Shown here: piece by piece, positions 1 to 55,701 of the stretch
Layout: each line of letters starts with the position of its first letter
How positions within the stretch are numbered: the first letter of the stretch is position 1
Assembly (NCBI GenBank): GCA_017455845.1
Contig: JAFSYY010000117.1
Coordinates: 1 to 55,701, forward strand
Direction: 5' to 3'
DNA length: 55,701 nucleotides
Source of the DNA: Prevotella sp.
GTDB lineage: Bacteria > Bacteroidota > Bacteroidia > Bacteroidales > Bacteroidaceae
Made by a program: the position numbers and the translations under genes
The notes under the pieces: generated by a model
Told to the model about the DNA's origin: nothing
Databases searched by the model: none
Seen by the model: the letters and a program-made list of their open reading frames with translations, nothing else

Positions 1-41
1 AGAGGCCCGTTTCGAGAGACTGTTAAAAAAACACCAGAAAA

Positions 42-55
42 TGGGCGTTTGCCCA
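42..55 (-). terminator. short hairpin after the minus-strand Cys-rich genes
   Basis: A perfect 5-bp stem TGGGC/GCCCA with a 4-nt loop lies 55 nt past the stop codon of the zinc-finger reading frame. On the minus strand it is followed by TTTT and, 7 nt later, by a run of seven T. This fits a weak intrinsic terminator for the two small minus-strand genes to its right, which would close that operon at the window edge. The stem is short, so the call is tentative. Confidence 0.4.
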
Positions 56-109
56 CGTTTCTGACAGGATTTTAGAATTTATTCACGTAAATCAAGACAA
101 TATTAACCT

Positions 110-566
110 TTATACACAATTCCACCTGCAATGCGGGTTAATCCTTACCCTTCCACTTTCATTACAGGCAGAGCATCCGACCTCCTTTCCGCGTCCAGCG
201 CACTCGGGACAAGAACGTTCGTAATATCCCAGGCCATTACAAATACCACAAGCAATTTTATCTTGACGTTTTCCTGTACCTTTACAATCGTCACATATGC
301 ATTTGACGCATCTGTCTGCCACCTTATTGCAAGCACGACTCATGCAAAAATGCCTAATCCATCCTCTTCCGTTACAGATGTTACAATCTTTATTGCGTCC
401 TAAACCATTGCATGTTTTACATATCGTTGAATCATTTGTTTGATTTTGTGCAAAACAACTGGATAATAAGAATGCTTCCAATGATTGGCAAAACCGTTTT
501 TGCCGCTTTCTTAAAAAACTCTCTTCGCGTCTGAAGATCTTGTTTTTTATTATTATCCTTTTTCAT
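110..566 (-). pseudogene. exported DnaJ-type zinc-finger protein, interrupted by a frameshift
   Basis: An ATG at 566 opens a frame whose first residues include LQTRREFFKKAAKTVLPI, matching almost residue for residue the leader of the neighbouring gene at 661-945. That frame stops at 432 after 44 codons. The frame one base further on (481-110, only a TTG start) carries six CxxCxGxG-type motifs (CKTCNGLG, CNICNGRG, CDDCKGTG, CGICNGLG, CPECAGRG, CSACNESG), the zinc-binding signature of DnaJ. Joining the frames near 460-470 gives a leader ending in a lipobox-like LSSC, then the zinc fingers. I infer one gene of about 150 codons broken by one extra base: a true pseudogene, a recoded gene or a sequencing error. 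Its role is unknown; zinc or protein-disulfide handling outside the cytoplasm is possible. There is no in-frame ATG for the downstream half. Confidence 0.6.
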
Positions 567-624
567 ATTATTTTGTTTTTTATGAAATTATAATATCATT
601 GCAATATAATTGAAATCACTGATG

Positions 625-653
625 GAGATGGCACAGTAATACTATGCCATCTC
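625..653 (-). terminator. 12-bp hairpin between the two Cys-rich genes
   Basis: GAGATGGCATAG pairs with CTGTGCCATCTC on the minus strand: 12 bp with a single G-U wobble and a 5-nt loop. Read on the plus strand the same position would be an A-C mismatch, so the structure is better as a minus-strand transcript. It starts 8 nt past the stop codon of the CxxxC peptide and precedes the frameshifted gene. There is no clear U tract, so it may be an attenuator or an mRNA-stabilising hairpin that keeps the peptide message more abundant than the downstream gene. Confidence 0.5.
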
Positions 654-660
654 GCACATT

Positions 661-945
661 TTACTTACTGACCCGCTTGCAACCGCCTTTGCACTCATTG
701 GTGCAACTTGCACCGCAACTACTCTTACAACCCGACTTACAACCGACATTACATGTGGTTGCGCAAGCTCCGGTACAATAACCTCTACAACTACCACCAC
801 ATCCCATGGCAGGAGCGTCGGCTTGCATTACAGCAGGCATGTTGGCCAGCACGATAGCCCCCAAGATTGGGAGCGCACCTTTTGCAGCCTTCTTGAAGAA
901 TTCCCTTCGCGACTGGAGTTCTTCGTTCTTTACATTCTTCTTCAT
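661..945 (-). CDS. exported peptide with eleven Cys at strict four-residue spacing (possible RiPP precursor)
   Basis: The 94-residue product has two halves. Residues 1-46 form a leader with a twin-arginine-like motif SRREFFKK (12-19), a hydrophobic stretch (23-39) and a likely cleavage region near MQADAPA. Residues 47-94 are a core with cysteines at 49, 53, 57, 61, 65, 69, 73, 77, 81, 85 and 89: every fourth residue without exception, the gaps filled by G, S, T, K, A. Such perfect spacing is unusual for a metal protein and recalls Cys-rich peptides modified by radical-SAM enzymes, which often have a fixed Cys period, but no maturase is visible in the window. A metallothionein-like or structural role is an alternative. 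The leader is shared with the frameshifted gene downstream, so both products probably use one export route. Confidence 0.65.
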   Translation of the reverse strand: MKKNVKNEELQSRREFFKKAAKGALPILGAIVLANMPAVMQADAPAMGCGGSCRGYCTGACATTCNVGCKSGCKSSCGASCTNECKGGCKRVSK

Positions 946-1017
946 AACGTTAGAAGTTTTAAAGATGCATATAAACTCCCAAATTCAGCGTTAATAATCT
1001 GTTTCAGGTCTGGAAAT

Positions 1018-1047
1018 AAAAAAAGACGTGGGAGTTTGTTTCTCCGC
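1018..1047 (-). terminator. intrinsic terminator of the candidate minus-strand RNA
   Basis: On the minus strand GGAG (1045-1042) pairs with CTCC (1034-1031) around a 7-nt loop. The stem extends by two more pairs past a one-base bulge, and a run of seven T (1024-1018) follows. Position and polarity fit the 3' end of a transcript started at the promoter near 1415-1445. Confidence 0.5.
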
Positions 1048-1407
1048 GCCTATCCCTGATGTCAGGCTCTCGCATTGCCCCTTTGCAAGGATAAGCAACG
1101 CAAGCCAGCCCACGCCAAGTGACATTATATGTTTCGGCACAAACGCTAATCATCAAGACATAATGATAGCAACGAATGGCCAGGATATAATACACCCCCG
1201 CGAACGCTTCGTTGCATTACCGCTGTGCAAAGAATCAAATTTGCGAGATTTGACATCACAGACAGGTAACGTTCAGAAAACGTCCTTTCCCTTCGGCTGT
1301 CCTTACAAACGGTGTGCTCAGCCTCCGGATTCCATCAATGATAATTTCGACCCGCCCTGTCCTTTAGCCCCTGTCATTGTTGATTAAGGGCGGCTGGACT
1401 GGCTTAA
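1018..1407 (-). ncRNA. candidate structured non-coding RNA of about 390 nt
   Basis: About 600 bases between the CxxxC peptide (start 945) and the polyferredoxin (start 1601) have no convincing protein. On the minus strand they contain a promoter (TTG-N20-TAATTTTG), a terminator, and between them many local inverted repeats: AATGA/TCATT near the 5' end, GGCTG/CAGCC, AACGTT repeated around TTCTG, CAAAT/ATTTG, and CCTGA/TCAGG inside GCCT/AGGC near the 3' end. Short frames exist on both strands but none has a plausible start, RBS and composition. I tested by eye for tmRNA (no Ala-Ala-stop tag frame, no CCA end), RNase P (no GAGGAAAGTCC core) and SRP RNA (no GGAAGGAAGCAGCC-like loop) and found none. 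6S RNA or a Bacteroidales-specific RNA family remains possible. Confidence 0.5.
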
Positions 1408-1414
1408 TCGTTTG

Positions 1415-1445
1415 CAAAATTACAAAAAAGGAAGCAAACTTGCAA
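1415..1445 (-). promoter_or_regulatory. sigma-ABfr-type promoter for the candidate ncRNA
   Basis: On the minus strand TTG (1445-1443) is followed after 20 bases by TAATTTTG (1422-1415), an exact TAnnTTTG -7 box. Transcription would start about 1407. The -33 element lies inside the left arm of the palindrome at 1441-1478, so a protein bound there could block this promoter. Confidence 0.6.
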
Positions 1446-1478
1446 CATTTTCTTGAAAATTCTTCAAAAAAAGTTGCA
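1441..1478. promoter_or_regulatory. long inverted repeat between divergent promoters (operator candidate)
   Basis: The arms 1441-1457 and 1463-1478 are near-perfect reverse complements (TGCAACATTTTCTTGAA against TGCAACTTTTTTTGAA after inversion) around 5 bases. The element covers the -33 box of the leftward promoter and lies about 80 bases upstream of the rightward one. A smaller hairpin, TACCCT/AGGGTA (1512-1532), sits between it and the rightward promoter. The size and symmetry suit a dimeric regulator; which one is unknown. Confidence 0.4.
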
Positions 1479-1555
1479 TATTTGAGAAATAAAGGAGTAC
1501 GTATAATTCTTTACCCTACTATTATCAGGGTAGGGAGCAAATTTTTTTCCAAAGT

Positions 1556-1587
1556 TTTGTGTAATCCAAAAAAAATGTGTAAGTTTG
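1556..1587 (+). promoter_or_regulatory. promoter of the polyferredoxin gene
   Basis: TTTG (1556-1559), 20 bases, then TAAGTTTG (1580-1587), matching the Bacteroidetes consensus. The -7 box ends only 13 bases before the ATG at 1601, so the leader is very short; the second ATG at 1607 could be the real start. Confidence 0.65.
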
Positions 1588-1600
1588 CACACTCATTTGA

Positions 1601-3091
1601 ATGACTATGCTTAGAAAAATCAGAATAACATTTGGCAGCCTTTTCTTCTTAGGACTAACGCTGCTGTTTATGGATTTCACGGGCACGCTACACCATTATT
1701 TGGGTTGGCTTGCCAAAGTTCAGGCACTGGAGGCACTGCTGGCCCTGAACGTGACCGTGGTGGTGGTGCTCGTCCTGCTCACGCTCGTTTTCGGGCGCAT
1801 CTATTGCTCAGTCATCTGTCCTCTGGGCGTGTTGCAGGACATTGTCGGATGGTTTGGCAAGAAGGCCAGGAAAAACCGATATACCTATTCTAAGGCCATG
1901 TCGTGGCTGCGCTATGGTATGCTGGGCATCTTCCTCATAGTATTCATTGCAGGTGCAGGTACTGCCGTACAGTTGCTGGCTCCTTACAGTGCCTTCGGTC
2001 GCATAGCCACGATGCTGTTGCAGCCGCTGTGGATGCTGGTCAACAACATGCTGGCATTGCTTGCCGAACATTATGAGAGTTATGCCTTCTATTCTGTAGA
2101 CGTATGGATGAAGTCTCTGCCGGTGCTTCTGATAGCCCTTATAACGCTTGTGGTTCTTGCGGTGCTTGCCTGGCGCAATGGTCGTACTTACTGCAACACC
2201 ATTTGTCCGGTGGGTACGGTGCTGTCGTTCTTCGCTCGTTACTCGTTCTTAAAGATTACTTTCGACGAGGACAAATGCAAGAACTGTTCGTTGTGTACCA
2301 AGAACTGTAAGTCGGCCTGCATAGACTTCAAGAATCACAAGGTGGATTATTCCCGCTGTGTGGTATGCGGCGACTGCATCAGTAGTTGTAAGTTCGGTGC
2401 CCTGAGTTATCACAACGCCCGCCTTCATAAGGCGCATCACAAGGGTGTCAGTTCCGAAAATGTTGATTCTGGCAAGCGTTCATTCCTCGTGGCCACAGCA
2501 CTGGTATCTACCGCTGCTCTGGCACAGGAGTCCAAGCACGTGGATGGAGGCCTTGCCGACATCCTTGAGAAGAAAGCACCAGAGCGTAAGACCCCTCTGA
2601 CACCTCCCGGATCCCTATCCCACACGCATTTCGCCGGCCACTGTACTGGCTGTCAACTCTGTGTGTCGAAATGTCCTAACGACGTGTTGCGCCCCAGTAC
2701 AGACCTTATGCATCTGATGCTACCCGAGATGTCGTTCGAGAAAGGCTACTGCCGTCCTGAGTGTACCCGTTGCTCGGAGGTGTGTCCTGCCGGTGCCTTC
2801 CATCTCATTGACAAGGAAGAGAAGTCGGGCATACAGATAGGCCATGCCGTGGTGGCTGCTGACTTCTGTATCTCGGCACTGGGCGAGGCAGAGTGTGGCA
2901 ATTGCGCCCGTCACTGTCCTACAGGAGCCATTGAGATGGTGCCCTCAGACCCTGACGACGAACTGTCGCCCTCTGTTCCCGCCGTCAACGAAAACGTTTG
3001 TATCGGCTGCGGTGCCTGTGAGTATCTTTGTCCTGTTCGTCCACTGTCGGCTATCCATGTGGAAGGCCATGAAGTGCATAAGATGGTTTGA
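1601..3091 (+). CDS. membrane-bound polyferredoxin, NapH/NosR-like 4Fe-4S protein
   Basis: A 496-residue integral membrane electron carrier. The N-terminal third has several membrane spans (about 7-27, 43-65, 103-128, 167-190) with the paired motifs YCSVICPLG and YCNTICPVG that mark the NapH/NosR/MauN/CcoG type of cytoplasmic-membrane ferredoxin. Ferredoxin-type Cys clusters follow: CKNCSLCTKNC, CVVCGDC, CTGCQLCVSKCP, CRPECTRCSEVCP, CGNCARHCP and CIGCGACEYLCP, so roughly six cubane sites. Between the second and third lies a hydrophobic ATALVSTAALA stretch. The family passes electrons between the quinone or membrane pool and exported redox enzymes. The neighbouring Tat-type oxidoreductase (34 nt downstream) is a plausible partner. 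Start: ATG at 1601, with an alternative ATG six bases on. Donor and acceptor cannot be read from the sequence. Confidence 0.85.
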   Translation: MTMLRKIRITFGSLFFLGLTLLFMDFTGTLHHYLGWLAKVQALEALLALNVTVVVVLVLLTLVFGRIYCSVICPLGVLQDIVGWFGKKARKNRYTYSKAMSWLRYGMLGIFLIVFIAGAGTAVQLLAPYSAFGRIATMLLQPLWMLVNNMLALLAEHYESYAFYSVDVWMKSLPVLLIALITLVVLAVLAWRNGRTYCNTICPVGTVLSFFARYSFLKITFDEDKCKNCSLCTKNCKSACIDFKNHKVDYSRCVVCGDCISSCKFGALSYHNARLHKAHHKGVSSENVDSGKRSFLVATALVSTAALAQESKHVDGGLADILEKKAPERKTPLTPPGSLSHTHFAGHCTGCQLCVSKCPNDVLRPSTDLMHLMLPEMSFEKGYCRPECTRCSEVCPAGAFHLIDKEEKSGIQIGHAVVAADFCISALGEAECGNCARHCPTGAIEMVPSDPDDELSPSVPAVNENVCIGCGACEYLCPVRPLSAIHVEGHEVHKMV

Positions 3092-3125
3092 AGATTGAAG
3101 ATTAAAAAATGAAGATTTGAGATTT

Positions 3126-4475
3126 ATGGATAGAAGAGAATTCCTAAAATATATAGGTATTGGTTCTGCTGCTGCCTTAGCGGCCTGCGCCGGCAAGAAG
3201 AAAAACGAGGAATCAGTCATCGGCGAGCCGCCAGTAGGCCAGATGACCTATAGGACCAACCCCAAGAACAGCGACACGGTGTCTCTGCTGGGCTACGGCA
3301 TGATGCGCCTGCCGCAACAGGCCGACTCTGAGGAGTTTGACCAGGAGATGATCAACCGTGAGGTAGACTATGCCATAGAGCATGGAGTGAACTATTTCGA
3401 CACGTCGCCCGTTTATTGTCGCGGTCTCTCTGAACGCTGCACAGGCATCGCCCTGAGCCGCCATAAGCGTGATAAGTATCTCATTGCCACAAAGTTGTCG
3501 AATTTTGGTGATGCTTCCCATGAGGCCTCCATGAAGATGTATGAAGACTCTTTCAAAGAGTTGCAGGTAGACTATATCGACTACTACCTTCTTCACGCCA
3601 TCGGAGGCAGCATGGATGAGTTCAGGAAACGTTATGTGGACAACGGCATGCTGGACTTCTTGTTAGCGGAGCGCGAGGCCGGACGCATACGCAACCTAGG
3701 GTTCTCGTTCCACGGGCAGAAGGAGGTGTTTGACGAGGTGCTGGCCATGAACGACCAATACGGATGGGACTTTGTGCAGATAGAACTGAACTATCTTGAC
3801 TGGAACTATGCCAACGAGATCAACAGTTTCAATGTGGATGCTTCGTACCTTTATGGCGAACTGGAGAAGCGAAACATTCCAGCCGTCATCATGGAGCCGC
3901 TGCTTGGCGGCCGCCTGGTAAAAGACCTGCCCCAGTATGCCATCAACGAACTGAAACAGCGCGACCCTCAGAAGAGCATCGCATCGTGGGCCTTCCGCTA
4001 TGCCGGCACTCCCCAAGGCGTGCTCACGGTATTGAGTGGCATGACGTTTATGGAACACCTGAAGGACAACCTTGTCACTTACTGTCCGCTGAAGCCCCTG
4101 ACGGAGGAAGAGCAACATTTCCTGGATACAGAGATAGCACAGCAGATGATGGAGATGAACACCATTCCCTGCAACAACTGCCAGTACTGCATGCCCTGTC
4201 CCTACGGCATTGACATACCAGGCATTTTCCTTCATTACAACAAATGGGTTGTGGAGAAGAAACTGCCCGATGACAAGGGCGACCCCGACTACAGGAAGAA
4301 CCGTCGCAACTACCTCATCAGCCTTGACCGCGCCATCGCCAGAGACCGTCAGCCCGACCACTGCATCATGTGCAACCACTGCATTGAGGTGAAGAAGTGT
4401 CCGCAGAAGATTCGTATTCCATTGGAACTGAAGAAGATAGCCGACCAGATGGAAGAGTTGAAGGTTGAAAGTTGA
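3126..4475 (+). CDS. aldo/keto reductase with C-terminal ferredoxin domain, Tat/lipoprotein leader
   Basis: A 449-residue protein starting MDRREFLKYIG: a twin-arginine motif RREFLK, a hydrophobic segment and a lipobox-like LAAC near residue 20, so probably exported and perhaps lipid-anchored. The middle is an aldo/keto reductase barrel with the expected tetrad positions visible as YFDTSPVY (Asp, Tyr), IATKLS (Lys) and YYLLHA (His). The C-terminus adds CNNCQYCMPCP and CIMCNHCIEVKKCP, two Cys groups typical of the ferredoxin-fused subfamily. I chose ATG 3126 over an upstream TTG because it begins directly at the Tat motif. The last six codons and the stop are made from the short repeat described at 4455-4524, so the natural C-terminus may have been altered. 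The substrate is unknown. It probably works with the polyferredoxin upstream. Confidence 0.8.
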   Translation: MDRREFLKYIGIGSAAALAACAGKKKNEESVIGEPPVGQMTYRTNPKNSDTVSLLGYGMMRLPQQADSEEFDQEMINREVDYAIEHGVNYFDTSPVYCRGLSERCTGIALSRHKRDKYLIATKLSNFGDASHEASMKMYEDSFKELQVDYIDYYLLHAIGGSMDEFRKRYVDNGMLDFLLAEREAGRIRNLGFSFHGQKEVFDEVLAMNDQYGWDFVQIELNYLDWNYANEINSFNVDASYLYGELEKRNIPAVIMEPLLGGRLVKDLPQYAINELKQRDPQKSIASWAFRYAGTPQGVLTVLSGMTFMEHLKDNLVTYCPLKPLTEEEQHFLDTEIAQQMMEMNTIPCNNCQYCMPCPYGIDIPGIFLHYNKWVVEKKLPDDKGDPDYRKNRRNYLISLDRAIARDRQPDHCIMCNHCIEVKKCPQKIRIPLELKKIADQMEELKVES

Positions 4476-4524
4476 AGGTTGAAAGTTGAAGATTGAAAAT
4501 TGAAGATTGAAAATTGAAAATTGA
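4455..4524 (+). repeat. tandem 7/8-nt repeat (TTGAAGG / TTGAAAA type) across a gene junction
   Basis: About ten imperfect copies of TTGAAGG, TTGAAAG, TTGAAGA and TTGAAAA run from the last codons of the aldo/keto reductase to the first codon of the HAD hydrolase. They encode the reductase C-terminus ELKVES and its stop, and provide the TTG that must start the next gene. Similar but shorter arrays with the same words occur at 3090-3125, 30465-30510 and, inverted, 30584-30607. Confidence 0.8.
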
Positions 4525-5249
4525 AACAGTATACAGACATTTTTATTGACTTTGACGACACGCTGTACGATACCCACGGCAATGCGGACATAGCACTGCG
4601 TGAGACGTTTGAGTACTTTAACCTCGGTCAGTATTTCGACAATCCGCAAGTGTTTTACGATGACTACTGGCAGACGAACATTGATCTGTGGAGCCGATAT
4701 GCCAAAGGTGAGATAACACGCGACTACCTGATTGTGGAGCGTTTTCGCCATCCGCTCTGCAAGAGCGAAGAATTGAGGGTGAAGAGTGAGACGTCTGCCG
4801 ACGCATTTCAGGCATATACGCTTCACGTGAGTGATGTCTTTCTGGACTACTGTTCGAACAAGCCTGGCGTCGTAGAGGGGGCCCATGAACTAATGGACTA
4901 TCTGAAACAGAAGGCCTACAGGCTCCACATGGCCAGCAATGGCTTCCATGAGGTGCAATACAAGAAACTGGATGCCTGTGGACTTCGTCACCACTTCGAC
5001 AGCATTATCCTCAGCGAGGATGCCGGCATCAACAAGCCCGACCCTCGTTTTTTTGAATACGCCTTGCGGCAGTCTGGTGCCCAGAAAGCGGCCACCATCA
5101 TGATTGGCGACAACTTCCAGACAGACATCCTTGGTGCCAAGCGTGCCGGCTTCGACACCATTTTCTTCAACAGATGGCCTGAGTTTCCAGCCTCAGAGCC
5201 CGTCAACTATGAAGTAACATCGTTAAAAGAAATAATGAACATCCTTTGA
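4521..5249 (+). CDS. HAD-superfamily hydrolase, YjjG-like nucleotidase
   Basis: 242 residues. The nucleophile motif DFDDTLYDT is at 10-18, with a helical cap after it, MASNG (motif II Ser/Thr position), K in INKPDPRFF (motif III) and the acidic GDNFQTDI (motif IV). This order and the ending match the YjjG family that dephosphorylates pyrimidine mononucleotides; the exact substrate is inferred only from family resemblance. No ATG precedes motif I: an in-frame stop is at 4515, leaving only TTG at 4521, inside the repeat array, as start. Inside the cap, residues about 78-95 (SEELRVKSETSAD) are read from GAAGAATTGAGGGTGAAGAG, another repeat-like insert. It is followed 12 nt later by serB. Confidence 0.75.
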   Translation: MKQYTDIFIDFDDTLYDTHGNADIALRETFEYFNLGQYFDNPQVFYDDYWQTNIDLWSRYAKGEITRDYLIVERFRHPLCKSEELRVKSETSADAFQAYTLHVSDVFLDYCSNKPGVVEGAHELMDYLKQKAYRLHMASNGFHEVQYKKLDACGLRHHFDSIILSEDAGINKPDPRFFEYALRQSGAQKAATIMIGDNFQTDILGAKRAGFDTIFFNRWPEFPASEPVNYEVTSLKEIMNIL

Positions 5250-5261
5250 AAAGAAGAAAAC

Positions 5262-6494
5262 ATGAAGAGTGAAGAGCAAATACTGGTACGCATTACCGGA
5301 CAAGACCGCCCGGGCCTGACAGCCTCCATTATGGGTATACTGTCAAAATACGATGCACAGATACTTGACATAGGGCAGGCCGACATCCATTCAACCCTCT
5401 CGCTGGGCATTCTCATACGTATGGACGAGATGCACAGTGGACAGGTTATGAAAGAACTGCTGTTCAAGGCTACCGAACTGGGCGTGAACATTGGTTTCTC
5501 GCCTATCACCGACGATGAATACGAGGAATGGGTGGGGCATCAGGGCAAGAACCGCTATATTCTCATGGTGATGGGCCGCCAGTTGGAGGCCAGGCAGATA
5601 GAAGCCGCCACGCGCGTCATCGCCGACCAGGGTTTTAATATTGATGCCATACGCCGCATGACAGGTCGCAAGAGCATCAAGAACCCCGCCAAGCACATCC
5701 GTGCCTGCATCGAGTTCTCGCTCAGGGGCGAGCCTCGCGACCGTCAGGAGATGCAGTCAGAACTGATGAAACTGTCGCAACAGATGGAGATAGACTTCTC
5801 TTTCCAGAAAGACGACATGTTCCGCAGGATGCGCCGACTCATCTGCTTCGATATGGACTCGACGCTTATTCAGACCGAATGTATTGATGAACTGGCCGAG
5901 CGCAACGGCGTAGGTGCCGAGGTTCGTGCCATCACTGAGAGTGCCATGCGTGGCGAGATAGACTTCAAGGAGAGTTTCACCCGCCGCGTATCGCTACTCA
6001 AGGGCCTCGACATCAGTGTGATGCAGGACATTGCCGAGCACCTGCCCATCACCGAGGGCGTTGACCGCCTGATGACCATCCTGAAGCGCTGTGGCTATAA
6101 GATAGCCATCCTGAGCGGCGGCTTCACCTATTTCGGCGAATATCTGCAACGCAGGTACGGAATCGACTATGTCTATGCCAACGAACTGGAGGTCGACGAC
6201 AATGGCAAACTCACCGGCCGATATGTAGGCGACATCGTGGACGGTCATCGCAAGGCCGAACTCCTGAAACTCATTGCCCAGGTAGAAAAGGTGAACCTGG
6301 CACAGACCATTGCCGTTGGCGACGGTGCCAACGACTTGCCCATGATCAGCGAGGCAGGGCTCGGCATTGCTTTCCACGCCAAGCCCCGTGTCGTGGCCAA
6401 TGCCAAGCAGAGCATCAACACCATCGGTCTCGACGGCGTGCTCTATTTCCTTGGCTTCAAGGACTCGTATCTGGGCGAACAGGGGAAACTGTAG
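5262..6494 (+). CDS. serB: phosphoserine phosphatase with N-terminal ACT domains
   Basis: 410 residues. Residues 5-75 (VRITGQDRPGLTASIMGIL) and about 95-170 form two ACT-like regulatory domains. The catalytic HAD part starts at FDMDSTLIQTECIDELAE (about 197-214, nucleophile Asp and general acid Asp), then SGGFTYF and GDGANDLPM, the serine-phosphate hydrolase signatures. It removes phosphate from phosphoserine, the last step of serine synthesis, in the cytoplasm. ACT domains usually sense amino acids, so feedback by serine is likely. The length agrees with the two-ACT type. The gene follows the HAD hydrolase by 12 nt and probably shares its transcript. Confidence 0.92.
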   Translation: MKSEEQILVRITGQDRPGLTASIMGILSKYDAQILDIGQADIHSTLSLGILIRMDEMHSGQVMKELLFKATELGVNIGFSPITDDEYEEWVGHQGKNRYILMVMGRQLEARQIEAATRVIADQGFNIDAIRRMTGRKSIKNPAKHIRACIEFSLRGEPRDRQEMQSELMKLSQQMEIDFSFQKDDMFRRMRRLICFDMDSTLIQTECIDELAERNGVGAEVRAITESAMRGEIDFKESFTRRVSLLKGLDISVMQDIAEHLPITEGVDRLMTILKRCGYKIAILSGGFTYFGEYLQRRYGIDYVYANELEVDDNGKLTGRYVGDIVDGHRKAELLKLIAQVEKVNLAQTIAVGDGANDLPMISEAGLGIAFHAKPRVVANAKQSINTIGLDGVLYFLGFKDSYLGEQGKL

Positions 6495-6552
6495 GTGTTA
6501 CTTCCCCAAAGTCATTTTTATCATCCAAAAGTTGCGATTTTTTATTGTTTTT

Positions 6553-6584
6553 TTTGCTAGTGTGCCAAAGAATTAGTACCTTTG
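6553..6584 (+). promoter_or_regulatory. promoter of the zinc-ribbon/kinase/AAA/FHA/PP2C operon
   Basis: TTTG (6553-6556), 20 bases, TACCTTTG (6577-6584): both elements match the Bacteroidetes consensus. The leader is about 65 nt. No comparable promoter is visible between the following five genes, which overlap or are separated by 7-34 nt, so one message is likely. Confidence 0.75.
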
Positions 6585-6656
6585 CAGCAAACTTTTCGTT
6601 AAACCGAAAGCAGAGATGAGTAACAGATAGATAAGTAAATTATCAAGACCTATAAA

Positions 6657-7589
6657 ATGACAGACGAACAGACCATAAATTCCGAACTATTGATGCCACG
6701 CGGCCAGGAGTTGCCTCAGGAAGAGTCAGCACCGCAGATGGAGATGCAGCAGCAGCCTCAGATGCAAGCCGCCTATGCCAGGGGCGTTCCGTGTCCGAAG
6801 TGTGGGGCCATCAATGACTCTGATGCCGCCTACTGCTCTTCGTGCGGCGCTTTTCTTCACATGGGCGTTTGTCCCAATTGCGGCAGTGAAATTGACCCTG
6901 ATGCCGACTTCTGCGAGTCGTGCCATCATTACATCAAGCCCAATGTGTGCTCATTTTGCGGCGCATCGTTCAGTGAACACGATATCTACTGTCCAGAATG
7001 TGGACAGCCCAGAGGCGGCATCGTTTGTCCCAACTGCCACACGCTGAACGATTTTTCCTTCTGTAAGCAGTGCGGACAGCCATTGACCGACCAGGCCAAA
7101 GGCATCATGAACCAGATGCGGCAGATGCCGGAGTATAAGGCTCTGATGGCTTTGGCCCAAGAGTATAACGAACTGGAAATGCAACTGCCCTACGCCACGG
7201 AACAGGATAAGAAAAAGGATGAGGCCTTGCAGCAGTTGCGCGAAAGGGTGCTTACCCTCCTGGCTCAGGATGAGGGCAAGGAACATCCCGTGATTAAAGC
7301 CCCTAAGCGCCAGCGTGTCACCAAGGAAGAACTGGCCGAGAACAAGAAGCGCAAGTTGGAACAACTGGCCGAGTTGCTCGACCGCATGGCCATACCAGAA
7401 GTCTCTTCGCCCGCAAGGGTGAGAAACTATGCAATGGCGCAGAAACCGGCCGGCGTGCGACTGGCGTGGATATGCAACTACAAGAAAGCCCTACATTCAA
7501 GTCCCTGTGGATGTGCCAAGCCCCAGATGGGAGGCAAATGGGTTATTCTGGGACATAATTCCAAGCAAGAAATCAAGGACGATAAATAG
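6657..7589 (+). CDS. multi-zinc-ribbon protein, first gene of a kinase/AAA/FHA/PP2C operon
   Basis: 310 residues. After a Q/M-rich start come at least four zinc-ribbon knuckle pairs between about 45 and 145: CPKCG/CSSCG, CPNCG/CESC, CSFCG/CPECG, CPNCH/CKQCG. The middle (150-250) is a charged, probably coiled-coil region. The C-terminal 50 residues contain WICNYKKALHSSPCGCAKPQ, a distinct short Cys-rich module. No enzymatic motif is seen. Zinc-ribbon stacks of this type are often adaptors, and two other genes in the operon also start with a zinc ribbon, which suggests these modules bind one another or a common partner. Cytoplasmic, as there is no signal peptide. The kinase gene starts 7 nt after the stop. 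Confidence 0.75.
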   Translation: MTDEQTINSELLMPRGQELPQEESAPQMEMQQQPQMQAAYARGVPCPKCGAINDSDAAYCSSCGAFLHMGVCPNCGSEIDPDADFCESCHHYIKPNVCSFCGASFSEHDIYCPECGQPRGGIVCPNCHTLNDFSFCKQCGQPLTDQAKGIMNQMRQMPEYKALMALAQEYNELEMQLPYATEQDKKKDEALQQLRERVLTLLAQDEGKEHPVIKAPKRQRVTKEELAENKKRKLEQLAELLDRMAIPEVSSPARVRNYAMAQKPAGVRLAWICNYKKALHSSPCGCAKPQMGGKWVILGHNSKQEIKDDK

Positions 7590-7596
7590 GATATGT

Positions 7597-10500
7597 ATGG
7601 ACGATAATATACTTGACAGAACGATAGCAATGCCAGGCATGCCAAATGCAGACCTGGACTCTACGCAAAGGCCGTCGGCGGCCGCCGAGGGGCTTGACCG
7701 TACGGCCCGTCCGGATGATATGCCCGACACGCTGCCTGGCGCAGACGAAGGTTTTGACCGCACCCTCCGTCCTACAACGGCAATGAATGAGTCGGCAAAC
7801 GAGTCGAAGACAAAGGTGTTCCATTTAAAAGGCAAAGACTACGAGATGGAGACCTGCCTCAGCGACAACTCCGGCGAGGCGCAGGTGTTCCTGGTAAAGC
7901 CCGTCGGAGGGGGAGAAGGGGCGATGGAGAAAGACGGAAGGCCCGCAGAGTATGTGCTGAAACTCTATTACCCCAACTTCGACATCAACAAGAAACTGCT
8001 GCAAGTGGTCCGTTCTTTCCAGTTCGAGATGATTGTCGACCTGATAGACTACGGCAAGACATACGTTGACGGCAAAAGCCGACACTATGAACTGATGGAG
8101 TATCTGAGAGGCGGTACGCTGAAAGACGTGAAACTGAATGGCGACTACAACCGTTTCCGCCGCATCGCTTTGCAGGCAGCCGCTGCACTGGCCTATTGCC
8201 ACAGGAACAACCTGCTTCACAAGGACGTGAAGCCAACGAACTTTTTCTTCCGCGACGAGGCGCAGCAGGAACTCGTGTTGGGCGACTTCGGCATCTCGTC
8301 TATCCAGGAAACGGAAGGCAAGTCGTTTCGCACCACACAGGCCCGCACACCTATCTATGCCGCCCCGGAGATGTACACCGATGTGATTGACGGCGAAGTG
8401 GAGATAACCTTTGCCGCCGACTTCTATTCGCTGGGTATGACACTCTTCACCTTGTGGCTTGGCGAGAACCCGATGGGAGCCAATGAACGGCTGATCATGA
8501 AGCAGAAAAACGAAGGCCGTCTGCCTCGTCTTAATGAGTTGCCCGACCCCGTGAGGCAGATAGTGCAGGGCCTGACGGTTGTGAACAGCATTACACGATG
8601 GGGATATAACGAGGTGGAGCGCTGGTTCCAGGGCGATAGTGTGGAAGTAGACCTGTCGTCGCCCTTCCTTCGCTATAAGAGTTTCATTGTGGACCCGGAA
8701 CATAACCTGGTTGCCGAGAATGTGCACGAACTGGTGCCCATGCTGTTGAGCCACCAGAAACTGGGCATGAACTACTTGTATGGCGGCCGTATAGTGAAAT
8801 GGCTCGAGGCAAGCGGCAATATCAAACTGTCGACGCTCATCAAGGAGATTGTCGGCAAGAGGTATACTGCCGACCAGCGTGCCGGCCTTATAGCAGCATG
8901 CTATGCCATGGAGCCGACGCTGAACTATACCGACGTTAACGATGTGGAGTGCGAGGATGTGTCGAACATCGCCCTCTCGCTATTAATGAATCAGGAGAAA
9001 TATGCTATCTTGCTGCAAAACGCCAACGACCCGCTGTTTATCTGGCTGGAGATTAGAGAGAAATGCAATGTAAACAGGTTGCGCTCCTATTTCAAGCCGG
9101 AGGGGGACAACAGGATTGCGGTGCTGCGGATGGTGTATGAACTGGACAGCAGCATGCCCTTCCTGCCGAAGATGCCGTCGTCGACGGTTGAGGAGATTGC
9201 CCGTTGCTTCGGCTATGGGGAGATGCAGGAAGACAACTGGCGTTCGTTGTGCGACGGCCGCTTCCTGTCTTGGCTCTATTCACATGCCGACCTGCCCGAC
9301 TGCGAAGCCGTGAAGCAATTGACTGATGGCAAGCCGTACTCTAGGTCGATGGCCTACAAGGTGCTTTACAGGCTGCTGCCAGCCGTAGGCTACGACCTCA
9401 AGGAGGCATGTACGCCAGAGGGTGTTGGTGAATTACTGGCACACGAGATGGTGAAGTCGCAACATCTCACCGAGGAGGAACTGTCGACAGCCATGCAGGA
9501 TTACATCAATCCTGAAGGACGCTTCTTTTATTATGCGAAGTTGCACGGATGGAACCAACTCATTGCAGAGGCCAAACGCTGCTTTGACCTGAAGAGTGAG
9601 GAAAACCGTGAGCGCCTCAGTGCCTACGACCTGCATACAGCCCTCTACCGTTTCTGTCGCATTCTGGGTGTGACACCTTCCTATTTCCTTCCCAACGGCT
9701 CCTCGCTGCCACATGCCGGCTATCTGGATGTGCAAAGGTATCCCCAGATACGTTCAGAGATACACAACGGCTCACTGGTGCAATGGAGTTCGGTGTTCTA
9801 TCATGAGAATCCGAACAGTGACTTTGCCGAAGAATACAGTTATGAGCGTGAACTGGAGCACTGGGTGAAGGACCTCGGGCGCCTGGACCCCCAGCAGGTG
9901 TACTACCGCCGCTATATGAAGGCCATGGAAGAGACGGGCGAACGCGTTAGTGATGTCCAGAAACAGTGGCAATCGGCACAGTACAAGGAAAAGGGTGTCA
10001 AATACTGCTTCTTCGCACTTTGTGCAATATGGGCTCTGATGGTATTGCTCTTTGGCCTGGACGACCGCAGTTACATCTTCAAGCATCATATCATGACCAT
10101 TGTGCTGCCGTTAGGCGGCATGACGGGTATCATCGTTGGCACACGGTCCTACCTGAAAGGCTATGGAGCCATGATGTCGTTCGTTTTCGGAGGCCTGGGA
10201 TTACTAACCTCGTTCTTACCTTATTATGTATTGCGGTATATCGACGGCCACAGTCCTTCGCTGTTCCATCCAGGTGTCATACTGTTTACCGTACTCTATG
10301 CCCTGGCAGCATGGCTCACCGACTTCAGCCGCGACCAGAATACCGATAGCAAGTTTATTAATGAGACCCTGAAAAGACAAGACGTCAAGTCTACGCTTCT
10401 TGAGCCTCTTTACTACACATTCAAGAGCAAGTCGCAGCGCTATAAGGCATCACATTTCGGGGTGCTGGACGAGATTGACGACCAACTGCACTCCGTATCG

Positions 10501-10635
10501 GGCGAGTCGGTCATCCATTATTTCCTGTGGTCGCTGCTGGCTGTAATCATGATATTGGAACTGTGTCTGTTCAGTCCCAAGATGATAGGGTGGAAACAGA
10601 CTCCTAATGCAACTCAACAAGAGAACGTGAAATGA
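7597..10635 (+). CDS. membrane Ser/Thr protein kinase with N-terminal T-x-R-P repeats
   Basis: 1012 residues from ATG 7597; the frame is open further upstream but overlaps the previous gene and lacks support. Residues 1-60 carry repeats LDRTIAMP, LDSTQRP, LDRTARP, FDRTLRP with candidate phospho-Thr at 9, 23, 36 and 56. A Hanks-type kinase domain follows (about 75-360): ATP-binding Lys122 in VLKLYY, HKD-V-K-P-T-N at 208-215 (Lys replaces the usual Arg of HRD), DFG at 230-232 and an APE motif near 257. The glycine loop SGEAQVF is degenerate. A long region without recognised motifs (360-800) leads to about five membrane spans between 800 and 1000. I infer a membrane-anchored kinase that may phosphorylate its own N-terminal repeats as docking sites for the FHA protein encoded downstream. 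The stop overlaps the AAA start by 4 nt (ATGA). Confidence 0.85.
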   Translation: MDDNILDRTIAMPGMPNADLDSTQRPSAAAEGLDRTARPDDMPDTLPGADEGFDRTLRPTTAMNESANESKTKVFHLKGKDYEMETCLSDNSGEAQVFLVKPVGGGEGAMEKDGRPAEYVLKLYYPNFDINKKLLQVVRSFQFEMIVDLIDYGKTYVDGKSRHYELMEYLRGGTLKDVKLNGDYNRFRRIALQAAAALAYCHRNNLLHKDVKPTNFFFRDEAQQELVLGDFGISSIQETEGKSFRTTQARTPIYAAPEMYTDVIDGEVEITFAADFYSLGMTLFTLWLGENPMGANERLIMKQKNEGRLPRLNELPDPVRQIVQGLTVVNSITRWGYNEVERWFQGDSVEVDLSSPFLRYKSFIVDPEHNLVAENVHELVPMLLSHQKLGMNYLYGGRIVKWLEASGNIKLSTLIKEIVGKRYTADQRAGLIAACYAMEPTLNYTDVNDVECEDVSNIALSLLMNQEKYAILLQNANDPLFIWLEIREKCNVNRLRSYFKPEGDNRIAVLRMVYELDSSMPFLPKMPSSTVEEIARCFGYGEMQEDNWRSLCDGRFLSWLYSHADLPDCEAVKQLTDGKPYSRSMAYKVLYRLLPAVGYDLKEACTPEGVGELLAHEMVKSQHLTEEELSTAMQDYINPEGRFFYYAKLHGWNQLIAEAKRCFDLKSEENRERLSAYDLHTALYRFCRILGVTPSYFLPNGSSLPHAGYLDVQRYPQIRSEIHNGSLVQWSSVFYHENPNSDFAEEYSYERELEHWVKDLGRLDPQQVYYRRYMKAMEETGERVSDVQKQWQSAQYKEKGVKYCFFALCAIWALMVLLFGLDDRSYIFKHHIMTIVLPLGGMTGIIVGTRSYLKGYGAMMSFVFGGLGLLTSFLPYYVLRYIDGHSPSLFHPGVILFTVLYALAAWLTDFSRDQNTDSKFINETLKRQDVKSTLLEPLYYTFKSKSQRYKASHFGVLDEIDDQLHSVSGESVIHYFLWSLLAVIMILELCLFSPKMIGWKQTPNATQQENVK

Positions 10636-13600
10636 TTTGCGAACAATGTCATAAGGAAAACAGGAGCATTGCCAAGTTCTGCAAGTGGTGCGGACAGCCC
10701 CTTGTCTCTCAGCATGTGCTTGACAAACTGGTGGGCCTGACAGATGTGAAGGCACAGTTGAAGACGATTGTCGACACCTATACCTATCTGAGGTCGAGAA
10801 AGGATATCGTCACGGTACGCCTGTCGGTGAACACCATTATCATGGGCGAGACAGGCACGGGAAAGACAGCCCTGGCCGATATTATCCGCGACTATTTCTT
10901 CCAGCACAAGATTATCGACAAGCCCAAACTGACCATGGTCGATGCTGTGGACTATCAGCGCTTCGTCGACAAGTGGGATGACAATGTGAAGAAAGCCAAG
11001 GACGGCATACTATTCTTCGACAACGTACAGAAACTGCTGCCCGACAAGTATTCCAACCAGGTGAACCCGCTCGATAAGTTGTTTGTCGAGATGGACAAAT
11101 GGGATGGCACGCCGATAGTCATCCTCGCCGGCCTTCGTAAGGGATTCGAGGAGTTCCTTGACAACAACCCGGCAGTGAAAAACCGCTTCAAGTACATGTT
11201 CCAACTGCCAACGCCCAACTATCAGGAGTTGTGCGACATCGTGAAACAGGAACTGCGCAACAAGTACGGTCTGACAGAGTTTACGGAAGAGGCAGACAAA
11301 CAACTGACGCGCTATTTCAAATATCAGATCAAGATCAAGGACGAGACCTTCGGCAACGCCCATCTGGCGATGAAGACTGCCGAGGACATCTTCTCGTCGT
11401 TTATCAGTCGCGGTGCTTCCAGTTCGGTTGTCGAGCGCGACGACATCAAGGGTTATGTGCCCGAAGAGCGTTCGCTCGACGACATCCTGAAGGATATGGA
11501 CTCCTTCATCGGCATGAACGAGGTGAAACAGGCCGTGCGCGAGATGGCATACGCAGTGCAGAACAGCATGCAGAGGGCCGAGCGCGGACTGGGTGTTGCG
11601 CAGAAGATGTCGATGCATACTGTGCTGACGGGTAATCCCGGTACGGGTAAGACCACCGTCGCCCGCAAACTGGGCGAGATACTGGCAGCCATAGGCTATC
11701 TGGACAGCGGCCATGTGGTGGAGGTAGACCGCTCGAAGATGGTGTCACCTTATCAGGGCGAGACGCCGAAGTTGGTCAATCAACTGTGTGACAAGGCCAT
11801 GGGCGGCATCCTCTTTGTCGACGAAGCCTATACCCTTGCCCCTATGAGCCAGGCCGGCGACCGCGACGTGCAGGGCACCCAGGCTCTGGAGACGCTGATG
11901 AAACGCATGGAGGACGACCGCGACAAGTTTGTGGTCATCGCCGCCGGCTACCGCGCCGAGATGGACAACCTGTTCCGCATCAATCCAGGCGTGCGCAGCC
12001 GTTTCAACTATTTCCTCAACCTGGAAGACTACAACCCCGACGAGTTGTTCGAGATTATGCAGGTCTTTGCCCGTGGCAAACAGTATATGTTCTCAGAGAA
12101 AGCCGAAGCGCTGACCCGCAAGATGATAGGTGAACTCTATGCCACCCGCGACAAGGACTTTGCCAACGGACGCACCATGCGCCAGTTGTTCGACGAGATG
12201 TGCAAACGCCAGGCCCGCCGTCTGCAGGAAGGCGACATGTCGCAGATGAGCAACGAGCAAATGATGACCTTCGAGGAAGAGGATGTTCCATACGAGGCAC
12301 CGAAGGCCGTTGACTGTTCCGAGTGTCTGAAGAAACTCGACGGCATGGTAGGTCTCGACTCGGTGAAGAAAGAAATAGCCAATCTCACAGCCTTCCTCAC
12401 GCTTCAGATCAAGCGCGGCGAGACGAACACCTTCCAGGGCAAGCACTATGTGTTTACAGGTAATCCTGGCACAGGTAAGACTACGGTGGCACGTATCATG
12501 GCCGATGTCTTCAAGACCCTCGGCATCCTCTCGCGAGGACAACTGGTGGAGGCCGACCGCTCAAAACTGGTGGCAGGCTTTGCCGGGCAGACGGCCATCA
12601 AGACCAACCAGTTGATCGACTCGGCCATGGGCGGTGTACTGTTTATCGACGAGGCCTATACGCTGAAGTCCAATGACCAGGACAGTTTCGGCAGCGAGGC
12701 TATCGACACGCTGTTGAAACGCCTGGAGGACGACCGTGGCAAGTTTATCTGCATCGTGGCAGGCTATACCAACCAGATGCACGACTTCATCGACTCCAAC
12801 CCGGGTCTGAAGAGCCGTTTCACGCAAACCATCCATTTCGAAGACTATAAGCCCGAGGAACTGACGCAGATATTCATCAATATGGCTTCATCGAAGAAGT
12901 TTGAACTCGACGATGACATGAAGGCTGCCGTGCGACGGCAGTTCGACCAGATCTATCTGCGACGCGACAAGAACTTCGGCAATGCCCGTGAGGTGAGGCG
13001 TGTGTTCGACGCCACCGTGGAGCGCCAGAGCGAACGACTGGTGAAGCAGATGAGCCAGCCCGACGTGTCGGTGTGTGACGATGATGCCAGTGGCTTCCTC
13101 TTCGACGATATGTACAAGTTGCTGGTGGAAGACCTGCCAATGGCCCAGGCCACGGCAGCACGTTCACTCGACGAGGTGCTCAACGAACTGGATGACTTCA
13201 TCGGCATGCGCACAGTGAAGAACGCCATCCGCCGGTTGGCCGTACAGAGCATGTTCGTCAAACAGCGTGCCGCCATGGGTGCCGGCAATGTGCAACAACT
13301 TACCATGAACTTTATCCTCACCGGCAACCCCGGTACGGGTAAGACCTCGATAGCACGCAAGATGGGCGAGGTGCTCCAGGCCATGGACGTGCTGCCAACA
13401 TGCAATGTGGTGGAAGCCAGCAGGGCTACCCTGGTGGGCAAGTATATGGGTGAGACACCAAAGATAGTCAACTCCATGTGCGACAAGGCCATGGGTGGCA
13501 TCCTGTTTATCGACGAAGCCTATACGCTTAGCGACCAGAACGACCAGTATGGCAAAGAGGCTGTCGACACGCTGATGAAACGCATGGAAGACGACCACGG

Positions 13601-13976
13601 CAAGTTCGTGGTCATTGCCGCTGGTTATCAGGACAAGATGGAGGAGTTCCTGCTGATGAACGCCGGACTGGCCAGTCGCTTCACGCATAAACTACATATC
13701 GAGGACTACAGTGAAGAAGAACTGCTGGCCATCTTCAAGAAAATGGCCGAGAAAGAACAGTACACACTCTCGCCGGCTGCCGAGTTCAAAGCATTGGATG
13801 TGATACACCACATGGTGAAGACCAAGGACGAGACCTTTGGCAATGCCCGCGAGATTCGCAACATGCTCAACGAGACCATCCAGCAACTCTCCATCCGCGT
13901 GTCGCAGATGCCGGCCGACCAGGTTTCCAAGGAAACATACCAACTCATTCAGCCAGAGGACATCCATGAGCATTGA
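10632..13976 (+). CDS. giant protein with four tandem AAA+ modules (CbbX/EccA/SpoVK type) and zinc ribbon
   Basis: 1114 residues. A zinc ribbon (CEQC at 3-6, CKWC at 17-20) is followed by four AAA+ modules with Walker A motifs near residues 72 (GETGTGKT), 333, 610 and 897 (GNPGTGKT each). Modules 2-4 have Walker B plus arm ILFVDEAYTL or LFIDEAYTL, the signature of the CbbX/CfxQ group that also contains SpoVK and the ESX protein EccA. Module 1 has LFFDN, lacking the catalytic Glu, so it may bind but not hydrolyse ATP. Each module ends in an arginine-finger-like stretch (PGVRSRF, PGLKSRF, AGLASRF, PAVKNRF). Members of this group usually form hexamers and remodel partner proteins; four modules in one chain is much longer than the usual one or two. 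Translationally coupled to the kinase. The client is unknown. Confidence 0.85.
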   Translation: MICEQCHKENRSIAKFCKWCGQPLVSQHVLDKLVGLTDVKAQLKTIVDTYTYLRSRKDIVTVRLSVNTIIMGETGTGKTALADIIRDYFFQHKIIDKPKLTMVDAVDYQRFVDKWDDNVKKAKDGILFFDNVQKLLPDKYSNQVNPLDKLFVEMDKWDGTPIVILAGLRKGFEEFLDNNPAVKNRFKYMFQLPTPNYQELCDIVKQELRNKYGLTEFTEEADKQLTRYFKYQIKIKDETFGNAHLAMKTAEDIFSSFISRGASSSVVERDDIKGYVPEERSLDDILKDMDSFIGMNEVKQAVREMAYAVQNSMQRAERGLGVAQKMSMHTVLTGNPGTGKTTVARKLGEILAAIGYLDSGHVVEVDRSKMVSPYQGETPKLVNQLCDKAMGGILFVDEAYTLAPMSQAGDRDVQGTQALETLMKRMEDDRDKFVVIAAGYRAEMDNLFRINPGVRSRFNYFLNLEDYNPDELFEIMQVFARGKQYMFSEKAEALTRKMIGELYATRDKDFANGRTMRQLFDEMCKRQARRLQEGDMSQMSNEQMMTFEEEDVPYEAPKAVDCSECLKKLDGMVGLDSVKKEIANLTAFLTLQIKRGETNTFQGKHYVFTGNPGTGKTTVARIMADVFKTLGILSRGQLVEADRSKLVAGFAGQTAIKTNQLIDSAMGGVLFIDEAYTLKSNDQDSFGSEAIDTLLKRLEDDRGKFICIVAGYTNQMHDFIDSNPGLKSRFTQTIHFEDYKPEELTQIFINMASSKKFELDDDMKAAVRRQFDQIYLRRDKNFGNAREVRRVFDATVERQSERLVKQMSQPDVSVCDDDASGFLFDDMYKLLVEDLPMAQATAARSLDEVLNELDDFIGMRTVKNAIRRLAVQSMFVKQRAAMGAGNVQQLTMNFILTGNPGTGKTSIARKMGEVLQAMDVLPTCNVVEASRATLVGKYMGETPKIVNSMCDKAMGGILFIDEAYTLSDQNDQYGKEAVDTLMKRMEDDHGKFVVIAAGYQDKMEEFLLMNAGLASRFTHKLHIEDYSEEELLAIFKKMAEKEQYTLSPAAEFKALDVIHHMVKTKDETFGNAREIRNMLNETIQQLSIRVSQMPADQVSKETYQLIQPEDIHEH

Positions 13977-14010
13977 GCAAAAATCGTAAATCAGTAAATT
14001 ATAAATAACT

Positions 14011-14586
14011 ATGATAGTTTGTCCAAACTGCAAAGAAGAGATAGAAGACGACTCACATTTCTGTGACCAATGTGGACAGGTGCTCCTATATTGTGAGTCT
14101 TGCGGACGCGTGGGCATGGGTCGGCGGTGCACCTCGTGTGGCGGCCTGATGCTTTCGGCATCGGATTATCAGAACCGACAGTCTGCCGAAAAAGGTGTGT
14201 CTACTTCCTTGTCTGTGAGTTACATGTCGCAGAGGATGCCAATGGACGCAGTGACGACAGGCCGACCGTCACGGTCGCCGATGATGATACCCCAGTTACA
14301 ACTCTACAACGACTCGCTGGGCATCCGCATCGTGGGTGTCAATGGCGCAGTCATCGGGCGGAAGCAGGGTCCATACGTGCAGTTCTTCCAGCAGCAGATG
14401 TATGTGTCAGGGGCCCATGCCCAGTTGCTGTACAAGGCCGATACAGGCTGGTGTATCGTAGACAAGCACTCGTCGAACGGCACCAAACTCAACGACCATA
14501 AGTTACAGCCCGACGTGGAGATGTCGCTCAAGAACGACGACATCATCTGTCTGGCTAATGTAGTATTAAAAGTCAGTGTAAGATAA
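14011..14586 (+). CDS. zinc-ribbon and FHA domain protein
   Basis: 191 residues. Zinc-knuckle pairs CPNC/CDQC and CESC/CTSC occupy 4-45. A linker rich in Ser/Met/Pro follows. The C-terminal 90 residues are a forkhead-associated domain: IGRKQGPY (conserved Gly-Arg), VSGAHAQL (Ser and His that bind phosphate) and SSNGTKLN (the S-x-NGT loop). FHA domains bind phospho-threonine peptides, so this is the likely reader of the kinase encoded upstream, whose N-terminus offers four T-x-R-P sites. Cytoplasmic. It lies 34 nt after the AAA gene and 18 nt before the PP2C gene. Confidence 0.85.
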   Translation: MIVCPNCKEEIEDDSHFCDQCGQVLLYCESCGRVGMGRRCTSCGGLMLSASDYQNRQSAEKGVSTSLSVSYMSQRMPMDAVTTGRPSRSPMMIPQLQLYNDSLGIRIVGVNGAVIGRKQGPYVQFFQQQMYVSGAHAQLLYKADTGWCIVDKHSSNGTKLNDHKLQPDVEMSLKNDDIICLANVVLKVSVR

Positions 14587-14604
14587 AAGCCTGAAGAAAA
14601 GGAT

Positions 14605-15351
14605 ATGTCACATTTTCATATTACGGCATCATGTCGTGTAGGATGCGTCAGGACCAACAATGAGGACATGATTCTGGTTGGTGATCATTTGCTACGCAAC
14701 AACAAATGCAGCGTAGACATGGACACTGAGAAGACAGAACGTCTGATGATTGCCGTGGCCGACGGCATGGGAGGTCATTCCTATGGAGAGGTGGCCAGCG
14801 AACAGACACTCAGCAACCTCAGTTTTTACTTTGGCGACCTGCCCGGCAACATGTCTGCAAGCGACTTCGAGGAGGCAATGTATGGCTGGCAGAAGAGCAT
14901 CTGCCTGGCTATTACTTCCAAAGGGCAGATAGACCCTGCCTATCGTAATATGGGTACCACGCTTGTGGGTCTGGCCTACTATGCCGGCCGGTTCTTCTGG
15001 CTTAACTGTGGCGACAGCCGTCTGTACTGGTTGCACCAGGGACAGTTGAGGCAAGTCACCACTGACCATTCCATCGACAGCCTGATGGGGCGCGAGAAAC
15101 ATTCCAGCCAGATATACAACTGTATAGGCGGCGGGTGTAAAAACAGTTATCTGGACATCGGCATCATAAACCAGCCGATAGAGCCAGGCGATGTGCTGAT
15201 GCTCTGCAGCGACGGGCTCACCGACCTGGTGAGCGATGAGGAGGTGCGGCGCCTGCTTGACAGCGGCTTTGACGCTGATGCCCTTTGCGACGCTGCCGAG
15301 GATGCCGGTGGAAGAGACAATATTTCGGTTGTCGTTGTTCGTATAGTGTAA
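14605..15351 (+). CDS. PP2C-type Ser/Thr protein phosphatase
   Basis: 248 residues, the usual length of a stand-alone bacterial PP2C (PppA/Stp type). The metal-binding motifs are intact: NNEDMILV near 16-24, VADGMGGHSYGE near 50-60, MGTTLVGL, NCGDSRLYWL, CSDGLTDLV and GGRDNISVVV. It hydrolyses phospho-Ser/Thr with Mn or Mg. No membrane segment, so cytoplasmic. It ends the signalling operon and is the natural antagonist of the kinase encoded at 7597. The following metA gene starts 14 nt later and could be co-transcribed by read-through, but is functionally unrelated. Confidence 0.92.
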   Translation: MSHFHITASCRVGCVRTNNEDMILVGDHLLRNNKCSVDMDTEKTERLMIAVADGMGGHSYGEVASEQTLSNLSFYFGDLPGNMSASDFEEAMYGWQKSICLAITSKGQIDPAYRNMGTTLVGLAYYAGRFFWLNCGDSRLYWLHQGQLRQVTTDHSIDSLMGREKHSSQIYNCIGGGCKNSYLDIGIINQPIEPGDVLMLCSDGLTDLVSDEEVRRLLDSGFDADALCDAAEDAGGRDNISVVVVRIV

Positions 15352-15365
15352 AAAATGTTTAAACC

Positions 15366-16283
15366 ATGCCATTAAGACTACCTGATAGACTGCCTGCCAT
15401 AGATATTCTGAAAAATGAGAATATCTTTGTCATGGACGACTCGCGGGCCCATGCTCAGGACATACGCCCGCTGCGGATTGTCATCCTGAACCTGATGCCT
15501 CTGAAGATCACTACCGAGACCGACCTGGTGCGCCTGCTGTCGAACACGCCTCTGCAGATGGATATCAACTTCATGAAACTGAAGAGCCATACACCCAAGA
15601 ACACACCCATAGAGCACATGATGATGTTCTACCGCGACTTTGAGTCGATGCGCAGTGAGAAGTTCGACGGCATGATCGTCACCGGTGCACCCGTAGAGAC
15701 GATGGACTACGAGAAGGTGACCTATTGGGACGAGATTGTGGACATCTTCGACTGGGCACGCACCCATGTCACCAGTACGCTCTATATCTGCTGGGCAGCG
15801 CAGGCTGGTCTCTATCATTATTATGGCGTACCAAAGTACCCGTTGGAGAAAAAAATGTTCGGCATCTTCAGCCAACACTCCCTGCAACCGCAACTGCCCA
15901 TATTCCGTGGCTTTGACGACTGCTTCATGATGCCCCATAGCCGACATACAGAGGTGAGACGCAACGACATCCTGATCCATCCGGAACTGTCGCTCATTGC
16001 TGAGTCGGAGGATAGCGGTGTCAGCATCGTGATGGCTCGCGGCGGTCGTGAGTTCTACATCACAGGCCATCTGGAGTATGCACCCAACACCCTTGACAAT
16101 GAGTATAAGCGCGACTTCGGCGTGAGGGATGATGTGGAGTTGCCCCGCAATTACTATCGGAACAACGACCCGTCGCAACCGCCTTTAGTGACCTGGCGTG
16201 CGCACGCGAACCTTTTTTATAATAACTGGATCAACTACTACGTCTACCAGGAGACTCCTTACGATATCAACAAGATTGAGTAG
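15366..16283 (+). CDS. metA: homoserine O-acetyltransferase (MetA family)
   Basis: 305 residues, standard MetA length. The catalytic Cys142 lies in ICWAAQAG, and the His in a later MARGGREFYITGHLEY stretch completes the family's triad. Residue 111 is Glu (TGAPVE), the position that in MetA enzymes distinguishes acetyl-CoA users (Glu) from succinyl-CoA users (Gly), so I predict O-acetylhomoserine as product, despite the common succinyltransferase label. It activates homoserine for methionine synthesis in the cytoplasm. A row of short TTGAG/GTGAG words follows (16284-16345) before the next gene. Confidence 0.93.
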   Translation: MPLRLPDRLPAIDILKNENIFVMDDSRAHAQDIRPLRIVILNLMPLKITTETDLVRLLSNTPLQMDINFMKLKSHTPKNTPIEHMMMFYRDFESMRSEKFDGMIVTGAPVETMDYEKVTYWDEIVDIFDWARTHVTSTLYICWAAQAGLYHYYGVPKYPLEKKMFGIFSQHSLQPQLPIFRGFDDCFMMPHSRHTEVRRNDILIHPELSLIAESEDSGVSIVMARGGREFYITGHLEYAPNTLDNEYKRDFGVRDDVELPRNYYRNNDPSQPPLVTWRAHANLFYNNWINYYVYQETPYDINKIE

Positions 16284-16364
16284 AAGTTGAGTGGTGAGAA
16301 GTGTGAGGTGAGAGTTTGGTGTTGAGTGTTTATTATTGTTGAGTGTTTAGAGATAGTATAGAGA

Positions 16365-18311
16365 ATGCGTAGACTGGAACTACTGGCTCCTGCGAAGAAT
16401 CTGGAATGTGGCATCGCGGCCATTGACCATGGTGCCGATGCCGTTTATATTGGTGCACCGCGTTTCGGTGCCAGGTCGGCAGCAGGCAACAGTATCGACG
16501 ACATCCGTGCGCTTTGCCATTATGCCCATCAGTTTGCTGCGAAGGTCTATGTCACGGTCAACACCATTGTCTATGACGACGAACTGGACGACACCCGTCT
16601 GTTGTTGCATCAACTTGCCGAAGCCAAAGTAGATGCCATCCTGGTGCAGGACATGGCGGTGATGCGGATGGCTCAGGATATTGGGCTGACGATTCACGCC
16701 AGCACCCAGACCGACAACAGGACTCCAGACAAGGTGCGCTGGCTCGCCTCTCTGGGCTTCTCGCGTGTGGTGCTTGCTCGTGAACTTTCCGTTGATGAGA
16801 TTGCCGACATCCATCAGCAGGTGCCCGAGGTGGAACTGGAGGTCTTTGTGCATGGTGCGCTGTGCGTCAGTTACAGTGGGCAGTGCTATGCCTCGCAGCA
16901 GTGCTTCGGGCGCAGTGCCAACCGTGGTGTCTGTGCCCAGTTCTGCCGTATGAAGTTCGACTTGCTGGATGCCGACGGACAGGTTCTCGACCGCGAACGT
17001 TACTTCCTGTCGCTGAAGGATATGAACCAGAGCCAGCACCTGGGCGAACTGATAGAGGCGGGGGCCACCTCGTTTAAGATTGAGGGACGGCTCAAGGATA
17101 TGGCTTACGTAAAGAACGTGACGGCGGCCTACAGCGAACTGCTCAACCAATATATTGCACGTCATCATGGCGAATACAAACGTTCATCGCTGGGACGGTG
17201 CACCTATACCTTCAAACCCGACTTGCGCAAGACCTTCAATCGGGGTTATACCACCTATTTCCTGCATGGCCGGCAGCCCGACATTGCCTCTTTCGATACG
17301 CCGAAGGCCATGGGCGAATATGTAGGCACGGTGAAGGAGATACGTGGCAATTCATTCACCGTGGCAGGTGTGGCTTCTTTCAGCAATGGCGACGGCCTCT
17401 GTTTCATGGAATCTGCACCTCTCACCTCTCACCACTCACCCCTCACCTCTCACCTCTCGCCCCTCACTTTCCTGAAAGGCTTCCGCGTGAATAGAGTAGA
17501 AGGCAATCGTCTTTTCCCACAGAAAATGCCGGCTGGCCTGCGCCCTGGCCTGCGCCTTTATCGTAATAACGATCAAGAGATGGAGCGTTTGCTCGCCAGA
17601 CCCAGTGCCGAGCGTAAGATTCCCGTAAAGATGTACTTGCGCCCCACACCCGATGGTTACGCCTTGCGTATGTCCGTGCTCGACGGTTTTCCCGTCGAGC
17701 CAAGTGTCGAGGCACATATCAGTGCCGACCATCAGGAGGCGCAGAAAAGCCCCCGCGAAAACATCATTAGGCAACTCACTAAGTTGGGTGGTACACCCTA
17801 TAATTGTGATGATATCGACATACCTGCTGGATTTAACTATTTCATCCCGTCAAGCCTGCTCTCTGAACTAAGACATCAGGCAGTTGACTTAGCCCAAGCC
17901 ATGGCTTTAGACTTAGCCAACTACCAGTATGGACGTGACAAACTCCCGGTTTCCCCCACCCTTCCTTCTCCTCCAGCATATCCTTTGCCTTATCTCTACA
18001 ACGTCTCCAACCGTATGGCGCAACAGTTCTATCAGCAGCAAGGCGTTAATGTGGGAGAAGCCTTCGAACTGAGCACACCCCATCCACTTGTACGTGGAGG
18101 TGGGGATGCCCCATCTGTTCCTAAATCCCTTCTTATCATGCAGTGCCGACACTGTCTGCGCTATACTCTGGGCCGGTGCGTCAAACATGGCGGACGCAAG
18201 CCTGAGTGGAAAGAGCCCTTGTCTTTGAGGCTGGGCGATGGGCGCACGTTTCGGCTGGAGTTCGACTGCAAGCAATGTCAGATGAACGTTTATGCAGTTT
18301 ATAGTTCATAG
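16365..18311 (+). CDS. U32-family protein (collagenase-like / RlhA-like rRNA hydroxylation enzyme)
   Basis: 648 residues. The N-terminal barrel has ELLAPAKNLECG, the U32 signature EVFVHGALCVSYSGQCY and downstream cysteines (QQCFGRSANRGVCAQFCR), which in this family hold an iron-sulfur cluster. The extended C-terminal half resembles the longer U32 proteins, one of which (RlhA) hydroxylates a cytidine of 23S rRNA; older annotations say collagenase/peptidase. Two insertions are striking: about 17 residues of S/P/L/T/H read from an 8-nt repeat (17416-17468), and a HPLVRGGGDAPS stretch read from a palindrome (18078-18105). Both interrupt otherwise normal sequence without breaking the frame. The C-terminus has CRHC/CKQC pairs. 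The final codons and stop (18299 onward) run into another repeat. Confidence 0.75.
   Translation: MRRLELLAPAKNLECGIAAIDHGADAVYIGAPRFGARSAAGNSIDDIRALCHYAHQFAAKVYVTVNTIVYDDELDDTRLLLHQLAEAKVDAILVQDMAVMRMAQDIGLTIHASTQTDNRTPDKVRWLASLGFSRVVLARELSVDEIADIHQQVPEVELEVFVHGALCVSYSGQCYASQQCFGRSANRGVCAQFCRMKFDLLDADGQVLDRERYFLSLKDMNQSQHLGELIEAGATSFKIEGRLKDMAYVKNVTAAYSELLNQYIARHHGEYKRSSLGRCTYTFKPDLRKTFNRGYTTYFLHGRQPDIASFDTPKAMGEYVGTVKEIRGNSFTVAGVASFSNGDGLCFMESAPLTSHHSPLTSHLSPLTFLKGFRVNRVEGNRLFPQKMPAGLRPGLRLYRNNDQEMERLLARPSAERKIPVKMYLRPTPDGYALRMSVLDGFPVEPSVEAHISADHQEAQKSPRENIIRQLTKLGGTPYNCDDIDIPAGFNYFIPSSLLSELRHQAVDLAQAMALDLANYQYGRDKLPVSPTLPSPPAYPLPYLYNVSNRMAQQFYQQQGVNVGEAFELSTPHPLVRGGGDAPSVPKSLLIMQCRHCLRYTLGRCVKHGGRKPEWKEPLSLRLGDGRTFRLEFDCKQCQMNVYAVYSS
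17416..17468 (+). repeat. CTCACCT/CTCACCC tandem repeat inside the U32 gene
   Basis: About seven copies of CTCACCT, CTCACCA or CTCACCC (7-8 nt) lie in frame and encode a low-complexity run of Leu, Thr, Ser, His and Pro. The same word in both orientations is found inside prmA (45881-45973 and 46003-46056), pointing to one repeat family. Confidence 0.8.
18078..18105. repeat. palindromic insert inside the U32 gene
   Basis: CCCCATCCAC and GTGGAGGTGGGG pair over 10 bp with one bulge around TTGTAC. The element is read through in frame as HPLVRGGG. It resembles in composition the G/C-rich palindromes at 29515-29600 and 52424-52532. Confidence 0.55.
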
Positions 18312-18340
18312 TTCATAGTTCACAGTTCATAGTTCATCAT
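18299..18340 (+). repeat. AGTTCATA tandem repeat at the U32 stop codon
   Basis: Five copies of an 8-nt word AGTTCATA (one with CACA) begin in the last codons of the U32 gene and include its TAG stop. The next gene starts 5 nt after the array. Confidence 0.8.
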
Positions 18341-18345
18341 AATGA

Positions 18346-19380
18346 ATGGCCATGCGTCAAATACATCACATATTCTCCCGTCAGTTGTGCATACTTCATT
18401 GTGCATCGTTCATGGTGCTTAGTGCCTTGTGCATACTATTGACCGGTTGCTATCATCAGGAACCAGAGACATCAGATGCATGGATTGTCACTGAGGAGCA
18501 GATGGACTCCATTTCCTTCTATACCACTCACCACTACACCCAGAACTATAATTTTCTCGTTACTACCGACACGCTCTGGCTTATTGTACAGCAGCCGTCC
18601 GAGGTGCTAAGCGACATGATGGTTGATTCTGTGGCAGTAATCAACAATGACCGCCTGGTTGTGGCCGATATCATGACGATGCCGTCGGACACCATCGACT
18701 CCGTATGGGTGAGGGTGGCGCGAGACCAAGAGACCATCGGATGGATCCATGAGCAGGAGATGCTGCCGGGAGTGGCTCCAGACAACCCCATCTCGCAGTT
18801 TATCACTTTCTTTTCCGACACTCATCTGCTCATCATGCTGGCGTTCCTTGCCGTAGTCATTGCCGTATATACCATCCGCATGCTCCACAAGCACAATGCC
18901 CGACTGGTGCATTTCAACGATATTCCTTCGGCCTATCCTATGTTGTTGGCCGTTCTCGTGGCTACATCGGCCGTGTTCTACAGCACCATCCAATTGGCCG
19001 ATCCCGACTCATGGCGGCATTACTATTACCATCCCACGCTCAATCCCTTTGCCGTACCCCTGCATCTCAGCCTCTTCCTAACCACGGTATGGGTCATGCT
19101 GCTCATCGCCCTTGCTGCTGTCGATGACATCCGTCGCCACCTGTCGCTCACTGAGACTATTCTCTATTGCCTTGGACTGATGGGCATATGCGCCATCGAC
19201 TATGTGGTGTTCAGCATCTCTACCTTATATTATATTGGTTATCCCCTCCTTGTTGCCTATGTGGTGTTTGCTGTATGGCGCTATCTAAAGTATGGACGTG
19301 CCGTATATATATGTGGTCACTGCGGGGAAAAGATACGGCACAAGGGAAAATGCCCTTATTGTGGCACCATTAATGTTTAA
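18346..19380 (+). CDS. membrane lipoprotein-like protein with C-terminal zinc ribbon
   Basis: 344 residues, not recognised. The start MAMRQIHHIF leads to a hydrophobic segment ending in LTGC (about 32-35), a lipobox. Residues 40-145 form a soluble region with a WVRV...IGWIHEQE ending that resembles an SH3-like fold. Four to five membrane spans follow (about 157-180, 195-212, 235-260, 270-312), and the C-terminus is a zinc ribbon CGHCGEKIRHKGKCPYCG. ATG 18342 is out of frame; ATG 18346 or 18352 fit. The combination of an extracytoplasmic SH3-like part, membrane bundle and cytoplasmic zinc ribbon suggests an envelope sensor, but this is inference only. It follows the U32 gene by 34 nt. Confidence 0.6.
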   Translation: MAMRQIHHIFSRQLCILHCASFMVLSALCILLTGCYHQEPETSDAWIVTEEQMDSISFYTTHHYTQNYNFLVTTDTLWLIVQQPSEVLSDMMVDSVAVINNDRLVVADIMTMPSDTIDSVWVRVARDQETIGWIHEQEMLPGVAPDNPISQFITFFSDTHLLIMLAFLAVVIAVYTIRMLHKHNARLVHFNDIPSAYPMLLAVLVATSAVFYSTIQLADPDSWRHYYYHPTLNPFAVPLHLSLFLTTVWVMLLIALAAVDDIRRHLSLTETILYCLGLMGICAIDYVVFSISTLYYIGYPLLVAYVVFAVWRYLKYGRAVYICGHCGEKIRHKGKCPYCGTINV

Positions 19381-19395
19381 TTTTTGTTATAATTC

Positions 19396-19426
19396 TTGTG
19401 TATTTGCTATAAATTATCTATTTTTG
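19396..19426 (+). promoter_or_regulatory. promoter of the Lys/Ala-rich exported protein
   Basis: TTG (19396-19398), 20 bases, TATTTTTG (19419-19426). The leader to ATG 19478 is about 45 nt and A-rich, typical for highly translated Bacteroidetes genes. Confidence 0.6.
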
Positions 19427-19477
19427 CAAGCAAATAGCGAGAACACCCTTTTAATAATAACAAAAAAATCAACAACA

Positions 19478-19822
19478 ATGAAAAAATTACTGATGATTGC
19501 AATGATGGCCTTTGCATGCACCGCCATGCAGGCCCAGAGCGAGGTTACGGCCCAGGATGCCAGTAAGATGACCGCCAAGGAACTGAAGGCTGCTGCCAAG
19601 GAGCAGAAGAAGAAGGAGGACTCTGTGAAGGCTGCTGCCAAGGCTCGTGCCAATGTGGAGAAGGCCAAGAAGAAGTATGATTCTGCCGTAAAGGCTGCAG
19701 AGAAGGCTCAGAAGAAGGCTGAGGATGCCAGAAAAGCCATAGAGAAGGCTCAGAAGAAGGCTGACGAAGCACAGCAGACCATGGAGCGTCTGAACGGAAC
19801 TCCCGCAACTCCTCAGAACTAA
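19478..19822 (+). CDS. small exported Lys/Ala-rich coiled-coil protein
   Basis: 114 residues. A signal peptide MKKLLMIAMMAFACTAMQAQ (cleavage after AQA or AQ near residue 19) is followed by about 95 residues made almost only of Ala, Lys, Glu, Asp and Gln, with repeats such as AEKAQKKAEDA and IEKAQKKADEA. This predicts a long helix or coiled coil and a strongly basic, histone-like composition. No family assigned. I took ATG 19478 because it begins the signal peptide and follows a good promoter; the frame is open upstream without support. It has its own promoter and terminator, so it is a single-gene unit. Possible roles are an envelope spacer or polyanion binding; neither is shown. Confidence 0.75.
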   Translation: MKKLLMIAMMAFACTAMQAQSEVTAQDASKMTAKELKAAAKEQKKKEDSVKAAAKARANVEKAKKKYDSAVKAAEKAQKKAEDARKAIEKAQKKADEAQQTMERLNGTPATPQN

Positions 19823-19847
19823 TCACAGGATTATTCTTTATCAAATT

Positions 19848-19891
19848 AACAACGGTGTCACTGTCCATACAAGGATGGTGACACCGTTGTT
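19848..19891 (+). terminator. strong intrinsic terminator after the Lys/Ala-rich gene
   Basis: A perfect 14-bp stem AACAACGGTGTCAC/GTGACACCGTTGTT with a 16-nt loop starts 25 nt after the stop codon. There is no long T run, but the stem begins with A/T pairs. Confidence 0.7.
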
Positions 19892-20018
19892 TCAACATAT
19901 ACGTCTCTTATTCAGTTATTATTCGAACTTTATTCATGCTGTACTCTTGACATAAAGCAAGAAAATATAAAATATTATATCAAAACGTTACTTTTTCAGC
20001 AAAAAAATTGATAAAATG

Positions 20019-20049
20019 TTTGCTAATTCGATTTTTTACTATAACTTTG
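20019..20049 (+). promoter_or_regulatory. gdhA promoter
   Basis: TTTG (20019-20022), 19 bases, TAACTTTG (20042-20049). The remaining 283-base gap between 19822 and 20106 otherwise holds the preceding terminator and A/T-rich sequence with no other gene visible. Confidence 0.7.
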
Positions 20050-20105
20050 CAACCGCAAAAGCAAACAAACAAACTTTAGTTCAATTTTTTAAAAGGTAAA
20101 AGATT

Positions 20106-21443
20106 ATGAATGCAGCACAAGTTGTTGAGACTCTGAAACAGAGATTCCCTAATGAGCCTGAGTACATTCAGGCCGTGAGTCAGGTACTTCCCACTATTGA
20201 GGAAGAGTACAACAAGCACCCTGAGTTTGAGAAGTCAAACCTCATTGAGCGTCTTTGCATACCCGATCGTGTACTGGAGTTCCGTGTCACATGGGTTGAC
20301 GACAAGGGAAACGTCCAGACAAACATGGGATATCGCATTCAGCACAACAACGCCATTGGCCCGTACAAAGGCGGTATCCGTTATCACAAGTCAGTAAACC
20401 TCGGAATCCTAAAATTCCTGGCCTTTGAGCAGACCTTCAAGAACTCACTCACCACACTGCCTATGGGTGGTGCCAAGGGTGGTAGCGACTTCTCGCCCCG
20501 TGGCAAGAGCGATGCAGAGGTGATGCGTTTCTGCCAGGCCTTTATGAACGAACTCTATCGTCATATCGGTCCCGACGAGGATGTTCCCGCAGGCGACATC
20601 GGCGTAGGTGGCCGTGAGGTTGGCTATCTGTTTGGACAGTACAAGAAACTCACCCATCAGTTCCAGGGTGTGCTTACGGGTAAGGGCATCCCGTTCGGCG
20701 GTTCTCTCATCCGTCCTGAGGCTACCGGTTATGGTTGTGTCTACTTCCTGACCTCTATGCTGGCTACACGCGGCATTGAGTTGGCAGGCAAAAAAGTGCT
20801 AATCTCCGGTGCTGGTAACGTGGCTCAGTATGCTGCAGAGAAATGCCTCCAGTTGGGTGCTACCGTGCTGACAATGTCAGACTCTGACGGTTACATCTAC
20901 GATCCCGATGGCATCGACCGTGCAAAACTCGACTATATCATGGAGTTGAAGAACGTAGAGCGTGGACGCATCAAGGAGTATGTTGAGGAATATCCTACAG
21001 CCGTCTATCATGAGGGCATGCGTCCCTGGTTCGAGAAGGCTGATATCGCCCTGCCTTGTGCTACGCAGAACGAGATTAACGGCGAGCAGGCTCAGGCTCT
21101 AATCAACAATGGTGTGATTGCCGTTGCCGAAGGTGCCAACATGCCTTCGCTGCCCGAGGCCATCAAGATTTTCCAGGATGCCAAGATACTCTATGCTCCT
21201 GGCAAGGCCTCTAACGCCGGTGGTGTATCAGTATCTGGTCTTGAGATGTCTCAAAACTCTGAGCGTCTCTCGTGGACAGCCAAGGAAGTAGATGACTACC
21301 TGAAGCGCATCATGAACGATATTCACGAGAACTGCGTGAAGTACGGCACCCAGGCCGACGGCTACATCAACTACGTAAAGGGAGCCAATGTGGCAGGATT
21401 CATGAAGGTTGCCAAAGCCATGATGGCTCAAGGCATCGTTTAG
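20106..21443 (+). CDS. gdhA: glutamate dehydrogenase
   Basis: 445 residues, the length of hexameric bacterial glutamate dehydrogenases. Visible signatures are GPYKGGIRYH, LPMGGAKGGSDF (catalytic Lys region), DVPAGDIGVGGREVGYLFGQYK, the Rossmann glycines ISGAGNVAQYAAEK and the C-terminal GGVSVSGLEMSQN. It interconverts 2-oxoglutarate plus ammonia and glutamate, the main ammonia assimilation route in many Bacteroidales. The sequence type is the one usually called NADP-specific; cofactor choice is inferred from that. Own promoter, own bidirectional terminator. Confidence 0.95.
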   Translation: MNAAQVVETLKQRFPNEPEYIQAVSQVLPTIEEEYNKHPEFEKSNLIERLCIPDRVLEFRVTWVDDKGNVQTNMGYRIQHNNAIGPYKGGIRYHKSVNLGILKFLAFEQTFKNSLTTLPMGGAKGGSDFSPRGKSDAEVMRFCQAFMNELYRHIGPDEDVPAGDIGVGGREVGYLFGQYKKLTHQFQGVLTGKGIPFGGSLIRPEATGYGCVYFLTSMLATRGIELAGKKVLISGAGNVAQYAAEKCLQLGATVLTMSDSDGYIYDPDGIDRAKLDYIMELKNVERGRIKEYVEEYPTAVYHEGMRPWFEKADIALPCATQNEINGEQAQALINNGVIAVAEGANMPSLPEAIKIFQDAKILYAPGKASNAGGVSVSGLEMSQNSERLSWTAKEVDDYLKRIMNDIHENCVKYGTQADGYINYVKGANVAGFMKVAKAMMAQGIV

Positions 21444-21457
21444 TATGAGGCGAACAC

Positions 21458-21493
21458 AAAAAAGGAGGGTGTTTTGACACACCCTCCTTTTTT
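21458..21493. terminator. bidirectional terminator between gdhA and a convergent gene
   Basis: AAAAAAGGAGGGTGT pairs with ACACCCTCCTTTTTT around TTTGAC: a 15-bp stem whose A and T ends serve both directions. It stops gdhA on the plus strand, and includes the stop codon of the minus-strand gene at 21492. Confidence 0.85.
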
Positions 21494-22328
21494 ATTCTTC
21501 AATATTCGTCAGTGAACTGGCAAATGAAGAGAACAATTGAGAGATACTTTCTACTGGATAATAAGGCAGGAAACGAGCCGATCGCCGGGCATTTTTAGCC
21601 AGCGCATTGGCGTTGCTGGTGTGAACGAAGATCTCGTTGCCCTCTTGCGAGAATTTTATCTGCTGCTGTCCCTGCGGTACTGCCGAGGCGATGGTTTCTA
21701 CCAGCGAGTGCATGCGTGAGGACAACAACGGCGATTTCTGTGAGTTGAACTGGTAACCTGACGGCAGTTCTTCTGGTAAAAAGCCTGCCAGTTCAACGAG
21801 CAATGCACCTTCGAGCATCACCACACGCTTCAAGCCCAGTTTCCCAATCCATTTTCTCAACTGCTCTTGGTTGGCCTTTGCGCCGGCTCCCTCACGTATG
21901 ACCTCGCCAAGGTCAATCATCCGCTTAACCCAGTGGTCGTCAGTCAGGAGAGCATAAGCCAAATAGATGCTTTTCTCCAGCAACATATATTCCACAGAGG
22001 CCTTGTCGCATCCTTCCGCCACCATCGCCAGATGGTTGGAAAGACGCTTGTTCAGGTTGGGTGAAGCAGCATGGGATTGCAAAGGCGCGGAGGCAAGATG
22101 TTCTATATAATCACCCCATTTCTTACGCACACCTGCACTAACCAGTTGCACGGCAAATTGGTTGCCCATCACTTCCAGTCCCTGAAAAGCCTCGGTTTCC
22201 ACATCATGTAATATGGACAATTGCAGCACTTTCTGCCATTTGTATGCAGACATGGGTTCTACCTTGTCCTGTTTACCAAAGGCACCGGCACTAAGCAGGC
22301 GAAAGAAATTGCGTGTTACAATGTCCAT
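21492..22328 (-). CDS. hypothetical protein linked to the carboxyltransferase gene
   Basis: 278 residues, not recognised. It is soluble, mostly helical in appearance, without signal peptide or Cys motifs. The N-terminus (TRNFFRLLSAGAFGKQD then YKWQKVLQLSILHDVETEAFQGLE) weakly recalls the helical start of the large uncharacterised nucleotidyltransferase family, but no G[S/G]-x-D-x-D catalytic motif follows. The last 60 residues are Ser/Ala/Asn-rich. It starts one base after the stop of the upstream carboxyltransferase gene, so the two are almost certainly one transcript and may be regulated together. Confidence 0.6.
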   Translation of the reverse strand: MDIVTRNFFRLLSAGAFGKQDKVEPMSAYKWQKVLQLSILHDVETEAFQGLEVMGNQFAVQLVSAGVRKKWGDYIEHLASAPLQSHAASPNLNKRLSNHLAMVAEGCDKASVEYMLLEKSIYLAYALLTDDHWVKRMIDLGEVIREGAGAKANQEQLRKWIGKLGLKRVVMLEGALLVELAGFLPEELPSGYQFNSQKSPLLSSRMHSLVETIASAVPQGQQQIKFSQEGNEIFVHTSNANALAKNARRSARFLPYYPVESISQLFSSFASSLTNIEE

Positions 22329-22329
22329 T

Positions 22330-24108
22330 CTAAGCCTTGCGTTCTATCCATGCCAGGGTGTCGCCCTTGCGTACCTTGGCACCCTGTTTAGCGCTGATAT
22401 CCACAAGTTTGCCGCCAAGAGCAGCAGGTATGGGCACAATCTCGCCCCACTTCTCCACGAGGTAGCAGAAGGTCTGGCCTTCCTCATAGGTCTGCCCGTT
22501 GAAGGGCTCTATGCTTGGAGCGCCCTCGCCGTCGCCGTTGAACTCGTAGAATATCTGTCCGGCTGACGGGCAGACGAGGGCATCGGCCTTGGCATGCTTG
22601 AAGGCAGCCAGTTCCTCGGGCTTCATCTTCGAGCCGCCCAGTTTGGCATCCTTCGCCTTCTGGATGTCGGCCAGGAGTTGCTTCTTGGCCTGACCGCTCT
22701 TGAAGGGTCGGTACTGCTCGGGATGCATAGCCAGTTCGAAGAGTTCCTCGTTGTCCTGACCGTAGTCCCAACCGTTCTCGTCCATCTCCTTCTTGAAGCC
22801 TTCGAGGGCATTGGGCAGCAGCGTATGCGGGTCAACGTCGGTAAACTCACGCTTCTGCGTCTTGGCCAGTTCGATGAGTTCGGGAGCGATGGTGCCAGGC
22901 ACCTTGCCACTCTTGCCGAGGATCATGCCCCAGATGGCATCGTCCATCATCACGTAGCGGCCCTTGCCCTGCTCCATGGTGAGGAGGTTCATCAGGGCTA
23001 TGTTCTTGGTGTACTGCGAGAACGGGGTTACCAATGGGGGATAGCCCACACGCGGCCATACATACTCCACCTCGTTGAATAGTTTCACCAGCATATCGTC
23101 CATCGTCAGGGCAGCCTCGCCCTTCTTCTCGCGCAGTTTGTTGATCATGCTCTGGATGGGTCCCAGGTCGGCCATCATCGAGCCCATCATGCCGCCAGGC
23201 AGTCCGCTGCCAAGCAGCAACGACGACATGTGCTTGTTGGCGGGATTGATGAAGTAGCCCAGCCAGTCGTCGATGAACTCCTGCGTCAACGTGCGTGCCT
23301 GCATGTAGGCGTTCATGTTCAGTTCCTTCACCTCGAAGCCCTCGTTCTTCAGCATCGACTGCACGGAGATGATATCCGGATGCACCTTGCCCCACGACAG
23401 CGGCTCGATGGCTGTGTCGATGATGTCGGCACCATTGTTGCAGACTTCCAGGATGCTGGCCATGCTAAGGCCTGGGCCTGAATGTCCGTGATACTGGATG
23501 ATGATGTCGGGATGCTTAGTCTTGATGCTCTTCGTCAGCGCACCGAGCATGGCAGGCTGTCCGATGCCGGCCATATCCTTCAGACAGATTTCCTCTGCAC
23601 CAGCAGCAATGACTTCATCTGCAATATTCGAGTAGTACTCCACGGTATGAACAGGCGAGGTGGTGATGCATAGCGTGGCCTGAGGAATCATGCCGGCAGC
23701 CTTGGCCCACTTGATGGAGGGGATAATATTACGTGTGTCGTTCAGACCGCAGAAGATACGGGGAATATCGACCCCTTGTGCCTTCTTTACCTTATACATT
23801 AGTTCGCGCACATCGTCGGGCACAGGATACATACGCAGGGCGTTCAAGCCACGGTCGAGCATATGAGTCTGTATTCCCACCTCATTAAACGGCTTACAGA
23901 AAGCACGCACGGCGAGGTTTGGATTCTCACCCGCCATGAGGTTAACCTGCTCAAAGGCACCGCCGTTGGTTTCCACGCGGTCGAAGCACCCCATATCGAT
24001 AATCACTGGTGCTATACGTTCCAATTGATCCTTACGAGGCTGGAACTTACCTGACGACTGCCACATATCGCGGTAGACGAGACTGAACTTGATTTTCTTC
24101 TTTCCCAT
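22330..24108 (-). CDS. carboxyltransferase subunit, oxaloacetate decarboxylase alpha / pyruvate carboxylase B type
   Basis: 592 residues. Residues 1-300 form the HMGL-like TIM barrel (YRDMWQSS near the N-terminus, GLNDTRNI, ICLKDMAGI with the metal and carboxybiotin-site Lys/Asp, QYHGHSGPG with metal-binding His residues). The conserved carboxylase domain follows (300-480). The last 80 residues look like a biotinyl fold, yet where the biotinylated lysine motif AMKM is expected the sequence reads LVEKWGEIVPIP, so it may not be biotinylated and a separate carrier protein would be needed. It transfers CO2 between oxaloacetate/pyruvate and biotin, either for decarboxylation-driven Na+ export or for C4 metabolism toward succinate. 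No membrane or carrier subunit lies next to it. Confidence 0.85.
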   Translation of the reverse strand: MGKKKIKFSLVYRDMWQSSGKFQPRKDQLERIAPVIIDMGCFDRVETNGGAFEQVNLMAGENPNLAVRAFCKPFNEVGIQTHMLDRGLNALRMYPVPDDVRELMYKVKKAQGVDIPRIFCGLNDTRNIIPSIKWAKAAGMIPQATLCITTSPVHTVEYYSNIADEVIAAGAEEICLKDMAGIGQPAMLGALTKSIKTKHPDIIIQYHGHSGPGLSMASILEVCNNGADIIDTAIEPLSWGKVHPDIISVQSMLKNEGFEVKELNMNAYMQARTLTQEFIDDWLGYFINPANKHMSSLLLGSGLPGGMMGSMMADLGPIQSMINKLREKKGEAALTMDDMLVKLFNEVEYVWPRVGYPPLVTPFSQYTKNIALMNLLTMEQGKGRYVMMDDAIWGMILGKSGKVPGTIAPELIELAKTQKREFTDVDPHTLLPNALEGFKKEMDENGWDYGQDNEELFELAMHPEQYRPFKSGQAKKQLLADIQKAKDAKLGGSKMKPEELAAFKHAKADALVCPSAGQIFYEFNGDGEGAPSIEPFNGQTYEEGQTFCYLVEKWGEIVPIPAALGGKLVDISAKQGAKVRKGDTLAWIERKA

Positions 24109-24143
24109 AGTTTAAAATTTTGGTTAATTCGCAAATATGGATG

Positions 24144-24173
24144 CAAAGATAATAATTATTTATGAATTACCAA
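24144..24173 (-). promoter_or_regulatory. promoter of the carboxyltransferase operon
   Basis: On the minus strand TTG (24173-24171), 19 bases, TATCTTTG (24151-24144). It lies 36 bases before the ATG at 24108 and downstream of the tRNA terminator. Confidence 0.65.
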
Positions 24174-24205
24174 CTTATCAAGACCGTTTTTTTGTATCTG
24201 AAAAC

Positions 24206-24243
24206 AAAAAAAGTGAGTTTTCCATGAGGAAACTCACTTTTTA
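24206..24243 (-). terminator. terminator of the tRNA operon
   Basis: On the minus strand AAAAGTGAGTTTCC pairs with GGAAAACTCACTTTTT (one extra A) around TCAT and runs into a T7 tract. It begins 9 nt after the last tRNA, separating the tRNAs from the carboxyltransferase promoter. Confidence 0.8.
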
Positions 24244-24251
24244 GTTTATTA

Positions 24252-24326
24252 TGGTAGTCGATAGGGGAATCGAACCCCTATGCCAAGATTGAGAATCTTG
24301 TATCCTAACCATTAGATGAATCGACC
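24252..24326 (-). tRNA. tRNA-Glu (anticodon CUC), CCA encoded
   Basis: Cloverleaf is complete: acceptor GGTCGAT/ATCGACT (first pair G-U), anticodon stem CAAGA/TCTTG with loop TTCTCAA giving CTC, T-loop GGTTCGATT. The discriminator A is followed by a genome-encoded CCA at 24254-24252. The 72-nt body is identical to the copy at 24375-24446. Confidence 0.93.
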
Positions 24327-24374
24327 TAATAGAGTCTTTAATTGAAGAATATCTGATTTATATCCAGACTTCAG

Positions 24375-24446
24375 TAGTCGATAGGGGAATCGAACCCCTA
24401 TGCCAAGATTGAGAATCTTGTATCCTAACCATTAGATGAATCGACC
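24375..24446 (-). tRNA. tRNA-Glu (anticodon CUC), second copy, no encoded CCA
   Basis: Identical in all 72 body positions to the copy at 24255-24326. Here the discriminator A is followed by CTG, so CCA must be added after transcription. Confidence 0.92.
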
Positions 24447-24452
24447 GGAGTG

Positions 24453-24539
24453 CGGAAGCTGGGGGATTCGAACCCCCGGTACGGGAACCCGTACGGCAGT
24501 TTAGCAAACTGCTGGTTTCAGCCACTCACCCAAACTTCC
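24453..24539 (-). tRNA. tRNA-Ser (anticodon GCU)
   Basis: Acceptor GGAAGTT/AGCTTCC, anticodon loop TTTGCTAAA giving GCT, and a long variable arm (CGTACGGGTTCCCGTACG) as expected for serine. CCA is not encoded. First gene of the three-tRNA unit; 6 nt separate it from the following tRNA-Glu. Confidence 0.92.
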
Positions 24540-24590
24540 TCGTATAACCAAAAAAGGCGTCCGAAAAGCATTCTCGCTCAAATGCGGGTG

Positions 24591-24622
24591 CAAAGGTAAG
24601 TGTTTTTTTTCATTCCTGCAAA
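24591..24622 (-). promoter_or_regulatory. promoter of the tRNA operon
   Basis: On the minus strand TTTG (24622-24619), 20 bases, TACCTTTG (24598-24591), about 52 nt before tRNA-Ser. Confidence 0.75.
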
Positions 24623-24767
24623 TATTTGAGCATATTTTTTTTGAAAAATATTACAAGATCACAAAAATCTTTGCTTTGTGGTTACGCATTCCCTTAACTT
24701 ACGGAAGTTGAACAAGTATAAAAAAGGACAAGGGGGGAGTGAAAAGTGCAAAGAAATGTTATAACTC

Positions 24768-24798
24768 TTTGGCAGGTCAGAAATTCTTAGTACTTTTG
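24768..24798 (+). promoter_or_regulatory. ftsY promoter
   Basis: TTTG (24768-24771), 19 bases, TACTTTTG (24791-24798), 23 nt before the ftsY ATG. Between the divergent tRNA promoter and this one lies a small palindrome-like sequence at 24693-24712 (CTTAACTT...AAGTTGAA), related to the element at 41530-41549. Confidence 0.7.
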
Positions 24799-24821
24799 CA
24801 CTCTGTAATACGTATTCGAAT

Positions 24822-25784
24822 ATGGGATTGTTTGATTTTTTTAGTAAGAAGAAGAAAGAAGAGACGCTGGACAAAGGCCTGGAGAAGACCAAGACATCGG
24901 TGTTCAGTAAGTTGACACGCGCCATTGCTGGTAAGTCGAAGGTCGATGACGACGTGCTCGACAACCTGGAGGAGGTGCTGATAACCAGTGATGTGGGTGT
25001 TGACACGACGCTGAAAATTATTGACCGCATCGAAAAGCGCGTGGCCAAGGACAAATATGTCTCTACCAGCGAGTTGAACAATATCCTGCGCGAAGAGATC
25101 TCTGCCCTGCTAGCCGAGAACAACAGCGACGACAACGACCAGTGGGACCTGCCTACCGACCATAAGCCCTACGTCATACTGGTGGTGGGTGTCAACGGCG
25201 TGGGCAAGACCACGACGATAGGCAAACTGGCCTGGCAGTTCAAGCAGGCCGGCAAGAAGGTGTGCCTGGGCGCTGCCGATACGTTCCGTGCCGCCGCCGT
25301 GGAGCAACTGTGCATCTGGGGCGAGCGCGTGGGCGTGCCCGTGGTGAAGCAGCAGATGGGCAGCGATCCTGCCAGCGTGGCCTACGACACGCTGCAGAGC
25401 GCCAAGGCCAACGATATGGACGTGGTGATTATCGATACTGCAGGCCGCCTGCACAACAAGGTAGGCCTGATGAACGAACTGAAGAAGATCAAGGACGTGA
25501 TGAAGAAGGTGCTGCCCGAGGCTCCCGACGAGGTGATGCTGGTGCTCGACGGCTCCACCGGTCAGAACGCCTTCGAGCAGGCCAAGCAGTTTGCTGCCGT
25601 CACAAAGGTGACAAGCCTTGCCATCACCAAACTCGACGGCACGGCGAAGGGCGGCGTGGTCATCGGCATATCAGACCAGTTGAAGGTGCCCGTGAAGTAC
25701 ATCGGACTGGGCGAGGGCATGGAAGACCTGCAACTGTTTAACAAACAAGAATTTGTAGATTCGCTTTTTTCAAACCAGAAATGA
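24822..25784 (+). CDS. ftsY: signal recognition particle receptor
   Basis: 320 residues. A short charged N-terminus (MGLFDFFSKKKKEE) replaces the long acidic A domain of enterobacteria, as is common in Bacteroidetes. The NG domain is complete: a four-helix N part, then GVNGVGKTTTIGKLA (P loop), AADTFRAAAVEQL, DTAGRLHNK, and TKLDGTAKGG. It docks ribosomes carrying SRP to the membrane using GTP. Its stop overlaps the rimO start by 4 nt (ATGA), so the two are translated together. Confidence 0.95.
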   Translation: MGLFDFFSKKKKEETLDKGLEKTKTSVFSKLTRAIAGKSKVDDDVLDNLEEVLITSDVGVDTTLKIIDRIEKRVAKDKYVSTSELNNILREEISALLAENNSDDNDQWDLPTDHKPYVILVVGVNGVGKTTTIGKLAWQFKQAGKKVCLGAADTFRAAAVEQLCIWGERVGVPVVKQQMGSDPASVAYDTLQSAKANDMDVVIIDTAGRLHNKVGLMNELKKIKDVMKKVLPEAPDEVMLVLDGSTGQNAFEQAKQFAAVTKVTSLAITKLDGTAKGGVVIGISDQLKVPVKYIGLGEGMEDLQLFNKQEFVDSLFSNQK

Positions 25785-27097
25785 CCGTTGATTTCATATC
25801 ACTCGGATGCTCGAAGAACCTCGTTGACAGCGAGGTTCTCATGGGGCTTTTCGAGGCTCATGGCTACAAGGTGACCCACGACAGCCCCGACCCGCAGGGC
25901 GAGGTGGTGGTGGTGAACACCTGTGGCTTTATTGCCGACGCCAAGGAGGAGAGTATCAACACCATTCTGGAACAGGTGGCACGCAAGAACGAGGGACTGG
26001 TGGAGCGCATCTATGTGATGGGATGCCTCTCAGAGCGCTACCTGGCCGACCTGGAGGCCGAAATCCCCGAGGTGGACGGCTGGTATGGGAAGTTCAACTA
26101 TCGTCAGTTGCTGTTCGATCTCAGCGCAGCCCATTCCTCATTTCTCACTCCTCATGTCTCATTTGCTCGCCACTTGACCACCCCACCCCACTACGCCTAC
26201 ATCAAGATCAGCGAAGGCTGCGACCGCCACTGTGCCTACTGCGCCATACCGCTGATTACAGGCCATCACCAAAGCCGTAGAATGGAGGAAATACTCGACG
26301 AGGTGCGCGATCTGGTGAGCAAGGGTGTCAAGGAGTTTCAGATTATCGCTCAGGAGTTAACCTATTACGGCATAGACCTTTATGGCGAACAGCGCATAGC
26401 AGAACTTATTGAGCGCATGGCCGACATAGAGGGCGTCAGGTGGATACGGCTGCACTACGCCTACCCTACCCACTTCCCTTGGGACCTGCTGCGCGTAATG
26501 CGAGAGAAGCCCAACGTTTGCCGCTATATGGACATCGCCCTGCAGCACATCAGCGACCGCATGCTCAGCCAAATGCGGCGCAACACCAGCAAGGCAGAAA
26601 CGATGGCACTCATTGAGCGCATGCGCCGCGAGGTGCCAGGCATCCATCTGCGCACCACGCTGATGGTAGGCTTCCCCGGCGAGACGGAAGAGGACTTCCA
26701 GGAACTGCTCGACTTCGTGAGGTGGGCACGCTTCGAGCGCATGGGTGCCTTTGCCTATAGCGAGGAAGAAGGCACCTACTCGGCAGAACACTACGAGGAC
26801 GACGTGCCCGTGGACGTGAAGCAGCGGCGACTGGACAAGTTGATGCGCGTGCAGCAGAACATCAGTGCCGAGATAGAGGCTGCAAAGGTGGGACAGACGC
26901 TGCCCATCATCATCGACCGCATAGAGGGCGACTACTATGTAGGGCGCACGGAGTTCTGCTCGCCCGAGGTTGACCCCGAGGTGCTGATTCCAATTGAAAA
27001 TGAAGAATTGGAAATTGAAATCGGGGAGATATACCAGGTGAAGATAACCGACTCGGAAGAGTTTGATCTCTACGGGGAAGTGAACTGTGAACTGTGA
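25781..27097 (+). CDS. rimO: ribosomal protein S12 methylthiotransferase
   Basis: 438 residues. N-terminal UPF0004 domain with SLGCSKNLVDSE, NTCGFI and MGCLSERY (three cluster Cys), the radical-SAM motif CDRHCAYCAIP, GQ/IIAQELTYYG and a C-terminal TRAM domain. It methylthiolates an aspartate of ribosomal protein S12, using two 4Fe-4S clusters. Two stretches look repeat-derived: AAHSSFLTPHVSFARH (from TCCTCATTTCTCACTCCTC, 26136-26165) just before the radical-SAM domain, and IENEELEIEI in the TRAM domain (26990-27030). Neither touches a catalytic residue. The stop codon lies in a GTGAACT repeat. Confidence 0.93.
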   Translation: MTVDFISLGCSKNLVDSEVLMGLFEAHGYKVTHDSPDPQGEVVVVNTCGFIADAKEESINTILEQVARKNEGLVERIYVMGCLSERYLADLEAEIPEVDGWYGKFNYRQLLFDLSAAHSSFLTPHVSFARHLTTPPHYAYIKISEGCDRHCAYCAIPLITGHHQSRRMEEILDEVRDLVSKGVKEFQIIAQELTYYGIDLYGEQRIAELIERMADIEGVRWIRLHYAYPTHFPWDLLRVMREKPNVCRYMDIALQHISDRMLSQMRRNTSKAETMALIERMRREVPGIHLRTTLMVGFPGETEEDFQELLDFVRWARFERMGAFAYSEEEGTYSAEHYEDDVPVDVKQRRLDKLMRVQQNISAEIEAAKVGQTLPIIIDRIEGDYYVGRTEFCSPEVDPEVLIPIENEELEIEIGEIYQVKITDSEEFDLYGEVNCEL

Positions 27098-27112
27098 ATT
27101 GTGAACTGATTC
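27078..27112 (+). repeat. GTGAACT/GTGAATT tandem repeat at the rimO end
   Basis: Four copies of a 7-8-nt word overlap the last rimO codons and stop, and fill the gap to the HU-like gene. The same word, inverted (AATTCAC), is inside queA at 38156-38192. Confidence 0.75.
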
Positions 27113-27114
27113 AG

Positions 27115-27402
27115 ATGAATAACAAGGAATTTATAAACATACTGGCAGAACGTACCGACATGAAGACAGCCGATGCACAGCATACCGTCGATGTGTTGGT
27201 GACGGTGCTCGGCGACTGCTTCATGGAGGGCGACAGCGTGCAACTGGCCAACTTCGGCGCCTTTGAGGTGAAGAAGAAACTCGAACGCATCATGGTGAAC
27301 CCAACAACGGGACAGCGCATGCTGGTGCCACCCAAACTGGTGCTGGCTTTCAAGCCTAACCTTGCTTGGAAAGACAAAATAAAGAAAGGAGGAGCAGCAT
27401 AG
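27115..27402 (+). CDS. HU/IHF-like DNA-binding protein
   Basis: 95 residues, the size of HU. From ATG 27115 (MNNKEFINILAERTDMKT) it has the two-helix dimer base, ANFGAFEVKKK and the DNA-wrapping arm with the conserved NPTTG motif before the final helix. A GTG at 27094 would extend it by seven residues made of repeat, so I reject it. It probably acts as an architectural DNA-binding protein. It directly precedes, with no gap, a second HU-type gene fused to envelope domains, and both could heterodimerise. Confidence 0.85.
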   Translation: MNNKEFINILAERTDMKTADAQHTVDVLVTVLGDCFMEGDSVQLANFGAFEVKKKLERIMVNPTTGQRMLVPPKLVLAFKPNLAWKDKIKKGGAA

Positions 27403-28506
27403 ATGGCAAAAGTCAATATGAGCGAACTGGCCGAGATGCTGTCAACCAGGTGTCAACTCAACAAGCGCGAGGCACAGCAGTTTATGACGGCGGTCGTAGA
27501 GACCATACAGGAAGGCATCAACAACGACAAGATGATAAAGATCAAGGGCCTTGGCACTTTCAAGGTCATTGGCGTTGACGCTCGCGAAAGCGTGAACGTG
27601 AATACAGGCGAACGTGTCACCATCAACGGGCATCAGAAACTCTCCTTTACACCCGACAACGCCATGAAGGAACTGGTGAACAAGCCATTCTCGCAGTTTG
27701 AGACCGTGATACTCAATGACGGCGTGCAATTTGACGATGTGGAACCTGGAACACAAGAAAACGAGAATACAGAAATAACAGAACCAACAGAAGAAAACGT
27801 AATGCCGGAAACACAGGAATCATCTGACCTACCTGAGATGCCGGAGACCTCTGACACCCCAGACCTACCTGAGATGCCGGATACCTCTGAGACTCAGGAT
27901 GACCTTGACGAGCCGGAGACCTCTGACACTCAGGATGACCTTGACGAGCCGGAGACACCAAGCCATTCCTATTGGTGGGCATGGCTGTTGCTGGCATTGG
28001 CAGCCTGCGTCATCAGTTTTGCCGGCGGCTATCTACTGGGACGTAAGATAGACCGAAGCAGCAAGGCTGAATACACAGAAAATACCATTGTACAGACGGA
28101 TTCCCTGACAAAGGCTGGGCCTGTAGTGGATAAAACGGCAACAGACACATTGCATGCCGACACGCCGAAGGCAGCAACAGCCGAAACAAAAGAGCCTGAG
28201 GTCAAAGAGCCTGCCACGAAATTGCCTGCCGTCAAGGAGCAGGAGCCCGTATGGGAGAAATACGAGGCAATGGACGGTCGTGTGCGGACAGGAGCCTATT
28301 ATATCGTTGGCGACGACTATACGGTGAAGGCCAGGAGCAACGACAGCATGAAGCGCATAGCCAAGCGTACGCTGGGCGACGGCATGGAATGCTATATCGA
28401 GGTGTACAACAACCTCACGGCAGCATCGCCGCTGAAAGAGGGCCAGAGCATCAAGATACCCAAACTGGAACTGAAAAAGAAACTAAAAAAGAATACAAAC
28501 AAATAA
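27403..28506 (+). CDS. HU-like domain fused to a membrane anchor and LysM-like domain
   Basis: 367 residues with an unusual order. Residues 1-95 are HU-like (GLGTFKVIGVDARESVNVNTGERV, the Thr/Gly arm). Residues 115-185 are acidic with repeats of P-E-M-P-[ED]-T-S and TQDDLDEPETSD. A single membrane span lies about 190-212 (WAWLLLALAACVISFAGGYLLG). A Thr/Lys/Glu/Pro linker follows, then a C-terminal LysM-like domain (about 300-362: YTVKARSNDSMKRIAKRTLGD ... LKEGQSIKIPKL). By topology the HU part is cytoplasmic and the LysM part faces the periplasm, where LysM binds peptidoglycan. That would tether DNA to the cell wall. The function is inference; domain calls are from sequence pattern. Confidence 0.75.
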   Translation: MAKVNMSELAEMLSTRCQLNKREAQQFMTAVVETIQEGINNDKMIKIKGLGTFKVIGVDARESVNVNTGERVTINGHQKLSFTPDNAMKELVNKPFSQFETVILNDGVQFDDVEPGTQENENTEITEPTEENVMPETQESSDLPEMPETSDTPDLPEMPDTSETQDDLDEPETSDTQDDLDEPETPSHSYWWAWLLLALAACVISFAGGYLLGRKIDRSSKAEYTENTIVQTDSLTKAGPVVDKTATDTLHADTPKAATAETKEPEVKEPATKLPAVKEQEPVWEKYEAMDGRVRTGAYYIVGDDYTVKARSNDSMKRIAKRTLGDGMECYIEVYNNLTAASPLKEGQSIKIPKLELKKKLKKNTNK

Positions 28507-28517
28507 ACAACAGAAAA

Positions 28518-29513
28518 ATGGCAGAAAACATTGACATCCGCGAACTGAACATGCGGATAGAACAGCAAAGCGCATTCGTCACAAACCTGGTGACGGGTAT
28601 GGACAAGGTTATTGTAGGCCAGAAACATCTGGTAGATTCACTGTTGATAGGACTTTTGAGCGACGGCAACATCCTGCTGGAAGGTGTGCCTGGACTGGCC
28701 AAGACGCTGGCCATCAAGACATTGTCGCAACTCATCGATGCCAAATACAGCCGCATACAGTTCACCCCCGACCTGCTCCCCGCCGACGTGACGGGTACGA
28801 TGATCTATTCACAGAAGGACGAGAAATTCCTGGTGAAGAAAGGGCCCGTGTTTGCTAACTTCGTACTGGCCGACGAGATCAACCGCGCTCCGGCCAAGGT
28901 GCAGAGCGCACTGCTCGAAGCCATGCAGGAGAAGCAGGTAACTATTGGCAGCGAGACCTTCGACCTGCCCAGCCCCTTCCTCGTGATGGCTACGCAGAAC
29001 CCCATTGAGCAGGAAGGCACCTATCCGCTCCCTGAGGCCCAGATGGACCGCTTCATGCTGAAAGTGGTCATCGGCTATCCCACGCTGGAGGAGGAGAAGC
29101 AGATTATCCGCGAGAACATTGCCGGCAGCCTGCCGCAGGTGAGACCCGTCACCACGTCGCAGGAGATCATGAAGGCCCGCGAGGTAGTGCGCGAGGTGTA
29201 TATCGACGAGAAGATAGAGCAGTATATCGCCGACATCGTCTTTGCCACACGCTATCCCGACCGCTACGGCCTGAAGGACATGAAGGACATGATCTCGTTT
29301 GGCGGTTCGCCGCGTGCATCCATCAACCTGGCCAAGGCCGCCCGCGCATACGCCTTCATCAAGCGTCGCGGCTATGTGGTGCCGGAGGATGTGCGTGCCA
29401 TCGCCCACGATGTGCTGCGCCACCGCATTGGCCTGACCTACGAGGCCGAGGCCAGCAACATCACCAGCGAGGAGATTGTCAGTAAGATTATTAATAAGGT
29501 GGAGGTGCCTTAA
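28518..29513 (+). CDS. MoxR-family AAA+ ATPase of the Bat operon
   Basis: 331 residues from ATG 28518; the upstream open frame overlaps the previous gene and has no support. Walker A GVPGLAKT, Walker B VLADEINRAP, sensor-1 ATQNPIEQEGTYPLPEAQMDRF: all MoxR hallmarks. MoxR ATPases act with DUF58 and von Willebrand factor A proteins, which follow directly, as chaperone-like activators. First gene of the aerotolerance cluster. Confidence 0.92.
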   Translation: MAENIDIRELNMRIEQQSAFVTNLVTGMDKVIVGQKHLVDSLLIGLLSDGNILLEGVPGLAKTLAIKTLSQLIDAKYSRIQFTPDLLPADVTGTMIYSQKDEKFLVKKGPVFANFVLADEINRAPAKVQSALLEAMQEKQVTIGSETFDLPSPFLVMATQNPIEQEGTYPLPEAQMDRFMLKVVIGYPTLEEEKQIIRENIAGSLPQVRPVTTSQEIMKAREVVREVYIDEKIEQYIADIVFATRYPDRYGLKDMKDMISFGGSPRASINLAKAARAYAFIKRRGYVVPEDVRAIAHDVLRHRIGLTYEAEASNITSEEIVSKIINKVEVP

Positions 29514-29514
29514 A

Positions 29515-29600
29515 GCCCCCCTTTCGCCCCCCGAGGGGGCAATATAGATTCTACAATGAATAGCAAAACCATAGAAGCCCCATCGGGGGCAGTAGGGGGG
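29515..29600. repeat. G/C-rich palindromic elements at the DUF58 start
   Basis: GCCCCC (29518 area) and GAGGGGGC form a hairpin in the 42-nt gap after moxR. A second copy-like sequence (GCCCCATCGGGGGC, then a G8 run) lies inside the first codons of the next gene and gives its odd N-terminus EAPSGAVGGGT. Confidence 0.6.
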
Positions 29601-30467
29601 GGCACGGCTGAGATTATCAAGAAAGTCAGGAAGATTGAGATCAAAGCCAGAGGCTTGAGCAGCAACGTCTTCGCAGGTCAGTATCACTCAGCCTTCAAGG
29701 GGCGCGGCATGGCCTTCTCTGAGGTGCGCGAGTACCAATATGGCGACGATGTGCGCGACATTGACTGGAACGTTACCGCCCGCTTCAACAAGCCCTACGT
29801 CAAGGTGTTTGAGGAGGAGCGCGAACTCACCGTGATGCTCGTCATCGACGTCAGCGGATCGCTCGAGTTCGGCACCCAGAAGCAACTGAAGCGCGACATG
29901 GTGACGGAGATAGCCGCCACGCTGGCCTTCTCGGCCATCCAGAACAACGATAAAATCGGTGTCATCTTCTTCTCTGACAAGATAGAAAAGTATATCCCGC
30001 CCAAGAAAGGCCGCAAGCACATACTCTACATCATACGTGAGATGCTCGACTTCCATGCCGACAGCAGGCACACCGACCTGGCACAGGCCGTAGAGTTTCT
30101 CACGGGCGTGAGCAAGCGCAAATGTACGGCTTTCCTCTTGAGTGACTTCTACGTGCGCCAGAACTTCATGCAGCAACTCACCATTGCCAACCGCAAGCAC
30201 GACGTGGTGGCCATTCAGGTGTACGACAAGCGAGCCTGCAACCTGCCTGACGTAGGACTGATGAAGGTGGTGGATGCCGAGACAGGACATGAGCAGTATG
30301 TTGACACGGGCAGCAAAAGGCTGCGCGATGCCTATCACCGCTACTGGCTGAAGCGTCAGGCCGACCTTCAGGAAACATTTGCCAAGAGCAACGTTGACAG
30401 CGTCAGCATAGCCACTGACGAGGACTACGTAAAATCGTTGATGGGACTGTTTAAACAGAGAGGATGA
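29556..30467 (+). CDS. DUF58 domain protein of the Bat operon
   Basis: 303 residues. Typical DUF58: SEVREYQYGDDVRDIDWNVTARF, then a von Willebrand-like strand LVIDVSGSLEFG and RKHILYIIREML. Predicted cytoplasmic partner of MoxR and the BatA/B membrane proteins. The first 17 residues, from ATG 29556, are encoded by a G/C-rich repeat; the conserved protein begins about IIKKVRKIEIKARG, so the original start may have been near there. Confidence 0.88.
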   Translation: MNSKTIEAPSGAVGGGTAEIIKKVRKIEIKARGLSSNVFAGQYHSAFKGRGMAFSEVREYQYGDDVRDIDWNVTARFNKPYVKVFEEERELTVMLVIDVSGSLEFGTQKQLKRDMVTEIAATLAFSAIQNNDKIGVIFFSDKIEKYIPPKKGRKHILYIIREMLDFHADSRHTDLAQAVEFLTGVSKRKCTAFLLSDFYVRQNFMQQLTIANRKHDVVAIQVYDKRACNLPDVGLMKVVDAETGHEQYVDTGSKRLRDAYHRYWLKRQADLQETFAKSNVDSVSIATDEDYVKSLMGLFKQRG

Positions 30468-30510
30468 AGAAGATTGAAAATTGAAGATTGAAGATTAAAG
30501 ATTGAAGATG
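30465..30510 (+). repeat. TTGAAGA/TTGAAAA repeat after the DUF58 gene
   Basis: Five to six imperfect 7/8-nt copies fill the gap between DUF58 and the next gene up to its ATG. Same words as 4455-4524. Confidence 0.75.
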
Positions 30511-31623
30511 ATGATTATAAATGCTATGATTGGAGACTTGAGACGAAGATGGTGTATTGTGGTTCTGTTGCTACAATCGTCATTTTTCAATTTTCAATCT
30601 TCAATCTGTTTGGCGCAGGTCAAGGTGGAATCGGAACTGAGCAGCGTGGAGATGCTTGTGGGGCAGCAGGTGCAACTCACAGTGAGTGCCACAGCCGATG
30701 CCGATGCCAACGTGGAGTTTCCACAACAGGGACAGTTGCCCGCAGGCGTGGAGTTTCTGGGGGCTGTTGAAATGCCCGACGAGAAAGCCGACGACGGCAT
30801 GGTGCGACGCATGCGTGGCTATGTGCTCACATCGTTTGACGACACTCTGTACTACCTGCCGCCCTTGACAGTTAAAGTGAACGGTAAGGAATATCAGACC
30901 AACCAACTGGCACTGAAGGTGTTGACGGTAGATGTGGACACTACCGACTACGAGAAATACTTCGGCCCGAAGGATGTGCAGGACAACCCCTTCGACTGGG
31001 AACTTGACGACTGGGCGATGCCTTTCTGGCTCAGCGTATTGCTACTGGTGCTTATGGCCGTTGGCTATTATCTCTATATCCGTCTGCGCGACAACAAACC
31101 CGTCATCGCCCGCATACGCATCGTGAAACGTCTGCTGCCACACCAGAAAGCCATGAAGGCCATCGAGGAGATCAAGGCCGAGAAGATGGTGACGGCAGAA
31201 GACCCGAAGGAATACTACACACGCTTGACCGACACGCTGCGTAAGTATATTGAGGAGCGCTATGGTTTCAGCGCTATGGAGATGACAAGCAGCGAGATTA
31301 TCGACCAACTGATGAAGAAGGGCGACCAGGAGTCGCTCAGCGAACTCAGGCAGTTGTTCCTCACCGCCGACCTGGTGAAGTTTGCCAAGTATTCCACCCT
31401 TATCAACGAGAATGATGCCAATCTGGTGAGTGCCGTCGATTTTATCAACCGTACAAAGATCGAGGTGCCCGTCAGCAACGAGCCAGAGAAACCCCAACTC
31501 ACGGCCGAGGAGCAGCGCACGCAGAAGAGCCGCATGATGCTGAAGACGGCTATCGGCGTGATTTGCGGTATCAGCGTCGTGTTGTTCGGCTATATTGCAT
31601 ATTGTGTCTATGAGTTACTGTAA
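30508..31623 (+). CDS. BatD-like single-pass exported protein of the aerotolerance operon
   Basis: 371 residues from ATG 30508. The signal sequence is odd: CIVVLLLQ is followed by SSFFNFQSSI, encoded by an inverted TTCAATT/TTCAATC repeat (30584-30607), then CLAQ|VKVES. The exported part (about 40-160) is beta-rich, like a short BatD (VGQQVQLTVSATADADANVEFP). One membrane span about 172-192 (FWLSVLLLVLMAVGYYLYI), then a helical cytoplasmic part (200-340) and a second hydrophobic segment at the C-terminus. It sits between DUF58 and BatA, as in Bacteroides, and is taken to be part of the complex. Confidence 0.7.
   Translation: MMIINAMIGDLRRRWCIVVLLLQSSFFNFQSSICLAQVKVESELSSVEMLVGQQVQLTVSATADADANVEFPQQGQLPAGVEFLGAVEMPDEKADDGMVRRMRGYVLTSFDDTLYYLPPLTVKVNGKEYQTNQLALKVLTVDVDTTDYEKYFGPKDVQDNPFDWELDDWAMPFWLSVLLLVLMAVGYYLYIRLRDNKPVIARIRIVKRLLPHQKAMKAIEEIKAEKMVTAEDPKEYYTRLTDTLRKYIEERYGFSAMEMTSSEIIDQLMKKGDQESLSELRQLFLTADLVKFAKYSTLINENDANLVSAVDFINRTKIEVPVSNEPEKPQLTAEEQRTQKSRMMLKTAIGVICGISVVLFGYIAYCVYELL
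30584..30607 (-). repeat. repeat copy inside a signal peptide
   Basis: Three copies of TTCAATT/TTCAATC, the inverse of the junction repeat at 30465-30510, lie within the signal-peptide codons. Array and inverted array are 74 nt apart and could pair in the mRNA around the start codon. Confidence 0.7.
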
Positions 31624-31635
31624 AAACATAGAGTG

Positions 31636-32652
31636 ATGGAATTTGCGAATAAAGAATACCTGCTTCTGCTATTGCTCATCATACCTTATATAATATGGTA
31701 TGTGATGTTCAGGAAGAAAACCGAGCCAACCATCCAGATGGCCGACACCAATGCGTTTAAGTTTGCACCGCGCAGTTGGAAGGTGACCCTCATGCCCCTG
31801 CAGATGCTGCTACGCATCCTGGCGTTTACCATGCTGGTCGTGGTGTTGGCACGTCCGCAGACCCATGATGCGATTCAGAACGAGAATATCGAGGGCATTG
31901 ACATCATGCTGGCTATGGACGTTTCAACATCGATGTTGGCCGAGGACTTGAGAGACGATGCCCGGAAGATACAAAACCGTATTGAGGCGGCAAAAGTGGT
32001 GGCCGCAGAGTTTATTGCCGGCAGGCCTAACGACAATATCGGCCTTACCATCTTTGCCGGCGAGGCCTTCACACAATGCCCTATGACCATCGACCATGTG
32101 TCGCTGCTCTCGCTGCTCCATAATGTGAGGACTGACATTGCCGCCAGGGGACTCATAGAGGACGGTACAGCCATCGGCATGGGACTGGCCAATGCCGTGA
32201 GCCGACTGAAAGACTCCAAAGCCAAGAGCAAAGTCGTGATATTGCTGACCGACGGTAGCAATAACCGTGGCGACATCTCGCCTATGACAGCGGCCGAGAT
32301 AGCCCAGAGCCTGGGCGTGCGCGTCTATACCATCGGCGTAGGCACCAACGGCACCGCCCGCTATCCGCTTACGGTGGGAGGCAGTGTGCAGTATATCAAT
32401 ATGCCGGTAGAGATAGACACCAAGACTCTAACCGACATTGCCAATACCACCCATGGCAAGTTCTATAGGGCAAGAAATGCCGAGGAACTGCGTGAGATCT
32501 ATCAAGAGATAGACAAACTGGAAAAGTCGAAGATTGAGGTGCAGCGTTTCAGCCGCCGCTACGAAGACTATCAGAAATATGCCCTGATAGCCTTGTGCGC
32601 CCTGCTGTTGGAGGTGCTGCTGAGAATAACCGTGTTTAGAAAAATACCTTAA
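31636..32652 (+). CDS. batA: BatA, von Willebrand factor A membrane protein
   Basis: 338 residues from ATG 31636 (a GTG lies three bases earlier). Membrane spans at about 8-24 and 57-75, a VWA domain with the metal-site motif DVSTSM (DxSxS) and a later Thr/Asp (LTDGSNNRGD), and a C-terminal span (about 312-332). Matches BatA of the Bacteroides aerotolerance operon, needed for tolerance of air in B. fragilis. Immediately upstream of BatB, which has the same plan. Confidence 0.9.
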   Translation: MEFANKEYLLLLLLIIPYIIWYVMFRKKTEPTIQMADTNAFKFAPRSWKVTLMPLQMLLRILAFTMLVVVLARPQTHDAIQNENIEGIDIMLAMDVSTSMLAEDLRDDARKIQNRIEAAKVVAAEFIAGRPNDNIGLTIFAGEAFTQCPMTIDHVSLLSLLHNVRTDIAARGLIEDGTAIGMGLANAVSRLKDSKAKSKVVILLTDGSNNRGDISPMTAAEIAQSLGVRVYTIGVGTNGTARYPLTVGGSVQYINMPVEIDTKTLTDIANTTHGKFYRARNAEELREIYQEIDKLEKSKIEVQRFSRRYEDYQKYALIALCALLLEVLLRITVFRKIP

Positions 32653-32682
32653 AAGGTAAAAGGTAAAAGGTTAAAGATAAAG

Positions 32683-33699
32683 ATGTATAGATTTGAGAAT
32701 CCGGAATACCTGTGGCTGCTGGTGCTCGTGGCATTATGGGCACTTATACGCTTTGCCACATTTTTTAATCAGAAGAAAAGACTGCGCCGCTTTGGCGACC
32801 CGGAACTGCTGAACCAACTGATGCCCAACGTGTCGCGATGGCGCCCGCTGGTCAAGTTCTGCCTCTTGGAACTTGCCCTGGTGCTCGTCATCATAGCACT
32901 GGCACGTCCGCAGCAGGCCAACAGCATCAGTCAGGAGCAGCGTGCAGGCATAGAGACGGTCATCGCACTCGACATCAGTAACTCCATGAGAGCCACCGAT
33001 GTGTCGCCGTCACGCCTCGACCGTGCTAAGATGATGGTGGAGAACCTGGTTGAGAACTTCATCAACGACAAGATAGGACTTATTGTCTTTGCAGGCGATG
33101 CCTTCGTACAACTGCCCATCACCAGTGACTATGTCTCGGCCAAGATGTTCCTCAGCACCATCGATCCCACGATGATTGCCAACCAAGGCACCGACATTGC
33201 TGCAGCCATTGAGATGGCTACGCACAGTTTCACGCAGCAGGAGCATGTGGGCAAGGCCATCATCGTCATCACCGACGGCGAAGACCATGAGGGAGGAGCC
33301 ATAGAGGCTGCCAAGGATGCCAAGGAACGGGGTTACAACGTCTATGTGCTGGGCATCGGCTCTACCAACGGCTCGCCTGTACCCGACCCTGCCACCGGCA
33401 GTTATATGATTGACAACAGGGGTGAGACCGTGATGTCGCGCCTGAACGAGCAGATGTGCCGCGAAGTGGCACAGGCTGGCGGCGGCGCATATATCCATGT
33501 TGACAACAACAGCAGTGCACAACGGCTGCTGGATGAGGAACTCGACAAACTGGAGAAGGGCGAGACCACTATCTATAGCGACTATAGCGAGCAGTTCCAG
33601 TATGCGGCTGCCTTCGCACTACTGTTGCTTATCTTGGAGATTTGTATCTTGGATCGTAAGAATCCTTTGCTCAAGAATATTAAACTGTTTAAAAGATGA
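32683..33699 (+). CDS. batB: BatB, von Willebrand factor A membrane protein
   Basis: 338 residues, same layout as BatA: N-terminal spans (about 8-28, 59-75), VWA domain with metal-site motif DISNSM and ITDGEDHEGG, C-terminal span (about 305-322). BatA and BatB may form one complex. The gap before it has AAAAGGT/TAAAAGG repeats (32650-32675). The stop overlaps the batC ATG by 4 nt. Confidence 0.9.
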   Translation: MYRFENPEYLWLLVLVALWALIRFATFFNQKKRLRRFGDPELLNQLMPNVSRWRPLVKFCLLELALVLVIIALARPQQANSISQEQRAGIETVIALDISNSMRATDVSPSRLDRAKMMVENLVENFINDKIGLIVFAGDAFVQLPITSDYVSAKMFLSTIDPTMIANQGTDIAAAIEMATHSFTQQEHVGKAIIVITDGEDHEGGAIEAAKDAKERGYNVYVLGIGSTNGSPVPDPATGSYMIDNRGETVMSRLNEQMCREVAQAGGGAYIHVDNNSSAQRLLDEELDKLEKGETTIYSDYSEQFQYAAAFALLLLILEICILDRKNPLLKNIKLFKR

Positions 33700-34421
33700 A
33701 ACTGGCCAGACTGATTCTTTTGTTCATCATCATATCGGCAACAACAGGAAATGCCTTTGCCGACAACCGCCAGGCACGGAAACTGATAAGAAAGGGCAAC
33801 AGCCTCTATCGCTCGGATAAAAGGCAGGAAGCCCAGGTAAACTATCTGAAAGCCTTCCGTGCCGACAGCACGGACGCACGCGTGCTCTATAACCTTTCCA
33901 CCTCTATGTTCCCACGCGACTGGAAAGCAACGCCTCAGGAACGCCGCGACACAATGGCGGCATTCTATAACTCGGCCGCACGACAGGAGCAGAACCCGCT
34001 CAGAAAGGCGCAGGCCTATCACAACATGGGTGTCGTCTATCAGAGTGCACAGCAGTTTGACAAAGCCATCGAGGCCTACAAGAATGCACTGCGCAACAAT
34101 CCCAGTGACGACGAGACTCGCTATAACCTGGTGCTCTGCCAACGCCAACTGAAAAACCAGCAGAATGACAACAACCAGCAGAACCAGGATCAGGACAAAC
34201 AGGACAAGCAAGACCAACAGCAGCAGCAACAACAAGAGCAGCAGAAACAGGACGAGCAGAAGCAGGACGAGCAGCAGCAACAGCAGCAAGAGCCACCTAT
34301 GAGCAAGGAGAATGCCGAACAGTTGCTCAATGCCGCCATGCAGCAAGAGAAGAAGACCCAGGAGCGCATGAAGGAGGCCCAGCAACAGCCCCAGCGCCGG
34401 AGGATAGAGAAGAACTGGTAA
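33696..34421 (+). CDS. batC: BatC, exported TPR protein
   Basis: 241 residues. Signal peptide MKLARLILLFIIISATTGNAFA, two or three TPR units (about 25-60 and 105-145, AYHNMGVVYQSAQQFDKAIEAYKNAL), then a long Gln/Asp/Lys-rich tail (150-205) with runs of four to six Gln coded by CAG/CAA repeats. Periplasmic scaffold of the Bat system. Translationally coupled to batB. Confidence 0.88.
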   Translation: MKLARLILLFIIISATTGNAFADNRQARKLIRKGNSLYRSDKRQEAQVNYLKAFRADSTDARVLYNLSTSMFPRDWKATPQERRDTMAAFYNSAARQEQNPLRKAQAYHNMGVVYQSAQQFDKAIEAYKNALRNNPSDDETRYNLVLCQRQLKNQQNDNNQQNQDQDKQDKQDQQQQQQQEQQKQDEQKQDEQQQQQQEPPMSKENAEQLLNAAMQQEKKTQERMKEAQQQPQRRRIEKNW

Positions 34422-34471
34422 ACGAGAAATTTAATCAATTAAAATTAAAACAAAACAGACATTAGAAAACA

Positions 34472-37051
34472 ATGAAGCGAATCCTTTTAATTGTTTCATT
34501 TTTCAATTTCTTAATTGCGACAACAGTCGCTCAGACGCTCACAGCCAATGCGCCGCAGCAGGTGGCCGTAGGACAGCAGTTCCGGCTCACCTATACTGTC
34601 AACACACATGATGTATCGGGATTCCGTGTAGGACAGATACCATCGGAAGCCTTTGAGGTGTTGATGGGTCCCAGCACCAGCACGCAATCCAGTTTCAGTA
34701 TCGTGAACGGACACACCACGCAGTCTTCGACAGTCACCTATACCTTTGTGCTGAGTGCATTGAAGGAGGGCTCGTTCACCATCCCGGCTGCTACGGTAAA
34801 CGCCGAGGGAAAACAGATTTCATCCAACTCCTTGAAGATACAGGTCAGCGGTACGGCACCTCAGGGAGGCGGCAATTACAGCAGAGGCAGAAGCAGCCAA
34901 CAGCCTGAGACGCGCTCGGCAGGGACACCCATCTCGGGCTCCGACCTCTTCATCAAGGTCAGCGCCTCGAAGAAACGCGTAGTGGAACAGGAGCCTGTGT
35001 TGCTCACCTATAAGGTCTATACCTTGGTCAGCCTGACACAACTGGAAGGCAAGATGCCCGACCTGAAAGGCTTCCATACGCAGGAGATAGCATTGCCACA
35101 GGAGAAGAGTTTCAAGGTAGAGCAGTTCAATGGCCGTAACTATAAGACGGTGACGTGGAGCCAGTATGTCATGTTCCCGCAGATGGCGGGTAAACTGGAG
35201 GTGCCGCCCATCACATTCAACGGCATCGTGGTACAGCAGAACCGCAATATCGACCCCTTTGAGGCCTTCTTCAACGGAGGTTCCAGTTATGTGGAGGTAA
35301 AGAAGCAGATACAGGCACCAGGCGTGGAGATTCAGGTAGACCCCCTACCCGACCGTCCCATGGGCTTCAGCGGAGGTGTAGGCAGATTCAGCATGAAGAC
35401 GGAGATCGACAAAGATGAACTGAAGTCCAACGACCCGCTGACCATCCGCGTCACTATCAGCGGCACTGGCAACCTTAAACTGATAAAGGAGCCTGTCATC
35501 AAGTTCCCCAAGGACTTTGACACCTACGATGCCAAGATGACCGACAAGAGCCGGCTCACTACCAGCGGACTCGAAGGCAGCATCATCTACGAGTACCTGG
35601 CAGTTCCCAGACATCAGGGACAATACACCATCCCGCCTATTGAGTTTATCTATTACGACACCCAGGATAAGCAATATAAGACGCTGACCTCGGAGGCATA
35701 CCAACTTAACGTGGCCAAAGGCGAAGGCGGAGAGAGTCAGGTGCAGACCTTCACCAACCAGGAGGATATCCAGATGCTGGGCAGCGACATACGACATATC
35801 AAACTGGGCAATGCCAATGTCAAGGCCGACGGCGACTATTTCTTTGGCTCGTATCTGTATATCCTAAGTATCTCAGCCCTCCTGCTGATCTTCATCACGC
35901 TGTTCTACGTCTTCCGCAAGAGAGCCATTGAGAACGCAGACCTTGGAAAGGTACGCGGCAAGAAAGCCAACAAGATAGCCACCAAGCGATTGAAGCAGGC
36001 TGCCAAACTAATGAAGGACAACAAGCCAAACGAGTTCTACGATGAAGCCCTACGCGCCCTGTGGGGCTATGTGGGCGACAAACTCAACATCCCTGTGGAG
36101 CAGTTGTCAAGAGAGAATATCAGCGACCGTCTCTCAGCCCATCAGGTTGACGGCGACACCATCGGGCAGTTCCTTAGTGCTATCGACGAGTGCGAGTTCG
36201 AGCGTTATGCCCCCGGCGATCCTAAGGGTAACATGAGCAAGGTCTATCAAACGGCAATAACCGCCATTGAGAAAATAGAAGAAGGAATGAACCGCAAGCC
36301 AAAGAAAACGGCCGCAACAGCCATCTTGCTGCTGCTATTGCTAATGCCGTCGTCTGCTTTCGCCCTGTCTAAGGCCGAAGCCGACAGCAGTTACGTCAAC
36401 GAGAACTATCAGCAGGCTATAGAGCAGTATGAACGATTGCTTCAGGCCGGTCCTAGTGCAGAGTTGTACTATAACCTTGGCAACTCGTATTACCGCATGG
36501 ATGACATCACACATGCTATCCTGAACTACGAGCGTGCCTTGCTGCTCTCGCCTGGCGATGACGACATACGTTTTAATCTTCAGTTGGCACGCAGCAAGAC
36601 CATCGACAAGATTGTGCCTCAGTCGGAGTTCTTCCTCACTACGTGGTACCGCTCTATTGTCAACCTCCTGAGTGTCGATGGATGGGCATACATAGCCATA
36701 TTCTGCCTTGCCTTCACCGTTATTCTGCTCATTGTCTATCTGTTCTCCTCGCCCGTTTGGCTTCGAAAGATCGGTTTCTTTGGCGGTCTGCTGCTGCTGT
36801 TGTGTTTTATTCTGGGCAACGTGTTTGCCTGGCATCAGAGACGGATGATTGTCCATCGCGACGGGGCTATCATCATACAGTCTGCAGTACCTGTGAAGAG
36901 CACACCGGCACAAAACGGTACAGACCTCTTCCTGCTGCATGAGGGCACAAAAGTCAACATCATTGACGACTCGATGAACGGATGGTATGAAGTGCGCGTG
37001 CCAGACGGCAAGCAAGGGTGGGTGGAGACGAGTCAGATTGAAGTAATCTGA
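34472..37051 (+). CDS. BatD-BatE fusion protein
   Basis: 859 residues. Residues 1-600 are BatD: signal peptide (1-20), several beta-rich domains, one span about 460-482 (LYILSISALLLIFITLFYVF) and a cytoplasmic helical part. At about 608 the sequence MNRKPKKTAATAILLLLLLMPSSAFA looks exactly like the signal peptide of a separate BatE, followed by TPR units (QQAIEQYERLL, AELYYNLGNSYYRMDDITHAILNYERAL), two spans (about 735-755, 765-785) and a C-terminal SH3-like domain. No stop separates them: BatD and BatE are one chain, with the ATG of BatE (near 36295) as a possible internal start. The protein completes the aerotolerance operon. Confidence 0.85.
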   Translation: MKRILLIVSFFNFLIATTVAQTLTANAPQQVAVGQQFRLTYTVNTHDVSGFRVGQIPSEAFEVLMGPSTSTQSSFSIVNGHTTQSSTVTYTFVLSALKEGSFTIPAATVNAEGKQISSNSLKIQVSGTAPQGGGNYSRGRSSQQPETRSAGTPISGSDLFIKVSASKKRVVEQEPVLLTYKVYTLVSLTQLEGKMPDLKGFHTQEIALPQEKSFKVEQFNGRNYKTVTWSQYVMFPQMAGKLEVPPITFNGIVVQQNRNIDPFEAFFNGGSSYVEVKKQIQAPGVEIQVDPLPDRPMGFSGGVGRFSMKTEIDKDELKSNDPLTIRVTISGTGNLKLIKEPVIKFPKDFDTYDAKMTDKSRLTTSGLEGSIIYEYLAVPRHQGQYTIPPIEFIYYDTQDKQYKTLTSEAYQLNVAKGEGGESQVQTFTNQEDIQMLGSDIRHIKLGNANVKADGDYFFGSYLYILSISALLLIFITLFYVFRKRAIENADLGKVRGKKANKIATKRLKQAAKLMKDNKPNEFYDEALRALWGYVGDKLNIPVEQLSRENISDRLSAHQVDGDTIGQFLSAIDECEFERYAPGDPKGNMSKVYQTAITAIEKIEEGMNRKPKKTAATAILLLLLLMPSSAFALSKAEADSSYVNENYQQAIEQYERLLQAGPSAELYYNLGNSYYRMDDITHAILNYERALLLSPGDDDIRFNLQLARSKTIDKIVPQSEFFLTTWYRSIVNLLSVDGWAYIAIFCLAFTVILLIVYLFSSPVWLRKIGFFGGLLLLLCFILGNVFAWHQRRMIVHRDGAIIIQSAVPVKSTPAQNGTDLFLLHEGTKVNIIDDSMNGWYEVRVPDGKQGWVETSQIEVI

Positions 37052-37092
37052 GTGATGAGAACTGAGTGTTGAGAGTTAAGAGTTGAGAGTGA
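37050..37092 (+). repeat. GAGTGTT/GAGAGTT short repeat between batDE and PAP2
   Basis: Imperfect 7-8-nt units (GAGTGAT, GAACTGA, GAGTGTT, GAGAGTT, AAGAGTT, GAGAGTG) fill the gap to the next ATG. Confidence 0.6.
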
Positions 37093-37788
37093 ATGGAAGA
37101 GTTGATCGGTTTTGACAAGCAGTTGCTGCTATGGTTCAATGGCAGTGACTCCCTGTTCCTCGACGGACTGGTGAAGACGTTGACCACAGCCACCACATGG
37201 ATACCACTCTACATAGCATTACTTTATCTTGTGGTGAAAAACAACGACACCATGCAAAAGGTACTGCTTATCATTGGCTGTGCTGCTGTCTGCGTGCTTC
37301 TGGCCGGCTCGCTCAACGACCTGCTGGTCAAACCTGAGGTAGCCCGCTGGCGACCTACCCATGATGCCGAGATAGGCATACTGACAGACGTTGTCAACGG
37401 CTATCGCGGCGGCAGATACGGTTTTTTCTCCTCCCACGCGGCCAATACCTTCAGCATTGCCATCTTCTTCTCATTGCTGGTCAGAAACAGAATATTGACC
37501 ACTGCCTTGGTGCTTTGGTCACTGACAAACTGCTGGACGCGCCTGTATCTCGGTGTTCACTTCCCAGGCGACGTCTTGTGCGGACTCCTGTGGGGTGGTC
37601 TGGTAGGAACAGGTATTTGGTATCTGTATCATCGCATCATCAAGAAGATGGCAACCGGCAAGCAATTCATATCCTCACAGTACACGGCAACAGGCTATCA
37701 GATCAGCGACATCGATGTGGTAGTGTGTGTGCTGGTGTTCACATTAATCTATGCCATCCTGAGGTCGTGTTTCATGCTATATATATAG
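37093..37788 (+). CDS. PAP2-family membrane phosphatase
   Basis: 231 residues, five to six membrane spans. The three PAP2 motifs are present: KPEVARWRP (K-x6-RP), FSSHAANTF (SSHA variant of PSGH, catalytic His) and TRLYLGVHFPGD (R-x5-H-x3-D). Likely acts on a lipid phosphate, for example undecaprenyl pyrophosphate or lipid A phosphate, on the outer face of the inner membrane; substrate not decidable here. Six bases separate it from queA. Confidence 0.88.
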   Translation: MEELIGFDKQLLLWFNGSDSLFLDGLVKTLTTATTWIPLYIALLYLVVKNNDTMQKVLLIIGCAAVCVLLAGSLNDLLVKPEVARWRPTHDAEIGILTDVVNGYRGGRYGFFSSHAANTFSIAIFFSLLVRNRILTTALVLWSLTNCWTRLYLGVHFPGDVLCGLLWGGLVGTGIWYLYHRIIKKMATGKQFISSQYTATGYQISDIDVVVCVLVFTLIYAILRSCFMLYI

Positions 37789-37793
37789 AAGGA

Positions 37794-39059
37794 ATGGATA
37801 CAAAACATATACATATCAGTGATTATAACTATGACCTGCCCGATGAGCGCATAGCCAAGTTTCCGCTTACGCAACGCGACCACTCTAAACTGCTGGTCTA
37901 TAACCACGGCGAGGTGAATGAGGATACGTTCTGCAACCTGCCTGAGCATCTGCCTTCAGGAGCACTTATGGTGTTCAACAACACCAAGGTCATACAGGCA
38001 CGCATGCACTTCCGCAAAGATACCGGTGCACTCATAGAAGTGTTTCTGCTGGAACCTGCCGACCCCATAGACTATGAACAGATCTTCCAGTCACGCGGTC
38101 GCTGCTCGTGGTATTGCCTCGTGGGGAATCTAAAGAAATGGAAAGAGGGAACGCTCAGTTCACAATTCACAATTCACAATTCACAATTCACGATGAAGGC
38201 TACGCGTGGAGCCCAGCATGGTACCAGCCATCTTGTCGTATTTGAATGGTCAATAATTCAACCTTCCTCTCAACCGATGGACGCTTGCAATCAGATGGAT
38301 GCAAGAACACTCTCCTCCTTTGCCGAAGTTATCGACGCTATTGGCGAACTGCCCATACCCCCGTATCTTAACCGCAAGGCACAAGAGAGCGACAAGACCA
38401 CCTACCAGACTGTTTACTCGAAGATTAAAGGCAGTGTGGCAGCCCCTACAGCCGGTCTTCATTTCACTCCCGAAGTGCTTGCTGCCATCGACAGGAGAGG
38501 CATCGAACGCGAGGAACTTACCCTCCATGTAGGTGCAGGCACCTTTAAGCCCGTGAAGAGCGAGGAGATAGAAGGCCATGAGATGCATACTGAATTCATC
38601 AGTGTCAGGCGTGAAACCATCGACAAACTCATCAGTCATCAAGGACATGCCATCGCCGTGGGCACAACCAGCGTCCGCACTTTGGAGAGCCTCTACTGGA
38701 TGGGAGTGAAGACATACAACAACCCCGACATAGATGGCGAGAGCCTTCATGTTATGCAATGGGAGCCCTACGACTGCAACAGCGACCTTGACACCCTGAC
38801 GGCTCTCAAGGCCCTCGCACAGTGGATGGATGCCCGAGGGCTCAGTGTGCTCCACAGCAGCACGCAGATTATCATTGCGCCTGGCTACGACTACAGAATT
38901 GTAAAGATGCTAGTCACCAATTTCCATCAGCCGCAATCTACGCTGCTGCTCCTGGTGAGTGCCTTCGTGCACGGCGACTGGCATAAGATATATGACTACG
39001 CCCTCGCTCACGATTTCCGTTTCCTGAGTTATGGCGACTCATCATTACTCATCCCATAG
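37794..39059 (+). CDS. queA: S-adenosylmethionine:tRNA ribosyltransferase-isomerase
   Basis: 421 residues from ATG 37794; the frame is open back to 37515 but that part lies under the PAP2 gene. Family motifs: FNNTKVIQARMHF, GAALIEVFLLEP-like stretch, SVAAPTAGLHFT, LHVGAGTFKPV, HTEFISV, VGTTSVRTLE, TNFHQPQSTLLLLVSAF. It forms the epoxyqueuosine precursor on tRNA. Between SWYCLVGNLKKWKEG and the central part the usual few residues are replaced by about 40, starting LSSQFTIHNSQFT from an AATTCAC repeat, followed by further low-complexity sequence. Enzyme motifs on both sides are intact. Confidence 0.93.
   Translation: MDTKHIHISDYNYDLPDERIAKFPLTQRDHSKLLVYNHGEVNEDTFCNLPEHLPSGALMVFNNTKVIQARMHFRKDTGALIEVFLLEPADPIDYEQIFQSRGRCSWYCLVGNLKKWKEGTLSSQFTIHNSQFTMKATRGAQHGTSHLVVFEWSIIQPSSQPMDACNQMDARTLSSFAEVIDAIGELPIPPYLNRKAQESDKTTYQTVYSKIKGSVAAPTAGLHFTPEVLAAIDRRGIEREELTLHVGAGTFKPVKSEEIEGHEMHTEFISVRRETIDKLISHQGHAIAVGTTSVRTLESLYWMGVKTYNNPDIDGESLHVMQWEPYDCNSDLDTLTALKALAQWMDARGLSVLHSSTQIIIAPGYDYRIVKMLVTNFHQPQSTLLLLVSAFVHGDWHKIYDYALAHDFRFLSYGDSSLLIP
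38156..38192 (-). repeat. AATTCAC tandem repeat inside queA
   Basis: Four to five copies of an 8-nt AATTCACA word in frame, the inverse of the GTGAATT array at 27078-27112. Confidence 0.8.
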
Positions 39060-39127
39060 CCCCAGCCCATTAGCCCCATTAGCCCTATATGTCCCATTAG
39101 CCCCATTAGCCCTATTAGCCCCATAAA
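39058..39127 (+). repeat. 10-nt CATTAGCCCC/TATTAGCCCC repeats before nadE
   Basis: Six to seven copies of an imperfect 9-10-nt word [C/T]ATTAGCCCC fill the 74-nt gap between queA and nadE, covering the leader of nadE. They include the queA TAG stop. Confidence 0.8.
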
Positions 39128-39133
39128 AAAATT

Positions 39134-41044
39134 ATGAAATACGGATTGATAAAGGTGGCCTCTGCCATACCAGGTGTGCGCGTGGCCGATGTAGAGTACA
39201 ACAGACATCAGATTGAAAACCTCATTGCCCAAGCAGAGGGAAAGGGTGCCGAGGTCATCGTATTCCCAGAACTCACACTCACAGGCTATACCTGTCAGGA
39301 CCTCTTTCGTCAGCAACTGTTGCTCGACAAGGTGGAAGAAGCCCTGCTCATCCTGCTTGACTTCACGCGCAAACTCGACATCATCTCCGTCGTAGGACTA
39401 CCCGTGCGCATCGGATCGCTGCTCTATAACTGTGCTGTTGTCATACAGCGGGGAACGGTGTTAGGACTGGTGCCCAAGACCTACCTGCCTAATTATAACG
39501 AGTTCTATGAGAAACGATGGTTTGCATCGGCTGCCGACCTTATGCCTCAGGACATCTATCTGGCAGGCAGTCCCGTACATGTAGCCAACGAGCCCCTCGT
39601 CTTCCGTACCTGCGACGGCGTAGGCTTCGGCATTGAGATCTGTGAGGATGTGTGGGCACCGTTGCCGCCGAGCAACAACCTGGCACTGGCCGGAGCCGAT
39701 ATCATCCTCAACCTATCGGCTACCGACGAACTGTTGGGCAAGCATGAATACCTCTGCTCGCTGCTGGCCCAGCAGAGTGCACGTATGATGTGTGGCTATG
39801 TTTACAGCAGTTGCGGCTTTGGTGAGTCAACACAGGATGTGGTCTATGGAGGCAACGCCATGATATTCGAGAACGGCAGACTCATCGGCAAGTCAGAGCG
39901 ATTCTCACTCGAACCGCAACTCATGATACAGCAAATAGATGTGGACCTCTTGCGCTCGGAACGCCAGAACAACACAACCTTCCGAACGGCTCAGGACGGT
40001 GCCACCTCGCGCATCATCCAGGCCAAAGCCGTCACGTCTCAGGAGTTCACGCTCATCCGCGACATCAATCCACACCCCTTCATACCTTCGGGCAGCGAGA
40101 TGGCCAACCATTGTGAGGAGGTGCTCAATATTCAGACCCTGGGCCTGTGCAAACGTCTGCAACACACACATTGCGACAAGGCGGTCATCGGCATCAGCGG
40201 CGGACTCGACTCCACGCTGGCACTGCTCATCGTGGTGCGTGCCTTCGATAAACTGGGCCTCTCGCGAAAGGGCATCATAGGCATCACCATGCCTGGCTTT
40301 GGCACCACCGACCGCACCCACGACAACGCCGTCAGTCTTATGCAGTCGCTTGGCATCACACAGCGCGAGATCAGCATCGCCAAGGCCGTCATCCAGCATT
40401 TCCAGGACATCGGCCATCCTATGGATCTCCACGATGTGACCTATGAGAACTCACAGGCCCGCGAGCGCACGCAGATTCTCATGGATGTGGCCAACCAGAC
40501 AGGAGCCCTCGTCATCGGCACTGGCGACTTATCGGAACTGGCCTTGGGATGGTGCACCTATAACGGCGACCACATGTCAATGTATGGTGTCAACGCCAGC
40601 GTGCCCAAGACGCTCGTGCAGTATCTCATACGCTACCTGGCACAACTGCCTGCCTTTGCCGAAGAGCGCGACACACTCACCGACGTGGTGGAGACACCTA
40701 TCTCACCAGAACTAACACCGGCCGACTCAGAGGGCAAGATACAACAAAAAACGGAAGACCTCGTAGGTCCTTACGAGCTTCACGATTTCTTCCTTTACTA
40801 CCATCTCAGGTGGGGGGCTACGCCCGAGAAGATATTCCTCTTTGCGCAGAAGGCTTTCAGTGCAAAATACGATGACGACACGCTACATCATTGGCTGAAC
40901 ACCTTCTACCGTCGTTTCTTCAGCCAGCAGTTCAAACGCTCCTGCCTGCCCGACGGCCCCAAGATTGGTAGCGTCAGCCTCTCGCCACGCGGCGACTGGC
41001 GCATGCCCTCCGATGCAGCCAGCACCCTATGGCTCAACCATTAA
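39134..41044 (+). CDS. nadE: glutamine-dependent NAD+ synthetase
   Basis: 636 residues, the long two-domain form. N-terminal nitrilase-type glutaminase: Glu in VFPELTLTGY, Lys in VPKTYLPNYNEFYE, Cys in GFGIEICEDVW. C-terminal synthetase with the ATP pyrophosphatase loop GISGGLDSTLAL and GTGDLSELALGW. It converts deamido-NAD to NAD using glutamine and ATP. It ends 4 nt before the end of the convergent rpiB, with no hairpin between. Confidence 0.95.
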   Translation: MKYGLIKVASAIPGVRVADVEYNRHQIENLIAQAEGKGAEVIVFPELTLTGYTCQDLFRQQLLLDKVEEALLILLDFTRKLDIISVVGLPVRIGSLLYNCAVVIQRGTVLGLVPKTYLPNYNEFYEKRWFASAADLMPQDIYLAGSPVHVANEPLVFRTCDGVGFGIEICEDVWAPLPPSNNLALAGADIILNLSATDELLGKHEYLCSLLAQQSARMMCGYVYSSCGFGESTQDVVYGGNAMIFENGRLIGKSERFSLEPQLMIQQIDVDLLRSERQNNTTFRTAQDGATSRIIQAKAVTSQEFTLIRDINPHPFIPSGSEMANHCEEVLNIQTLGLCKRLQHTHCDKAVIGISGGLDSTLALLIVVRAFDKLGLSRKGIIGITMPGFGTTDRTHDNAVSLMQSLGITQREISIAKAVIQHFQDIGHPMDLHDVTYENSQARERTQILMDVANQTGALVIGTGDLSELALGWCTYNGDHMSMYGVNASVPKTLVQYLIRYLAQLPAFAEERDTLTDVVETPISPELTPADSEGKIQQKTEDLVGPYELHDFFLYYHLRWGATPEKIFLFAQKAFSAKYDDDTLHHWLNTFYRRFFSQQFKRSCLPDGPKIGSVSLSPRGDWRMPSDAASTLWLNH

Positions 41045-41048
41045 GTCT

Positions 41049-41492
41049 TCAACCTTCCAAGGGAATCTTGTCGATGCGCTTCTGATGACGACCACCCTCA
41101 AACTCTGTTGAGAAATACTCGTCCATAACCTTGCGGGCTGTCTCTTCGTCGATGAAGCGGCCAGGCATCACCAGCACATTGGCATTGTTGTGCTGACGGA
41201 TCAGATGTGCTATCTCAGGAATCCAGCACAGTCCGGCCCGTATTCCCTGATGTTTGTTCAGCGTCATGTTAATGCCCTCACCACTGCCGCAGATGGCAAT
41301 GCCTGGATAAACCTCTCCGGCCTCTATGCCGCGTGCCAGCGCATGTCCGAAGTCGCTATAGTCGCACGAGTCCTCAGTGTATGTACCATAGTCCTTATAC
41401 TCGTATCCTTTCTCTTCAAGATACTTTTTTACATACTGCTTCAGTGCAAAGCCAGCATGGTCACTGGCCAAACCAATTGTCTTTATTTCCAT
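41049..41492 (-). CDS. rpiB: ribose 5-phosphate isomerase B
   Basis: 147 residues, family length. SDHAGFALK at the N-terminus, the catalytic Cys in ICGSGEGINM, and a His/Arg phosphate site in NNANVLVMPGR. Interconverts ribose and ribulose 5-phosphate in the pentose phosphate route. It follows trpS on the minus strand, separated by 76 nt with a palindrome. Confidence 0.93.
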   Translation of the reverse strand: MEIKTIGLASDHAGFALKQYVKKYLEEKGYEYKDYGTYTEDSCDYSDFGHALARGIEAGEVYPGIAICGSGEGINMTLNKHQGIRAGLCWIPEIAHLIRQHNNANVLVMPGRFIDEETARKVMDEYFSTEFEGGRHQKRIDKIPLEG

Positions 41493-41529
41493 TTCAATTA
41501 TATAATATGGTATTCAAGTTTCGCTAGTG

Positions 41530-41549
41530 CTCAACTTGCGAAAGTTGAG
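41530..41549. repeat. small palindrome CTCAACTT-GCGA-AAGTTGAG
   Basis: A perfect 8-bp stem with a 4-nt loop between trpS and rpiB. A relaxed version (CTTAACTT-ACGG-AAGTTGAA) is at 24693-24712 upstream of ftsY; 15-16 of 20 positions agree, so they probably belong to one small dispersed element. Confidence 0.5.
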
Positions 41550-41568
41550 TAGTATGGTATTTATCCAT

Positions 41569-42615
41569 TTATCCGAAATAGTCTATCTGCATGGCTTTGC
41601 GAACCTCGCTCATGGTCTGTGCGCCTACCTCGCGAGCCTCTTCTGTGCCTTTCTTCAGGATATTGTAGATTTCAGGAATGTCTTTCTCGAACTCTGCACG
41701 ACGCTGTCGCATCGGCTCCAGATATTGGTTAAGCACTTCGTTGAGGAATTTCTTGCATTTCATGTCGCCCAGTCCGCCACGAGTATAATGCTCTTTCAGT
41801 TCATCCAGATTCTGATACTCGGGCCAGAACTTCTGAAAGTCGGCATCTGTAGAGAAAGCATCCAGATAGGTGAACACGGCATTCCCCTCAACATGTCCAG
41901 GATCGCTGACATTCAGGTGTGTGGGGTCGGTGTACATAGAGCGCACCTTCTGCCATACCTCTTCGGCCGAATCGCTCAGATAGATACAATTGCCCAGGCT
42001 CTTCGACATTTTCTCTTTACCGTCGGTGCCAGGAAGTCGTCGGGCCGTCATATTCTCTGGTAGCATGATATTGGGTTCCACCAACACTTCACCGTATGTA
42101 TTGTTAAAGCGGTTCACCAGTTCGCGTGTCACTTCCAGCATCGGCTCCTGGTCTTCACCTGCCGGCACCGTTGTTGCCTTGAACAGCGTAATGTCGGCCG
42201 CCTGGCTCACAGGGTAGCAGAAGAATCCCAGTGGTATGCTTTCTCCGCTGAAGCCGCGCATCTTTATCTCCGTTTTCACTGTGGGATTGCGTTGTACTCG
42301 ACTCACTGTGATCAGGTTCATCAGATACGTTGTCAACTCGGCCAGTTCTGGAATCTGACTCTGTATAAAGAGCGTACACTTTGTGGGGTCTAGGCCAGCC
42401 GATAGCCAGTCGAGAGCCACCTGTGTCACACTATTTCTTATTTTCTCTGGATTGTCGGCATTATCCGTCAGGGCCTGTACGTCGGCCATGAACACAAACA
42501 TTCTGTCGAAATTTCCTTCATTCTGCAGTTCTACACGACGTCGCAATGAACCAACGAAATGTCCGAGGTGCAGTTTGCCGGTTGGACGGTCGCCCGTCAA
42601 AATCACTTTTCCCAT
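41569..42615 (-). CDS. trpS: tryptophanyl-tRNA synthetase
   Basis: 348 residues from ATG 42615 (a TTG three codons upstream is unlikely). Class I signatures: [11 protein letters not shown] (HIGH-like) and EKMSKSLGN (KMSKS), plus [19 protein letters not shown] which binds adenylate and Trp. Charges tRNA-Trp. Confidence 0.95.
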
Positions 42616-42680
42616 TATTATCAATTCTTAATGCTTAATACATTCAAGTTCTTTAGTTTTGCTTTTGTCTTTTTCAACAC

Positions 42681-44402
42681 TCAAAACGTATAGCCGACGG
42701 TAAAGAGCAACTGATGGCGTTTGAAGTTCACATCCGCTGGCGTAGAGATATTTGACTCCTCAACTTTCAGTCCATCCGCATTAGGGACAGGATCAGTGAA
42801 CTTCAAGTCAGGCTGGAATGGATAGAAGGTTCCCTTCGTGGCATTGTACTGATAGGCCACATCGAAACTCCAGCCTTCATACTTGTAGCCAAAGCCGCAT
42901 GTAATGCGGTGTGTGGCATCCCAGTTGGTATAATCGGCGGTTGACGAGTACCAGTTGCCAATGCTGTTAAGTCTGGTGTCACGCACGCCATCGCTCTGAT
43001 ACATCGGTGCCACATAGTTGTAACCAAATCGTACTGCCATGGTGGGGTCTGGCTTGAACTCTGCGCCGAGTTTAACCGTTGCGACGCCCTTTAACGTATT
43101 CTCCGTGTGTGTATTCATCACATTGTCGCTATATGAATCTGTGTTTCCATACTCGTCGTAGCCGTCATTGATGCGGTTGTCGGCAGTGCTATAGTCTGAA
43201 TAGTCGATACCTGCACCCAAGGCGAGGTAGTTGCCTACAGTATGTCCGAGGCTCAGCCCGAACTTCCAGGGTGTGTAATACTTGTATTCGTATGTCTCGC
43301 CACTTGAGTATTCGTCGTAACCCCAGTTTCGAAAATCAGGATGAAGTGCGTTATAGTCTGTGGCATTAACCAGCAGTGTGGCGTTCCTGGTCTTCAGGTC
43401 ATACCATGTCGGCGTGGCAATAGAAAGACCTATACGGAAGGGCGAATCCTCGACAGGCCTGATGATAGCACCAACCTTGACATCTACACCTGCGCCGTAA
43501 ATTCTTCGCTCATCAGCAAGGACGGTATTACCGATATATTGGCCGTTGCCGTCGACCAGGAATTCCTGATACTCGCTATAGCCCTTATATTCCACGTCGT
43601 GGAATCCTACCGTAATACCCAGGAACACCCTATTATTGATGTTTCCGCTCAGATTGAAGTCGAAGTCGGATATCCATCCGTTATGAGCACGGTCGAAACT
43701 ATAGTCGGAAGCCTCAAAGAATGTGTTGTTGAAAAAGATATTGTTCGGGTTATAATAAGGAGACCAATTGCCGTCTTCAGCAGGCGAATTGACATTGTCC
43801 CACATAAGGCCGTTGGTATAGACATGATCCCACTGCGTATAGGTGTAGGCACGGTCGTCGCTGGTTTTGTTACGCCATCCCTCTACAAGGCCTTCCTTGT
43901 CTTCTTCTACATAGTATCCTCCTTTACTGTCACTGCCCAGTGCACTCTTGCCGTATGCCAGTTTTCCCAGCGATGCCCCTTGTCCGTTGTGTCGTGCCAT
44001 CTTGTTGGCAGCCGACAGTATCTGGTTAAAGTTCTTGCTTTTATGATAGTTGATGGCAAAGTTGATGAATGAATTCTCATTAGAGCGGTATGAATAGACA
44101 AAGCCTGCCTGGTCGAAACTCATGTTGGTCTTGCCTACATGGTCGAATTTATTGACTTCGCTTTGCGAGACACCTCCAAAGGAGATTCCTGCATAGTTGT
44201 GCCTGAACAGGCCAATACCAGCGGGGTTTGTACTAATGGTAGAGATGTCGGCACCCAGAGCATCCAGAGCGCCACCCATACCCACATAACGGGCCGTTCC
44301 ATTGAGGTCGCCGCCCAGCAGACGGGCATTCTCGTAAGTATCTTGTGCAGCCACCGGCATTATAGCCAATGAAAGAACTGCGAGGGAAACAATCTTTTTC
44401 AT
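42681..44402 (-). CDS. outer-membrane transport protein, OmpP1/FadL family
   Basis: 573 residues. Signal peptide MKKIVSLAVLSLAIMPVAAQ, then the family start ARLLGGDLNGTARYVGMGGALDALGAD(I)STISTNPAGIGLF, and many amphipathic strands with aromatic belts, ending in FTVGYTF with a terminal Phe typical of outer-membrane beta barrels. FadL relatives carry hydrophobic compounds across the outer membrane; in Bacteroidales the substrate is not known. It is preceded within 52 nt by the Tyr/Trp-rich exported protein on the same strand, so the two may be expressed together. Confidence 0.85.
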   Translation of the reverse strand: MKKIVSLAVLSLAIMPVAAQDTYENARLLGGDLNGTARYVGMGGALDALGADISTISTNPAGIGLFRHNYAGISFGGVSQSEVNKFDHVGKTNMSFDQAGFVYSYRSNENSFINFAINYHKSKNFNQILSAANKMARHNGQGASLGKLAYGKSALGSDSKGGYYVEEDKEGLVEGWRNKTSDDRAYTYTQWDHVYTNGLMWDNVNSPAEDGNWSPYYNPNNIFFNNTFFEASDYSFDRAHNGWISDFDFNLSGNINNRVFLGITVGFHDVEYKGYSEYQEFLVDGNGQYIGNTVLADERRIYGAGVDVKVGAIIRPVEDSPFRIGLSIATPTWYDLKTRNATLLVNATDYNALHPDFRNWGYDEYSSGETYEYKYYTPWKFGLSLGHTVGNYLALGAGIDYSDYSTADNRINDGYDEYGNTDSYSDNVMNTHTENTLKGVATVKLGAEFKPDPTMAVRFGYNYVAPMYQSDGVRDTRLNSIGNWYSSTADYTNWDATHRITCGFGYKYEGWSFDVAYQYNATKGTFYPFQPDLKFTDPVPNADGLKVEESNISTPADVNFKRHQLLFTVGYTF

Positions 44403-44453
44403 ATATATATTCGTTAAATGAGTCCTTTTAATCCGTAAAAACCGTTGTTTGCA

Positions 44454-45461
44454 TTATCTGCGACCGCCGCCAGAACGACTGCCACCTCCACCGCCTCCAC
44501 TGCGGCCAGAACTGCTGCTGCCTCCACTGCGGCTGCCGCCGAAACTGCCGCCGCTACTACGGCTGGAACCACTGCTACTGCCGTATGAACTGCTGCTGCG
44601 GCTGCTGCCGTATGAACTGCTGCTGCCGTATGAACTGCCTGAAGAACTGCGGCTGCTGCCGTATGTGCTGCCACTGCTACTACTTCCTCTCGATGCAGGT
44701 GTGCGTGTGATGCTGCGTGATGTATTACCATTATAAGTGCCACGCCCGCTGTTGCCACTGGCAGCACGGTTTCTGGCACCGTCGAAGCGGCTTGAACCGG
44801 TATAGCCTGCTACGCGGTTGCGGTTATAGCCAGACGTACGCTCAAAATTGCTGCTTCGCCTTAGTGTGCCGGTATTCCCATAGTAGTGCGAGCCTCCGTG
44901 ATGTGCGTAATACGGGCGATGATAGCCTCCCCATCCTCCATACCATCCATAGTGGTAGTATGGATAATGCCATCCCCATCCATAGTCATAATACCAGGGA
45001 TCATACCAGCCATAATACCAGGAAGAATAGTACCAGGGATCATAGTACCAGGAGTCATACCAAGGATAGTAGGCCGAGTAGTACCATGGCGAATGCCATC
45101 CCCATGAGTCACGTCGTCCTTGTGCATAGCCTTCCCAATAGGCCGTTTCAGGCACATAGTCATCCCATCGTGCCATGCTCCTGGTCAAGGCAAAGTCGGA
45201 AACGGAATCAGGGTAGACTCCTTCCACGGGTGAAAACGAGATGATGTCGCCCGTGTCAACAGGCATGGTCTCGTTGACGCTATACCTTCTGTTATAGTCG
45301 TCCACGCTACGCGAAGAGCCAGAATAATACGTACTCTCGTAGTGAGACTTGGGCTGTGTGGCCTTCGACTTACTGGGTGTGAAATACATATCATCGTCTT
45401 GAGCCATCATGGAAACGGGCATCAGACCGATAGCCAAAGATAAAACCAACCACTTTTTCAT
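44454..45461 (-). CDS. exported Tyr/Trp-rich and Ser/Gly-rich low-complexity protein
   Basis: 335 residues, no known family. Signal peptide MKKWLVLSLAIGLMPVSMMAQ. Residues 115-195 are dominated by Tyr, Trp, Gly, Pro and Asp in repeated WYYDPWYYSSWYYGW-like blocks. Residues 250-335 are almost only Ser, Gly, Arg and Tyr (YGSSRSSS units). Both parts should be disordered or amyloid/adhesin-like, as in surface or extracellular matrix proteins. The first 110 residues are ordinary. The Ser/Gly part comes from AGCAGC/GGCGGC-type codon repeats that may vary in length. Confidence 0.7.
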   Translation of the reverse strand: MKKWLVLSLAIGLMPVSMMAQDDDMYFTPSKSKATQPKSHYESTYYSGSSRSVDDYNRRYSVNETMPVDTGDIISFSPVEGVYPDSVSDFALTRSMARWDDYVPETAYWEGYAQGRRDSWGWHSPWYYSAYYPWYDSWYYDPWYYSSWYYGWYDPWYYDYGWGWHYPYYHYGWYGGWGGYHRPYYAHHGGSHYYGNTGTLRRSSNFERTSGYNRNRVAGYTGSSRFDGARNRAASGNSGRGTYNGNTSRSITRTPASRGSSSSGSTYGSSRSSSGSSYGSSSSYGSSRSSSSYGSSSGSSRSSGGSFGGSRSGGSSSSGRSGGGGGGSRSGGGRR

Positions 45462-45544
45462 ATACTCAAAATTTAATAGTTATACTTCTACGATGCAAAA
45501 TTATTAATTATTTTACTGCAAAGGTACGGAAAAACCCTAAAACG

Positions 45545-45576
45545 TGGTAGGATTTTCCCTATTTTTTGTAATTTTG
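45545..45576 (+). promoter_or_regulatory. probable prmA promoter
   Basis: TAATTTTG (45569-45576) matches the -7 box; the -33 region about 20 bases before has only TGG. On the opposite strand of the same 135-nt gap two -7-like boxes (TACCTTTG at 45526-45519, TAATTTTG at 45503-45496) serve the divergent exported protein, but neither has a well-placed -33 element. Confidence 0.4.
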
Positions 45577-45596
45577 CAGTTAAAATTAACAAAGCA

Positions 45597-46571
45597 ATGA
45601 AATATTACGAAGTAAAATTCATCATTGACGCCCCTGAAACGGCGATGCAGGACGCACGTGATATTCTCGCGGCCTTGGCCGGCGAGGCAGGTTTCGAGAC
45701 GTTTGAGGACACTCCTGATGGTCTGACAGGCTATGTGCAGCAGTCTCTTTTCAGCAGGCCGCTACTGCATCAACTCGCAGAAGCGTTTCCCCTACCCGCC
45801 TGCCAGATTCATTTCACCATTGCCGAGGCCGAGGATAAAGACTGGAACGAGCAATGGGAGCAGGAGGGTTTTGAGCCGATAGTGGTTAGTGGTGAGTGGC
45901 AAGAGGTGAGAGGTGAGAGGTTAGTTGTGAGTAGTGAGGGGCAAGAGGTGAGAGGTGAGAGGTTAGTTGTGATACACGATGGGCGACACCTGCCACAAGA
46001 CTATCCTCTCACCCCTCACCCCTCACCTATCACCCCTCATTCCACACCTCTCACCACATTTATAGAGATTGATGCCCGTCTGGCTTTCGGCACAGGTACT
46101 CACGAGACCACGAGGATGATGGTAAATGAGTTATTGCACAGCGACCTGAGAGGCAAGCGTGTGCTGGACTGCGGCACAGGCACAGGCATACTGGCTATAG
46201 CCTCCATGAAGTTGGGTGCCGATGAAGCCGTAGGCTACGACATTGACGAATGGAGTGTGGACAATGCCCGCCATAATGCGGTTATCAATCAGGTGGATAG
46301 CCACTTTACATCGCTTTTGGGTGATGCCACCATATTAAAAGAAGTGGAAGGTGTTTTCGATGTTGTCCTTGCCAATATCAACCGTAATATCCTATTGGCA
46401 GACATGCCTGCCTTTGTGAACAAGATGGCCCCCCAGTCTACCCTTCTCCTGAGCGGTTTCTACGAGCAGGACATCCCTTTGCTGGAGGAAAGGGGCAGTT
46501 TGCTGGGGCTCACAAAGAAAGCCCAGCAGCACGATGGCGACTGGGCTTGTCTAAGACTCGAAAACACTTAG
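45597..46571 (+). CDS. prmA: ribosomal protein L11 methyltransferase with repeat insertions
   Basis: 324 residues. The N-terminal substrate domain is normal up to DWNEQWEQEGFEPIVV. A 14-residue unit EWQEVRGERLVVSS is then repeated twice, followed by VIHDGRHLPQD (family sequence) and YPLTPHPSPITPHSTPLT (repeat), then the methyltransferase core: FGTGTHETTRMM, DCGTGTGILAI and LANINRNILL. So about 45 residues of insert flank the linker between the two domains. Catalytic and SAM-binding motifs are intact. The enzyme trimethylates ribosomal protein L11. Its end overlaps the convergent atpG by 4 nt. Confidence 0.92.
   Translation: MKYYEVKFIIDAPETAMQDARDILAALAGEAGFETFEDTPDGLTGYVQQSLFSRPLLHQLAEAFPLPACQIHFTIAEAEDKDWNEQWEQEGFEPIVVSGEWQEVRGERLVVSSEGQEVRGERLVVIHDGRHLPQDYPLTPHPSPITPHSTPLTTFIEIDARLAFGTGTHETTRMMVNELLHSDLRGKRVLDCGTGTGILAIASMKLGADEAVGYDIDEWSVDNARHNAVINQVDSHFTSLLGDATILKEVEGVFDVVLANINRNILLADMPAFVNKMAPQSTLLLSGFYEQDIPLLEERGSLLGLTKKAQQHDGDWACLRLENT
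45881..45973 (+). repeat. GTGAGAG repeats with a 42-nt duplicated unit inside prmA
   Basis: 7-nt words GTGAGAG/GTGAGTA/GTTAGTT are organised in two 42-nt copies (45894-45935 and from 45936), i.e. 14 codons, so the frame is kept. The inverse word CTCACCC appears at 46003-46056 in the same gene. Confidence 0.85.
46003..46056 (-). repeat. CTCACCC repeats inside prmA, inverse to the upstream array
   Basis: Six to seven copies of CTCACCC/ATCACCC/CTCATTC. With the GTGAGAG array at 45881-45973 this could pair in the mRNA around a 30-nt conserved core. Confidence 0.8.
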
Positions 46572-47539
46572 TTGTTGATGCTTCCCCCCACAATGTCGAG
46601 CAGTTCGCTGGTGATAGCCTGCTGACGGCTCTTGTTGTATTGCAGATTGAGTTGCCTTAGCAGTTCGTCGGCATTGTCGGTGGCCGTCTGCATGGCCACC
46701 ATACGTGCTGCATGCTCAGAGGCGACACTGTCGAGCAGTGCGGTATAGAGCATGAGGTGCGCCAGTTTAGGGATGAGCAGCGAGAGCACTGTGTGCATGT
46801 CAGGCTCCACGATGAAGTTATCATTGAGAGGTTTCACCTCGTCAGCACTTTTCGTTTCCCTTACTTTCTGTCTTTTCTTCAGATAGTCTTGCGCCTGTTT
46901 TGTGACGACGTTTGAAGTAAGGTCGCGCTCATGGTCGCTTTTCAGTTCCGACTCAATGTCAATGGGCAAGAACGTCTTATGGGTCAGGATTTGCGAACCT
47001 GCACTCTTAAAGTGATGGTAGATAAGTTCAACCTTGTCTATCTCTCCTTTGGCAAAACGCTCGCCCAGTTCCATGGCCAGGTCTATGCACTGTTTCACGT
47101 TGGGATGATCCACCATGTCTGCCAGGTCGCATTTCACGTTATATCCCAACTTGCGCGCCTTCTCGGCCACCTTGCGTCCTATGGGATAGACCTCCACGTT
47201 ATCAGGGCCAATGACATCCGACAGTTCCTTCACCGCGTTCATCATCATCTTGATAACGTTGGAGTTGAAGCCTCCGCATAGCGATGAGTTGCTACTGTAG
47301 ACCACCAGTGCGACACGCTTCACGTCGCGCTCTTGGTCGTAGATGGTCTGTGCCTCGGCCTCTGCAGCGAGAAACGATTTGAGGATGTGCTCCAGCATCG
47401 TCTCGTAAGGCAGCATATTTTGTATGGCCACCTGTGCATGGTGCAGTTTTGACGAGGCTACCATCTTCATGGCAGACGTAATCTTCCTGGTGCTGTTTAC
47501 TGAGGCGATACGGCCTTTGATTTCTTTTAATGAGGGCAT
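46568..47539 (-). CDS. atpG: ATP synthase gamma subunit
   Basis: 323 residues. Starts MPSLKEIKGRIASVNSTRKITSAMKMVA and ends with the long helix TDNADELLRQLNLQYNKSRQQAITSELLDIVGG, the two helices of the rotor shaft. Somewhat longer than enterobacterial gamma, as usual in Bacteroidetes, due to a central insertion (about 195-235). Last gene of the ATP synthase operon, separated from atpA by a 129-nt region with a large hairpin. Confidence 0.94.
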   Translation of the reverse strand: MPSLKEIKGRIASVNSTRKITSAMKMVASSKLHHAQVAIQNMLPYETMLEHILKSFLAAEAEAQTIYDQERDVKRVALVVYSSNSSLCGGFNSNVIKMMMNAVKELSDVIGPDNVEVYPIGRKVAEKARKLGYNVKCDLADMVDHPNVKQCIDLAMELGERFAKGEIDKVELIYHHFKSAGSQILTHKTFLPIDIESELKSDHERDLTSNVVTKQAQDYLKKRQKVRETKSADEVKPLNDNFIVEPDMHTVLSLLIPKLAHLMLYTALLDSVASEHAARMVAMQTATDNADELLRQLNLQYNKSRQQAITSELLDIVGGSINN

Positions 47540-47561
47540 AGTTCTACTCTAATTAGTAATT

Positions 47562-47669
47562 AGAAATGAGTAATTAGTAATTATGATTACTTCTGTGGCA
47601 GTGAAACCGCAGAAAAGACACGTATCAAATGGCTCGTAAAGTAATCATAATTACTCATTACTCATTTCT
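47562..47669. repeat. 29-bp inverted repeat between atpA and atpG
   Basis: Arms 47562-47590 and 47641-47669 are reverse complements at 28 of 29 positions and are themselves made of AATGAGT/TAATTAG short words. The 50-nt loop contains a second stem, TTCTGTGG/CCGCAGAA (47591-47614). The right arm starts at the atpA stop codon. In the operon message it would form a strong hairpin between atpA and atpG. Confidence 0.8.
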
Positions 47670-49252
47670 CATTTATATGTACCGGCAATATCTGCCATGA
47701 CGGCTTCAATCTTGTCTGTTGTCTCATCGTCAATCTTGCCACTGGCCAAGGTCTCGATAACCTCTGGATGCGATGTACGCAACTTGTCGAGGAACTGATC
47801 CTGACACTGTCGCACCTTGTCGATGGGCACCTGACGCATCAGTCCGTGCACGCCGCAATAGAGGATGGCCACCTGCTCGCCTACGGGCATCGGGCTGTAC
47901 TGAGGCTGTATGAGCAACTGGTTGTTCTTACGTCCGCGGTCCAGCGTCATTGCCGTCACGGCGTCCATATCGCTTGAGAACTTAGAGAAGGCCTCCAGTT
48001 CACGATACTGGGCCTGGTCGATCTTCAGCGTACCGGCCACCTTCTTCATAGACTTGATCTGTGCCGAGCCACCCACGCGAGATACTGAGATACCAACGTT
48101 GATGGCAGGCCGGAAGCCCTGGTTGAAGAGGTCGCTCTCAAGGAATATCTGACCGTCGGTAATGGAGATCACATTCGTAGGAATGTAGGCCGACACGTCG
48201 CCTGCCTGTGTCTCGATGATAGGCAGAGCGGTGAGTGAGCCGCCACCCTTCACATGGCCCTTCATACACTCTGGCAGGTCGTTCATCTGCTCGGCCACCT
48301 CCTGCTGCTCGTTCATCTTGGCGGCACGCTCAAGCAGACGAGAGTGGAGATAGAACACATCGCCAGGATAGGCCTCACGTCCAGACGGACGACGCAGGAT
48401 GAGCGACACCTCGCGGTAGGCTACGGCCTGCTTCGAGAGGTCGTCGTAGACCACCAATGCGGGCAGGCCACGGTCGCGGAAATACTCGCCTATGGCAGCC
48501 CCTGCAAAGGGTGCGTAGTACTGCATGGCGGCAGGGTCGGCAGCGGTGGCAGCCACGATGATGGTGTAGGGCATGGCACCATGCTCCTTCAGCGTCTGCA
48601 CGAGTGCAGCCACTGTAGAGGCTTTCTGGCCTATGGCCACATAGATGCAGTATACGGGCTTTCCAGCCTCATAGAAACTCTTCTGGTTGATGATGGTATC
48701 TACGGCAATGGCCGTCTTACCCGTCTGGCGGTCGCCGATAATCAACTCACGCTGTCCGCGTCCGATAGGAATCATCGAGTCTACGGCCTTCAATCCCGTC
48801 TGCAGGGGTTCCTTTACCGGCTGTCGGTAGATGACACCTGGTGCCTTGCGGTCGAGGGGCATCTCGAACGAGTTCTTCAGGTCGATATCTCCCTTGCCGT
48901 CGATGGCCTGTCCCAGCGGGTTGATGACGCGTCCGAGCATATTGTCGTTGACACGTATACTGGCAATGCGCCTTGTTCGCTTCACCACCATGCCCTCCTT
49001 GATGCCCGACGTAGTACCCAGCAGCACACAACCCACGTTGTCTTCCTCCAGGTTCATCACGATAGCCATGGTGCCGTTCTCAAACTCCAGCAGTTCGTTG
49101 GCCTCGGCATTGCGCAGGCCGTAGATACGTGCCACGCCGTCAGAGACCTGCAGTACAGTACCCACCTCGTCGAACTGTGCAGTGTCTGTCACTCCCTTGA
49201 GTTGCTCAAGCAGCACTTGACTCACTTCGCTTGGTTTAATTTTATCTGACAT
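47669..49252 (-). CDS. atpA: ATP synthase alpha subunit
   Basis: 527 residues. P loop GDRQTGKTA, the arginine-finger region [18 protein letters not shown], and the N-terminal beta barrel ([14 protein letters not shown]). Non-catalytic nucleotide-binding subunit of F1. Confidence 0.97.
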
Positions 49253-49283
49253 TGTTGTAATTTACGATTTACGTATTCACGAT

Positions 49284-49823
49284 TTACTTTTTTAATGTGT
49301 TGAGTATTGAGTTCAGTCTCGACTTCACGCTCGCATCCATGCGAAACGTGTCGTACTCGAGGATGAACCCGCCCAGGATGTCGGGGTTCACCTCCGTCTC
49401 AAACTCCACAGTTCCCTGAGTATTACCCTCCACCATACGTTTCATTTTCTGCTCAGTCTCTGGGGCGACAGCCACGGCGGTGATGAGCCTTCCACGGATG
49501 ATGTTCTTCTGCTGGCGATAGAGTGTGACGTAGGCATTGGCCATGAACTGTATCATGTTTTCTCGATCCTCCTTCAGGACGAGCGCGACAAACGAGCGCG
49601 ACAGCGGGCTGACGTTCTCGCCTCCAAGTGCCGTGGCAAGGAGACTTTCCTTGCTCTGCTTCGACAACATGGGATTGTCTATGGTATGCCTCAGTTGAGG
49701 TATGTCTATATAGCACTTGGCCAGGCACTGCATCTCAGCATATACCACGTCTTCTAGATGATTGTCAGTGGCACTCTTGAGCAATGCCCTGGCATAACGG
49801 ACTGAAATGACTCCTATATCCAT
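49284..49823 (-). CDS. atpH: ATP synthase delta subunit
   Basis: 179 residues, the family length. Starts ISVRYARALLKSA (helical domain that binds alpha) and ends in GGFILEYDTFRMDASVKSRLNSI, the signature of the C-terminal part. It links F1 to the b subunits. 31 nt before atpA. Confidence 0.93.
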   Translation of the reverse strand: MDIGVISVRYARALLKSATDNHLEDVVYAEMQCLAKCYIDIPQLRHTIDNPMLSKQSKESLLATALGGENVSPLSRSFVALVLKEDRENMIQFMANAYVTLYRQQKNIIRGRLITAVAVAPETEQKMKRMVEGNTQGTVEFETEVNPDILGGFILEYDTFRMDASVKSRLNSILNTLKK

Positions 49824-49832
49824 ACGCGTACC

Positions 49833-50351
49833 TTATTTCTTATTAACAGTTACATCGTCCAACATTCGGTCTATGAGATCCATCTGCGCCTTATTGTCTT
49901 TAAGGTGTTCCTTGAGCACCTTCTCAGCAATCTCGACGCTGAGCGTAGCAACCTGGTTACGGATATCGGCTATGGCGGCCTGCTTCTGCTGTTCTATTTC
50001 GGCTTTTGCCTCATTGATCAGCCTGTTGCCTTCCTCACGGGCCTTATCCTGTGCTTTCTCTACGATGGCATCACGTGTCTCAGCAGCCTCCTTCAGTATC
50101 TGGGCCTGCTTTTCGCGTGCTTCCTGAAGAATGGCTTCACCTTCTTGCTTGATATTCTCCAGCCGTTCTGAGGCTTCATGAGCCTTGCGCAGACTGTCGT
50201 CGATATACTTCTTCCGCTCGTCAACCATATTGACGATGGCAGGGAATCCGTACTTTGCAAGGACGAAGAAAACCACCAGAAAGGCCAGTAGCATCCAGAA
50301 CAAGAGTCCGAGATCGGGTGTCAGGATTGATGGCAATTTAGTGAAATCCAT
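49833..50351 (-). CDS. atpF: ATP synthase b subunit
   Basis: 172 residues: PSILTPDLGLLFWMLLAFLVVFFVLAKYGFPAI is the single membrane span, followed by a long charged coiled coil (about 35-165). Peripheral stalk. 9 nt before atpH. Confidence 0.94.
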   Translation of the reverse strand: MDFTKLPSILTPDLGLLFWMLLAFLVVFFVLAKYGFPAIVNMVDERKKYIDDSLRKAHEASERLENIKQEGEAILQEAREKQAQILKEAAETRDAIVEKAQDKAREEGNRLINEAKAEIEQQKQAAIADIRNQVATLSVEIAEKVLKEHLKDNKAQMDLIDRMLDDVTVNKK

Positions 50352-50366
50352 TAGCGCTGTTACTTT

Positions 50367-50627
<261 letters not shown>

Positions 50628-50684
50628 TTATTACTAATTGTATTTTTTACTTTTTTTTACTTTTAATCTTTCGTCGTTCAACCT

Positions 50685-51731
50685 TTATCCTTCATGGTGT
50701 TCCTTGTGTGCCAGCCCTATGAATACGGCACTGAGCATGGTGAACACATAGGCCTGGATAAAGGCCACCAGCACCTCCAGCAGGTTCATGAAGAGCAGCA
50801 TGATGATGCTGAATGTGTTGAGCCCCAGTCCATAGCCCGTTCCCATAGACCATCCCAGGAAGATGACGCATGTGAAACTCAGTATCACGGCATGGCCGGC
50901 CATCATGTTTGCAAACAGACGGATCATCAGTGCAAAGGGCTTGGTGAAGACGCCGAAGAGTTCTATCACTGGCATGATAGGTGCCGGATAGGCTTTCAGG
51001 AACAGCGGCACCTCTGGCCAGAATATCTCTTTCCAATACTCCTTGTTGCCAAAGAGGTTGATGGCAATCATACTGCAGGCAGCCAGGAAGAACGTCACAT
51101 TGATGTTGCCCGTAATATTCGCACCGCCGGGGAAGATAGGAATCAGCCCCATGAGGTTGGTGGTGAAGATAAAGAAGAACACCGTGAGCAGATAGGGTGC
51201 GTAGGGCTTATAGTGCTTCTCGCCTATCGACGACTTGATCAGGTCGTCGTGGATGGTCATGGTGAGCATCTCCACCATGCCCACGAAGCCTCGCGGCGCC
51301 TCGCTCGTCATGTTGCGTTTCTTGTACCAGCGGGCACACGAGAGGAACACCACAATGAGCACGATGACCACAATCCAAATGCCTGCAACGGTCTTTGTGA
51401 TGCTGAAGTCGTAGGGGCGCACGATGGTTCCGTCGGGCATCTGCTCGTAGATCTTGCCATGGGCTTCGTGGTTGAAGAAGAAGCCGTCGGGCAGGCTGTG
51501 AGCCGTGCAGAAATGCCATTGCCCAGTGTTCTCGCTACGTATGATGACGGGCAGCGGTATGCTCAGGTGATGACCCTGGTAAGTGGCAATATGCCATTCG
51601 TAGGAGTCGCTCAGATGCTCCAGCACAATCTCTGGAATGTCCAGTTCCTCTGCCGGTGCCTCACTTGCACGCAGTTGTAGCGGCAGCAGTGCCACTGCCA
51701 TCATGAGCAATATGGACTTTATTTGTTTCAT
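50685..51731 (-). CDS. atpB: ATP synthase a subunit with long N-terminal extension
   Basis: 348 residues. A signal-like N-terminus MKQIKSILLMMAVALLPLQLRASEAP and about 120 extra residues precede the usual five spans; this extension is seen in Bacteroidetes. The essential Arg lies in LMIRLFANMMAGH, and GLIPIFPG marks an early helix. Half-channels for protons. Confidence 0.94.
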   Translation of the reverse strand: MKQIKSILLMMAVALLPLQLRASEAPAEELDIPEIVLEHLSDSYEWHIATYQGHHLSIPLPVIIRSENTGQWHFCTAHSLPDGFFFNHEAHGKIYEQMPDGTIVRPYDFSITKTVAGIWIVVIVLIVVFLSCARWYKKRNMTSEAPRGFVGMVEMLTMTIHDDLIKSSIGEKHYKPYAPYLLTVFFFIFTTNLMGLIPIFPGGANITGNINVTFFLAACSMIAINLFGNKEYWKEIFWPEVPLFLKAYPAPIMPVIELFGVFTKPFALMIRLFANMMAGHAVILSFTCVIFLGWSMGTGYGLGLNTFSIIMLLFMNLLEVLVAFIQAYVFTMLSAVFIGLAHKEHHEG

Positions 51732-51755
51732 GTTGTTATTGTTTCCTTACTTTAA

Positions 51756-52157
51756 TTAAGAACGGTTGGATAATCTGGCAAAAAAGACGGAGTGATGAAT
51801 GAGCAGCATCACGTAGAACGCCGCAAACGTCAGGAAGAAAGGCATCATGGCCGCCTGTCCTGCCGTCAGGTAATAGACAAGCATCGTGGCGAGGGCCAGG
51901 AGGAGCCTGAAGCCCGACACCGCCATGAAGAAGGTTGGCAGGCTGTCGGGATGGTTGACGGCCACAAAGCGCCATACCAGCGCCTCGGTGACGACGACGA
52001 CGACAGAGAACAGCGCACTGATTATCATGGGTACCGCCAGGCTGTCCAGGCTGGTAAACCTGTCCAGCAGCCCCACGATTAACAGCACGACCAGCGTGAG
52101 GGCTACTCCCTGCACCCAGTAGCGGTTACTCTGCCTGCCTGTCTCCTTTGCGTCCAT
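51756..52157 (-). CDS. small membrane protein in the ATP synthase operon (AtpI-like position)
   Basis: 133 residues, four membrane helices (about 13-31, 40-60, 75-97, 103-125), no recognised motif. It sits where Bacteroidetes carry a small hydrophobic gene between atpC and atpB; AtpI proteins at this place assist assembly of the c ring. Assignment rests on position and topology only. Gaps are 6 nt to atpC and 24 nt to atpB. Confidence 0.7.
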   Translation of the reverse strand: MDAKETGRQSNRYWVQGVALTLVVLLIVGLLDRFTSLDSLAVPMIISALFSVVVVVTEALVWRFVAVNHPDSLPTFFMAVSGFRLLLALATMLVYYLTAGQAAMMPFFLTFAAFYVMLLIHHSVFFARLSNRS

Positions 52158-52163
52158 ACCTTA

Positions 52164-52406
52164 TTATAATTCCACGCACACACTTACTTCGTTCTTCTGA
52201 ACAGCCACAAAGCCTCCGAGTATAGGCAACTGTTCGCTTTGTCCACCCGTCAGCGTGTATTCCACGACACCCTTGTCGAGCGACGAGATGATAGGCGCAT
52301 GGTCGGTCAGTATCTCAAAATTGCCTGCCGTACCTGGCACCTTCACACACTCCACCTCTCCTTCGTACTCCACCCTTTCGGGTGATACTATCTTTAGTTT
52401 TAACAT
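52164..52406 (-). CDS. atpC: ATP synthase epsilon subunit, short form
   Basis: 80 residues from ATG 52406: LKLKIVSPERVEYEGEVECVKVPGTAGNFEILTDHAPIISSL is the beta-sandwich domain. The C-terminal two-helix inhibitory domain of longer epsilons is absent, as usual in this phylum. The frame is open to an ATG at 52469, but the 21 extra residues (YSPPSRGGAGGGS) derive from the G/C-rich palindrome, so I use the inner start. Confidence 0.9.
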   Translation of the reverse strand: MLKLKIVSPERVEYEGEVECVKVPGTAGNFEILTDHAPIISSLDKGVVEYTLTGGQSEQLPILGGFVAVQKNEVSVCVEL

Positions 52407-52423
52407 ATTAGACCCACCCCCGG

Positions 52424-52532
52424 CCCCTCCCCTGCTGGGAGGGGAGTAGTTACCTTTGGAGGCCTCCATATTTTTCTGTTAATATTATCATTACGTTTGG
52501 TCTATATTCTCCCCTCCATTCAGGGAGGGGAG
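52424..52532. repeat. two G/C-rich palindromes between atpD and atpC
   Basis: CCCCTCCC/GGGAGGGG (52424-52431 with 52437-52444) and CTCCCCTCC/GGAGGGGAG (52509-52517 with 52524-52532), 64 nt apart. Both have a 5-6-nt loop and the same CTCCC core, so they look like two units of a REP-like element. They occupy nearly all of the atpD-atpC gap. Confidence 0.75.
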
Positions 52533-52544
52533 GGGGAGGGTCTT

Positions 52545-55616
<3,072 letters not shown>

Positions 55617-55701
55617 TTACAGATGACAGTATGACAGTTTTATAGGGAACCCATTCATGGTGGCAGAATATATGGAAATTAAATTTATTATATATATATA
55701 A

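Follow-up and report, generated by a model that had tools for sequence, protein, structure and literature searches.

A conserved five-gene block of Bacteroidota encodes a putative phosphothreonine switch and a protein with tandem CbbX-type AAA+ modules

Five genes encoding a zinc-ribbon protein (ZnR), a membrane Hanks kinase (KIN), a protein with tandem AAA+ modules (AAA), an FHA protein (FHA) and a PP2C phosphatase (PP2C) are a real conserved unit in Bacteroidota, here called the block. From residues and motifs in the sequences, and by analogy with characterized systems, we propose with a probability of about 0.5 that the block is a self-contained phosphothreonine switch that would govern, at the inner membrane, a remodelling motor built of tandem CbbX-type AAA+ modules. 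New here are the Thr-repeat tail of the kinase, the matching C-terminal motif of the FHA protein in one clade, and the degenerate first AAA module.

Results

Five packed genes behind a promoter

The window analysed is a stretch of 55,701 nucleotides from Prevotella sp. (assembly GCA_017455845.1, contig JAFSYY010000117.1, positions 1-55,701, forward strand). Its block consists of five genes on the same strand at 6657-15351, in the order ZnR, KIN, AAA, FHA and PP2C, with intergenic distances (stop to start) of 7, -4, 34 and 18 bp. A match to the pattern TTTG-N20-TACCTTTG, which we take to be the Bacteroidetes-type promoter consensus, lies upstream at 6553-6584 (+ strand); the whole window contains seven matches to this pattern vs 0.26 expected from shuffles. 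The program-made open reading frame of the kinase begins at 7429, within ZnR, and 7597 is the plausible start. The open reading frames, a Pfam match to each protein and the promoter pattern confirm the five packed genes behind a promoter that a first-pass annotation had read from the DNA.

In the window, the block is flanked by housekeeping genes. The start of metA (homoserine O-succinyltransferase; 15366-16283, + strand; Pfam HTS, 443.8 bits) is 14 bp past the PP2C stop and, therefore, the block transcript may continue into metA. This gene is not a member of the block; it lies outside and marks the insertion site. Flanking genes confirmed by Pfam matches across loci were metA and genes for a U32 peptidase, an M13 peptidase, an ABC protein, a transposase and a relaxase.

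The block is conserved as a unit and patchily distributed

We found 29 block loci in Bacteroidota, 22 of which are free of contig-end cuts. The order ZnR-KIN-AAA-FHA on one strand is kept in 22/22 complete loci, an arrangement far beyond chance, and chance neighbourhood was rejected on this basis. PP2C is present in 20 of the 22 and absent beside L052, L059 and the contig-end-cut locus L230, suggesting that the eraser is dispensable or that a distant PP2C serves at these loci. Thus, the count of five-gene co-occurrence proposed in the first-pass annotation identifies a conserved unit, and the contrary expectation named there, that the homologues usually lie apart, did not hold.

KIN is found in 14 of the 201 genomes of the family, and the C-terminal domain of ZnR (ZnR-C) in exactly those 14. 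In the match table, open frames with at least two AAA_lid_6 domains were present only in these 14 family genomes and in G340, where a contig end truncates the block. Presence is patchy, with the block found in 7 of the 395 genomes of a phylum sample, and in six of eight same-genus genomes lacking the block its usual neighbours directly adjoin, leaving an empty site. Outside the phylum, ZnR-C matched in 1 of 48 genomes, which came from 50 of at least 76 non-orthologue loci and were chosen for having kinases rather than at random; this match was weak (E = 2.2e-4), lay in a 45-aa frame and was taken as chance. Of 110 other loci, many of which are short, 10 have a kinase, an FHA protein and a PP2C without this AAA, and the phospho-switch alone is therefore not distinctive. 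Distances among the five proteins are correlated at r 0.77-0.91, in a comparison made without a housekeeping control.

Zinc-ribbon and AAA proteins

ZnR (310 aa; 6657-7589, + strand) was identified by Pfam matches to DZR and Zn_Ribbon_1, the former at 72.6 bits (cut-off 27.3), and by alignments, in which clustered CxxC zinc ribbons are followed by a variable middle and a distinctive C-terminal finger, W-x-C-N-x5-H-x2-P-x2-C-x2-P-x2-G-G-x-W. No other part marks the block as specifically as ZnR-C (7308-7586, + strand), which in a sequence search of solved structures matched nothing better than E = 0.01.

AAA (1114 aa; 10632-13976, + strand) was assigned from four Pfam AAA and four AAA_lid_6 matches, NCBIfam models and motif scans. 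An N-terminal zinc ribbon is followed by four modules of the CbbX/EccA/SpoVK type with Walker A motifs at residues 72, 334, 610 and 898. Module 1 reads FFDN, the Walker-B Glu being replaced by Asn, so that one module is degenerate and three are canonical. Thus, the four AAA+ modules of the first-pass annotation are present, but not all four are canonical. The Walker-B glutamate is missing from the first module in 25 of 28 proteins, and the number of tandem modules per chain is 3-5 across loci.

The nearest solved chains by sequence search are CbbX and EccA1. The NCBIfam scores exceed the cut-offs of spore_V_K (787.8 vs 422.95), EccA (698.4 vs 466.65) and CbbX (634.7 vs 459.25); because four modules inflate these scores, no single equivalog can be assigned, and plain orthology to CbbX or EccA was rejected. 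With AAA and AAA_lid_6 modules, including four lids, the protein belongs with CbbX, EccA and SpoVK; unlike these, it has 3-5 tandem modules, an N-terminal zinc ribbon and a degenerate first module.

The kinase carries a Thr-rich N-terminal tail

KIN (1012 aa; 7597-10635, + strand) was identified as a membrane Hanks kinase from Pfam (Pkinase, 95.3 bits; cut-off 31.7), alignment, catalytic residues and hydropathy. The kinase domain spans approximately residues 75-350 and is followed by a long conserved region without a Pfam match; hydrophobic stretches lie around residues 803, 889 and 969. Matches to solved structures by sequence were to kinase domains only.

Residues 1-74 (7597-7818, + strand) form a tail with the repeats LDRTIAMP, LDSTQRP, LDRTARP and FDRTLRP, which are predicted phosphothreonine docking sites; none of 500 shuffles was equally repetitive around Thr. 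The repeats are lineage-specific, of DKTVR, DRTxRP and SGTQRP types, and occur in five copies (DKTLKP), five copies (SGTQRP) or three to five copies ([DE]KT[VI]R). In 15 of 28 tails, repetitiveness around Thr exceeds that of shuffles (p<0.05), while 13 of 28 fail this test. The motif [DE]xTx[RK], which was defined after inspecting the tails, occurs 46 times in them, whereas shuffles average 3.9 and reach at most 12; its density is 20.8 per 1000 aa vs 0.54 in the remaining kinase. The Thr content of the tails is 9.9% against 4.8%, and only 4 of 27 tails have Thr as their most repeated residue. In a search for clients by motif, each of seven genomes gave fewer matches to a DNA pattern encoding D-K-T-x-R than to its reversed control, and the clusters that could be placed (G413, G417 and G608) lie at the kinase tail.

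PknG is a TPR kinase that controls 2-oxoglutarate dehydrogenase and, to our knowledge, its system includes no AAA motor and no zinc-ribbon adaptor. In the part of the account used here, autophosphorylated Thr residues in the disordered N-terminal extension of PknG anchor the FHA protein GarA/OdhI, which is also a phospho-target (PMC8546545). This actinomycetotal system and the block have in common a Hanks kinase with a Thr-bearing N-terminal tail; unlike PknG, the block kinase is a membrane protein, often with tandem tail repeats. By this analogy, the KIN tail is a plausible docking site of the PknG-GarA kind, of which the motif enrichment is suggestive.

FHA and PP2C retain their key residues

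FHA (191 aa; 14011-14586, + strand) has a double zinc ribbon (Pfam DZR, 30.4 bits; cut-off 27.3), a flexible linker and a C-terminal FHA domain (45.8 bits; cut-off 20.7). In a distant clade, the FHA proteins end in the kinase-tail motif (5/5), as opposed to 0/19 of the other FHA proteins; the motif pattern has no match in the FHA and ZnR proteins of the window. PP2C (248 aa; 14605-15351, + strand) matches Pfam PP2C_2 (45.8 bits; cut-off 24) and NCBIfam Stp1 (147 bits, under the cut-off of 230).

We scored residues that matter in kinases, FHA domains and PP2C phosphatases. Lys122, Asp210, Lys212, Asn215 and Asp230 of KIN are invariant in 28/28; Arg117, Ser133 and His136 of FHA are kept in 24/24 and Asn156 in 23/24; and the metal-binding aspartates 21, 53, 137, 203 and 238 of PP2C are intact in 21/21. 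By these residues, the Hanks kinase, the FHA pocket and the PP2C, encoded in one operon, would place the block among phosphothreonine switches. In total, the near-invariance of key residues supports the writer-reader-eraser logic put forward in the first-pass annotation, in which the kinase would write, FHA read and PP2C erase.

Discussion

The block is a conserved unit with intact active sites by sequence, Thr motifs in the kinase tail and in some FHA proteins, and a degenerate AAA module; from these we infer the following mechanism. A signal received via the C-terminal region of KIN would activate the membrane kinase, which would then autophosphorylate the repeated Thr motifs of its own N-terminal tail. 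The FHA protein would dock on the tail phosphothreonines and become phosphorylated too, in one clade on its C-terminal motif of the tail type. FHA, ZnR and AAA would come together through their zinc-ribbon regions in a single complex, in which the degenerate first AAA module may be a fixed platform while the other modules pull a client. Finally, PP2C would strip the phosphates, resetting the switch. Recruitment or scaffolding of AAA by zinc ribbons, also put forward in the first-pass annotation, is suggested by analogy, and AAA may act on a separate client.

The threonine-phosphorylation pathway of the type VI secretion system (T6SS) is PpkA-Fha-PppA, and the block has the same three-part logic of membrane kinase, FHA reader and PP2C eraser, which would fit control of a secretion apparatus. 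Unlike that pathway, the block has no recognised T6SS genes alongside, and VipB/TssC (PF05943) was detected in none of 70 genomes, which included 23 carriers, in a search whose control matched E. coli only and whose sensitivity in Bacteroidota is thus unproved. T6SS control by the block is disfavoured, and the type VI analogy of the first-pass annotation gained no support. Gram-positive T7SS variants likewise have kinase, phosphatase and FHA parts: in the portion of the survey used here, T7SSc-T7SSj clusters encode a kinase, a PPM phosphatase and an FHA protein together, many T7SSa clusters include EccA, and the variants have WXG100 proteins and an FtsK-like ATPase at their centre (PMC11217815). 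Unlike T7SSc-T7SSj, the five block proteins have no WXG100 or FtsK/EssC among the Pfam matches listed (for AAA, the best 25 of 70). Moreover, no WXG100, FtsK-type or other secretion genes were recognised in the locus gene lists, of which selected flanking proteins were domain-searched. Altogether, we consider control of a secretion apparatus very improbable. Even less probable is that the block regulates methionine synthesis locally, with MetA as the client: 7-35 bp separate PP2C from a downstream metA in the window and at L051, L053, L054, L071 and L072, but no adjoining metA was seen by eye in the gene lists of the distant blocks L060-L064, L158-L162 and L252, and metA holds the same place without the block in six of eight relatives. 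MetA as a general client was therefore rejected.

The TerY-P triad consists of the vWA protein TerY, a kinase and a PP2C. DO-GTPase/GAP1-N2 associations, in the part of the description used here, combine an active kinase, PP2C and zinc ribbons with vWA and GTPase partners (PMC7159879). Unlike both, the five block proteins have no vWA and no such GTPase among the Pfam matches listed (for AAA, the best 25 of 70). KIN scores 64.6 bits with the NCBIfam MAD6 equivalog vs a cut-off of 460, which argues against membership in MADS. No description of the five-gene make-up was recognised in the limited part of the open-access literature consulted.

Alternatively, the block could be a conflict, defence or stress-response system, in which the motor acts on, or is armed by, variable accessory neighbours; the mechanism could be the same as in the phospho-switch model and the purpose different. 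SUKH and DUF1963 are toxin-immunity families. SUKH proteins lie beside the distant blocks L160 (53 bits) and L162 (26.5; cut-off 25.4), with a match under its cut-off of 27 at L159 (19.8), and DUF1963 proteins beside L064 (95 bits) and L074 (77.6; cut-off 23), while a 1020-aa protein beside L073 matches DUF4062 (39.6 bits; cut-off 24.7). Such neighbours are a weak hint of a role in conflict or stress. In line with this reading are an integrase and a relaxase in the vicinity of L074, together with a TerB match under its cut-off there, transposase genes on both sides of L239, and the patchy presence with empty sites described above, as is a match of the L160 SUKH protein to the PADLOC candidate PDC-M40A (E = 4e-7), although this was the only match among ten accessory proteins tested. 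Against it, the neighbours in the window are housekeeping genes, and no accessory gene of the SUKH, DUF1963 or DUF4062 type was seen at the Prevotella loci, whose flanks were read without a systematic domain search. In PADLOC, FHA and PP2C had no match, ZnR had a single weak match to DndD, the KIN matches (mad6, E = 2.3e-30; PD-T4-6) were restricted to the kinase domain, and the AAA match (IetA, E = 3.5e-31) covers AAA modules. Moreover, matches to the kinase came from 91 plasmid and two phage records, none of which covered 80% of the query, and of 17 stretches in viral contigs that fit the ZnR-C pattern none was confirmed as a relative. We therefore regard a conflict, defence or stress role as possible but unlikely.

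Somewhat more doubtful still is an extended reading, a previously undescribed Bacteroidota system in which tail repeats and FHA motif co-vary ([DE]KT[VI]R; SGTQRP; DRTxRP; PQPTAA) as a lineage-private phosphothreonine 'barcode'. This would insulate the AAA+ motor from other kinase/FHA circuits of the cell, and the swappable SUKH, DUF1963 and DUF4062 proteins would be its guards or clients in conflict with phages or between bacteria.

Bacterial phosphothreonine switches have been studied mostly where the output is known. Across Bacteroidota, the block forms a deep, all-or-nothing unit; a tandem AAA+ motor seems to be the output of its proposed phosphothreonine switch, and the readable docking motif of the kinase tail makes a direct test of docking possible.

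Five genes form a conserved unit

The first-pass annotation described a promoter followed by five closely spaced genes, and both features were borne out. The block comprises genes for a zinc-ribbon protein (ZnR, 6657-7589), a membrane Hanks kinase (KIN, 7597-10635), a protein of tandem CbbX/EccA-type modules (AAA, 10632-13976, overlapping KIN by 4 bp), an FHA protein (14011-14586) and a PP2C (14605-15351), each with a Pfam match over its own cut-off. The putative promoter, TTTG-N20-TACCTTTG at 6553-6584, fits the Bacteroidetes promoter consensus; matches to this pattern occur seven times in the window vs 0.26 expected. A serB-like gene (Pfam ACT and HAD domains) lies upstream of the block, and three tRNA genes lie on the minus strand at 24255-24539 (Rfam).

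The same annotation had suggested searching for the five-gene neighbourhood in Bacteroidales genomes. We gathered 29 loci, no two of which are identical over the C-terminal 300 residues of KIN; 22 are uncut (window, L051-L054, L057, L059-L064, L071-L074, L158, L160-L162, L239 and L252) and seven are cut by a contig end (L055, L056, L058, L065, L159, L230 and L251). The order ZnR-KIN-AAA-FHA on a single strand was found in 22/22 uncut loci, and PP2C adjoins in 20 of them (that of L162 being read from the adjoining stretch L242). PP2C is absent from L052 and L059 and also from the cut locus L230, despite an otherwise intact FHA gene; thus, the eraser can be lost. The block is interrupted by an AAA fragment in L064, a 386-aa ORF in L073, a SUKH gene in L162 and two small ORFs in L239, where KIN is divided between two ORFs, the second matching the profile only weakly. 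Among 110 other loci scanned, 10 have kinase, FHA and PP2C without an AAA match. In total, we conclude that the five genes form one unit.

The block is uncommon and, in one lineage, comes and goes as a whole

A full-length relative of KIN (E <= 1e-20) was detected in 14/201 family genomes, our own included. In a sample of 149 genomes of the order, 39 have a kinase match at E <= 1e-5, of which three, again counting our own, are long or strong enough to be KIN (G021, residues 19-952; G012, residues 115-504, on a short contig). A profile of the C-terminal domain of ZnR matched the identical 14/201 genomes; since 11 of its 12 rows were drawn from these carriers, the informative result is that it matched 0 of the 187 family genomes without KIN. 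In phylum, class (that of G463) and order samples, which overlap one another, this domain was found in 7/395, 6/197 and 6/393 genomes, respectively. AAA_lid_6 is commoner in general (67/201 family genomes); by our own reading of the match table for these 201 genomes, at least two per frame are confined to the 14 carriers and G340, the contig of which starts partway through AAA and then carries FHA. The named orthologous contigs among the matches listed (n=4) are from Prevotella, Prevotellaceae and Bacteroidales. The genome of the window also has a second, unrelated signalling cluster on contig C78 (L067:12472-19594, L068:9881-11257), with four strong kinase matches, zinc-ribbon/FHA proteins, one zinc-ribbon protein bearing PRPTV repeats, and a long-tailed PP2C.

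In the window, 14 bp (15352-15365) separate the PP2C stop from the start of metA (homoserine O-succinyltransferase; named by Pfam HTS), and because of this spacing the block transcript may read through past PP2C into metA. As metA lies 7-35 bp 3' of PP2C in L051, L053, L054, L071 and L072, the block may similarly drive metA expression there. An M13 peptidase gene precedes the block in L051-L053; the upstream neighbour in the window is different. Among nine same-genus genomes without the block, eight have metA, and in six of these (L231, L232, L233, L235, L237 and L238) the M13 peptidase lies ~0.1-0.4 kb from metA with no called gene between (genes named by Pfam; metA of L231 placed from the metA search). 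In L236, 3.9 kb of other ORFs separates the two genes, and in L234 the peptidase is missing near metA. The gap upstream of metA in L236 (L236:3739-7023) includes ORFs of 528 and 153 aa. From the empty sites, we conclude that the block comes and goes as a whole in this same-genus lineage. Transposase genes flank the block on either side in L239 (8918-19991), and upstream of the block in L074 (133-8812) are an integrase ~2 kb away, a relaxase farther off and a TerB-like gene (below cut-off).

A phosphothreonine switch is the most likely mechanism

Key residues of the three signalling proteins are retained. KIN keeps Lys122, Asp210, Lys212, Asn215 and Asp230-Phe-Gly in 28/28 proteins, with a looser glycine loop (Gly93 in 26/28); the kinase domain is followed by a conserved region without Pfam match and then, in the six kinases examined, by 3-5 hydrophobic segments. 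FHA has Arg117, Ser133 and His136 in 24/24 and Asn156 in 23/24, and PP2C has Asp21, 53, 137, 203 and 238 in 21/21 and Asp207 in 20.

Ahead of the kinase domain, KIN carries a tail of 40-164 residues (n=28), rich in Thr (9.9% vs 4.8% in the rest) and Ser (8.2% vs 6.1%). Tails are repetitive beyond shuffles (p<0.05) in 15/28, while 13 fail. The repeats include DKTLKP x5 and DKTL x7 in L064, SGTQRP x5 and GT[QK]RP x7 in L252, and [DE]KT[VI]R x3-5 in L159-L162; the tail of the window KIN carries [LF]D[RS]Txx(P). The pattern [DE]xTx[RK], picked post hoc after the tails had been inspected, occurs 46 times in 17/28 tails vs a shuffle mean of 3.9 (maximum 12), at 20.8 per 1000 aa vs 0.54 in the rest of KIN. 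In just 4/27 tails is Thr repeated more often than any other residue; therefore, the entire motif is repeated rather than Thr by itself. Genome-wide, the D-K-T-x-R DNA pattern showed no excess over a reversed control in seven genomes. The tail motif is also present at the C-terminal end of the distant-clade FHA proteins (L158, L160, L161, L162 and L239; 5/5 vs 0/19 others), and visual inspection found looser echoes in the FHA linkers of L060, L061 and L063.

AAA has an N-terminal zinc ribbon in 25/26 proteins scanned, the exception being the cut L230. It has three modules in L058, L060, L061 and L239, five in L160-L162 and four in the remaining uncut proteins (for L062 taken from length, its first Walker A having no match). 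In module 1, the residue following the Walker-B Asp position is not Glu in 25/28: 18 proteins, L230 among them, have Asp-Asn, and L062, L063, L064, L073, L074, L239 and L251 have other residues. L065 retains Asp-Glu, and the position could not be located in L060 and L061. Later modules have DEA.

Most likely, KIN would phosphorylate its own tail, the FHA protein would dock on the phosphorylated tail, PP2C would reset the switch and the AAA motor would be its output. A precedent for the docking step is PknG, in which, according to excerpts of PMC8546545, Thr sites in the disordered N-terminal part anchor GarA/OdhI via FHA. Because ZnR, AAA and FHA share N-terminal ribbons, we infer that the three may assemble through them.

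Relation to known systems and possible role

PADLOC matches of KIN and AAA stay at the domain level (mad6, PD-T4-6 and IetA), and KIN scored far under the cut-off of NCBIfam MAD6. VipB, the type VI secretion sheath family (PF05943), was not matched in 70 genomes, 23 of them carriers; the search control matched only in E. coli. We recognised no description of this five-gene make-up in open-access full-text literature, a scope that could miss work elsewhere; excerpts of PMC7159879 and PMC11217815 describe different clusters with kinase-PP2C or FHA. SUKH genes lie beside some distant blocks (two over cut-off, one under), DUF1963 genes beside two, and a DUF4062 gene (L073:10302-13364, 1020 aa, domain N-terminal) follows PP2C in one; the flanking proteins searched were hand-picked. 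These neighbours hint that the block may have a role in conflict or stress.
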